DNA of 40,049 nucleotides, taken from positions 1-40,049 of the forward strand of contig JAAYKP010000079.1 in the NCBI GenBank assembly GCA_012522335.1. The letters are read 5' to 3'. The stretch comes from Bacillota bacterium. GTDB lineage: Bacteria; Bacillota; Dethiobacteria; Dethiobacterales; Dethiobacteraceae. Of this stretch, positions 1-40,049 are shown in pieces (the stretch's first letter is position 1; each line of letters starts with the position of its first letter). Below the pieces are notes generated by a model that worked only from the letters and a program-made list of their open reading frames with translations, ran no database searches and was not told the DNA's origin. Both the position numbers and the translations under genes were made by a program.

Positions 1-1
1 A

Positions 2-37
2 GAAAAGCTGCTGCAGCAGGGCGCAGAGTTATATTGA
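2..37 (+). CDS. Possible 3' end of an upstream gene (partial)
   Basis: Eleven codons in frame 2 (reading EKLLQQGAELY) end in TGA at 35-37, directly before a strong hairpin terminator. A gene tail fits the position and amino-acid composition, but so short a stretch carries no family information. The opposite strand gives no competing gene here. Treat it as a suggestion only. Confidence 0.25.
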   Translation, partial: EKLLQQGAELY

Positions 38-43
38 TAAGGA

Positions 44-71
44 AAGGGTGCTCTTGGGAAAGAGCACCCTT
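44..71. terminator. Bidirectional rho-independent terminator
   Basis: A perfect 12-bp stem (44-55 with 60-71) has a 4-nt loop. It lies between the tail of a possible + strand gene and the stop of the - strand superoxide dismutase. Neither side has a long T-run, so termination strength is uncertain, but the position between converging genes fits. Confidence 0.7.
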
Positions 72-75
72 CACA

Positions 76-675
76 TTATTTGTTTCTTGCTTTTGTCAAT
101 CTTGTCTCAACATCCGGCCAATTTACCAGGTTCCACCAGGCTTCGACCCAGGCAGCCCTTTTATTTTGATATTTGAGATAATAGGCATGTTCCCAGACAT
201 CACAAACTAAGAGCGGGGTTACCCCCCAAATAGCCAAATCTTGGTGTTTTTCTGCGGTCATAATTTCCAGCCTGTCAGCATGGGGATTCCACACCAGAAG
301 CCCCCAGCCTGACCCCTCAACGGCAACGGTTGCCGCGCTGAAATGCTTTTTAAAGTCTGCAAAGCTGCCAAAATCCTGCTCAATCTGCTGGGCCAGAACA
401 CCCTGAGGCGCGCCGCCACCTGAGGGGCTCATATTCTCCCAAAAAAGGCTGTGCAGTATGTGCCCCGCTCCATGAAAGGCCAGTTCTCTTTCCCAATGCT
501 TAATGAGGGAATAATCACCTGCTGCCCGTGCTTCGGTAAGTTTGGCTGCAGCATTGTTAAGTCCATCCACATAACCTTTATGATGTAAATCATGATGAAT
601 TCGTACCGTTTCCTGATCATAGTAAGGTTCAAGGGCATCATAGGGGTAAGGTAGTTCCGGCAGCGTATAAACCAT
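76..675 (-). CDS. sodA: Superoxide dismutase (Fe/Mn family)
   Basis: This 199-residue cytoplasmic enzyme converts superoxide to oxygen and hydrogen peroxide. The start chosen is the ATG at 675, which reads MVYTLPELPY like the family N-terminus and has an AAAGGAG site just upstream; a longer frame to 741 adds only atypical residues. The four metal ligands are present: H27, H75, D159 and H163 (the last two in DVWEHAYYLKYQN). Gln145 in HQD sits where Mn-type enzymes carry their outer-sphere glutamine, which favours Mn or cambialistic use, but metal choice cannot be settled from sequence. The gene stands alone. In an anaerobe it would protect oxygen-labile Fe-S enzymes such as those encoded nearby. 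Confidence 0.95.
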   Translation of the reverse strand: MVYTLPELPYPYDALEPYYDQETVRIHHDLHHKGYVDGLNNAAAKLTEARAAGDYSLIKHWERELAFHGAGHILHSLFWENMSPSGGGAPQGVLAQQIEQDFGSFADFKKHFSAATVAVEGSGWGLLVWNPHADRLEIMTAEKHQDLAIWGVTPLLVCDVWEHAYYLKYQNKRAAWVEAWWNLVNWPDVETRLTKARNK

Positions 676-704
676 AAACCACACTCCTTTGTATAATAAT
701 CGTA

Positions 705-724
705 TATACTTTGTCTTAAGTATA
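705..724. promoter_or_regulatory. Inverted repeat upstream of the superoxide dismutase
   Basis: A perfect 7-bp inverted repeat (tatactt 705-711, aagtata 718-724) with a 6-nt spacer lies 30-50 bp upstream of the sod start, in the promoter region. It could be an operator. It does not match the PerR or Fur consensus well, and no -35/-10 pair is clear. Confidence 0.3.
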
Positions 725-895
725 CCATGCTTAACAGACAATAGATTAACAGATGATAAAAAATTTTAGTTAACTTAAGTTGATGCATTACCGCCTGCAG
801 CTCCGGCGCAAACATAAAATTTTTATTTAGGCAGGAACCTTCCGGCTGTTTTCCCGTCTTAACTAGAGACAGATAATCAGGAAAGAGGGATGTGG

Positions 896-1393
896 ATGAA
901 GAAATATTTATGTCTGTTTTTAGTACTGGCAGCAGTATTTATTTTCGTGGGCTGTCAGTCAGCAAAAACCGGTCAGGGAGACAATATCCTGGAGGGCAGC
1001 CTGGAAGATGTTTTAGCTGCAATCTATGAGACGGCGGAAGTAGATGACTACTTTAAAGAGTATATTAAGGAAGGTTTGCAGGTAACAGAGATTACCGCAG
1101 AAAACTGCAGCTATCACCTGGGAACGGAAGTAGATTTTGCAGAAGCCATTGCTTCGGAGCCGGTAATCATGCCTTCCGCTTATGAGTTATGTCTGGTGCG
1201 GGCCAAAGAAGGTGCCGATATAGAGCAAATAAAGACAGCAATTAAGGAAAATGTTGATCCTCAAAAGTGGATTTGTGTCGGTGTTGATCCGGAGAAGATA
1301 ATCGTTGATAATATTGGAGACATAATCATTCTCATTATGAGTGATGACCAGGGTGAAGCGCTGCATAATGCTTTCCTGGCACTGGCAAAGTAG
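896..1393 (+). CDS. Small lipoprotein, DUF4358-like
   Basis: This protein of about 165 residues starts with a lipoprotein signal: MKK, a hydrophobic stretch, then a lipobox ending FVGC, so it is probably anchored to the outer face of the membrane. The rest is soluble and alpha/beta, with a conserved-looking block around ASEPVIMPSAYELCLVRAKEG and a C-terminal PQKWICVGV...VDNIGDIIILIM. The pattern recalls the DUF4358 family of clostridial lipoproteins, from memory of the family rather than a search. ATG 896 is preferred over ATG 890 because the GAAAGAGGG site ends at 889. Function is unknown. It is a single-gene unit ending in its own terminator. Confidence 0.75.
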   Translation: MKKYLCLFLVLAAVFIFVGCQSAKTGQGDNILEGSLEDVLAAIYETAEVDDYFKEYIKEGLQVTEITAENCSYHLGTEVDFAEAIASEPVIMPSAYELCLVRAKEGADIEQIKTAIKENVDPQKWICVGVDPEKIIVDNIGDIIILIMSDDQGEALHNAFLALAK

Positions 1394-1408
1394 ACTAATC
1401 ATTAGCAA

Positions 1409-1445
1409 AAAGACGCGCTCGGTTTGACCGGGCGCGTCTTTATTA
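1409..1445 (+). terminator. Rho-independent terminator of the lipoprotein gene
   Basis: A 15-bp stem (1409-1423 with 1427-1441, one T-G pair near the middle) closes on a 3-nt loop and runs into T residues. It follows the lipoprotein stop by 15 bp and separates that gene from the CooS homologue. Confidence 0.85.
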
Positions 1446-1485
1446 TGCTTAAACAGCCTGTGCGGATAAATTGATGGCTAAAACT

Positions 1486-1503
1486 CAAAACTGCTCCGTT
1501 TTG
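1486..1503. promoter_or_regulatory. Candidate operator upstream of the CooS homologue
   Basis: A 6-bp inverted repeat (caaaac, six-base spacer, gttttg) lies about 45 bp before the CooS start. No convincing sigma-A -35/-10 pair is visible around it, and it does not match the CooA/CRP consensus, so a regulatory role is only possible. Confidence 0.25.
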
Positions 1504-1547
1504 GGGCATACTAGCAGAGATGAATACGCAATCGGGAGGCTGTTATA

Positions 1548-3461
1548 ATGGCAGAAAATGTTTTAGAAAGACTGGAAGGACGTGTTAGTTATCATGATTC
1601 CGTCGAGGAAATGCTGAAAAGGATTAGGGATGACGGATTATCCAGTGTGTTTTCCAGATGGGAAGAACAAGAGAAAATACGCTGTAAGTTTTGCCTCCAG
1701 GGCTTAAGCTGTCAGTTATGTACCCATGGCCCCTGCCGGATCAGTGAAAAAGCGGGGGCAGAAAAAGGGGTCTGTGGTATCGGTCCCGATGCCATGGCTA
1801 TGCGCAACTTTTTAATGAGAAATATTATGGGGGCAGCCACATATGGACACCATGCCTTTGAGGCTTTTAGAACACTCAAGGCAACAGCTGCAGGAAAAAC
1901 ACCTTTTAAAATAACTGATGTTGATAAACTGCAGTGGCTGTGTGAACAGACAGGTATTAATCCCAAGCAGGAGACGAATGAATTAGCTGTTCAGCTGGCG
2001 GAGCTGCTGGATCGTGAATTAAAGGTAAATCCTGATCAGGAAAGCATTATGGTAGAGGTTTTTGCCCCTAAAAAACGCAAAGCCATATGGAGAAAACTGG
2101 ACTTATACCCTGCAGGTGTGCAGCATGAAGTAGAAAACTGCATTGCCAGCTGTTTAACCAATGTTGACGGAGATTACGTTTCCTTAGCTAAAAAAGCGCT
2201 GCGCCTGGGACTGTCAACCATTTATACGGCGCTAATCGGCTTGGAAATGACGCAGGATATTCTGTTTGGTACCCCTATGCCGCATGAAGTAGACGTAGAT
2301 TTAGGCATTATGGACCCGGATTATGTAAATATTGCCTTTAACGGCCATCAGCCCTGGATTGGGGTGGCAGCACTGCAGAAAGCAAAACAGGCAAAATATC
2401 AGGAGCTGGCGCAAAAAGCCGGGGCCAAGGGACTGCGGATAGTTGGCTCCATTGAAACCGGTCAGGAGTTACTGCAGCGCTTTGCGGTAGACGATGTGTT
2501 TGTGGGACTGATGGGCAACTGGTTAGCCATTGAGCCCTTATTGGCGACCGGTACTGTCGATGCCCTGGTGATGGAGGAAAACTGTTCGCCGCCGGCGATG
2601 GATCAATATGCGGAAAAATATCAGGTGGCGCTGATTAGTGTCAGTACCATTATTGGTGTACCCGGCACAGAACATAACATGGCCTATAATCCGGTTAAGG
2701 CTGATGAAATGGCAGAAAAATGTATAGAAGTGGCCATTGAAAACTTCAAAAAGCGTCATGGCAAGATTAAAGCTATGGTGCCGCAGCATAAGCGTAAAGC
2801 CATAGCCGGATTTTCTACAGAGGCTGTTTTGCAGGCTATTAATAACGACCTAAATGTGTTGGTAGATGTTATATCCAAGGGTAAAATTAAAGGAATAGTG
2901 GCTTTAGCCAACTGTGCAACGCTGCGCAATGGTCCCCACGACTGGAATACTGTCAATATTACCAAGGAATTAATTAAGCGTGATATTCTGGTAGTGGCCG
3001 GCGGCTGCGGCAATCACGGCTTGGAAGTAGCCGGTCTCTGTAATTTGAAGGCCATTGAGCTGGCAGGTCCGGGACTGCAGGAAGTGTGTAAAGCTCTGAG
3101 TATTCCGCCTGTCTTAAGTTTTGGCACCTGTACCGATACCGGCAGAATTTCCATGCTGGTTACTGCTTTAGCTGACCATTTGGATGTTGATATCCCTGAT
3201 TTGCCCATTGCTGTCACGGCTCCGGAGTGGATGGAACAAAAAGCGACCATTGATGGCATTTTTGCGGTAGCTTATGGTGCATACACTCACCTGTCGCCCA
3301 CGCCATTTATTACCGGTGCACCAAAGTTAGTGAAGCTGCTGACTGAAGATGTAGAAGAGATGACAGGAGGAAAAGTGGCGCTGGGTGATGATCCCGAGCA
3401 GGCGGCACGTGATATAGAAGCTCACATCATAAAAAAGAGAAAACAACTAGGGCTTAAATAA
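1548..3461 (+). CDS. cooS: CooS-type carbon monoxide dehydrogenase homologue with a deviant active-site ligand set
   Basis: This 637-residue protein has the length and order of an anaerobic Ni-CODH catalytic subunit. The N-terminal Fe-S region carries C46, C49, C55, C58, C63 and C76. By alignment from memory with CODH-II of Carboxydothermus, the C-cluster ligands are H267 (NGHQPW), C346, C456, C487 and C528, and the catalytic Lys is K565. The remaining ligand, Cys295 in CODH-II (motif GICCTGNE), is Glu303 here (GSIETGQE). A His, Glu, Cys set is what hybrid-cluster proteins use. The protein is therefore more likely a CooS-V-like enzyme with an Fe-S-O cluster than a CO oxidiser. ATG follows GGGAGG. 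The gene is monocistronic, with no cooF, acsB or cooC beside it. Confidence 0.9.
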   Translation: MAENVLERLEGRVSYHDSVEEMLKRIRDDGLSSVFSRWEEQEKIRCKFCLQGLSCQLCTHGPCRISEKAGAEKGVCGIGPDAMAMRNFLMRNIMGAATYGHHAFEAFRTLKATAAGKTPFKITDVDKLQWLCEQTGINPKQETNELAVQLAELLDRELKVNPDQESIMVEVFAPKKRKAIWRKLDLYPAGVQHEVENCIASCLTNVDGDYVSLAKKALRLGLSTIYTALIGLEMTQDILFGTPMPHEVDVDLGIMDPDYVNIAFNGHQPWIGVAALQKAKQAKYQELAQKAGAKGLRIVGSIETGQELLQRFAVDDVFVGLMGNWLAIEPLLATGTVDALVMEENCSPPAMDQYAEKYQVALISVSTIIGVPGTEHNMAYNPVKADEMAEKCIEVAIENFKKRHGKIKAMVPQHKRKAIAGFSTEAVLQAINNDLNVLVDVISKGKIKGIVALANCATLRNGPHDWNTVNITKELIKRDILVVAGGCGNHGLEVAGLCNLKAIELAGPGLQEVCKALSIPPVLSFGTCTDTGRISMLVTALADHLDVDIPDLPIAVTAPEWMEQKATIDGIFAVAYGAYTHLSPTPFITGAPKLVKLLTEDVEEMTGGKVALGDDPEQAARDIEAHIIKKRKQLGLK

Positions 3462-3492
3462 AGTAAGTATACATTTATACGGCGCATTAGTC

Positions 3493-3523
3493 AGGCCAGG
3501 GAGTGTTCCTTTCTCCCTGGCCT
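3493..3523. terminator. Terminator between convergent cooS and fdhA
   Basis: A perfect 11-bp stem (3493-3503 with 3513-3523) has a 9-nt loop and a short TTT on the + side. It sits 31 bp after the CooS stop and 14 bp beyond the fdhA stop on the other strand, so it can serve both. Confidence 0.75.
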
Positions 3524-3537
3524 TTGGCATACGGTAT

Positions 3538-6222
3538 TTATACTTTTTCTACCCTGACAGCGGCAACTTTTAGTTCCGGAATCTTGGCCATCTTGTCGGT
3601 TACTGTGTTGGTTAGATAATTGACTTTGGCATCGGCAAAATGCATCGGCATGAACATAACTTCTTCTGCAATTCTGTCTGTTGCTTTCACGGTTGTGATG
3701 AGGGAACCGCGGCGTGAGGTAACTTTGACCTGGTCACCGTCCTTTAATCCTAAACGTTCCACTGTTGCCGTATTTATTTCGATGTATGATTCAGATGCTT
3801 TTTTATTCAGTTCATCAACTTTACCGCTCATGGACATGGCATGATATTGGTAAAGATTTCTGCCGGTAGTCATGATGAAGGGATAATCATAGTTTGCTAA
3901 TTCTGCGCTGGAGATATTATCCACAGTCACAAATAGTCCTTTGCCGCGTTCAATCTTATCCTGATGCAGGATTGGTGTTCCCGGGTGATCCGCAGAATAG
4001 CAAGGCCACTGAATACCTACTTCATCCAGACGCTCATAGGTAATGCCGGCATATTCAGGTACCAGACCGGCTATTTCTGCCATGATGTCAGCCGGCGAGC
4101 GATAAGACTGCGGCCTTCCCAAGCGGGCCATTAACTCTGAGAAGATTACCCAGTCCGGCTTAGAATCCCCGATGGGCTCAATGGCTTTTCTCACTCTCTG
4201 TACCCTGCGTTCAGTATTAGTAAAGGTACCATCCTTTTCAGCAAAGGAAGAAGCGGGAAGTACCACGTCAGCCAGGGCTGCTGTTTCTGTTAAGAAGATA
4301 TCCTGCACAACCAGGAACTCCAGGCTTGTTAAAGAATGACGCACTTTCTTTAAATCAGGATCGGTCATCATGGGGTTTTCACCTGTAATGTACAGGAACT
4401 TAATTGTGCCGTCGGCACCGCCATGTATGATTTCAGAAAGTGTTAAACCTGTTTTGGCCGGCAGACTGACTCCCCAGGCCTGCTCAAATTTTTTCCGTGC
4501 TTCGGGATGATAAACTTTCTGATAGCCGGGGTAATCACCGGGCAGGCAGCCCATATCACTGGCGCCCTGCACATTGTTTTGTCCCCGTAAAGGATTTATC
4601 CCTGCCGCTTCTTTGCCCAGATTGCCGCAAAGCATGGCCAGGTTGGAGAGAGCCATGGTAGCATGGACGCCTGAGAGATGCTGCGTGATGCCCATGGCGT
4701 AGAAAATTCCGGCTTTCTCAGCGGCAGCATACATCTGCGCTGCTTTTTTAATGTCCTCGGCACTAACAGCGCAGACCTCGGCAACTTTTTCCGGCGTAAA
4801 ATCCTGTATGTGCGCAGCGAGCTCCGCAAAGCCTTCCGTTTGTGCGGCAACAAACTCTTGGTCATACCACTTATTTTTGATAATTTCATGCATCATAGCA
4901 TTGATTAGGGCAATATTGCTGCCTGGTTTTATTTGCAGATAAATGTCGGCAATTTTGGCCAGGTCAATTTCCCTCGGGTCAGCGACAATAAGTTTGGCGC
5001 CGCGTTTTTTGGCCTGCCGCATAAAATTAGCAATGACAGGATGGTTCTCGGTCGTATTGGAACCGATCACAAACATTAAATCTGTCTCACGAATATCGCT
5101 GATACTGTTGGTCATGTTCCCGTTACCTAACGTGGTTGCAAGTCCTACAACCGTGGAAGAGTGTCAGAGACGGGCGCAATGATCAACATTATTGGTGCCG
5201 AAGACTGTTCTGACCAGTTTTTGAAAAAGATAGTTTTCTTCATTGGTATATCTGGCTGAACTTAAGCCGGCAAAAGCATCGCTACCGTATTTACTTTTAA
5301 TTTCTTTTACTTTTTTTGTTATTAAGTCATAAGCCTCATCCCAGTCGGCCTCCACAAGTTTGCCATTTTTCCTGATCAGCGGTGTTTTTAAACGGGTGGG
5401 ATGATTAATAAATTTGTGGCCAAACTTACCCTTGACACATAGTAAACCGTTATTGGGCGGCACTTTAACCGGCTTAACATCGATGACTTTTTCGTTGAGC
5501 ACAACTAATTCTAATTGGCAGCCAACCCCACAATAAGAGCAGGTAGTTTTGACATGGCGTGTCTGTTCAGACGCCTGTTCTTTACCCATTACTGCCAGTT
5601 CTTGTGCATATTCTTCGGCAAACCTTTTGGGTATAATCGCCCGTACAGGACAGATATCAATACAGTTACCGCAGGATTCACATTCAACTGTAAGCTTGCG
5701 CTGTACATACCCTTTATCATTTATTTCCAGAGCGCCAACACCCTGCAGTTCACTGCAAACGCGTACGCAAAGCTCGCAGGCAAGACATTTGTTGGGGTTG
5801 ATAATGTAAAAGGGATTGCTTTCATCAAGTTCATAATTTTTATTGCTGCTTTTTTGCGTCGGGTGGGGGATTTCATATTCCTGAACATATGCCTGCAGCT
5901 TGCACTGTACTGCAGTTGAGCATTGCTCGCAATCAAGGGGATGTTTCGCCAGCAGGTCAGTTAACACTTTCTTTCTTGCTTCCCTAACCCGCGCAGTCTG
6001 CGTCTGGATTTTCATGCCGTCACTGATGCGCTGGGTACAGGCATTAACCAGCTTTTTTTCACCTTCCACCTCGACAACGCTTAAATCACAACTGGCTACA
6101 GGTTCCAACCTGTCATCATACATTAAGGCGGGAAGAATAATCCCCGCCTGCCGACAGGCTTCATAAATGGTTAGATTATCTTTAACTTCATAGCTTTGCT
6201 CATCGATAATGATCTTTGCCAT
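3538..6222 (-). CDS. fdhA: Formate dehydrogenase catalytic subunit, selenocysteine-containing
   Basis: One 894-residue gene is read through an in-frame TGA at 5166-5164, where the context CARL-U-HSS is the active site of Mo/W formate dehydrogenases; Sec is residue 353. Order: a NuoG-like ferredoxin domain (1-80), a His/Cys cluster (H94, C98, C101, C107), two 4Fe-4S clusters (C146-C156 and C181-C191), a proximal 4Fe-4S (C228, C231, C235, C262), then the molybdopterin domains. The enzyme interconverts formate and CO2 in the cytoplasm. Two of the four expected 2Fe-2S cysteines are absent (M34 and S48; C45 and C62 remain). The start at 6222 follows GGGAGGT. It lies 71 bp downstream of metF, probably co-transcribed. 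No NuoEF-like or HycB-like partner is in the window. Confidence 0.95.
5134..5166 (-). other. Selenocysteine UGA codon and bSECIS hairpin within fdhA
   Basis: The TGA codon occupies 5166-5164 on the - strand. Eleven bases further, a hairpin (5152-5134) pairs GGUUGU with GCAACC around the loop AGGACUU. This matches the bacterial SECIS layout, a short stem with a GGNCU-type loop close behind UGA, as in E. coli fdhF. The frame continues correctly on both sides. Decoding needs SelA, SelB, SelC and SelD encoded elsewhere. Confidence 0.93.
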
Positions 6223-6252
6223 CTGCTTACCTCCCTGCAGCAAGAGATGAGA

Positions 6253-6273
6253 GGAGGGCCGGCCAGACCCTCC
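6253..6273 (-). other. Intergenic hairpin between metF and fdhA
   Basis: ggaggg (6253-6258) and ccctcc (6268-6273) form a 6-bp stem around a GGCCGGCC-containing loop. No T-run follows, so it is more likely an mRNA processing or stability element inside a metF-fdhA transcript than a terminator. Confidence 0.4.
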
Positions 6274-6293
6274 CGCTTAAGGCCGTGGCTGTA

Positions 6294-7163
6294 CTATTCA
6301 CTCATTTTTCTGATGCCGGCAGCATTGATAATGTCGGTCACATCACGCCATTTATTTAAAGCATAGATATGCAGTCCGTCTATGCCGGCGCTGATATATT
6401 TGTGAATTTGCTTCACAGTATATTCTTTACCGGCCTTTTTAAAGTCTTCCGGGTTATTTCCGTATCTGGCAATAATCTCAGCCAGATCGCGCGGGATAGC
6501 GCTGCCGTTCATCACCGCCATGCGGATTGTAGGGTCTTTCTGCAGGACGGGCATTACACCGACATCAATAGGCAAATATACACCTGCTTTGCGAATTGCT
6601 TCGACCCACCATTCGTAGTGCTCTACGTCATGACAGAGCTGTGTCATAATAAAGTCAGCGCCGGCATCCTGTTTCATACGCAAATGTGCTATATCAGCGG
6701 CGAAAGAATCGGCCTCAAAATGTTTTTCCGGGTTGCCGGCAACAGCAATGGTGAACTGGGGAAAGTTTGTTCTAATGAATTCCACCAATTCATTGGCATA
6801 ATTAAAATCTCCCCGCGTACCCTCCCAGCCTTTGGGGAAATCCCCGCGCAGAGCAAGAATATGGTCGACCCCGATATCTAAATATCCCTGCAGTTCTTTG
6901 GCGATAGTTTCTTTAGTGTTGCCGATACAAGTATAATGGGTTACCGGAATGGTTCTGCCTCTCTCTTTCATGGCTTTAACAATTTCCACATTACGGCCGG
7001 CATTAGAGCCGCCTGCTCCATATGTACAGCTGATAAAATCCGGGTTAAACTTATAGAGATGCTCTAAGGTTTCTAAAAGCGGTTCTAACGGCTGGTCATC
7101 TTTGGGCGGAAAGACCTCAAAAGAAAAGCTCATTCTTTGTTCCATAATTTCCAGTACGTTCAT
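6294..7163 (-). CDS. metF: Methylenetetrahydrofolate reductase
   Basis: This 289-residue FAD-dependent TIM barrel reduces methylene-THF to methyl-THF, for methionine synthesis or the methyl branch of the Wood-Ljungdahl pathway. Family motifs include FSFEVFPPKDD at the N-terminus (with the catalytic Glu), the GAGGS turn near residue 50, ALRGDFP near residue 105 and the late FIMTQLCHD block. The start at 7163 is chosen because GGGGGTTTGAAG precedes it; the 16-residue extension to 7211 has no such site. It is the first gene before fdhA on the same strand, a pairing that suggests one-carbon metabolism rather than methionine synthesis alone. No zinc-binding MetV partner is adjacent. Confidence 0.95.
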   Translation of the reverse strand: MNVLEIMEQRMSFSFEVFPPKDDQPLEPLLETLEHLYKFNPDFISCTYGAGGSNAGRNVEIVKAMKERGRTIPVTHYTCIGNTKETIAKELQGYLDIGVDHILALRGDFPKGWEGTRGDFNYANELVEFIRTNFPQFTIAVAGNPEKHFEADSFAADIAHLRMKQDAGADFIMTQLCHDVEHYEWWVEAIRKAGVYLPIDVGVMPVLQKDPTIRMAVMNGSAIPRDLAEIIARYGNNPEDFKKAGKEYTVKQIHKYISAGIDGLHIYALNKWRDVTDIINAAGIRKMSE

Positions 7164-7228
7164 CTTCAAACCCCCAATATTATTTTTGTGTACTGTTATT
7201 TTTCCTATCAAGTAAGCTATTATTACAG

Positions 7229-7335
7229 AAAGCAGCCGAGAGTTTCTTCTCCGGCGCGGGAAGAGCTATCAGGAAATGTTGTAGAAAAGGACAGCTCTTG
7301 ATAAAATATTCTTAGCAGCACTGACCGGCTGCTTT
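7229..7335 (-). promoter_or_regulatory. Structured leader candidate upstream of metF
   Basis: Perfect 10-bp arms (7229-7238 and 7326-7335) enclose perfect 7-bp arms (7261-7267 and 7293-7299). On the - strand the segment at 7326-7332 can instead pair locally with 7315-7319, so two exclusive folds exist, as in attenuators. I recognise no known riboswitch class, and no clear promoter lies upstream. The rest of 7164-7440 holds the zinc-ribbon gene's ribosome site and little else. Confidence 0.35.
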
Positions 7336-7440
7336 ATCTCGGTACGGAGCGGAAAAATGTTGTTTATCTTCCCCACCTGCAGAGAGAAAAGGGAGCCCTA
7401 AACAGAAATATTACTTGTAAATAAACGGAGATGAGTAAAA

Positions 7441-7815
7441 ATGTTTTTTGTTTTTGGTGCAGCTACCAAACAGGAGCAGTTAGATTTTAACCAGCCTGTA
7501 GTTTGTACTCAATGCGGTCGCTATGGTAACTACACAGTAATTATGGAGTATACGTCCTTTAGTATATTTTTTATCCCCCTTTTCAAGTGGAATAAAAAAT
7601 ACTATGTGAGAAGCAGCTGCTGCGGCAGTCTCTATACCATAGCAGCAGAACTGGGTGAGCGCATTGCCAGGGGCGAAAATGTTACCCTGACAGAAAATGA
7701 TTTACACTTGTTCAGAAGGGGGTACCGGGAGACACTGAAGCGCTGTGCCAACTGTGGCTATCAAACGACAGAGAATTTCCGCTTTTGCCCTAACTGCGCC
7801 CATCCACTGCAGTAG
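7441..7815 (+). CDS. Zinc-ribbon protein of unknown function
   Basis: This 124-residue protein starts with ATG after a CGGAGATGAG site. It has an N-terminal CxxC (CTQCG), a hydrophobic middle (FSIFFIPLFKW), a CCG pair, and a C-terminal CxxC-x10-CxxC ribbon (CANCG ... CPNC). The layout is that of small zinc-ribbon proteins common in Firmicutes, possibly loosely membrane associated through the middle segment. I cannot assign a role. It is divergent from metF and ends in a strong terminator. Confidence 0.8.
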   Translation: MFFVFGAATKQEQLDFNQPVVCTQCGRYGNYTVIMEYTSFSIFFIPLFKWNKKYYVRSSCCGSLYTIAAELGERIARGENVTLTENDLHLFRRGYRETLKRCANCGYQTTENFRFCPNCAHPLQ

Positions 7816-7841
7816 CCGTTTTTCAGTCTTCCAGCAAGAAA

Positions 7842-7877
7842 AAGACCTTCGCTCAAGTTGACTTGAGCGAAGGTCTT
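7842..7877. terminator. Strong bidirectional terminator
   Basis: A perfect 17-bp inverted repeat (7842-7858 with 7861-7877) has a tiny loop and T-rich sequence on both sides (GTGTTTTT on +, TTTTTC on -). It ends both the zinc-ribbon gene and the ABC transporter operon. Confidence 0.95.
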
Positions 7878-7898
7878 GTGTTTTTATGTCCTTGTGTT

Positions 7899-9374
7899 TT
7901 AACTTTCAGTTACTGCAGCACCCTGTGCCGGTGGAGGAGCTGCTGCAGCTGTTTTGGGTTTAACCACCGTTTTCCAGGCGTGCATAGCCAGTGAGACGGC
8001 AATAACACCGTAGGCTACGAAAACCCGGAAGTATTCCCCTAATTGGGCATTGTTAAAGAGCTCTTGACCGGCTTGCGGGGCCACAATGAACAGTGTATGG
8101 AAAAGGATTACCCCGATAATAGCTTGTTTGTTGTCGGCTTTTTGTACTGAAGCTCCGCCTACTAACAGGGCGGCAATGGCAAATTGGCCTACTTGTGTAT
8201 GCGCGCCATAAGTGGAAAAGGTACCCATATTCTGCAGGTAGATTAATTGCCCCCAGCAGGCCAGGACAGTGGAGATGATCATGGCGATGATTCTATAACG
8301 ATCAACATCAAGACCGGCAGCATTGGCTACCACCTGGCTTTGTCCCACTGTGCGCATATTTTGTCCGAGGCGGGTGCGCAGGATCAGGGAGTTAAAGAGG
8401 CACAGGGCTACAATACAGAGATAAGTCATGACCGGAATTCTGACAAAGAGCAGGATATCTTCTACCGGCTTGAGATAGGTGGTAAAATATACCCCAATGG
8501 CTGCCGCTATCACTATGAGCGGACGCATAATTGGATAATCTTGCTTTTTCTTAATAATTTTATTACTGACAAGCTGCCACAGCTGGGAGACAATGGCTAT
8601 AACAATGCCGATGGTGACAGCATCTAAGAGCAGTAAACGATCGGTACTGAGGAAATTAGTAAGGGGAGGTATTAAGGTGATAGCCGCAAAGCCTGCAACG
8701 GCGGCCACCATGAGCAGCACATTTTCCCCTATTGAACCTGCCTTGCGGGTAAAGTAAAGGATCAATTTAATTACACCGGCTGCTAACATGGCCGCAAAAG
8801 TAAGTTTAAGAATCGTCAGCATGGAAACTGTGTCTAAGGCATACTTTAGGTTATCAGCCAGGTCAATTGTATTTTTTACGCCGATGCCGCCGGAAATAAT
8901 TAAGCGCGGATTATCTGCCGGTATGATGCCGCCGATTATATAGAGGAAAAAGAGCTGATAGAGCCCGTCCGCAAAATAGCCCAGCACCAAGCCGGCAATC
9001 ATTTCCGCACCTTTCATCTTGTTAAAGAGGCGGCCTACCAGCCAGCCGAAGAAGACAGCGATGGGTGTGGCCATCAGGACACAGAGCAGAAAACCGGTAA
9101 TGCCGGTATAGCCCCAGTAGACGACCCAGAAGACGGAAATTTGCGCAGCAATGGCGCCGATGACAATGCCGAAGTTAAGACCCATGCCTGCTAAAACCGG
9201 AATCAGCAGGGAAAGGACGGTAAAACCATTACGGCCAAAACGAGTAAACAGCTCACTTGCCACAAAAGTCAGGGGGCTTTTGGAAGCGTAAATAGCCGCG
9301 ATACATAAGAGGACAAATAGAATTACTACCTTATTTTCAAGGACTGCTTTAATTGTTTTGTCTTTAGTGCTCAC
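7899..9374 (-). CDS. ABC importer permease, second (distal) subunit
   Basis: This membrane protein of about 491 residues has many hydrophobic segments and the LivM/RbsC-type permease fold used by nucleoside/BMP-family importers. Near residue 365 it has the conserved block LRTRLGQNMRTVGQS..AA. It is longer than typical 320-350-residue members, through extra hydrophobic sequence in the middle. The start is taken as GTG at 9374: AAAGGAG precedes it by 9 nt, and this leaves a 1-nt gap after the upstream permease, as in a tight operon; the ATG at 9407 would overlap that gene. The C-terminus is Pro/Ala rich. Substrate is unknown. Confidence 0.85.
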   Translation of the reverse strand: MSTKDKTIKAVLENKVVILFVLLCIAAIYASKSPLTFVASELFTRFGRNGFTVLSLLIPVLAGMGLNFGIVIGAIAAQISVFWVVYWGYTGITGFLLCVLMATPIAVFFGWLVGRLFNKMKGAEMIAGLVLGYFADGLYQLFFLYIIGGIIPADNPRLIISGGIGVKNTIDLADNLKYALDTVSMLTILKLTFAAMLAAGVIKLILYFTRKAGSIGENVLLMVAAVAGFAAITLIPPLTNFLSTDRLLLLDAVTIGIVIAIVSQLWQLVSNKIIKKKQDYPIMRPLIVIAAAIGVYFTTYLKPVEDILLFVRIPVMTYLCIVALCLFNSLILRTRLGQNMRTVGQSQVVANAAGLDVDRYRIIAMIISTVLACWGQLIYLQNMGTFSTYGAHTQVGQFAIAALLVGGASVQKADNKQAIIGVILFHTLFIVAPQAGQELFNNAQLGEYFRVFVAYGVIAVSLAMHAWKTVVKPKTAAAAPPPAQGAAVTES

Positions 9375-9375
9375 C

Positions 9376-10434
9376 TTATTTATCTCCTTTCGTTTTCGAG
9401 ATGGCATAGAGGATAATACCGTTGGAGATGATGAGGCGAATGACGTCGGGTAAGTTGCTTTCCGGTAGTAATTGGTTAACGACAGGCAGCGCCACGGCTA
9501 AAATGCCCTGAAATAAGAAGGTGCCGATAATCACATTGGCGATTGATGCTCTTTTTGTAGTGGCACCACCGATTAAAACAGCCGCCACACAGTGGAAGCC
9601 CATCCACAAAGGGGCATTATAAAGCTGTAAAAAACCATAGCTCTGGGCATAAGCAATGATGCCAACAGCACCTAAGGCTGTAGATATTGCTGTGCCGATG
9701 ATACGCATTTTGTTGACATTAATGCCTGAGGCCCGTGTAAAAGCCGGACTGGAACCTGCTGCACTTAAAGCAATACCCGTCTTACTTCTCATGAATAACC
9801 ACATAAGTACACAGGCAAAAAGGAAGAATAATATCAGTCCCGTGGGCACATAAAGGCCTGTCCCGCTTTTGCCGATGGTAAAGCCCCAGGTGTTATTTAA
9901 CAATAAACCAAAGGATTCGGAAAGGCTGATGGTATTCCGCATACCAACCTTACCGATGGGCCAAATAAGGTTTCCGTCTTTGAAAGGTAAGGTGAGCCAC
10001 AGAATATTCATAAAAGCAATTATGGAAAAACCTACATAGGTGGAGACTGTCATTTCTGACCCTTTAACGTTATTCAGTAGTAATCCATATAAAATACCTA
10101 AAACGGTAGCCATAATTGCTCCAAGCAGCATGGCTGTTCCCATGGCCGCCCATTGGTTGCTGATGCCAAGCTCAATACTAATGGTTGCACCTAAAAGACC
10201 GCAGACGATACCTAAGGAGATGGCGAAGTTAGGGCCGATACCACTTTGAATGGCCGGTACCATCGCTAAAACTAAAACTCCGTACATGGCCCATCTGCGC
10301 AGCGTATCCCCTAACAGGCTGAGTACATTTAGTCCTAAGGGTGCGGCGAGAAAGAGCATCAGGAGAAAAAAGCTGATGATGATTAAGCGAGGCAAACCAA
10401 TATTATCATATGCTTTTTTTAGCTGTTCCTGCAT
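9376..10434 (-). CDS. ABC importer permease, first subunit
   Basis: This 352-residue permease has about nine to ten hydrophobic segments. It belongs to the RbsC/LivH-like branch and carries the ATP-binding-protein contact region near residue 215 (MRSKTGIALSAAGSSPAFTRASGINV). GAGGTAA precedes the ATG. It lies between the ATPase gene and the second permease and would form a heterodimeric channel with the latter. The order binding protein, double ATPase, permease, permease is that of nucleoside (BMP/YufNOPQ-type) and sugar importers; which of these it transports is not visible. Confidence 0.88.
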   Translation of the reverse strand: MQEQLKKAYDNIGLPRLIIISFFLLMLFLAAPLGLNVLSLLGDTLRRWAMYGVLVLAMVPAIQSGIGPNFAISLGIVCGLLGATISIELGISNQWAAMGTAMLLGAIMATVLGILYGLLLNNVKGSEMTVSTYVGFSIIAFMNILWLTLPFKDGNLIWPIGKVGMRNTISLSESFGLLLNNTWGFTIGKSGTGLYVPTGLILFFLFACVLMWLFMRSKTGIALSAAGSSPAFTRASGINVNKMRIIGTAISTALGAVGIIAYAQSYGFLQLYNAPLWMGFHCVAAVLIGGATTKRASIANVIIGTFLFQGILAVALPVVNQLLPESNLPDVIRLIISNGIILYAISKTKGDK

Positions 10435-10492
10435 AATGTATTACCTCTTTCTTTATACCTAAAAAGTTATAATTTTTACTGTTGGTGGCTGT

Positions 10493-12070
10493 TTAACCTG
10501 CAGCCATTGCTAAACCAAATTCAGCATCTGGTGCGTCAGGCTCAATAATGGCGGAAATTTTACCGCCGGAAACAATGGCGATGCGATCACAAAGCGAACG
10601 CAATTCCACAAGTTCAGAGCTGACGACAACAATGGTCGTACCTTGTTCGCGGTTTAGTTTTACCAAATATTCCAGGACAAGTTTTTTGGCGCCGATATCA
10701 ATACCTCTGGTGGGTTCTGAAACAATCAAAATGTCAGGATTCATGGTCAGCGCCCTGGCAAGGCAGACTTTTTGCTGGTTACCGCCGGAAAGACTGCCTA
10801 CTTTTTGTGTTGGACCGGTACAGCGGATGTCAAGCAGCTTGATCATGTCTAGCGCGTGCTGACGCATTCTTTTCTTGTCCAGCAGCTTGATGGGTCCAAA
10901 ATTGTGCAGGAACTCGTTTTTTACCTGCATAGCGGAAAAGGCAATGTTAAGTTCGATAGATTCGTCCAGCAGGAGACCAACCCCCCGCCTGTCTTCGGAA
11001 ACGAAGGCGATGCTGTTCGTCAAAGCATTGCCTAACTTGTTAAGATCAAGTTTTTTACCGAAAACTTCAACTGTACCCTGAGACTCATACAGCCCCATGA
11101 TGCCGTTGGGAATGCCAATTTTACCCTGCCCGGCCAGACCGCCGATGCCAAAGATTTCGCCCTTATAGATTTCTAAATCAACACCGCGGACCCTTTCTCC
11201 CGGCATATCGACGTGGAAGTTTTTCAGGGCTAAAGCAACACTTTGCTCTGCAAAGCTGCGGGTATCATCTTCCAGGTCGACCAACTTCTCAACTTTACGG
11301 CCAATCATTAATTCGGCAATTTCTACAATGCTGGTATCTTTCACTTCTTTACGCGTAATTAGTTCGCCGTCACGCAGCACCGTCATGCTGTCAGCATATT
11401 CCATGACTTCGGAAAGGCGGTGTGTAATAAAAATTATGGCAATGCCTTTAGCGGCAATTTTTTTCATAATTTTGAGCAATCTTTCTGCTTCACTTTCGGT
11501 CAGAACAGCTGTGGGTTCGTCAAATACCAATAATTTAAGACCGGTTTTGTCAATTTCCCGGGCGATTTCAATAAACTGCATGTAACCTACCGGTAAGCCG
11601 GCAACTTTAACATATTCCTCAATATTGAGGCCGATGGTTGAGAGCGCTGTACGAGCATCCTGCGCCATTTGTTCCAGGTCTAAAGTTTCCAGTTCCTTCC
11701 CAAAGATATGACTTAACAGGGAGGGGTGACTAATTTCTCTGCCAATTTTAATATTTTCTGTCACGGTAAAACCAGGTATCAGCATAAATTCCTGGTGTAC
11801 CATGCCAATGCCGAAATCAATGGCTTTATTGGGAGAATCAATGTTAGCCTGTTCCCCGTTAATCTCCACACTGCCTTCAAAGCCACCGGTTGTATGAATC
11901 ACCGGCATGCCAAAAAGAATATTCATTAAGGTTGATTTGCCGGCACCGTTCTCACCGACGAGAGCGTGGATTTCGCCTGGTTTTACTTGTAAGGTAACAT
12001 TTTTTAAAACCAGATTACCGTCATATTCTTTGGAGATGTTTTGCATGTTTAATAAATATTGAGCACTCAA
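10493..12070 (-). CDS. ABC importer ATP-binding protein (two fused nucleotide-binding domains)
   Basis: This cytoplasmic ATPase of about 525 residues has two domains in one chain, as in RbsA/YufO. The first has Walker A GENGAGKS (39-46), a degenerate signature (VGYMQFIEIA) and Walker B LLVFDEPTA. The second has a relaxed Walker A (GLAGQGKIG), the signature LSGGNQQKV and ILIVSEPTRGID. This asymmetry is normal for the family. The start is placed at TTG 12070 because GGGGG lies 7 nt before it, and the next residues lead directly into the domain; the frame to 12145 would run into an upstream hairpin. It is the second gene of the importer operon. Confidence 0.9.
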   Translation of the reverse strand: MSAQYLLNMQNISKEYDGNLVLKNVTLQVKPGEIHALVGENGAGKSTLMNILFGMPVIHTTGGFEGSVEINGEQANIDSPNKAIDFGIGMVHQEFMLIPGFTVTENIKIGREISHPSLLSHIFGKELETLDLEQMAQDARTALSTIGLNIEEYVKVAGLPVGYMQFIEIAREIDKTGLKLLVFDEPTAVLTESEAERLLKIMKKIAAKGIAIIFITHRLSEVMEYADSMTVLRDGELITRKEVKDTSIVEIAELMIGRKVEKLVDLEDDTRSFAEQSVALALKNFHVDMPGERVRGVDLEIYKGEIFGIGGLAGQGKIGIPNGIMGLYESQGTVEVFGKKLDLNKLGNALTNSIAFVSEDRRGVGLLLDESIELNIAFSAMQVKNEFLHNFGPIKLLDKKRMRQHALDMIKLLDIRCTGPTQKVGSLSGGNQQKVCLARALTMNPDILIVSEPTRGIDIGAKKLVLEYLVKLNREQGTTIVVVSSELVELRSLCDRIAIVSGGKISAIIEPDAPDAEFGLAMAAG

Positions 12071-12126
12071 ATGTACACCCCCGCTCTTGTAGCAATAAAT
12101 GTGCAAAAATGATAATGAAAATAGAT

Positions 12127-12153
12127 ACGCCGGCTTGCCGAGCAAGCCGGCGT
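12127..12153 (-). terminator. Hairpin between binding protein and ATPase genes
   Basis: A perfect 12-bp GC-rich stem (12127-12138 with 12142-12153) with a 3-nt loop lies 25 bp after the binding-protein stop. The T-run behind it is weak. Such hairpins often cause partial termination or protect the upstream mRNA, giving more binding protein than transporter. Confidence 0.7.
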
Positions 12154-12177
12154 TTATTCAGCCGATAGCTTTAACAG

Positions 12178-13326
12178 TTATTTGCTGAAATCATAGAAAT
12201 CGCAGAGCAGCAAGAAGTAGTTGTCAATAACTCCTTCGGCGTCTTCGTAGTTGCTGATCTCGCAGGAGCTGTCCACTTTGTTGATGGAAGCAAAGAGTAC
12301 ATCTTTGTCGAATCTGCCGTTTGTTCTGCCTTCACAGAACTCGATAGCATAGTCTACGCCGGCTTCGATCATTAACATGTTAATGGGAACACCCCAGGTA
12401 GACATTCTGCCTTCTTGGCCAGCAGCGACCAGTTTTTCCTTAATAGCATCAAGCATGTATTGAACATCACCTTCATGACCTTCAACATTGATGTTCAAAG
12501 CTGCCGGATAGCCATGGTAAGGACTGGGGCAGCACTGCTGCGGATAAATGGCGCCTTGTTCCAGAATCGAGCGAATTAAGGGCTCCTGCATGGAACAGTT
12601 GGTAGAGAAGAAAGCAGTATCTTTACCATACTTCTCAATCTGACGGGGCACATCTTCCAGAATGAACTGCTGCGCACCGGAAACACCGGCATCACCGGTG
12701 GGGTCGGGAGCAGTTACGTCAACAAACTCAATGCCGAGCTCATCGCAGGTTTCAATCATTAACTCACGACGGGCAGCAATGGTAGCATAGGAAAGGTGAC
12801 GTGCAAAGGAATAGTGGATAAATGTTTTAGCACCCATTTCAGCAGCTTTTTGCGGGATTGTTCTACCCATAGAAATCTCGTCTACAAGTAAAACAATGTC
12901 AGCTTTGCTGGCAATGGTTGCCGGATCTTCCGCGGCAACACCAGCAATGAAAAGCATGTCTGGACGGGTTTCACGAACTTTGTCAATGGCAGCAGCTGCC
13001 CCTGGTACAGCCTGCACAAAAACAATGGCCTTCACATCAGGATCAGAAGCTAACTCCACAACCCTGGCAATGGTAGTTTCTGTCTCGGAAGAGAAGTTGT
13101 CAGGATAGGTAGCGGTGACAATTTTGTCTTCACCATATTTTTCTTTCATTCTTTGTGCAGCCTGGTACTCCTCTTCACCCTGTGAAACTGTACCGGTGAT
13201 GATGCCAATCTTGTAAGTGGCTTCGTCTTCACCACCATTGTCTCCCTGGTCGCCCCCTCTACCACATGCTGTTAAAGTGAACAACATCATGGCAACTAAG
13301 AGCAGTGCAACTAATCTCTTTGTCAT
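12178..13326 (-). CDS. DUF3798 substrate-binding lipoprotein of the ABC importer
   Basis: This 382-residue lipoprotein has signal MTKRLVALLLVAMMLFTLTAC with a lipobox Cys at 21, followed by a Gly/Asp/Glu-rich linker and a periplasmic-binding-type two-lobe domain. It resembles the DUF3798 family from memory (motifs KIGIITGTVSQGEEEY, FVQAVPGAAAAIDKVRETRP, APDPTGDAGVSGAQQFI, CCPSPYHGYPAA). It is first in the operon and would deliver the ligand to the two permeases. DUF3798 takes the place usually held by a BMP/Med nucleoside-binding protein; its ligand is unknown. AGGAGG precedes the ATG. A near-consensus promoter lies upstream. It has several Cys in the ligand-facing C-terminal half. Confidence 0.88.
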   Translation of the reverse strand: MTKRLVALLLVAMMLFTLTACGRGGDQGDNGGEDEATYKIGIITGTVSQGEEEYQAAQRMKEKYGEDKIVTATYPDNFSSETETTIARVVELASDPDVKAIVFVQAVPGAAAAIDKVRETRPDMLFIAGVAAEDPATIASKADIVLLVDEISMGRTIPQKAAEMGAKTFIHYSFARHLSYATIAARRELMIETCDELGIEFVDVTAPDPTGDAGVSGAQQFILEDVPRQIEKYGKDTAFFSTNCSMQEPLIRSILEQGAIYPQQCCPSPYHGYPAALNINVEGHEGDVQYMLDAIKEKLVAAGQEGRMSTWGVPINMLMIEAGVDYAIEFCEGRTNGRFDKDVLFASINKVDSSCEISNYEDAEGVIDNYFLLLCDFYDFSK

Positions 13327-13370
13327 CGGTTCTTCCTCCTTTTCTCTTTATGTAAATCTTTAATGTTTTC

Positions 13371-13399
13371 ATTATATCGTGACTTGTCTTTTAATGCAA
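13371..13399 (-). promoter_or_regulatory. Sigma-A promoter of the ABC importer operon
   Basis: On the - strand, TTGCAT (13399-13394) and TATAAT (13376-13371) are separated by exactly 17 bp, about 45 bp before the DUF3798 start. The match to sigma-A is near perfect. No operator is evident beside it. Confidence 0.85.
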
Positions 13400-13485
13400 T
13401 AAATTATTACAAAATTGTGAACTTGCCTTGGTGCAAGGTTTGCAATCTTGCTCGGTTATAATCAGCTTAACTACAGCTGCTTAGT

Positions 13486-13797
13486 TTAGCACTGTTTCTC
13501 ACCGCTAAGGGAACAGCACTTTGTATCTGTGTTAATCTCTTTTACCTCTGCAAAATCACTCACGGTAAAAGTCTTGCTGCCGTCCGGCAAAATAAAAAAC
13601 GGGATGCCGATTTTGCCGTTTGCTTTGATTGAGGCAAACATCTCCTCATGATCACGGAAGGCTAAAAATTCCTTTAGGTTTGTCGTATTTTCAGTAATAT
13701 TCCGGTACTCTAATTCGATCTCGGGTAAAGCAAGCAGCTGCTTTTTGGCGGCTACGCAATCCGGACATATTTCTGAGCCATACATAATCACTTTCAT
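13486..13797 (-). CDS. Glutaredoxin-like thiol-redox protein
   Basis: This small protein of about 103 residues has a thioredoxin fold: strand MKVIMYGS, active site CPDC (11-14), and a cis-Pro region IGIPFFILPDG near residue 67. It would reduce disulfides or transfer electrons in the cytoplasm. The start at 13797 follows GGGAGATG; the longer frame adds an unlikely N-terminus. The C-terminal tail carries three more cysteines (CCSLSGEKQC), unusual for a plain glutaredoxin and possibly metal- or redox-active. It is a single gene. The resemblance is to glutaredoxin-related proteins of clostridia; the partner is unknown. Confidence 0.8.
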   Translation of the reverse strand: MKVIMYGSEICPDCVAAKKQLLALPEIELEYRNITENTTNLKEFLAFRDHEEMFASIKANGKIGIPFFILPDGSKTFTVSDFAEVKEINTDTKCCSLSGEKQC

Positions 13798-13991
13798 CAA
13801 TTCATCTCCCAACTCTAGTGTGTGTGTTATGTAAAAATTATAGCTTGTCGAAGCTATCATTGCTATCCTTTAATAATAAATAAAAACAGCCTAATGCCTG
13901 TTCACGTCTGACATTACGCTGTTAAGGATTAGCCTTAATCATATCTGCAAAAAAGGGGTGCATTTCTAAACAGAAAGTATTTTAACACCGC

Positions 13992-14174
13992 TTATTTTTT
14001 AGTAATATGTATTTGGGCATCACTAAAATCGATACGCTTGATGGTGCCTGTAAAAATTTGTTCTTCACCAAATAGTGTGGTGAAGATCAGCCGGTCATTA
14101 TCTACTGAGACGCTCGTTACACTATCCAATAAAGGCTCTGCTCCTTCTTCATTGTAGACTTTGGCCAGACACAT
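13992..14174 (-). CDS. cooT: CooT-family nickel-binding protein
   Basis: This 60-residue protein begins MCLAKVY, the CooT signature in which Cys2 helps to bind Ni(II) in a dimer. The rest reads like the family: SVTSVSVDNDRLIFTTLFGEE, a short beta-rich fold. In Rhodospirillum rubrum CooT helps load nickel into CODH. AAAGGAG precedes the ATG. The upstream gene ends 3 nt before it, so the two form an operon. The nearest CODH-like gene, 10 kb away, has lost a C-cluster ligand, so the real client may be elsewhere in the genome. Confidence 0.85.
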   Translation of the reverse strand: MCLAKVYNEEGAEPLLDSVTSVSVDNDRLIFTTLFGEEQIFTGTIKRIDFSDAQIHITKK

Positions 14175-14177
14175 CTG

Positions 14178-14384
14178 TTATCTCTCCTTTGCCAGCAGTT
14201 TTTCTGCTTTTTCCAGCGAAATATTAGAAACACGAAGCTCTTCAGCAGATTTTAGCAACAAGTCATGCACTTCATCATGTCCTAACTTTTTTGCTTTTTG
14301 TGCCAGTTCAATTATCTCCTTGGCATGATCTTCATTATGCCCTTTGAGATGGTTAATTAAAATTTTTAATTTTTCCGTATTCAC
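14178..14384 (-). CDS. Small His-rich helical protein in operon with cooT
   Basis: This all-helical protein of about 68 residues has five His concentrated in HLKGHNEDHAKEI and LGHDEVHDLL, spaced 3-4 apart so they line one helix face; metal binding is plausible. Similar small proteins with an HNEHA-like motif occur next to CooT in other clostridia, from memory. GTG at 14384 is chosen because AGGAGG lies upstream, though 12 nt away, a longish gap; an in-frame extension to 14477 is possible but has no ribosome site. It ends 3 nt before cooT, suggesting a shared nickel-handling role. Confidence 0.7.
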   Translation of the reverse strand: MNTEKLKILINHLKGHNEDHAKEIIELAQKAKKLGHDEVHDLLLKSAEELRVSNISLEKAEKLLAKER

Positions 14385-14664
14385 GGCTTTTGTCAACCTC
14401 CTCATTATTTTATCGGCAGTGAAACTGAAATAACTTGAGGTGCCTGCTTTTTGTCTTGCTGTAAGTTGTAAAAACATTTTATCAAATTACCGAAATTAAC
14501 TCAACAGTCGGGTAATGTCGGTCCTGAGAGTTTGTTTGAAAGGTTTGTATAATCTATGTTATAGTTGCCATAAAAGATCTTTTCGAGCTATATTCCGGTG
14601 TACAATAGGGTAAGAGAAGATAAAAGCAAGCTTTTGAGAAAAAGCACGGAGGTGGCAGGGCAGC

Positions 14665-15870
14665 ATGTTTAAGGAAGAGTTAACGCCTAGGGTGCAGCAG
14701 TTAGCTCGGTATGTACAGGGTCTGATGCGGCAGGAAAACGGTAAAGAGCTCTACCTGCAGTATAAGGAAGAGATTGAAAGGGTTACGCCGCAGGAGGTCT
14801 TCGCCATATTTTATCTGCTGCTGCAGAAAGGGTATCAGCCGACAGAAATCTTGCCCCATCTGGATAAAGTGATCAACGTTTTCTATAAAAGTTTAGCTGC
14901 GTATGTTTGGGAACCGCCTGCAGAAAGTAGTTTCCTGGGCTATCTTAGAGAAGAGAATAAGGCACTGGTTGCCAAACTAAACGAAATCAAAAAGATTATT
15001 AAACAGGAAATCAGTTTGGCTGAAAAGCAAAAACAGCTGCTCCCCAAACTGCGAGAGCTGCAGGAATTTACTGCGCACTATGAAAAGAAAGAAAACATTT
15101 TATTTCCGCTGTTAGAGAAAAAGCGGGAGAAGTTTGCCGGTCTGTCCATTATGTGGGCTCTGCATGAAGAGATAAAAACTTTATTAAAAGCAGTAATCTC
15201 CTATCTGGAGAGGGCAGACTGCACAGAGAGCAAGCTTAACAACCTGCTGGCAAAACTTATTTTTGCTATGCAGGGACTGGTGAAAAAAGAAGAATTAATT
15301 CTCTTCCCGGTGGCCAGTGAGCTGTTTGCGGCTACAGAGTGGCAGGAAATGCAGATGCAAAGTCTGGAATACGATTTTCCTTTTATCCGCAAACCAAAGA
15401 CTTCAGAAAAAGCAATGGCTGCCGCAATGCAGAAAGTGCAGTCAGATGCTGCCTCAGGTTTATGGCAGACGGCAACGGGCAGCCTGGATTTTGAGCAGAT
15501 TGCAATGATACTAAACACTTTGCCGCTTGATATAACTTATGTGGACGAGCAGAATAAAGTCAGGTTTTTTACCAGACCAAAGGACAGGATCTTTCCTCGT
15601 TCCCCGGCAGTGATCGGCAGGGATGTAAAAAATTGTCACCCGCCCGGAAGTGTGAACACAGTAACTGAAATTATTGAAAGTTTTCGTTCCGGCAGGCAGG
15701 ATCAGGCTATGTTTTGGCTGCAGGCCAAAGGGAAAATGATTTTGATCCAGTATTTTGCCCTGCGTGACGCAGCCGGCAAATACCGTGGAGTGCTGGAAGT
15801 CAGTCAAGATATAACTGAAATCACTAAACTGGAAGGTGAGCGTCGTTTACTGCACTGGGACAACAAGTAG
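14665..15870 (+). CDS. DUF438 / hemerythrin-like / PAS sensor-type protein
   Basis: This 401-residue cytoplasmic protein has an N-terminal helical domain (about 1-85), a hemerythrin-like four-helix region (about 90-225) with metal-ligand-type positions in FTAHYEKKENILFPLLE, ALHEEIKTLL and KKEELILFP, and a C-terminal PAS domain (about 275-395) of the DUF438 type, with LPLDITYVDEQNKVRFF, IFPRSPAVIGRDVKNCHPP and LEVSQDITEI. Such proteins are thought to sense oxygen, NO or redox state through di-iron or haem; no output domain is attached. It is transcribed alone. GGAGGT precedes the ATG, 11 nt away. Confidence 0.9.
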   Translation: MFKEELTPRVQQLARYVQGLMRQENGKELYLQYKEEIERVTPQEVFAIFYLLLQKGYQPTEILPHLDKVINVFYKSLAAYVWEPPAESSFLGYLREENKALVAKLNEIKKIIKQEISLAEKQKQLLPKLRELQEFTAHYEKKENILFPLLEKKREKFAGLSIMWALHEEIKTLLKAVISYLERADCTESKLNNLLAKLIFAMQGLVKKEELILFPVASELFAATEWQEMQMQSLEYDFPFIRKPKTSEKAMAAAMQKVQSDAASGLWQTATGSLDFEQIAMILNTLPLDITYVDEQNKVRFFTRPKDRIFPRSPAVIGRDVKNCHPPGSVNTVTEIIESFRSGRQDQAMFWLQAKGKMILIQYFALRDAAGKYRGVLEVSQDITEITKLEGERRLLHWDNK

Positions 15871-16009
15871 CAAGCTTGGCCGGTAAGTTACTGCTTCAAC
15901 ATGTTCATATTAAGCTTTTATCAGAGAACAAAAACAATTACTTCATCATTTTTTTATGCTGCTAATACTGCTGATTTTCAGCTGAAGTTAGTGTAGGGGA
16001 GGAACCATC

Positions 16010-16807
16010 ATGCTGGAAAACAACAATTTACTGTTTGCTTTTGGGATTACAATGTTTGCCGGTCTGTCGACGGTGGTAGGAAGCTTATTCGCCTGTTATG
16101 CTCAACAAACAAATAGAAAATTCTTATCGGCAGCACTGGGCTTATCTGCCGGTGTGATGATTTATGTGTCCATGATTGAAATATTTCCGGAGGCCAGGGC
16201 CTCCTTATCGCTTGTCTATGGTGATGTCAAAGGTTACTGGCTGACGACCATTGCTTTTTTTGCCGGCATCGCCTTAATCGCCATTATTGATATGCTTGTG
16301 CCCAGTGCCGATAACCCTCATGAGATTCAGGACCCGCATGATAATACTGATAGTGCCGGCTTGCTGAGAATAGGCTTGTTTTCTGCTCTGGCTGTGGCTA
16401 TACATAACTTTCCTGAGGGTCTGGCAACTTTTGTCAGTGCCATGGAAGATCCCAAACTAGGTTTATCTATTGCCATCGCCATTGCCATTCACAATCTTCC
16501 CGAGGGGATTGCCATTTCCTGTCCAATCTATTTTGCGACAGGTAATCGCAAAAAAGCTGTTCTTTATTCGCTGCTGTCAGGGCTTTCAGAACCGATCGGC
16601 GCTTTGGCCGGGTATTTTCTTTTGTCCAGTTTTTTAAATGAGGCAATGTTTGGGATCACCTTTGCCGGGGTTGCCGGTATCATGGTCTATATTTCCCTAG
16701 ATGAGCTGCTGCCGACGGCAGAAAGATACGGGGAACATCATCTGGCTATTCTGGGTCTTGTTTTAGGCATGGCGGTGATGGCTTTAAGCCTGCTACTATT
16801 TGCCTGA
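16010..16807 (+). CDS. zupT: ZIP-family divalent metal transporter
   Basis: This 265-residue inner-membrane protein has eight predicted membrane segments. The two metal-binding motifs HNFPEGLA (TM4) and HNLPEGIA (TM5) are diagnostic for ZIP transporters of the ZupT branch, which import Zn and often Fe, Mn or Co. ATG follows GGGGAGG. It lies downstream of the DUF438 gene, 139 bp away, and just before the nrdJ promoter. No Zur or Fur box is obvious upstream. Confidence 0.93.
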   Translation: MLENNNLLFAFGITMFAGLSTVVGSLFACYAQQTNRKFLSAALGLSAGVMIYVSMIEIFPEARASLSLVYGDVKGYWLTTIAFFAGIALIAIIDMLVPSADNPHEIQDPHDNTDSAGLLRIGLFSALAVAIHNFPEGLATFVSAMEDPKLGLSIAIAIAIHNLPEGIAISCPIYFATGNRKKAVLYSLLSGLSEPIGALAGYFLLSSFLNEAMFGITFAGVAGIMVYISLDELLPTAERYGEHHLAILGLVLGMAVMALSLLLFA

Positions 16808-16845
16808 CCTCAACTTTTACTGCAGTAGATAGCGAAGATTTGTTG

Positions 16846-16874
16846 TTGACTACAACATATTGAGTTGGTAAAAT
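16846..16874 (+). promoter_or_regulatory. Sigma-A promoter of nrdJ
   Basis: TTGACT (16846-16851) and TAAAAT (16869-16874) are separated by 17 bp. The predicted transcription start is near 16881, on top of the NrdR box. Confidence 0.85.
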
Positions 16875-16880
16875 ATACAT

Positions 16881-16896
16881 GCACTATATATTGTGT
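16881..16896. promoter_or_regulatory. NrdR box at the nrdJ transcription start
   Basis: GCACTATATATTGTGT matches the NrdR consensus ACACWATATATWGTGT at 15 of 16 positions. A weaker relative (about 10 of 16) lies at 16852-16867, between the -35 and -10 boxes; tandem boxes about three helical turns apart are typical of NrdR targets. NrdR-ATP/dATP bound here would block RNA polymerase. nrdR itself is not in the window. Confidence 0.85.
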
Positions 16897-16946
16897 TTAC
16901 TGCAATACATAAGTTATTTGATTACAAAAGAAAGTTGGGGATTAGC

Positions 16947-19331
16947 TTGGATGGTAACGGGAAAGTGCCAGAATCCTGGCCCAAAATGCAGTTGACGGCC
17001 ACAGCCAGAGTGATACTGGAAAAACGCTACCTGAAAAAAAACGAAGAACAGGTAGTAATAGAAGAGCCGGAGGATATGCTGTACAGAGTGGCCAGGGTTG
17101 TTGCTCAGGTTGAACAGCAGTATGGTAAGTCGGCTGAGGAAATAGAAGATCTGACTAAGCAGTTTTACGAACTGATGGCCAGGCTTGAGTTTATGCCAAA
17201 CTCACCGACCTTAATGAATGCAGGCAGAGATTTAGGGCAGTTAAGTGCCTGTTTTGTTCTGCCGGTAGATGACAGTATGGAAGCTATTTTTGATGCGATA
17301 AAATATGCTGCCATCATTCATAAGTCTGGCGGAGGTACCGGTTTCAGTTTTTCCCGCCTGCGTCCGAAAAACAGTACTGTGCGTTCTACCGGTGGTGTCG
17401 CCTCCGGACCGGTTAGTTTTATGAAGGTCTTTAATGCTGCCACCGAGGCCGTCAAGCAGGGCGGTACCCGCCGCGGCGCCAATATGGGTATTTTACGGGT
17501 AGATCATCCTGATATTATTGAATTTATCCAATGTAAAGAAGACAATAGTGAGATTACTAACTTTAATATTTCCGTAGGTCTCACGGAAGAATTTATGCAG
17601 GCCCTTAAAGAACGGCGGAATTATGATTTAGTGGATCCGCATACGAAAAAAATTGTGGCGCAAATCTCTGCCGTTGAGGTTTTTAATAAAATTGTTGATC
17701 ATGCTTGGCGCAATGGCGAACCAGGGGTAATCTTTTTAGACCGGTTGAACAAAGATAACCCTACCCCTCAATTAGGCGATATTGAAGCAACAAATCCCTG
17801 TGGTGAGCAGCCGCTGTTACCTAATGAAGCTTGTAATCTTGGCTCTGTTAACTTAAAAGTGATGGTAAAAGAGCAGGAGGGAGAATTAGTTGTTGACTGG
17901 GAACGTTTAGCTGCAGTGACCCGACTGGCGGTGCGTTTCCTTGATAATGTCATTGATGCCAATAAGTATCCGCTGGAAATGATAGAAAAAATGGTGCTGG
18001 GTAATCGTAAAATCGGCCTGGGTGTGATGGGCTTTGCCGATTTGTTATCTCAACTGCAGATTCCCTATGCCTCGGCAGAAGCGGTGGAGTACGCAGAAAG
18101 AATCATGAAGTTTATTCAGCTGCAGGGATCCCTGGAATCGGAACGGTTGGCTAATGAGCGGGGAACTTTTCCTAACTATGAGGGTTCAATTTATGATGGT
18201 AAGCGGAAAATGCGCAATGCGACCATCACGACCATTGCCCCCACCGGTACTATTTCCATGATTTGTGGTGCCTCAAGTGGTGTCGAACCCATTTTTGCCG
18301 TGGCCTATACAAAAAATGTTTTAGACGGCACTGCTTTTGTGGAAGTTAATCCGATTTTTGAACGTTATGCTCAGGAGTATGGTTTTGCCTCTCCCCAATT
18401 ACTGGCTAAAATTGCCGAAACAGGTTCCGTCCAAGGGTTAGCTGAAGTGCCCGCATGGGTGCAGAAAATTTTCCTGACAGCGGCGGAGATTGCGCCGGAA
18501 TGGCATATTCGTATTCAGGCCGCCTTCCAGAAATACACCGATAATGCGGTATCCAAAACTATTAACTTTGCCAATTCAGCAACCCGGGAGGATGTTGCCA
18601 CCGCTTTTCAGCTGGCTTATGAACTAAACTGTAAGGGACTGACTGTTTACCGTGACGGCAGCCGGGAGGAGCAGGTGCTGTCCGCCGGTACTGCTAAGGG
18701 TAAAAAGGCAGATGATACGGCTGCCGGCCAAGTGCCGCCGCCTAACTCGATCACTCCCCGGCCGCGACCGGAAGTGACAATGGGAGTAACAGAGAAAATT
18801 AAAATTGGCTGCGGCAATCTATATGTCAGCGTTAATGCGGATGAACAGGGTATTTGCGAGATCTTTACCAACACCGGCCGGGCGGGCGGTTGTGCCTCCC
18901 AATCAGAGGCGACAGCGCGGTTAATTTCTATCTCCTTACGCTCCGGTATTTCCATCAACTCCATCCTAGATCAGATCAAAGGTATTCGCTGTGCCGCCTG
19001 TATTCGCCGTGAAGGGGTTAAGGTCATGTCCTGCCCCGATGCCATTGCACGGGTTATTGAGAAGTATATGGATGTAGGCAGTAACGACCAGGGACAAGCA
19101 GTAGCAAAGAACGGCGCCAATGGTAATGGTTTGTCCAAGGCACTGGAGAAACTATCTGAGGTGGCCGCCAGATCCGGTGAGTATGTAAAAAAGATACCTG
19201 TGAACAGCTTGAAAAGAAAAGCCAGCTCAGGTGTGGCTGTTGACCAAGCCTGCCCGGACTGCGGCATGCCGATCAATCATGAAAGCGGCTGTGTTGTCTG
19301 TATACATTGTGGCTACTCTAAATGCGGTTAA
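16947..19331 (+). CDS. nrdJ: Adenosylcobalamin-dependent ribonucleotide reductase (class II)
   Basis: This large enzyme (about 794 residues from TTG 16947, or 812 from GTG 16893) makes deoxyribonucleotides and needs vitamin B12 but no oxygen. Active-site residues in NPCGEQPLLPNEACNLGSVN: N283, C285 (thiyl), E287 and C296, whose redox partner is C102; the IAPTGTI and GGGTGFSFSRLRP motifs are present. A TSCPD domain follows (about 610-690), then a C-terminal zinc ribbon and a redox CGYSKC tail. The TTG start is preferred because GGGG lies 6 nt before it; GTG 16893 overlaps the NrdR box and has no ribosome site. It is under NrdR control. Confidence 0.93.
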   Translation: MDGNGKVPESWPKMQLTATARVILEKRYLKKNEEQVVIEEPEDMLYRVARVVAQVEQQYGKSAEEIEDLTKQFYELMARLEFMPNSPTLMNAGRDLGQLSACFVLPVDDSMEAIFDAIKYAAIIHKSGGGTGFSFSRLRPKNSTVRSTGGVASGPVSFMKVFNAATEAVKQGGTRRGANMGILRVDHPDIIEFIQCKEDNSEITNFNISVGLTEEFMQALKERRNYDLVDPHTKKIVAQISAVEVFNKIVDHAWRNGEPGVIFLDRLNKDNPTPQLGDIEATNPCGEQPLLPNEACNLGSVNLKVMVKEQEGELVVDWERLAAVTRLAVRFLDNVIDANKYPLEMIEKMVLGNRKIGLGVMGFADLLSQLQIPYASAEAVEYAERIMKFIQLQGSLESERLANERGTFPNYEGSIYDGKRKMRNATITTIAPTGTISMICGASSGVEPIFAVAYTKNVLDGTAFVEVNPIFERYAQEYGFASPQLLAKIAETGSVQGLAEVPAWVQKIFLTAAEIAPEWHIRIQAAFQKYTDNAVSKTINFANSATREDVATAFQLAYELNCKGLTVYRDGSREEQVLSAGTAKGKKADDTAAGQVPPPNSITPRPRPEVTMGVTEKIKIGCGNLYVSVNADEQGICEIFTNTGRAGGCASQSEATARLISISLRSGISINSILDQIKGIRCAACIRREGVKVMSCPDAIARVIEKYMDVGSNDQGQAVAKNGANGNGLSKALEKLSEVAARSGEYVKKIPVNSLKRKASSGVAVDQACPDCGMPINHESGCVVCIHCGYSKCG

Positions 19332-19342
19332 ATAAATTCGCG

Positions 19343-19388
19343 ACCCGGCTAAAAGTAAGCAATTTACTTTAGCCGGGTTTTTTGTTTT
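19343..19388 (+). terminator. Terminator of nrdJ
   Basis: A long stem (19343-19358 with 19364-19378, one bulged A) is followed by TTTTTTGTTTT, a classic rho-independent terminator 11 bp after the nrdJ stop. Confidence 0.95.
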
Positions 19389-19415
19389 AGTAAATTTTTC
19401 TGATTATGCTGTAGA

Positions 19416-19471
19416 TATTGACATATGCCCAAAATGTTGTATAATAGAAGTGAATAGGGCATATGTCAATA
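19416..19471 (+). promoter_or_regulatory. Promoter bracketed by two perfect inverted operator arms (DUF5320 gene)
   Basis: The -35 TTGACA (19418-19423) and -10 TATAAT (19440-19445) are 16 bp apart. Perfect 15-bp inverted repeats, tattgacatatgccc (19416-19430) and gggcatatgtcaata (19457-19471), flank the promoter: the left arm covers the -35 box, the right arm lies just past the expected start near 19452. Each arm is itself an imperfect palindrome around CATATG (GRCATATGYC). Arm centres are 41 bp apart, about four helical turns. Two regulator dimers could therefore sit on the same face and repress cooperatively. The regulator is unknown; the DUF134 protein encoded next is a candidate. Confidence 0.85.
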
Positions 19472-19491
19472 ATGAAGGGAGGTTAGCTTAA

Positions 19492-19749
19492 ATGCCAGGT
19501 TGGGACGGAACAGGTCCGCTGGGACGTGGTCCATTAACCGGTAGGGGTTTTGGTCCGTGCGGCAGAGGTTATGCCGGCTTTGGAGGCGGAGGAAGAGGCC
19601 GTTGGTGCGGTTACAGCAGGGGATTTAGAGCAGAACCTGCATATTTACCTGCCGGCAAAGATTTTTTACTGGAAGAAAAAGAGATACTAGAACGAAGACT
19701 AAATTTTATTAAAGACAAATTAGCAGACCTGGAAGAGGAAGATGAGTAA
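19492..19749 (+). CDS. DUF5320 small Gly/Arg-rich protein
   Basis: This 85-residue protein begins MPGWDGTGPLGRGPLTGRGFG, the DUF5320 hallmark, with a Gly/Arg-rich N-terminal half that includes CGRG and RWCG cysteines, followed by a charged alpha-helical segment (about 55-85) likely to form a coiled coil. GGGAGG precedes the ATG. Genes of this family are commonly found with NifX/NifB-type iron-cluster proteins, DUF134 regulators and Mrp/NBP35 ATPases in anaerobes, from memory; the biochemical role is not known. Its own bracketed promoter and terminator make it a separate transcript. Confidence 0.88.
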   Translation: MPGWDGTGPLGRGPLTGRGFGPCGRGYAGFGGGGRGRWCGYSRGFRAEPAYLPAGKDFLLEEKEILERRLNFIKDKLADLEEEDE

Positions 19750-19777
19750 CAGGTTTTCATGCCTGTTACTCATTTTC
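19742..19777 (+). terminator. Terminator of the DUF5320 gene
   Basis: A 12-bp stem (19742-19753 with 19762-19773) overlaps the stop codon, has an 8-nt loop and is followed by TTTTCG. Transcription of the DUF134 gene may restart downstream. Confidence 0.75.
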
Positions 19778-19847
19778 GTGATATAATTGCATGGTAAGTG
19801 AACTGCTCTGAGAAGATTAATGAAACTGCTGACAGGGGTGAATAATA

Positions 19848-20216
19848 ATGGCAAGACCGCGAAAACGGCGCAAGGTTTGTTGTTTGCCGGAAAGGAATCT
19901 TTTTGGCCCATTAAGTTCGGTCCCGACGGATCAAGATGTAACGATCCTGACTGTAGATGAATTCGAGACAATACGTCTTATTGATTTAGAGGGCTTAAAG
20001 CAGGAAGAGTGCGCCGAGAGAATGAATGTGGCACGGACAACAGTGCAGCGTATTTATAATGATGCACGTAAAAGAATCGCTGAAGCCATAGTTAATGGCA
20101 GTGTACTAAAAATTGAGGGTGGAGATTACAAACTATATGATGAGAGCGAACGCGCTCATGGCTGTGGTCGCTGTCGCAGACGCAGATATGGTCAGCAAGG
20201 CAAATTTTGTCTGTAA
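19848..20216 (+). CDS. DUF134 family HTH protein
   Basis: This 122-residue DNA-binding-type protein starts [15 protein letters not shown], the DUF134 signature. It carries a sigma-70 region-4-like helix-turn-helix (about residues 40-85: [14 protein letters not shown], then [24 protein letters not shown]). The C-terminal tail is Cys/Arg-rich ([11 protein letters not shown]) and may bind an Fe-S cluster or metal together with the N-terminal CC. It would act as a redox- or cluster-responsive regulator; its targets are unknown, but the bracketed promoter 400 bp upstream is an attractive one. GGGGTG precedes the ATG. The stop is 14 nt before the ATPase start, so the two are co-transcribed. Confidence 0.9.
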
Positions 20217-20230
20217 AGGAGAATAACCGT

Positions 20231-21067
20231 ATGAGTGAAAGTTGTAATCAGGACTGCAGCAGCTGTGGGAAGGACTGCAGTGACAGAAAAGAGGAAAGAA
20301 TTGACTTTTTGGTTAAACCGCATGAACTTAGTAAGATTAAGAGAGTTATAGGTGTACTCAGCGGAAAAGGTGGTGTGGGAAAATCACTGGTTACTTCCCT
20401 GTTGGCTGTATTGATGAGGAGGAAGGGCTATCGTAGTGCGATTTTGGATGCTGATATTACCGGCCCCTCCATCCCTAAAGCTTTTGGCCTGAAGCAGAAG
20501 GCCGCCGTCAGTGAAAAGGGGATTATCCCGGTCAAAAGCAGATCCGGTATTGATATAATTTCCATTAATATGTTACTGCCTAATGAAACCGATCCTGTTG
20601 TGTGGCGGGGACCTATGATTGCCGGTGTTGTGAAACAGTTTTGGACTGATGTGATCTGGGGCGACGTAGATCTCATGTTTATTGACATGCCGCCAGGCAC
20701 CGGTGATGTGCCCCTGACTGTATTTCAATCCATGGCTTTAGATGGCATTATCGTTGTCACGTCACCGCAAGAACTTGTGGGCATGATTGTTGCTAAAGCC
20801 GTTAAAATGGCAGAAATGATGAACATACCTATTTTAGGTATTGTAGAAAATATGTCTTATTTTAAATGTCCCGAATGTGAAAAAGAATATAAGTTGTTTG
20901 GTGACAGCCATTTAGAAGAGATTGCACAGCAGTATGGGATAAAGCTGTTGGCAAGAATACCAATTGATCCCCAACTAGCCCAGGCAGTTGACAAGGGTCA
21001 AATTGAAGATTTTTCCGGCAATTGGCTGGACAGTATAGCAGACAATTTGGAAAAAAGTTATGTCTAA
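20231..21067 (+). CDS. Mrp/NBP35-family Fe-S carrier ATPase
   Basis: This 278-residue P-loop NTPase is of the ApbC/NBP35 group, scaffolds or carriers for 4Fe-4S clusters. An N-terminal four-Cys motif (CNQDCSSCGKDC, residues 5-16) is as in NBP35, the deviant Walker A is SGKGGVGKS (about 49-57), then DADITGPS, MPPGTGD and a C-terminal CPEC, the inter-subunit cluster site. It would assemble or move clusters to targets in the cytoplasm. The start at 20231 follows AAAGGAG; an 8-residue extension to 20207 overlaps the previous gene. It lies in one operon with DUF134. With DUF5320 this makes a small Fe-S-linked cluster. Confidence 0.93.
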   Translation: MSESCNQDCSSCGKDCSDRKEERIDFLVKPHELSKIKRVIGVLSGKGGVGKSLVTSLLAVLMRRKGYRSAILDADITGPSIPKAFGLKQKAAVSEKGIIPVKSRSGIDIISINMLLPNETDPVVWRGPMIAGVVKQFWTDVIWGDVDLMFIDMPPGTGDVPLTVFQSMALDGIIVVTSPQELVGMIVAKAVKMAEMMNIPILGIVENMSYFKCPECEKEYKLFGDSHLEEIAQQYGIKLLARIPIDPQLAQAVDKGQIEDFSGNWLDSIADNLEKSYV

Positions 21068-21115
21068 AAGAAACTTGCTGCTCTGCCTGAGGGTAATAGT
21101 TGACAAGTAAGGTAT

Positions 21116-21144
21116 TTGTAAGGATTTATGCAGCATGCTATAAT
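21116..21144 (+). promoter_or_regulatory. Sigma-A promoter of the small winged-helix gene
   Basis: TTGTAA (21116-21121) and TATAAT (21139-21144) are separated by 17 bp, 40 bp before the small gene. It suggests transcription separate from the ATPase. Confidence 0.8.
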
Positions 21145-21184
21145 AAAATATGTTTAAGAGAAGTGAGAGAAAGGAAGGATAAGA

Positions 21185-21364
21185 ATGGATAGTTACGAAA
21201 AAGTTCTTGATTTCTTCAGCAAAGCAGACAAGCCTGTTAGCGCAGGAGAAGTAGCGGCTGCTACCGGTGTAGATAGAAAAGAAGTAGATAAAGTGATGAA
21301 AAAGCTAAAAAAAGAGGAGAAAATTGTTTCCCCGAAAAGATGTTACTGGCAGATCAATAAATAA
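21185..21364 (+). CDS. Small winged-helix protein (59 residues)
   Basis: ATG at 21185 follows AAAGGAAGG. The product, MDSYEKVLDFFSKADKP onward, reads as a compact winged helix: helix 1, a KPVSAGEVAAATGVDRKEV turn-helix (about 16-35), then KKEEKIVSPKRCYWQI as the wing. It resembles the stand-alone wHTH transcription-factor-like or ArsR/TrmB-like mini-domains in anaerobes. The single Cys53 is in the wing. It has its own promoter and follows the NBP35 gene by 117 bp, so it may regulate, or be linked to, that cluster. It is too short for a firm family call; codon use and ribosome site make it a real gene. Confidence 0.8.
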   Translation: MDSYEKVLDFFSKADKPVSAGEVAAATGVDRKEVDKVMKKLKKEEKIVSPKRCYWQINK

Positions 21365-21383
21365 AAAAGACTCTGTACATAAA

Positions 21384-21417
21384 AAAGTGCCCTGGCTATC
21401 ACGAGGGTGCTTTCTTT
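21384..21417 (+). terminator. Weak terminator of the winged-helix gene
   Basis: A 10-bp stem (21384-21393 with 21404-21413, two G-T pairs) has a 10-nt loop and is followed by CTTTG. Plausible but not strong. Confidence 0.5.
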
Positions 21418-21457
21418 GTAAGAAACACAACGCTCGCAGCCGGACCGGCAGAAACTG

Positions 21458-21486
21458 TTGACTAAAACAAACGGTCGTGATAAACT
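21458..21486 (+). promoter_or_regulatory. Sigma-A promoter for the riboswitch-ATPase unit
   Basis: TTGACT (21458-21463) and TAAACT (21481-21486) lie 17 bp apart, so transcription should start near 21494, just before the riboswitch. Confidence 0.75.
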
Positions 21487-21505
21487 TTCTACAATAGAAT
21501 TATTT

Positions 21506-21636
21506 GCCAGAGGGAGTAACGTCTGCTTAACAGCAGCATAAAGTCGTCATTACGGCCTTATGGCCCGGCTTTATTGTTTAAATCGTGAGACTCTGTGTCT
21601 GATCTGCCTAAGACAGATCTGGATGCAGAGTTTTTG
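21506..21636 (+). ncRNA. yybP-ykoY (Mn2+) riboswitch with terminator, upstream of a P-type ATPase
   Basis: Family hallmarks are present: GGGAGTA (21512-21518), a hairpin (21523-21527/21532-21536), and the AAAGTCG / CGGCTTT pairing (21540-21546 with 21566-21572) around TCATTACGG. CTCTG at 21591-21595 can pair with CAGAG at 21508-21512 to close helix P1, or with CAGAG at 21626-21630 to make a terminator that runs into TTTTT. Mn2+ binding, which stabilises P1, should thus prevent termination and switch the gene on. The rest of the 377-bp intergenic stretch (21365-21741) holds the promoter above and about 90 bp of leader with the ribosome site. Confidence 0.88.
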
Positions 21637-21741
21637 TCCTCTTAAGGGGACATGCTGTTAATGTTTTCGCAGCCGCCGCAGGCATAAATAATGAAGATAG
21701 CGAAATAACTAAGAAAACTGATGTGGAGAGGTGTTTTGGCC

Positions 21742-24405
21742 ATGTGGTTTACCAAATCCCGTGAAGAGGTGCTCAAAGAATTTGCTGTAGACCCGGCAGC
21801 AGGCCTGTCGAGTGAGGAAGCTCAATACAGACTGGCCAAGTATGGTGAAAACAAGCTTAAGGGTAAACCGAAAAAAGGCTTAGCAGCACTTTTTTTTGCC
21901 CAGCTGCAGGATATGCTGATCTATGTTTTGCTGGGGGCAACAGTAATAACTGTTCTAATAGGTGAGTATGTTGATGCCATTATTATTCTGTCAGTTGTGG
22001 TATTAAATGCCGTGATTGGAGTAGTGCAGGAATTTAAAGCAGAAAAAGCGATTGAAGCATTACAAAAGATGACGACGCCGAAAGCTGTTGTCCGACGGGA
22101 CGGTGAGGTTAAGGAGATTAATTCTGAGGAAGTGGTGCCCGGTGATATTGTCATCATCGATGCAGGCAGATATGTCCCGGCGGACCTGCGCCTCATCGAG
22201 AGTGTTAACCTGCAGATTGAGGAATCTGCCCTGACCGGTGAATCGGTGCCTGCGGATAAGAACGCAGATGAGCTGCATGAAGATCCTAAGACACCGCTGG
22301 GAGATAAATCTAATATGGCATTTATGTCAACCCTCGCCACTTATGGTCGCGGTGAAGGTGTCGTTGTTGCCAGCGGCATGGAAACAGAAGTTGGTAAAAT
22401 CGCCAAGATTCTTGACGAAGATCATGACGAACTGACTCCTTTACAAAAAAGGCTGGAAGAACTGGGCAAGGTATTAGGCTTTTTTGCCATTGGTATTTGC
22501 GCCTTAATCTTTGTGATTGCTTTATTCCAAAAAAGAGATCTCTTTGAAATGTTTTTAACGGCCATTAGTTTGGCGGTAGCTGCTATTCCGGAAGGACTGG
22601 CGGCAATCGTGGCTATAGTTTTAGCCCTGGGCGTCACCAGAATGTCCAAAATTAACGCCATCGTCAAAAAACTGCCTGCTGTGGAAACATTAGGTTCTGT
22701 CAATATTATTTGCTCTGATAAAACCGGCACTTTGACACAAAACAAAATGACAGTCGTCAAAACATATACTGCTAATAATTTAGCAGATGTTCCTAAAGTC
22801 GGCAGCGATTTCAGGATTACTAATATTGATAAAATTAATCTGATTAAAACCCTGGTTTTATGTTCTGATGCTACATATGAAAATGGGGAAGGTACAGGTG
22901 ATCCCACCGAAATTGCCTTAGTGGTTTTAGGCGAGCGCTTCAACCTTTCTAAAGCTAAATTAAACGCCGAACATCAGCGAGTCGCGGAGAAGCCCTTTGA
23001 TTCAGAGCGCAAGCTTATGTCTACGCTGAATAAAGAAGGAGATATCTACAGGGTACATACTAAGGGAGCTATTGATAACATCATTAATATTGCCAGCACC
23101 GCTCTGGTAGACGGGAAAGTTGTACCGTTAACAGAGTCGATGAAGGAGAAATTCCTGCAGGTAGCCGAGGAGATGTCAAATGATGCTTTGCGGGTACTGG
23201 GTGCTGCCTATAAAGATACTGCGGACATTATCGACCCTGACGAGATGGAAGAAGACCTGACTTTAATTGGCTTGGTAGGTATGATAGATCCACCGCGACT
23301 GGAAGTTAAGGAATCGATCAGGGTTGCCAAACTGGCCGGTATAACTCCGATTATGATTACCGGTGATCACCGCAATACTGCTGTGGCCATTGCGAAGGAG
23401 CTGGGCATTGCTGATAATCTGGAACAGAGTCTTCTCGGGGCGGAAATTGATGAAATGAGTGACGAAGAATTTGCGCAGAGAATTAATGATTATCGAGTGT
23501 TTGCCAGAGTTTCCCCAGAGCATAAGGTAAAGATTGTCAGAGCCTTCAAGTCGCACGGGAATATTGTTTCCATGACCGGTGACGGTGTGAATGATGCACC
23601 ATCTCTGAAATATGCAGATATCGGTGTAGCCATGGGTATTACCGGCACAGATGTTTCAAAGGGTGCCAGTGATATGATTTTAACTGATGACAACTTTACC
23701 ACCATCGTCCGGGCTATAGAAGAAGGCCGGAACATCTACAACAATATTAAAAAGGCGGTGATTTTCCTCCTTTCCTGTAATTTAGGTGAAGTAATCACTG
23801 TCTTTGCATCTATACTTTTCTTCTGGCCGGTACCCCTGCTGCCGACACAAATCTTATGGATCAACTTAATTACTGACTCCCTGCCGGCCATCGCCCTAGG
23901 TGTTGACCCTGGAGATAAAGATGTTATGAAAAAGCCGCCTCGTGATCCGAATGAAAGTTTCTTTGCTGAAGGGGCAGGAAGCAGGGCTATTATTGGCGGT
24001 ACCCTAATCGGCATCCTGACGCTCTTAGCCTTCTACTTTGGTTTAAAAGAACATGGCTACAGTCTTGGTTCAACAGCTATTCCTGAGACGGTTTTAACGT
24101 ATGCCAGAACCATGTCTTTTGTTGTCTTGGCTGCTTCTCAGCTCTTCTATTCCTTGTCGGTACGAAGTTCCAGCAAGTCGATTTTGCAGCTTGGTCTTTT
24201 CTCCAATATTTATTTAATTGGTGCCATCATTGTGGGCTTTATCCTGCAGTTTGGCGTTATTTCAGTGCCTTTTTTGGCCGATGCCTTTAAGGTCCAGAAT
24301 TTAAGCTTCCGTGATTGGGTTTTGGTTTTTGCTTTTGCCATCCTGCCGTTGATTGTCAATGAATTAATTAAGATGCTGACAAACAGACGAGAAGTGAGCA
24401 GGTAA
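21742..24405 (+). CDS. Cation-transporting P-type ATPase (Ca2+/Mn2+, PMR1/SERCA type)
   Basis: This inner-membrane pump of about 887 residues is of the P2A class. It has an N-terminal cation-ATPase domain, TGES (165-168), PEGLAA in M4 (283-288), the phosphorylated Asp326 in DKTGTLTQ, the MITGDHRNTA hinge and TGDGVNDAP. M5 has NLGEV and M6 has NLITDSLPAIALG, the Ca2+-ligand residues of SERCA, including the M5 Glu missing in Mn-selective PMR1. The start at 21742 follows GGAGAGGT; an ATG at 21721 lies inside that region. The Mn2+ riboswitch upstream predicts Mn2+ export as the physiological job, as for MntP and YoaB relatives; Ca2+ export is the alternative. Confidence 0.93.
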   Translation: MWFTKSREEVLKEFAVDPAAGLSSEEAQYRLAKYGENKLKGKPKKGLAALFFAQLQDMLIYVLLGATVITVLIGEYVDAIIILSVVVLNAVIGVVQEFKAEKAIEALQKMTTPKAVVRRDGEVKEINSEEVVPGDIVIIDAGRYVPADLRLIESVNLQIEESALTGESVPADKNADELHEDPKTPLGDKSNMAFMSTLATYGRGEGVVVASGMETEVGKIAKILDEDHDELTPLQKRLEELGKVLGFFAIGICALIFVIALFQKRDLFEMFLTAISLAVAAIPEGLAAIVAIVLALGVTRMSKINAIVKKLPAVETLGSVNIICSDKTGTLTQNKMTVVKTYTANNLADVPKVGSDFRITNIDKINLIKTLVLCSDATYENGEGTGDPTEIALVVLGERFNLSKAKLNAEHQRVAEKPFDSERKLMSTLNKEGDIYRVHTKGAIDNIINIASTALVDGKVVPLTESMKEKFLQVAEEMSNDALRVLGAAYKDTADIIDPDEMEEDLTLIGLVGMIDPPRLEVKESIRVAKLAGITPIMITGDHRNTAVAIAKELGIADNLEQSLLGAEIDEMSDEEFAQRINDYRVFARVSPEHKVKIVRAFKSHGNIVSMTGDGVNDAPSLKYADIGVAMGITGTDVSKGASDMILTDDNFTTIVRAIEEGRNIYNNIKKAVIFLLSCNLGEVITVFASILFFWPVPLLPTQILWINLITDSLPAIALGVDPGDKDVMKKPPRDPNESFFAEGAGSRAIIGGTLIGILTLLAFYFGLKEHGYSLGSTAIPETVLTYARTMSFVVLAASQLFYSLSVRSSSKSILQLGLFSNIYLIGAIIVGFILQFGVISVPFLADAFKVQNLSFRDWVLVFAFAILPLIVNELIKMLTNRREVSR

Positions 24406-24437
24406 ATATTATAACCGGTTTAACAAAGCACAAAGGA

Positions 24438-24470
24438 AACGGGGGCGGATACAAAGTGTCCGCCCCCGTT
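24438..24470 (+). terminator. Terminator of the P-type ATPase gene
   Basis: A GC-rich stem of 12-15 bp (24438-24452 with 24456-24470) has a 3-nt loop; the T-run behind it is weak. It lies 33 bp after the stop and within any upstream extension of the MFS frame, which supports the downstream start for that gene. Confidence 0.85.
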
Positions 24471-24572
24471 CTGCTGTTCCCAGAAAAAAACAAAATATCT
24501 GTTTTGGTAGTGGGGGATGCTACAGCTAAGAGGATGCTTTTTGGCAAACTAATTCAAAGGAGCGTTTACCTC

Positions 24573-25952
24573 ATGTCCAAAAAACCGTTAAATAAAGCTA
24601 TTAAAACCTACTATGGCATCGGTGATCTGGGTTTTTCTTTAATGACAAGTGTAGAGTTGTTTTATTTCGTTTATTTTCTAACTGATGTCGCAAAATATTC
24701 ACTGCCTGTAGTTGCACTGATTGGCTCCGTAACAAGTATCGTGGATGCTGTGCTTTCACCGTTTTATGGGGCAATTATCAGCGGCACGAAAGCTTTAAAA
24801 TGGGGACGCAACCGTTCCTGGTTGTTGATTGCGCCCCCGGCGGTAGTTATACTTTATATGTTCCAGTACACCAGGATTGGTCCCGAACCGATTGCCGCCA
24901 TCATAGTTTGTGCCGGTTTTATCTTAAGTCACATTATCTGGAATATTGCCTGGGTTGCTAATGTGGCCTTAATTAATGTCCTGGCAAATAATCCTGAAGA
25001 AAGAGGGTTGTTAGCTTCCCGGCGGGGTACTTATACCAGCCTGGCAGGGGTCTTTTTTTCTTATATCGGTCTGCCTTTAGCAGTCATGCTGGGCAATTTA
25101 ACAGGTAATGAAGTTCTGGGTTATTCGCTGCTTGCCGGTTTGATGGCCCTGCTGATGTTGATTGGTTACTGGATAGTCTTTAAAATAACCGAGGGTTATG
25201 AGGAAACGGGCATAGAAGCTGACATAGCTCCGGGAGCGCAAAAAGTAAGCTTTAGTATAATGGTCAAGAGCCTTGTGCAGAATCCGCCGTTAATTGCGTT
25301 ATTGGTGGGTGATTTCTTCCGCTATATGGTAAACTTTATTATGAGTGCGGCTGCAGCCTACTACTTTGCTTATGTGGCGCAGAACCAGGCTTTACTGCCA
25401 GTTTACTTACTCATTGGTGCAATTGCTCAGGTGGTTGGAGCTTATCTCAGCGGCAGCATGGCGAGGGCACTTTCAACCCGTACTGCTGCCATTATCAGTC
25501 TTTTCGGTTTGGCTGTTTCTTTGTTTGTCACCAGACTGCTGGCCTTTAATATCACTACCTTCTTTATTGTGGTCATGGTAGCCAGGTTTTTTTTAGGAGT
25601 GCTGACGGCTGTGATGGTTGCTTTGTATACAGATACAGCAGTTTACGGTGAATGGAAAACAGGAGAAAATGCTTCTCCCTTTATTATGGGGTTGATGAAT
25701 ATTTCCATCAAAACCGCCGTTATTTCGCGAGGTACTCTGATCCCGTTAATTTTAGGTCTGGCCGGCTTTGTGGTTGGTGCTGACCCGGCCACAGCCTCCC
25801 TGGAGCTGAAAACTGCCGTCACGAATGTTTTCTTATTGGTGCCCGGGATTTTTGCCCTGGCAGCAGCTTTGATTATTACCTTCGGCTACAGATTAACCAG
25901 GGAAAAATTAGCCGCATACCAGAAAGAAATAGAGCAAAGAAATTCGGCCTGA
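24573..25952 (+). CDS. MFS transporter, GPH (melibiose-carrier-like) type
   Basis: This 459-residue membrane protein has about 12 hydrophobic segments. The N-terminal YGIGDLGFSLMTSVELFYFVYFLTD and the loop WGRNRSWLL match the glycoside-pentoside-hexuronide sodium/proton symporter family (MFS_2), which takes up sugars. GGAG lies 10 nt before ATG 24573. Substrate cannot be read from sequence; many distant members move non-sugar solutes. No sugar-catabolic genes are nearby. Transcription is probably independent, but a weak ATPase terminator would allow read-through. Confidence 0.88.
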   Translation: MSKKPLNKAIKTYYGIGDLGFSLMTSVELFYFVYFLTDVAKYSLPVVALIGSVTSIVDAVLSPFYGAIISGTKALKWGRNRSWLLIAPPAVVILYMFQYTRIGPEPIAAIIVCAGFILSHIIWNIAWVANVALINVLANNPEERGLLASRRGTYTSLAGVFFSYIGLPLAVMLGNLTGNEVLGYSLLAGLMALLMLIGYWIVFKITEGYEETGIEADIAPGAQKVSFSIMVKSLVQNPPLIALLVGDFFRYMVNFIMSAAAAYYFAYVAQNQALLPVYLLIGAIAQVVGAYLSGSMARALSTRTAAIISLFGLAVSLFVTRLLAFNITTFFIVVMVARFFLGVLTAVMVALYTDTAVYGEWKTGENASPFIMGLMNISIKTAVISRGTLIPLILGLAGFVVGADPATASLELKTAVTNVFLLVPGIFALAAALIITFGYRLTREKLAAYQKEIEQRNSA

Positions 25953-25959
25953 ACGGGTT

Positions 25960-25988
25960 GAGGCTACTCCATAGGGGTAGCCTCTTTT
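25960..25988 (+). terminator. Terminator of the MFS gene
   Basis: An 11-bp stem (25960-25970 with 25974-25984, one T-G pair) has a 3-nt loop and is followed by TTTTA. Confidence 0.9.
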
Positions 25989-26034
25989 ATTACGGCATTA
26001 TCTGCTTATATATTTGAAAAAGGCCGGGAGTATA

Positions 26035-26086
26035 TTGACAATAGCTGCCTGTTTAAACTACACTGTAAAGTAACTGACCAGTCAGT
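26035..26086 (+). promoter_or_regulatory. Promoter and TetR-type operator upstream of the RND pump
   Basis: TTGACA (26035-26040) and TACACT (26059-26064) lie 18 bp apart. Directly downstream, ACTGACCAGTCAGT (26073-26086) is a palindrome with perfect 6-bp arms and a 2-bp centre, like operators of TetR/AcrR repressors of efflux pumps. It covers the expected transcription start. No tetR gene is adjacent in the window. Confidence 0.7.
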
Positions 26087-26122
26087 CATTTTATTTAAAG
26101 CGCAGTGCTTAGGGGGAATAAT

Positions 26123-29100
26123 ATGTTAGCCAGGCTGAGTGTAGCAAGACGATATACAGTATATGTGGCTGTCATCACAGTGCTTATTTTAGGTGCTGTT
26201 TCCTTTGTCAACCTGCAGATAGATCTGCTGCCTAAAATTGATTTACCCTACCTTTTAGTCATAACTTCTTATCCCGGAGCCAGTCCGGAAGAAGTAGAAA
26301 TGGTTGTTACCAGACCTATTGAACAGGTTGTGGCCACGACCAGCAATATTAAAAATATTAGTTCCGTTTCCAGGGAGAATTCATCCATTGTTATTTTAGA
26401 GTTTAATAATGATGTAAATTTAGATTCGGCAACGATAGAAGTAAACGGCAGTCTTGATTTAATCAAAGCAGCCTGGAGTGATGCCGTCGGTTCGCCAATG
26501 ATCATGCGCCTGAACCCGGAAATGCTGCCGATTATGGTGGCTGCCGTCGATATTGAAGGGAAAGAGACAGCCGAGGTTTCAGAAATTGTGCGCAGGGACA
26601 TTATTCCGGCCCTGGAAAGCGTTAACGGTGTAGCTTCGGTTACCGGTGTCGGTCTTCTGGAAGAAAAGATTGAGGTTGTCATCAGTCAGGAAAAGATTGA
26701 AGAGCTAAATGAAAAAATTTTAGCTAAAGTTGACCGGGAGCTGGCACAAGCAGAGCAGCAGCTGCAATCGGCAAGAAAAAAAATTGAGCAGGGCAAAGCC
26801 CGCTTAGCGGAGGAAAATGAAAAGCAAACCGCTAAGCTGGATGAAGGTGCTCAGGCTATTGCTTTAGCCCGGGAGCAGCTGGCCCAGGCAGAAGCACAAA
26901 TTGCTGCAGGAGAGCCGCAGTTGGAACAAACAATAAAAGTTCTGCAGGGTGCGCTTGAGGTTATTAACTACACTGAACAGCAGCTGACAGCGCAAAAAGA
27001 AAAACTGTTGGCTAAAGATGAGCTGACAGAAGCAGAGCAGGCACAGTTAGCGTTTATTCAACAAAGTTTAATCACGCTGACTGAAAGGAAGACGGCAGCC
27101 AGTGAGGAACTGGCAGCTATGACAGCACAGTTAGCGGCACTGCAGGATCAGAAAACACTGTTAACAGAACAAAAACAAGCTTTGGCGCAGCAGGAAAAAC
27201 AGCTGCAAAGCGGTCGGCAGCTGCTGACGGCGGAAATGGAGAAGGCAAAAACAGAACTGCTCAGCGGTGAACTAACCCTTAACCAAAAGCTGGCTGAATT
27301 TGAAACTGCCAAAGAGGCAGCCTTTAAAAATGCGTCTTTAGAGGGTGTCCTGACACCGGAAATGATTGCCGGTATTTTGGCGGCACAGAATTTTGCCATG
27401 CCTGCCGGTTATCTGACGGAAGCAGGTACTGACTACCTGGTTAAGGTGGGCGATAAGCTGGCAGAAGTAGATGAATTGAAAAATCTGGTGTTGTTTGATA
27501 CAGGAATTGACGGTGTAGGCAAGATTCGTCTGGATGATGTAGCCGAAGTTGCTGTAAAAAATAATGCTGATGAACTCTATTCACAGGTAAACGGTAATCA
27601 TGCAGTTATTTTAACTTTCCAAAAGCAAAGTAATTTTTCCACAGCAGCCGTTGCCAAAAGTATTGAAAAGAAGTTTGCGGAATTACGGGGCAGAAATGAA
27701 AAGCTTAATTTGACAGTGTTAATGGATCAAGGAGTCTATATTGGCATTGTCATTGATTCGGTAATTGATAATCTGATTTACGGTGGCTTGTTGGCAATCC
27801 TGGTTTTAGGGCTGTTTTTAAGAGATTTAAAACCGACGCTGATTATTGCCTTGTCGATTCCTATTAGTGTTGTCTTTGCCCTCGCCATGATGTATTTTAG
27901 CGGCTTGACCATGAATATTATTTCCTTGGGCGGACTGGCACTGGGAATTGGCATGTTAGTTGATAACTCCATTGTAGTCATAGAAAATATTTATCGCTTA
28001 CGAAGCGAAGGTGTTCCCGTCATACAAGCTGCTGTGGAGGGAGCACAAGAGGTAGTAGGTGCCATTGCAGCTTCCACTTTAACAACGGCCTGTGTATTTT
28101 TACCAATTGTTTTTACTAAAGGTATAACGCGACAGGTTTTTGCCGATATGGGACTGACTATTGCTTACTCCCTCTTTGCCAGCTTAATCGTAGCCATTAC
28201 CTTAGTTCCCACCATGGCGTCAACGATGTTGAAAAAAACTCAAAAGAAAGAGCAGCCTTTCTTTACCGGACTGCAAAAGCTCTATGAGCGCTCCCTGCGC
28301 TGGTCGCTGCGGCATAAGGCACCGGTTTTAATCTTGGTGGCTGCGCTGTTGATTTTAAGTGGTATTTTAGCTTCATCTATGGGCACATTATTTATTCCGG
28401 AGATGGAAGCACCGCAAATGTCTGTTTCCCTGGAACTGCCGCCCGAAGCATCTTTGTCTGAGGCCATTGACATGGCTGAGACTGTAATTGAGCGCCTCAC
28501 CGGGGTGGAAGAGATCGAGACAATAGGTGTTTTCCAAAACAGCATGATGCGTGGTCTGGGCAGTCTGGGCGGCGGCAGCAATTCCGTGTCCCTATACCTT
28601 GTGCTGCGGGAAGATAAAGGCAGGAGCAACACGGACATAGCAGCAGAAATCAGGAATTTGACTGCTGATCTTGATTGTGATATTACTGTCACAACGTCCA
28701 ATATGGACCTGTCTGCTTTGGGAGGAACAGGACTGGAGATCATAGTAAAGGGCAGGGAAATTGATACTTTACGACAGATAGCTGCCGATATTGCACAAAT
28801 CCTGCGGGACACAGACGGTACGGTGGATGTCTCAGACGGGATGGAGCGGAAATCCTCAGAGTTAAGAATTACTGTTGATAAAGAGAAAGCAGCGGAAAAT
28901 GGTTTAACAGTAGCACAAGTTTTTACCAAAATCAGTACGCTTTTAGCAAACAAAAATGCCACTACCCTTTCCGCGGCTAATCAGGACTATCCTGTGATTA
29001 TCATTGACGGTCAAAGCCAAACACTGACACGGGAAAAACTCGAGGAAATAACGGTAACTGGCAGCAAGAAAGGTGAGCCTATAGAAGTTAAGCTGGCAGA

Positions 29101-29812
29101 GATAGCTTCTGTGAGAGAAGCAGAAGGACTTTCCGCCATTACTAGGGAGGCTCAGGAAAGATATATATCCGTGACGGCAGGTATTGATGCTGAACATAAT
29201 ATTGGTTTGGTTAGCCGTGAACTGGAGCCAAAATTAGAGGGTTACCAGCTGCCTGACGGTTACAAAATTGAGTTTGCCGGTGAAACTGAATTAATTAAAG
29301 AGTCCTTTATCGATCTTATTTACATGCTGCTGCTGGCGATTGTTTTAGTCTATCTGATTATGGTGGCGCAGTTTCAATCATTGTTATCACCTTTTATTGT
29401 AATGTTTACTATCCCCCTGGCTTTTACGGGAGGATTACTGGCTTTGGCGCTTACAGGTCATGAGCTTAGTTTAATCGCGCTGTTGGGCTTCCTAATCCTT
29501 GCCGGTGTTGTGGTTAACAACGGAATAGTCTTTGTTGATTTTACCAATCAAATCAGGGAAAAGGAAGCGACAGTCAAAGAAGCTTTAGTGCAGACAGGCC
29601 TTACCCGTCTGCGTCCCATTCTCATGACTGCCCTTACAACTATTCTTGGTTTATCCACACTTTCAGTCGGTGTAGGTATGGGCGCAGAGGCGATCCAGCC
29701 TTTAGCCATTGTGACCATCGGCGGACTAACGTATGCAACAGTACTTACTTTATATGTTGTCCCCATCATGTACGCTCTGTTTCATAAAGAGAAAGAAGAA
29801 AAAACTGCCTAG
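26123..29812 (+). CDS. RND-family efflux pump with a long coiled-coil insertion
   Basis: This 1229-residue proton-driven exporter is of the HAE1/SwrC group, with TM1 near 15-35, porter domains and a second half of the repeat beginning near 690. AcrB has 1049 residues; the excess is a Glu/Gln/Ala/Leu-rich coiled coil at about 194-404, inserted after SVTGVGLLEEKIEVVIS, where the docking (funnel) domain lies in AcrB. TM4 has GMLVDNSIVVIEN, one Asp where AcrB has two, as in SwrC-type pumps. Substrates may be drugs, surfactants or lipids. The start at 26123 follows AGGGGG; GTG 26105 is less likely. It has no adaptor protein or outer-membrane gene beside it and is under a TetR-type operator. Confidence 0.9.
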   Translation: MLARLSVARRYTVYVAVITVLILGAVSFVNLQIDLLPKIDLPYLLVITSYPGASPEEVEMVVTRPIEQVVATTSNIKNISSVSRENSSIVILEFNNDVNLDSATIEVNGSLDLIKAAWSDAVGSPMIMRLNPEMLPIMVAAVDIEGKETAEVSEIVRRDIIPALESVNGVASVTGVGLLEEKIEVVISQEKIEELNEKILAKVDRELAQAEQQLQSARKKIEQGKARLAEENEKQTAKLDEGAQAIALAREQLAQAEAQIAAGEPQLEQTIKVLQGALEVINYTEQQLTAQKEKLLAKDELTEAEQAQLAFIQQSLITLTERKTAASEELAAMTAQLAALQDQKTLLTEQKQALAQQEKQLQSGRQLLTAEMEKAKTELLSGELTLNQKLAEFETAKEAAFKNASLEGVLTPEMIAGILAAQNFAMPAGYLTEAGTDYLVKVGDKLAEVDELKNLVLFDTGIDGVGKIRLDDVAEVAVKNNADELYSQVNGNHAVILTFQKQSNFSTAAVAKSIEKKFAELRGRNEKLNLTVLMDQGVYIGIVIDSVIDNLIYGGLLAILVLGLFLRDLKPTLIIALSIPISVVFALAMMYFSGLTMNIISLGGLALGIGMLVDNSIVVIENIYRLRSEGVPVIQAAVEGAQEVVGAIAASTLTTACVFLPIVFTKGITRQVFADMGLTIAYSLFASLIVAITLVPTMASTMLKKTQKKEQPFFTGLQKLYERSLRWSLRHKAPVLILVAALLILSGILASSMGTLFIPEMEAPQMSVSLELPPEASLSEAIDMAETVIERLTGVEEIETIGVFQNSMMRGLGSLGGGSNSVSLYLVLREDKGRSNTDIAAEIRNLTADLDCDITVTTSNMDLSALGGTGLEIIVKGREIDTLRQIAADIAQILRDTDGTVDVSDGMERKSSELRITVDKEKAAENGLTVAQVFTKISTLLANKNATTLSAANQDYPVIIIDGQSQTLTREKLEEITVTGSKKGEPIEVKLAEIASVREAEGLSAITREAQERYISVTAGIDAEHNIGLVSRELEPKLEGYQLPDGYKIEFAGETELIKESFIDLIYMLLLAIVLVYLIMVAQFQSLLSPFIVMFTIPLAFTGGLLALALTGHELSLIALLGFLILAGVVVNNGIVFVDFTNQIREKEATVKEALVQTGLTRLRPILMTALTTILGLSTLSVGVGMGAEAIQPLAIVTIGGLTYATVLTLYVVPIMYALFHKEKEEKTA

Positions 29813-29817
29813 TAGAA

Positions 29818-29845
29818 AAAACCACTCTGCGGAGTGGTTTTCTGC
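29818..29845 (+). terminator. Terminator of the RND pump gene
   Basis: A perfect 10-bp stem (29818-29827 with 29832-29841) with loop tgcg runs into TTTTC. Confidence 0.9.
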
Positions 29846-29860
29846 TGTTTAGGTGAGCTT

Positions 29861-29926
29861 ATGGAAAAAGGAATCCTCTGCCGGTTGAGAGAATTAATGA
29901 GGGGCGGATTATATCATCATCATTAA
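29861..29926 (+). CDS. Possible 21-codon leader ORF before the PP-loop gene
   Basis: ATG at 29861 follows AGGTGAG. The frame encodes a 21-residue peptide ending Tyr-His-His-His and stops at 29926, 12 bp before the next start, so that its stop and the next gene's AAGGAG site nearly touch. Translation of the two could be coupled. No attenuator hairpin accompanies the His codons, and the frame may be chance. Confidence 0.3.
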   Translation: MEKGILCRLRELMRGGLYHHH

Positions 29927-29937
29927 GGAGTTGTGCA

Positions 29938-30600
29938 ATGAAGATTAAAAACAGACCATTTTTTTGTTCATGGAGTGGTGGCAAAGATTCCTGCTTAGCG
30001 CTTTATTATGCTCTGCAGGAAGGGGGAATCCCCAAGCAGCTGCTGACAATGTTTAACGAAGAAGGGATACGCTCCCGTTCACATGGTTTGTCCCTTCCCT
30101 TACTGCAAAAACAGGCAGAAGCGCTTGGTATTCCTTTAACTGCTGCGGCTGCGACCTGGGAGGATTATGAGGCTGAATTTATCAACAAGCTGCAGCAGCT
30201 TAAAGCATCAGGTATTGAAGTCGGTGTTTATGGCGATATTGATCTGGAGCAGCACCGGGCATGGGTGGAGCAAGTTTCCAAGCAGGCAGGAATGCTGGTT
30301 TACCATCCGCTCTGGCAGAAACCACGTCTGCAGGTTTTAAATGAGTTTCTGGCTGCCGGGTTTAAAGCTGTGGTGGTGTCATTAGACGGCAGTCGTTTAG
30401 ACAAAAAATATCTGGGACGCGTAGTTGATCAGCAGCTGCTGCAGGAATTTGTCCAAGCAGGCATCGATCCGGCGGGTGAAAATGGCGAATATCATACCGT
30501 CGTGATCGGCGGACCTATCTTCAAAAGTGAACTGCCGATTATTCTGGAGGAACAGCAAAAGCATGGTAACTACTGGTTCCAGAGCGTTGCGCTTATATAA
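29938..30600 (+). CDS. Dph6-like PP-loop ATP pyrophosphatase
   Basis: This 220-residue enzyme is of the adenine-nucleotide alpha-hydrolase superfamily (MJ0570/Dph6 group). The PP-loop is SWSGGKDSCLALYYA (12-26) and the family block PAGENGEYHTVV lies near 184-195. In archaea and eukaryotes Dph6 amidates diphthine on EF-2; bacteria have no diphthamide, so the substrate here is unknown and annotations as diphthine-ammonia ligase should not be taken literally. AAGGAG precedes the ATG. A 21-codon frame ends 12 bp upstream and may couple translation. It is a single gene with its own terminator. Confidence 0.85.
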   Translation: MKIKNRPFFCSWSGGKDSCLALYYALQEGGIPKQLLTMFNEEGIRSRSHGLSLPLLQKQAEALGIPLTAAAATWEDYEAEFINKLQQLKASGIEVGVYGDIDLEQHRAWVEQVSKQAGMLVYHPLWQKPRLQVLNEFLAAGFKAVVVSLDGSRLDKKYLGRVVDQQLLQEFVQAGIDPAGENGEYHTVVIGGPIFKSELPIILEEQQKHGNYWFQSVALI

Positions 30601-30607
30601 GGCTGAA

Positions 30608-30652
30608 GGAGCCGCGTGCAGATATAGTGGGAATGCATACGCGGCTCCATTC
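30608..30652 (+). terminator. Terminator of the PP-loop gene
   Basis: Perfect 10-bp arms (30608-30617 with 30639-30648) plus an inner GCA/TGC pairing form a GC-rich hairpin. The following sequence is only moderately T-rich (ATTCTTAT). Confidence 0.7.
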
Positions 30653-30686
30653 TTATCTGCTTATTTTGTCTTAATCCCATAAATAG

Positions 30687-30734
30687 GAAGGAGTTGCTTA
30701 TTTGTATAGCGAATGATTAAAGGTAACTGTCGAA
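30687..30734 (+). promoter_or_regulatory. Sigma-H promoter and Spo0A box upstream of the MEDS kinase
   Basis: GAAGGAGTT (30687-30695), 14 bp, then CGAAT (30110-type element at 30710-30714) matches the Spo0H consensus RWAGGAxxT-N14-HGAAT at every fixed position. TGTCGAA at 30728-30734 is a perfect core Spo0A box just past the predicted start. A 7-mer occurs by chance a few times in 40 kb, so the Spo0A box alone means little; together with the promoter it is suggestive. Confidence 0.75.
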
Positions 30735-30794
30735 AAATTTAAGCTTGTGAGAATTATTGCAGAATAAATACTGCTGTAAAAGGAGAGGGTATTT

Positions 30795-32108
30795 TTGGCA
30801 GAAAAATGTCTTGAGAGCAGTGACTGTACACCAAAGACGAAGGCACAAATAAGAGCTGCGCTGCTAAATCTGCACAGAAAATCTGGTATCCCTTATCTTC
30901 AGGATCTGCCCTGGGGTACACACCTGTGTGCTTTTTATGAAACAGAGGATGACTTGCTGGAAATAGCTGTGCCTTATCTGCGCGCAGGTTTTGAGAGCAA
31001 CGAGTACTGTATGTGGATAACAGCCGGCTCCCATACTCCTTATACAGCCGCTAACACACTGAGAAACCTGATGCCGGATTTGGACTCCTATCTGCCGCAG
31101 CTGGAGATCCTGACGGCTGATGATTGGTATTTAAAACAGGGCGGTTTTCAGGAAGAGGAAATAATAGCCGGGTGGCAGGAAAAGGTGGAAATGGTGCTGG
31201 CTGAGGGCTATGAAGGTTTAAGATTATTTTCCAATGCCGCCTGGTTAACGAAAAAGTACTGGAAAAAATTTTCCGACTATGAAGCGCGTGTAGGGGAAAA
31301 AATCGGCTCACTTAAAATCATTGCTCTCTGTCTTTACCAGCTCAGCTGCTGCAGTATACCGCAAATATTAGATATTGTCAGCAGTCACCACTTTTCTTTT
31401 GCTAAGAGTAATTATACCGGTCAGTGTACTGATAATTTGGCCAAATATGAGCGTATCAATTTAGTGGCTAAGATGTCAGCCAGCATTGCCCACGAAATCC
31501 GCAATCCGCTGACTACTGTCAAAGGCTTTATTCAACTTTTGCAAAAAAAAGATGAATTTACTGCTTATCAGGATATCTTAGCTGTGATGATTGATGAAAT
31601 AGAGCGCGCTAATGATATTATCTCAGAATATCTTTCTCTGGCCCGTGAAAAAAGTAAAGATATCCGGAGACAAAGTTTAAATGATATTATACGGGCAATT
31701 CTACCCTTACTGCAGGCTGATGCTTTAAAGGAAGATAAAGATATAGCTTTCATAGCAGGTGAGATAGTACCGCTGCCCGTGGACAGTAAAGATATTCGCC
31801 AGGTAATTCTCAACTTGGCGCGCAATGGTTTAGAGGCCATGTCCAAAGGCGGTGTTTTAACCATTAGTACTTATATGGATAATGACAATGTAGTGTTAAT
31901 TGTGCAGGATTCAGGCAGTGGTATCCCGGCAGAAGTACTGGAAAAACTGGGTGAGCCCTTTGTAACAACGAAAGAGCATGGGACAGGCCTAGGCTTACCG
32001 GTTAGTTTGAAGATTCTTGAGAGTTACCAGGCGACTGTAAAAATAAAAACTTCTGCTGCCGGTACAACTCTTGCTATCCACTTTCCGCGGGAGAACATGC
32101 AAAGTTAG
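30795..32108 (+). CDS. MEDS-domain histidine kinase, probable sporulation kinase
   Basis: This 437-residue soluble kinase starts at TTG 30795 after AGGAGAGGG. The MEDS domain (about 35-200; LPWGTHLCAFYETEDDLLE, MWITAG) is a putative sensor for hydrocarbon derivatives. It is followed by HisKA with phospho-acceptor H233 in AHEIRNPLTTVKGFIQLL, as in Bacillus Kin sporulation kinases, and a HATPase domain with N, G1 (DSGSGIP) and G2 (GTGLGLP) boxes. No response regulator lies beside it, as expected for an orphan kinase feeding Spo0F or Spo0A. Sigma-H promoter and Spo0A box lie upstream. Its stop overlaps the convergent pepT stop by 4 bp. Confidence 0.9.
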   Translation: MAEKCLESSDCTPKTKAQIRAALLNLHRKSGIPYLQDLPWGTHLCAFYETEDDLLEIAVPYLRAGFESNEYCMWITAGSHTPYTAANTLRNLMPDLDSYLPQLEILTADDWYLKQGGFQEEEIIAGWQEKVEMVLAEGYEGLRLFSNAAWLTKKYWKKFSDYEARVGEKIGSLKIIALCLYQLSCCSIPQILDIVSSHHFSFAKSNYTGQCTDNLAKYERINLVAKMSASIAHEIRNPLTTVKGFIQLLQKKDEFTAYQDILAVMIDEIERANDIISEYLSLAREKSKDIRRQSLNDIIRAILPLLQADALKEDKDIAFIAGEIVPLPVDSKDIRQVILNLARNGLEAMSKGGVLTISTYMDNDNVVLIVQDSGSGIPAEVLEKLGEPFVTTKEHGTGLGLPVSLKILESYQATVKIKTSAAGTTLAIHFPRENMQS

Positions 32109-33337
32109 CTGTTTTCTGCAGCTAAGCGGGCAATTTCCACAATTACAGCGGCAGCTTTTTGCATACTTTCTACGGTGATGAATTCATAGCGGCCGTGAAA
32201 GTTTTCTCCGCCCGTGAAAAGGTTGGGTGTAGGCAGACCCATAAAAGTAATTTTAGACCCATCTGTGCCTCCGCGGATGGGTGTGATCATTGGTTTAATG
32301 CCCAGATTTTCCATAGCCTTTTTTGCCAGGTTAACTACGGTCATATCTTTGGCGATAATCTCACCCATGTTATAATAGGAGTCTTTGATCGACACAACGA
32401 CACGTTCACTGCCGTATTCTGTATTCAAAGCCCGGGCAATCTTTAACATGGTTTCCCTGCGTTCGGCAAAAAGCTGACGATCATGATCGCGGATTATATA
32501 TTCTAACTCAGCCTGTTCTACTTCTCCGTTAAGCCGCAGCAGGTGATAAAAACCTTCACGCCCTGCTGTTTTTTCGGGTACTTCATCCGGGGGTAAAGCG
32601 GCATCAAAGGCAAGTGCCAGTTTGAGGGCGTTGATCATCTTGCCCTTAGCTGTACCGGGGTGTACATTTTTACCCTGGATAGTTACTAAGGCGGAAGCTG
32701 CATTAAAACATTCATACTGCAGTTCTCCCACAGGACCACCGTCTACAGTATAAGCAAAATCAGCATTAAAGCCTTCGACATCAAAACGATCGGCACCGAT
32801 GCCTATTTCCTCATCCGGGCCGAAAGCTACCCGAATATCACCATGTTTTATAGAGTCATCATTAAGTAAAATTTCCAGGGCGGTAATAATCTCGGCAATG
32901 CCGGCTTTATCGTCGGCACCCAGCAGCGTTGTGCCATCGGTAGTAATTAAAGTTTCTCCGATGTAGTTTTTTAGGCTGGGGAAATCTGCGGGGGACAAGA
33001 CAATGTTCTTTTCCTTGTTTAAAACAACTGCCTGACCTTGATAGTTTGCATGAATTTGCGGCTTGATATTTTCGGCATTAAAATCTGCTGTATCCATGTG
33101 GGCGATAAAACCGATTGTCGGTACTTTTGCCGTGGTGTTAGCAGGCAGCGTGGCTGTGACATAGCCGTTATCATCATTATAAGTTACGTCGTTTAGCCCT
33201 AATTCCCGCAGTTCCGCGGCTAATAACCGGGCAAATTCTTTCTGTGATTCTGTTGAGGGGATAGTTTTACTGTTGGCCTCAGAACGTGTGTTTATTTGTA
33301 CATAACGCAAAAAGCGCGGCACTAAATTTTTGTACAT
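32105..33337 (-). CDS. pepT: Peptidase T (tripeptide aminopeptidase)
   Basis: This 410-residue cytoplasmic di-zinc aminopeptidase of the M20B family removes the N-terminal residue from tripeptides. Metal-site motifs: GFIAHMDTADF (first His and catalytic Asp), LGADDKAG (bridging Asp), FGPDEEIGIGADRFD (catalytic Glu and Glu ligand), YTVDGG and the C-terminal NLFTGGENFHGRYEF (last His). The start at 33337 follows GGAGCTG; a 12-residue extension lacks a site. It is converging with the kinase gene and shares a few stop bases. No operon partner. Confidence 0.95.
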   Translation of the reverse strand: MYKNLVPRFLRYVQINTRSEANSKTIPSTESQKEFARLLAAELRELGLNDVTYNDDNGYVTATLPANTTAKVPTIGFIAHMDTADFNAENIKPQIHANYQGQAVVLNKEKNIVLSPADFPSLKNYIGETLITTDGTTLLGADDKAGIAEIITALEILLNDDSIKHGDIRVAFGPDEEIGIGADRFDVEGFNADFAYTVDGGPVGELQYECFNAASALVTIQGKNVHPGTAKGKMINALKLALAFDAALPPDEVPEKTAGREGFYHLLRLNGEVEQAELEYIIRDHDRQLFAERRETMLKIARALNTEYGSERVVVSIKDSYYNMGEIIAKDMTVVNLAKKAMENLGIKPMITPIRGGTDGSKITFMGLPTPNLFTGGENFHGRYEFITVESMQKAAAVIVEIARLAAENS

Positions 33338-33451
33338 TTCGACAGCTCCTTTCCCGGATAACTTGTTGTTCACAGCTTCATTAATTCTCTACAGGCAGCC
33401 CTGATACCTTCAATTCCTTAACCTGCTTGTTGTGGGGCGGAGCCAAACAAA

Positions 33452-33474
33452 AAGGAAGGCGCTCAACCTTCCTT
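33452..33474. terminator. Terminator of the DUF3787 gene
   Basis: An 8-bp stem (33452-33459 with 33467-33474) is followed on the - strand by TTTGTTT and on the + strand by AATTTTATTTTT. It lies directly after the DUF3787 stop and upstream of pepT. Confidence 0.8.
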
Positions 33475-33478
33475 AATT

Positions 33479-33640
33479 TTATTTTTGATTAGAATCCACA
33501 TATTCTTTGGCATTTCTTACATCAACTTCGTGTGGGATAGTAACTTTAGAATTCTTCTTAATCTTTTCTATATCTGCCCAGGCTGCAGTATCATGTTTCT
33601 CTATGGGCTTAGCCATAAATTTTTCTTTTTCCCGGTTCAC
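33479..33640 (-). CDS. DUF3787 micro-protein (53 residues)
   Basis: GTG 33640 follows AAAGGGTGG at a good distance. The product ends with KPIEKHDTAAWADIEKI, then a Lys-rich linker, VTIPHEV and NAKEYVDSNQK, the pattern of the short DUF3787 proteins of Clostridia (from memory). It has no signal or membrane segment. Function is unknown. A shorter form from ATG 33616 (45 residues) is possible but lacks a ribosome site. A rho-independent terminator follows immediately. Confidence 0.78.
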   Translation of the reverse strand: MNREKEKFMAKPIEKHDTAAWADIEKIKKNSKVTIPHEVDVRNAKEYVDSNQK

Positions 33641-33766
33641 TTAGTGCCACCCTTTCTTTTTTACTTTGACTACTTTAGCTTACCCTTTGTAGAAAGACAT
33701 TACCCGTTATTGTTTCTTTTACTACTATTATTCAGGTTACTTTGGCAAAAAAATAAAAGAAAAGAC

Positions 33767-33797
33767 TTGACCTTAACGTAACGTAAATGTTTATACT
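33767..33797 (+). promoter_or_regulatory. MerR-type promoter with 19-bp spacer
   Basis: TTGACC (33767-33772) and TATACT (33792-33797) are separated by 19 bp instead of 17, and the spacer contains an imperfect dyad with ACGTAACGT (33776-33784) at its core. This is the hallmark of MerR-activated promoters and predicts autoregulation by the following gene. Confidence 0.8.
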
Positions 33798-33821
33798 GGT
33801 TAACAAGGGGAGGTTAAGTAA

Positions 33822-34586
33822 GTGGAGTACACAGTGCACAAACTAGGTAAAATGGCCGGTGTCAGTACCCGGACACTACGCTATTACGATGAAATCGGTA
33901 TTCTTAAGCCAGCCAGAATCAATTCATCCGGATATCGCATTTACGGCAGGGCTGAAGTTGATCGCCTGCAGCAAATCCTCTTTTACAAAGAACTAGGTGT
34001 GGGTTTGGAAGACATTAAGGCGATTATCGATGATCCTGCATTTGACGCAGAAACTGCACTGCGGGAACACTTGGAAAAACTTCTGCATAAGAAAGCGCAG
34101 CTGGAAATACTCATTGACAATGTGCGTAAAACACTAGCTTCGAGAGAAGGGAGAATAACTATGTCTGATCAAGAGAAATTTGCTGGTTTTAAGGAAAAAT
34201 TAATTGCTGAAAATGAGCAAAAGTATGGCAAAGAGGCAAGGGAAAAGTATGGAGAAGAGGCAGTAGAACGTTCAAATCAGGCTTTTAAAAATATGTCGCA
34301 AGCTGATTATGCTAAAATGCAGGAGCTGGAGGTGGAAATGCGCAAAGTCCTGGCTGAAGCAATGACCAGCGGTGACCCTGCCGGTCCCTTGGCGCAAAAA
34401 GCTGCTGCCCTGCATAAAGAGTGGCTGACTATGGCCTGGGGCCAATACAACAAGGAAGCACATGCCGGCTTAACGCAGCTGTATGTTGATGACGAAAGGT
34501 TTACTGCTTACTATGATCGGGAGCAGCCTGGTACTGCCGCCTTCTTAAGGGACGCGGTGCAGATTTATACCGGCATGAAAAAATAG
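33822..34586 (+). CDS. MerR-family activator with TipAS drug-binding domain
   Basis: This 254-residue regulator starts with GTG after GGGGAGG. An N-terminal winged helix (HKLGKMAGVSTRTLRYYDEIGILKP, residues 5-29) is followed by a coiled coil (about 75-110) and a TipAS domain (about 115-254), with W206 and the block YVDDERFTAYYDREQPGTAAFL. TipA-like proteins bind thiopeptides and other multidrug ligands and remodel 19-bp-spacer promoters. Such a promoter lies directly upstream. No transporter follows on the same strand, so other targets would lie outside the region. An internal ATG near 34161 could yield the ligand-binding domain alone, as TipAS does in Streptomyces. Confidence 0.92.
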   Translation: MEYTVHKLGKMAGVSTRTLRYYDEIGILKPARINSSGYRIYGRAEVDRLQQILFYKELGVGLEDIKAIIDDPAFDAETALREHLEKLLHKKAQLEILIDNVRKTLASREGRITMSDQEKFAGFKEKLIAENEQKYGKEAREKYGEEAVERSNQAFKNMSQADYAKMQELEVEMRKVLAEAMTSGDPAGPLAQKAAALHKEWLTMAWGQYNKEAHAGLTQLYVDDERFTAYYDREQPGTAAFLRDAVQIYTGMKK

Positions 34587-34634
34587 TACTACAAACAAGA
34601 GCTACCTGCAAAAATACAGGTCGTCATAACACGT

Positions 34635-34667
34635 AAGACCTCGTTCTTATGCGGAACGAGGTCTTTT
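34635..34667. terminator. Terminator between convergent merR and glnS
   Basis: A perfect 12-bp stem (34635-34646 with 34654-34665) has a 7-nt loop and is followed by TT on the + strand; it ends 4 bp before the glnS stop. Confidence 0.85.
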
Positions 34668-34671
34668 AATA

Positions 34672-36366
34672 CTACTTTTTCTTCTTTGCCCAAGAATCCC
34701 TAAGTTCTACGGTGCGGTTATAAACTATTTTTCCTGCTTTTGCCTCTTCAGGGTCCAGGTAAAAGTAGCCTTTACGCATAAACTGGAAGTGGCTGCCGGG
34801 CGCTGCCTCAGCCAGTGCCGGTTCTACCGGCACATCTGTCAGAATACGCAAAGAATCAGGGTTAATATTCGCGGTAAAATCATCTCCTGCTTCTTCCGGA
34901 TCTTCTTTAGTAAATAGTCTGTCATAAAGACGTACAGTTACTCTGGCCGCATGGGCAGCAGAAACCCAGTGGATGACACCTTTAACTTTTTTGCCGCTGG
35001 TATCGGCGCCGCTTTTTGTTTGCGGATCATAGGTACAGTGAAGCTCAATAATTTTCCCTGCTTCATCCTTGATTACTTTATCACAGTGAATAATGTAAGC
35101 GCCTTTCAGGCGGACTTCACGCCCCGGTGCCAAACGGAAAAACTTCTTCACCGGCTGCTCCATGAAATCTTCCTGCTCAATATATATTTCGCGTCCAAAG
35201 GGCACCTGGCGTACACTGGCGCTTTCATCTCCCGGCATGTTTTCCAGCTCCAGCATTTCCGTTTTACCGGCCGGCCAGTTGGTAATCACCACTTTGAGTG
35301 GTTCCAGGACGGCCATCATGCGGTGAGCCTTAGGACCCAAATCTTCCCGGACACAATGTTCTAATAAAGCCAGATCAACAGTACTGTCGGCACGCGCTAC
35401 ACCTACACGGTCCTGGAAATCAGCAATGGCTGCCGGTGTTACACCACGCCGGCGCAGCCCGGCAATGGTTGGCATTCTGGGATCATCCCAGCCCTCGACA
35501 TAGTTTTCCTCAACCAGGCGGCGCAGTTTTCGTTTGCTCATGACGGTATAGGTCATATTTAAGCGGGCAAATTCAGTTTGCTCGGAGCGGGTTTTAATAT
35601 ACTCCGGCATTAATTCCAGGGCATTCTCAACAACCCAGTCATACAGTGGGCGATGATCAGTATATTCGATGGAACACAGGGAGTGAGTGATTCCTTCTAA
35701 GGCATCAGTGAAAGGATGGTCAAAATCATACATGGGGTAGATGCACCACTTATCACCCGTTCTGTGATGAGTGGCATGCAGAATACGGTAGAGAACCGGA
35801 TCACGCATGTTCAGGTTGCCGGAAGACATATCGATTTTGGCACGCAGTACACGTTCACCATCGGCAAATTCACCGCTGCGCATCCGGGTAAAAAGGTCTA
35901 AATTTTCCTCGACGGAACGGTTTCTGTAAGGACTTTCTTTACCGGGTTCTGTCAGTGTACCACGATATTCACGTATTTCGTCCTGTGAAAGATCGCAGAC
36001 ATAGGCTCGTCCGGCTTTTATCAAACGGATGGCGAACTCATACTTTAAATCAAAGGAATCGGAGGCAAAGTATAAGCGATCGCCCCAATCAACTCCTAAC
36101 CAGCGGAGATCCTCCAGAATAGAATCTACAAATTCCTGCTCTTCTTTGACGGGGTTAGTATCGTCAAAACGTACATTAAACAAGCCATTAAAAGCCTTGG
36201 CCAGCCGATAATTAAGCAGAATAGCTTTGCTGTGACCAATATGTAAATAACCATTAGGTTCCGGCGGGAAACGTGTATGTACTCTGCCGTCGTGTTTACC
36301 GTCCGCAACATCTTGAGTAATTTTATTGTAGATAAAGTTGGACTGCATCTCTGTGTTGTTGCTCAT
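34672..36366 (-). CDS. glnS: Glutaminyl-tRNA synthetase
   Basis: This 564-residue class I synthetase charges tRNA-Gln. The HIGH motif is [12 protein letters not shown] (about 37-48) and KMSKS is VMSKRKL (about 270). The C-terminal half has the beta-barrel anticodon-binding domains; the final Lys-rich end is typical. Most Firmicutes lack GlnRS and make Gln-tRNA through GluRS and GatCAB; the gene here, like those in some Clostridia and Deinococcus, was probably acquired from proteobacteria. ATG follows AAGGGGAG. It has its own promoter; no T-box leader is visible in the short upstream region. Confidence 0.95.
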
Positions 36367-36434
36367 CTGAATCTCCCCTTATTTAGTTAATTCCGCTGTT
36401 GGTTGTTAAATGGTAAGCAGTTAAATTCTCTCCT

Positions 36435-36464
36435 ATTATACCAGAGATGTGCCGGAACAAACAA
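36435..36464 (-). promoter_or_regulatory. Sigma-A promoter of glnS
   Basis: On the - strand TTGTTT (36464-36459), an 18-bp spacer and TATAAT (36440-36435), with a TGG extended -10 motif, lie about 70 bp before the glnS start. Confidence 0.75.
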
Positions 36465-36501
36465 ATTAATTCATCTGTGTTAAGAGTTTACTTTAAGCTT
36501 C

Positions 36502-36510
36502 TGCTATAAT
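36502..36510 (+). promoter_or_regulatory. Extended -10 promoter element of the helicase gene
   Basis: TGCTATAAT at 36502-36510 is a perfect extended -10 box, 34 bp before the helicase start; no strong -35 is needed or seen. Confidence 0.6.
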
Positions 36511-36543
36511 GGAAGTAAGCTCTTTGAGGAAGCAGAGGTCGGC

Positions 36544-38889
36544 ATGGGATATAAAGTAAAATTAGCAGTTAAACAGTTGGTTGAGTTTGTCCTGCGCAGC
36601 GGAGATATTGATCACCGTTTTACCGGGCTGGAACGAGCCGCTGAAGGAAGCCGCATCCACCGTCGTTTGCAGAAAGAAGCAGGTGAAGATTACCAGGCTG
36701 AAGTTTTTTTGTCCTGGGAAACTGTCTGCGAAGGCATGACGATCAGCGTAGAAGGCCGTGCTGATGGTGTATTCACTACTGCAGACGGTTACTGGATCGA
36801 TGAGATAAAATCCACAGTGATATCTTTGGCGGAAATAGATGAAGATTTTAACCCCCTACACTGGGCACAGGCTAAAGTTTACGGTTATATCTATTGCCTG
36901 CGGCATAAACTGGTAGGGATTGGTATTCAGCTGACTTATGTCCATGCTGAAAGCAGGAAAGTAAAACGTTTACAAAAAATATACAGCAGGGAAGCTTTAA
37001 AAGTTTTCTACTATGAGCTGCTGGCGATCTTTAAAAAATGGGCTGACTTAAGCTGCCGGTGGGCGGCAATCAGAGAGCAGTCTATTAAGAAACTGCAGTT
37101 TCCTTTTGGCGCTTACCGTCAGGGACAGCGCAGCTTTGCCGTGGCCGTTTACAAAACCATTACCAATGCAGGTCATCTATTTGCGCAGGCACCTACCGGC
37201 ATTGGCAAAACTATTTCTACCTTGTTCCCGGCGGTAAAAGCACTGGGTGAAGGGGAAGTGGAAAAAATTTTCTACCTGACGGCCAAGACGGTAACCGGAC
37301 AGGCTGCTGCCGAGGCTGTGGCAGCTATGCGTACCCAGGGTTTGAAGTTAAAAACGGTAACGCTGACAGCTAAAGATAAGGTTTGTTTTTTAGCAGAGCG
37401 CAGCTGTAATCCGGACAGCTGCCGCTATGCTAAAGGTCACTATGACCGTGTTAACGGGGCTTTATACAGGCTGCTGCAGGCAGAAGACGATTTTTCCCGG
37501 GAAACAATTGCGGAATACGCCCACAAGTATCAGGTCTGTCCTTTTGAACTGGCTTTAGATCTCAGCTTGTGGAGTGACTGTATCATCTGTGATTATAATT
37601 ACCTCTTTGATCCCCAGGTTTACTTAAAACGTTTTTTCAGCAGTAAAGGTAATTATGTTTTTTTGATTGATGAGGCACATAATCTGGTGGACAGGGCAAG
37701 AGAAATGTTCTCGGCTGTATTAAATAAAACTGCTTTTCTCAAGTTAAGAAGACAGTTGGGCAGGCAGGAAAAAACTTTATACCGCAGCCTCGGTAGAATT
37801 AACCGCACGCTGCTTACTCTGCGTAAGCTTTGTGAGCCGGAAGGCTTTTTTGTGCTGCAGGAACAGCCGGCAGAGCTGACGAAGCAGTTAGCCGATTTTG
37901 TACTGTTCTGTGCGGACTGGTTAAAAGAGAAACAGGGGCAGGAAGTGGCGGAAGAGTTCCTGCAGCTGTATTTTGCTGTTTTAAGCTACCTGAAAATTGC
38001 TGAACTTTATGATCAGCGTTATGTGACACTGCTGCGCAAAGATGGCAGTGAGCTGTCTGTAAAACTGTTTTGTTTAGATCCGGCACTTTTACTGCAGCAA
38101 AGCCTGGAGAAAGGGAAATCCGCCATCTTTTTTTCTGCTACCTTGACGCCTTTTTCCTATTTTATCAAGCTGCTGGGCGGTAATGAAGAAGCAAAAGTAA
38201 TTTCCCTGCCCTCACCTTACCCGCAAAACCGGCTTTGTTTAATGTTAGCAGATCACATTAGTACAAAATATAAAGACCGTGCACAGAGCCTGCAGGAGAT
38301 AGCAGATTTAATTTATCATACTGTCAGCAGGAAGCGGGGCAATTATATAGTTTATTTTCCTTCATACCGGTATTTATCTGATGTCTATCACCTGTTTGCT
38401 GCCACCTATCCTGAAATAGAGACAAAAGTACAGCACAGTGAAATGGACGAGCAGGCGAGGGAAGAGTTTTTAGCCGCCTTTGTTCAGAAAAATACCACGA
38501 CGCTGGTAGGTTTTTGCGTACTGGGCGGCATTTTTGCCGAAGGAATTGATTTAAAGGGCGAGCGGCTGCTGGGCACAATCATTATCGGTGTGGGACTGCC
38601 GCAGTTAAATGTGGAAAATAATGTTATCCGCGATTATTACCAGCAGCAGTACCAAAAAGGCTATGAATATGCCTACCTTTACCCCGGCATGAACAAAGTG
38701 TTACAAGCCGCAGGCCGGGTGATCCGCAGCGAATCTGACAGGGGTATAGTGCTGTTAGTCGATGAAAGGTTCGGCACAGTGACTTATCGCAGTCTTTTTC
38801 CGCAGCATTGGCAGCACTATCAGCTTGTACGGGATACCGGTGTCTTACAAAGTCAGATCAGTGATTTTTGGCGAAAATACAATCACTAA
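36544..38889 (+). CDS. DinG/Rad3-like Fe-S helicase with N-terminal PD-(D/E)XK nuclease-like domain
   Basis: This 781-residue superfamily 2 helicase is fused to an N-terminal Cas4-like nuclease module. The nuclease motif is D74 (GRADGVF), then E87-I-K89 (DEIKST) and Q109 (HWAQAKVY), so the catalytic residues are intact. The helicase has Walker A APTGIGKT (216-223), Fe-S cysteines C281, C288 and C293 with C332, C346 or C349 nearby, the DEAH box (376-379) and the C-terminal helicase motif AAGRVIRSESDRG. XPD/DinG relatives unwind DNA 5' to 3' using a 4Fe-4S cluster. ATG follows GAGGTC. It is a single gene, probably for DNA repair or replication-intermediate processing; defence is an alternative. 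Confidence 0.9.
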   Translation: MGYKVKLAVKQLVEFVLRSGDIDHRFTGLERAAEGSRIHRRLQKEAGEDYQAEVFLSWETVCEGMTISVEGRADGVFTTADGYWIDEIKSTVISLAEIDEDFNPLHWAQAKVYGYIYCLRHKLVGIGIQLTYVHAESRKVKRLQKIYSREALKVFYYELLAIFKKWADLSCRWAAIREQSIKKLQFPFGAYRQGQRSFAVAVYKTITNAGHLFAQAPTGIGKTISTLFPAVKALGEGEVEKIFYLTAKTVTGQAAAEAVAAMRTQGLKLKTVTLTAKDKVCFLAERSCNPDSCRYAKGHYDRVNGALYRLLQAEDDFSRETIAEYAHKYQVCPFELALDLSLWSDCIICDYNYLFDPQVYLKRFFSSKGNYVFLIDEAHNLVDRAREMFSAVLNKTAFLKLRRQLGRQEKTLYRSLGRINRTLLTLRKLCEPEGFFVLQEQPAELTKQLADFVLFCADWLKEKQGQEVAEEFLQLYFAVLSYLKIAELYDQRYVTLLRKDGSELSVKLFCLDPALLLQQSLEKGKSAIFFSATLTPFSYFIKLLGGNEEAKVISLPSPYPQNRLCLMLADHISTKYKDRAQSLQEIADLIYHTVSRKRGNYIVYFPSYRYLSDVYHLFAATYPEIETKVQHSEMDEQAREEFLAAFVQKNTTTLVGFCVLGGIFAEGIDLKGERLLGTIIIGVGLPQLNVENNVIRDYYQQQYQKGYEYAYLYPGMNKVLQAAGRVIRSESDRGIVLLVDERFGTVTYRSLFPQHWQHYQLVRDTGVLQSQISDFWRKYNH

Positions 38890-38912
38890 AGAAATATTTT
38901 TACTGAAAAAAA

Positions 38913-38930
38913 AGGGCGAAGCTTCGCCCT
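38913..38930 (-). terminator. Terminator of the exporter operon
   Basis: Palindrome AGGGCGAAGCTTCGCCCT (8-bp stem) overlaps the stop of the small membrane protein and is followed on the - strand by seven T residues. It also serves the convergent helicase gene, whose stop is 24 bp away. Confidence 0.9.
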
Positions 38931-39120
38931 ACTTGAATTTGTACGCCAGGATAAAGAAGATTACAGCAATGATAATAAAAAGGATTTTAGTCTGCTTCTT
39001 ACCGATTTTATCTACTATCCATTTAGATTTGGGATTTTCAAAGACAAAGGGTATTTCAAACAGGGTGCCAAATAGATACACGACAGCAATGAGCAGGAAA
39101 ACCAGCCCCGTACCGGACAT
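38929..39120 (-). CDS. Small two-TM membrane protein of unknown function
   Basis: This 63-residue protein starts at ATG 39120 after AGGAGGTGG. It has two hydrophobic segments (about 5-25 and 42-60) flanking a Lys-rich, soluble-side loop with PKSKWIVDKIGKKQTK. No recognisable family. It lies last in the exporter operon, 19 bp after the permease stop, and may be an accessory subunit. Confidence 0.75.
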   Translation of the reverse strand: MSGTGLVFLLIAVVYLFGTLFEIPFVFENPKSKWIVDKIGKKQTKILFIIIAVIFFILAYKFK

Positions 39121-39139
39121 TTTATCCACCTCCTGGTAA

Positions 39140-39865
39140 TTATATGTCATTTTTCTTTCTGAAAGTCCCAAAAGCTGCTGTTATCAGCAGCAAATTATAG
39201 GCAAAGCCCAGCAAGATATATTGGTAAAAATTTAGATTCATAGAAATTAAGCCGGTATCAATTTGTGGCTGTAAAATGCTGTACTGCACCGCTTTTGCCG
39301 GCCAAAAACCAGGTGCTATGGCAAAGAGCCATTCCTTGACATCAAGGAAGAAGTAGCTGCCAATAGGCAGCAAAAGTAAAAGACCTGCAGCCTTCATGGT
39401 GACGAAACCTTCAACTTTGTTTTGCGCAAAGGCATTGATTATAAAGGCAATGAGCGGTGTTTGCAGAGCTGACAGTGCAGATATTAGTATAAGATCACCG
39501 GCAGCAAGGGTAAAGACACCGGTAACCCAGACAATGAAGAAACTTGACAGAACGGCAAGGAGGTAGGTGAATAATACTTTAAACCAGATATAATAGTTTA
39601 ACGAAATTGGTGCAATTTGCAGGGAGGTAAAAACATGATCATCCCGGTCGTCAAGCAGAGAAAAACCTGCCATGGCACCATAAGCAAAACCGGTCAGAAT
39701 AGCCATCAACATGGCTGTAATACCTAAAGCTGCACCATCAACATAATTGTTAGTGATTAGATATTTGCCTAAGCCTCCCAGAACGAGGGGATAAATAAAC
39801 ATAAAAATTGTCATCTTATCACGTAACAAATTTTTGAGCTCAAATTTAGCTAAAGTCAAAAGCAT
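39140..39865 (-). CDS. ABC-2 type exporter permease
   Basis: This 241-residue membrane protein has six hydrophobic segments and the N-terminal ELKNLLRDKMTIFMFIYPL pattern of ABC-2 permeases. GGGGGTC precedes the ATG. It is 2 nt downstream of another, incomplete permease-like gene and 19 bp upstream of a small membrane protein, so the three make one operon. The layout is that of two-permease exporters such as the fluoroquinolone-type systems; substrate unknown. The ATP-binding subunit must lie outside the window. Confidence 0.88.
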   Translation of the reverse strand: MLLTLAKFELKNLLRDKMTIFMFIYPLVLGGLGKYLITNNYVDGAALGITAMLMAILTGFAYGAMAGFSLLDDRDDHVFTSLQIAPISLNYYIWFKVLFTYLLAVLSSFFIVWVTGVFTLAAGDLILISALSALQTPLIAFIINAFAQNKVEGFVTMKAAGLLLLLPIGSYFFLDVKEWLFAIAPGFWPAKAVQYSILQPQIDTGLISMNLNFYQYILLGFAYNLLLITAAFGTFRKKNDI

Positions 39866-39867
39866 GC

Positions 39868-40049
39868 CTAGACCCCCGTTTCTTTCATCAAATACTCATT
39901 AAACTTTGGCTTAACGACATACTGAAAGAGCAGCACAGATAATATGCTGAGATAAGCATAACTAAAGAGCAGCTTCCACAGTTCAGGCTTCGTAAAGGCA
40001 GCATTGATTAATATACTTGATGCTTCGGGAGGCAGGATAACAAAATAGC
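39868..40049 (-). CDS. ABC exporter permease, C-terminal part (truncated by window edge)
   Basis: The - strand frame is open to the edge and ends with TAG at 39868. The visible 59 residues include FVILPPEASSILINAAFTKPE, a hydrophobic segment (LFSYAYLSILSVLLFQYVV) and a charged tail KPKFNEYLMKETGV. This is the last membrane helix and tail of an ABC-2-like permease. The downstream permease begins 2 nt after its stop, so they are translationally close. Only the C-terminus is visible. Confidence 0.7.
   Translation of the reverse strand, partial: YFVILPPEASSILINAAFTKPELWKLLFSYAYLSILSVLLFQYVVKPKFNEYLMKETGV

Follow-up and report, generated by a model that had tools for sequence, protein, structure and literature searches.

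A CooS-V-type hybrid-cluster protein gene of structural group D-1 and a forespore-type promoter motif shared by its clostridial relatives

The closest solved relative of the protein described here is CooS-V of Carboxydothermus hydrogenoformans, whose structure was reported by Jeoung et al. 2022 (PMC9311411; PDB 7B7Q, 7B7T, 7B95, 7B97 and 7B9A). CooS-V carries a nickel-free [4Fe-3S-nO] cluster, performs neither CO oxidation nor CO2 reduction, and shows no NO reduction above background; it turns over hydroxylamine with a kcat/KM of 20 per M per s, which is lower by roughly two orders of magnitude than that of typical hybrid cluster proteins (HCPs), and its redox-gated channel suggests a reductase (PMC9311411). 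Proteins of this type make up structural group D-1 of the CO dehydrogenases (CODHs), as defined by Inoue et al. 2019 (PMC6344411), which is marked by a Glu where the first C-cluster Cys would stand, a Tyr in place of the acid-base His, a type III D-cluster and a Glu two residues before the Lys. The kind of protein is thus already known, its group having been defined in 2019 and its structure in 2022. Clade D genes appear in the literature as solitary, without catalytic CO activity and of unknown influence on metabolism.

The gene analysed here lies in a 40,049-nucleotide stretch of Bacillota DNA (the window), as an uninterrupted open reading frame with its ATG at 1548 and its stop at 3459-3461 (Table 1). 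Over residues 12-636 the product aligns with CooS-V (PDB 7B7Q) at about 60% identity and 851 bits, and the next solved relatives are genuine CODHs that reach 457 bits at most. When it is aligned with 7B7Q and with the genuine CODH of the host, His267, Glu303, Cys346, Cys456, Cys487 and Cys528 fall on the six C-cluster positions, just as an earlier note on this DNA had read them, and Glu303 in GSIETGQE aligns to the first Cys in the host CODH motif GICCTGNE. The same alignment, in which a Cys at the Cys295 position would have spoken against that note, has a Glu there and no Cys. The six-residue C-cluster motif of catalytic Ni,Fe-CODHs is therefore incomplete (Cys295 to Glu303). The nine-residue hybrid-cluster set of CooS-V and the HCPs, comprising one His, two Glu, four Cys and the Tyr and Lys at the acid-base positions, is complete in the alignment.

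Table 1. Features of the cooS locus in the window, in order of position
Feature	Position	Strand	Basis
Intrinsic terminator of the preceding gene, 15-pair stem	1409..1441	+	consensus scan; overall terminator count not above shuffles
Position of the putative -35 element, ACTCAAA, a poor TGNATA match	1483..1489	+	model scan
Putative -10 element of the shared motif, GGGCATACTA	1504..1513	+	comparison of D-1 upstreams
Ribosome-binding site, GGGAGG	1534..1539	+	read from sequence
Gene for a CooS-V-type (structural group D-1) CODH-fold hybrid-cluster protein, 637 aa	1548..3461	+	ORF, alignments, profile search, tree
Codons of C46/C49 (bridging D-cluster, type III motif) and C55, C58, C63, C76 (B-cluster)	1683..1776	+	alignment
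His267 codon (His259 of CooS-V), cluster ligand	2346..2348	+	alignment
Glu303 codon, at the place of CODH-II C-cluster Cys295 (Glu295 of CooS-V)	2454..2456	+	alignment
Cys346 codon (Cys338 of CooS-V), cluster ligand	2583..2585	+	alignment
Cys456 codon (Cys449 of CooS-V), cluster ligand	2913..2915	+	alignment
Cys487 codon (Cys480 of CooS-V), cluster ligand	3006..3008	+	alignment
Cys528 codon (Cys521 of CooS-V, persulfide-forming gate cysteine)	3129..3131	+	alignment; role PMC9311411
Glu563 codon (Glu556 of CooS-V), extra HCP-like ligand	3234..3236	+	alignment; role PMC9311411, PMC6344411

Further diagnostic residues of group D-1, beyond those listed in the earlier note, are Glu563, Tyr99 and C46/C49. 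From the alignment, Glu563 sits two residues before the acid-base Lys565, where genuine CODHs have Ser or His, and Tyr99 replaces the acid-base His; the spacing C46-X2-C49-X5-C55 is that of a type III D-cluster, so that all four marks of the group (PMC6344411) are present. The likeness to CooS-V extends over the fold family, all ligands including the Glu at the Cys295 place and Glu556, the B-cluster motif, the C46/C49 bridging cluster and the occurrence of the gene on its own in an organism that has further CODHs, although the two proteins are only 60% identical. The HCPs (hydroxylamine reductase family) have the same cluster-binding residue set, but they form a separate lineage, and the match of the window protein to their models is far under the family cut-offs (47.3 bits against 367 for NF003658, and 46.4 bits against 360.8 for TIGR01703). 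The C-terminal part of an HCP is encoded at a contig end (G000 contig C85:6985-7389, L008), and the host organism probably has both an HCP and a CooS-V-type protein.

To place the protein within its family, 84,980 reference genomes were scanned with the two most conserved peptide patterns, which yielded at least 592 stretches, 507 of them encoding a relative; the best 80 loci of that scan (73-93% identity, nearly all from Clostridia) together with the window form the D-1 set of 81 used below. Glu303 and 19 other key positions examined are identical in all 81 sequences, which excludes a sequencing accident as the origin of Glu303, whereas a Cys occupies the Cys295 position in 22 of 22 non-D-1 CODHs of the host's class, the genuine CODH of the host included. 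In a maximum-likelihood tree, such as the earlier note had called for, 26 Glu sequences including CooS-V are separated from 22 Cys sequences by a 100/100 branch, so that the window protein groups with CooS-V; because CooS-V and the host's own CODH sit on long branches, finer placement is not to be over-read. The nearest outgroup to the Glu clade consists of sequences with the motif GSMCTGQE. These belong to structural groups D-2 to D-4 of clade D (for example L007 and L230), show 44-45% identity and, unlike the window protein, keep the Cys at the critical position; L007 adjoins genes for a 4Fe-4S protein and an FAD-NAD oxidoreductase.

Judged by alignment and tree, the window protein is an ordinary member of structural group D-1 that shares descent with CooS-V, and by the same comparison the Glu motif is a fixed synapomorphy of this group of clade D. 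The earlier note had presented the protein as a deviant; the Cys295-to-Glu change on which this was based holds, but in place of an isolated deviant we find a large group that had already been named.

The standard models nevertheless label the protein a CODH. TIGR01702, the NCBIfam equivalog model for the CODH catalytic subunit, matches it at 867.9 bits, far above the cut-off of 478, and Pfam PF03063 also matches strongly, so the earlier warning that a cooS annotation for CO metabolism would mislead was well founded. Taken at face value, these matches, the presence of five of the six C-cluster ligands and an early Methanosarcina study, which has been taken as a hint of CO use through a gene of this kind (as cited in PMC6344411), would favour a working Ni,Fe-CO dehydrogenase with a Glu in place of the Fe1-binding Cys. 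We give this reading almost no credence, since CooS-V, which shares these residues, lacks both Ni and CO activity, and since the C295E change leaves CODH-II deficient in Ni and without activity (PMC9311411); the Tyr at the acid-base His position and the existence of a separate CODH in the host also argue against it. The host genome (2.0 Mb, 169 contigs, 99% complete) encodes this second, genuine CODH, with the GICCTGNE motif, between a gene for a CooC-like ATPase and acsB (acetyl-CoA synthase), and the D-1 gene is thus not needed for CO chemistry.

The proposal in the earlier note of a CODH-fold hybrid-cluster enzyme that is no CO dehydrogenase is supported by the 60% identity to CooS-V, the shared Glu, the 100/100 clade and the structure and activity of CooS-V (PMC9311411). 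Its guess at a role in NO or hydroxylamine stress is not established, given that CooS-V has no NO reduction above background and only very slow hydroxylamine turnover. For annotation, the consequence is that CO use can be claimed wrongly from a genome wherever the standard CODH model labels D-1 proteins as CO dehydrogenases, and such mislabelling could touch the relatives encoded in more than 500 stretches that came from one scan of reference genomes.

No cooC, cooF, acs or hydrogenase genes lie beside the window cooS. There is also no conserved neighbour of D-1 cooS genes: the commonest family within five genes is found in 9 of the 81 loci, at varied places, in agreement with the report that clade D genes are mostly solitary (PMC13056359). 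This differs from the association of group D-1 with COG1063 and HypAB given in PMC6344411, which has no such neighbour to match it in the present subset. An SOD gene lies 0.8 kb upstream of the window cooS; in relatives with 92-93% identity, the upstream SOD and lipoprotein genes are swapped for a GntR-ABC pair, and the convergent formate dehydrogenase gene is kept. The terminator in Table 1 parts cooS from the preceding gene and thus makes cooS a transcription unit of its own, as far as a consensus scan can be trusted in which the overall count of terminators does not exceed that in shuffles. Neither the Rfam nor the tRNA scan of the window gave a hit.

The lack of a partner gene bears on a further reading, namely that the protein is regulatory or redox-sensing, with its morphing cluster serving as a switch rather than as the site of an enzyme. 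Compatible with it are the low potentials of CooS-V, its redox-gated channel and its very slow turnover (PMC9311411), and co-occurrence papers have suggested that clades C and D may serve in redox sensing (PMC13056359). However, the window protein has no DNA-binding part either, and the fact that all 81 sequences keep every ligand and the acid-base Lys suggests chemistry at the cluster, so we regard a sensor as very unlikely.

One relative stands apart in its gene structure. At L006 (G017:C534, 1495-2826), a cooS relative 84% identical to that of the window is cut after about 440 residues and continues into unrelated sequence, being either a broken gene or an assembly join, to judge from the sequence.

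Upstream of the coding region, the D-1 genes share a two-block motif, TGNATA-N15/16-GGACATACTAA, of the forespore sigma-F/G type; PMC6344411 mentions no promoter class for group D-1. A block close to the start codon recurs despite divergent upstreams (...CTGCTCCGTTTTGGGGCATACTAGCAG... in the window and ...CGGCTGTTTTTTGGGACATACTAACAG... in L011), and the Lachnospiraceae D-1 upstreams have the form GTATT-N17-GGACATATTAAC. The pattern G[AG]CATA[CT]TA is present in 26 of 80 D-1 upstreams, compared with 2 of 843 upstreams of other genes from the same loci. Two-block motif discovery was carried out de novo, with the Shine-Dalgarno region removed after the first runs had locked on it, and returned TGNATA followed by GGACATACT. 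Dereplication at 88% protein identity left 44 D-1 upstreams, for which TGNATA-N15/16-GGACATACTA gave a log-likelihood of 158, against 60-85 in 12 matched control sets. Upon cross-validation, 25 of these 44 scored above the 95th and 14 above the 99th percentile of controls, the corresponding numbers for all 80 D-1 upstreams being 59 and 42; roughly a quarter to two fifths of the D-1 genes lack the promoter motif. Of 21 other CODH genes, none rose above the 95th percentile of the D-1-trained model.

Strong as the support for the motif is across the family, the window gene itself is a modest example of it, with a good -10 and a weak -35. Its score of 14.3 exceeds the 99th percentile (13.8) narrowly, in a model whose training set includes the window, and in the leave-in 80-sequence model its score of 12.5 lies between the 95th and 99th percentiles. 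Among 23 genes of the window, cooS alone is above the 95th percentile, again by a model trained with the window. An imperfect palindrome, CAAAAC-N6-GTTTTG, overlaps the -35/-10 region (window 1483-1519); as a CRP/FNR-like candidate for an HcpR/FNR-type site it was dropped, not being conserved in relatives. The window -10 is also flanked by CTGCT...AGCAG, and L011 has CTGTT...AACAG at the same place, which may possibly represent a covarying operator or hairpin.

The sigma-F promoter consensus is GYATA ... GGNNANANTR and that of sigma-G is GNATR ... CATNNTA. In C. difficile the two promoter types are very alike, with a G upstream of the -10 for sigma-F and an A downstream for sigma-G (PMC3789822), and both of these marks are seen in the D-1 motif, which agrees with the two consensus sequences. 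As an independent test, we applied the D-1-trained model to the regions upstream of sporulation genes in 30 of the genomes that supplied the D-1 set. By this cross-match, gpr (16/29), spoIIR (14/30) and spoVT (13/29) were found above the 95th percentile, and the scores of gpr, spoVT and spoIIR were higher than those of controls (p 2e-6, 2e-10 and 5e-5, respectively); a spoIIR match such as TGTATAT-N12-TGGCAATACTAATC lies at the same distance from the start as in the D-1 genes. The mother-cell gene spoIVA gave 3 of 28 above that percentile (p 0.07). The forespore gene spoVAC gave only 2 of 30, perhaps because it is often inside an operon.

Motif discovery on spoIIR, spoVAC or spoVT alone recovered neither the D-1 motif nor a clear sigma motif, so the assignment to sigma-F/G is drawn from the cross-match and from knowledge of the consensus. 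When 26 SASP upstreams were scanned with a regular expression, 15 had -10-like boxes, and no full -35/-10 match was found at the tested spacing. Sigma-E was considered and set aside: the -35 could pass, but the D-1 -10 has a T where sigma-E needs an A (CATACANT), and the spoIVA promoters score low.

The SASP, SpoVT, SpoIIR and SpoVAC families occur in all 30 D-1 genomes examined and Gpr in 29, and the genome of the window encodes sporulation proteins as well; such co-occurrence is weak evidence by itself, because the sample consists of Clostridia. One of the 30, the record titled Calditrichales bacterium MX18-03 (L083), holds a D-1 gene together with seven SASP genes, which suggests that it is mislabelled or that its lineage sporulates.

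The motif could instead be the promoter of another sigma factor or the site of a regulator, in which case the same hybrid-cluster enzyme would act in vegetative redox or nitrosative stress. The slow hydroxylamine reduction by CooS-V and the stress response proposed for its clade (PMC9311411, PMC13056359) would fit such a role, as would the nearby SOD gene in the window and the fraction of D-1 genes without the motif. Yet gpr, spoIIR and spoVT in these genomes fit the motif, while spoIVA does not; the SOD gene is absent beside cooS in the closest relatives, and across the D-1 loci no neighbour whatever is conserved. A vegetative stress enzyme is for these reasons rather unlikely, though a serious competitor.

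Considering the two lines of evidence jointly, the best explanation would be a CooS-V-type hybrid-cluster reductase that does not oxidize CO and is transcribed in the forespore in Clostridia, which we consider likely. For spore-forming Clostridia in particular, we lean towards the view that the D-1 enzymes may belong to the forespore regulon, as a hybrid-cluster reductase packed into spores. The nearest parallel is the sigma-F/sigma-G regulon of C. difficile, which is like the D-1 genes in promoter type and counts among its members SOD, rubrerythrin and catalase, these three being in the sigma-G regulon (PMC3789822), and a nitrite/sulfite reductase homologue (PMC3789822, PMC7438776); it is unlike them in that the main texts of these two papers name no CODH or CooS. 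The main texts of the clostridial sporulation transcriptome papers that were searched likewise make no mention of cooS or CODH, and as far as our searches go a forespore-type promoter of D-1 genes is unreported in the literature. A CODH of 68.4 kDa (G9F4A5) has been identified together with SpoIVA in the exosporium of C. sporogenes (PMC4942563). D-1-type proteins have also been reported in archaea, which do not sporulate, and this counts against the forespore reading; deletion of the D-1 gene of C. autoethanogenum had little phenotype, as cited in PMC13056359.

By analogy with its solved orthologue CooS-V, the gene product would be a homodimeric protein that binds a nickel-free [4Fe-3S-nO] cluster. 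Upon reduction the cluster should open, and the open Fe sites could then bind a small oxidant; electrons from a ferredoxin-like donor would pass through the B and D clusters for the two-electron reduction of the small substrate, and uptake of a persulfide by Cys528 would close the cluster site. CO oxidation would not be expected of such a protein. The promoters, for their part, suggest that in Clostridia sigma-F and/or sigma-G drive transcription of the D-1 gene, on its own, in the developing forespore, and that the enzyme is probably stored in the spore as a redox or reactive-species scavenger. It could plausibly act, within the spore or during outgrowth, to remove a reactive small molecule, beside SOD, rubrerythrin and catalase.

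If true, the forespore reading would give this large D-1 family its first physiological setting, and the shared forespore-type promoter points to sporulating cells and spores as the places in which to look for its function. The promoter result therefore weighs more than the identity of the protein, being the part worth following.

Other genes of the window deserve mention. A protein with hemerythrin-HHE and PAS domains (PF01814 and PF13596), encoded at 14665-15870 on the plus strand, is by its domains a possible O2 or NO sensor. Genes for methylene-THF reductase and a selenocysteine formate dehydrogenase lie near the D-1 cooS, in keeping with an acetogen-like C1 metabolism. The formate dehydrogenase gene (3538-6243, minus strand) is split only by an in-frame TGA at 5164-5166; when this is read as selenocysteine, a 902-residue enzyme of the typical selenocysteine type results (...NNVDHCARLUHSSTV...), of which automatic annotation would make two genes.
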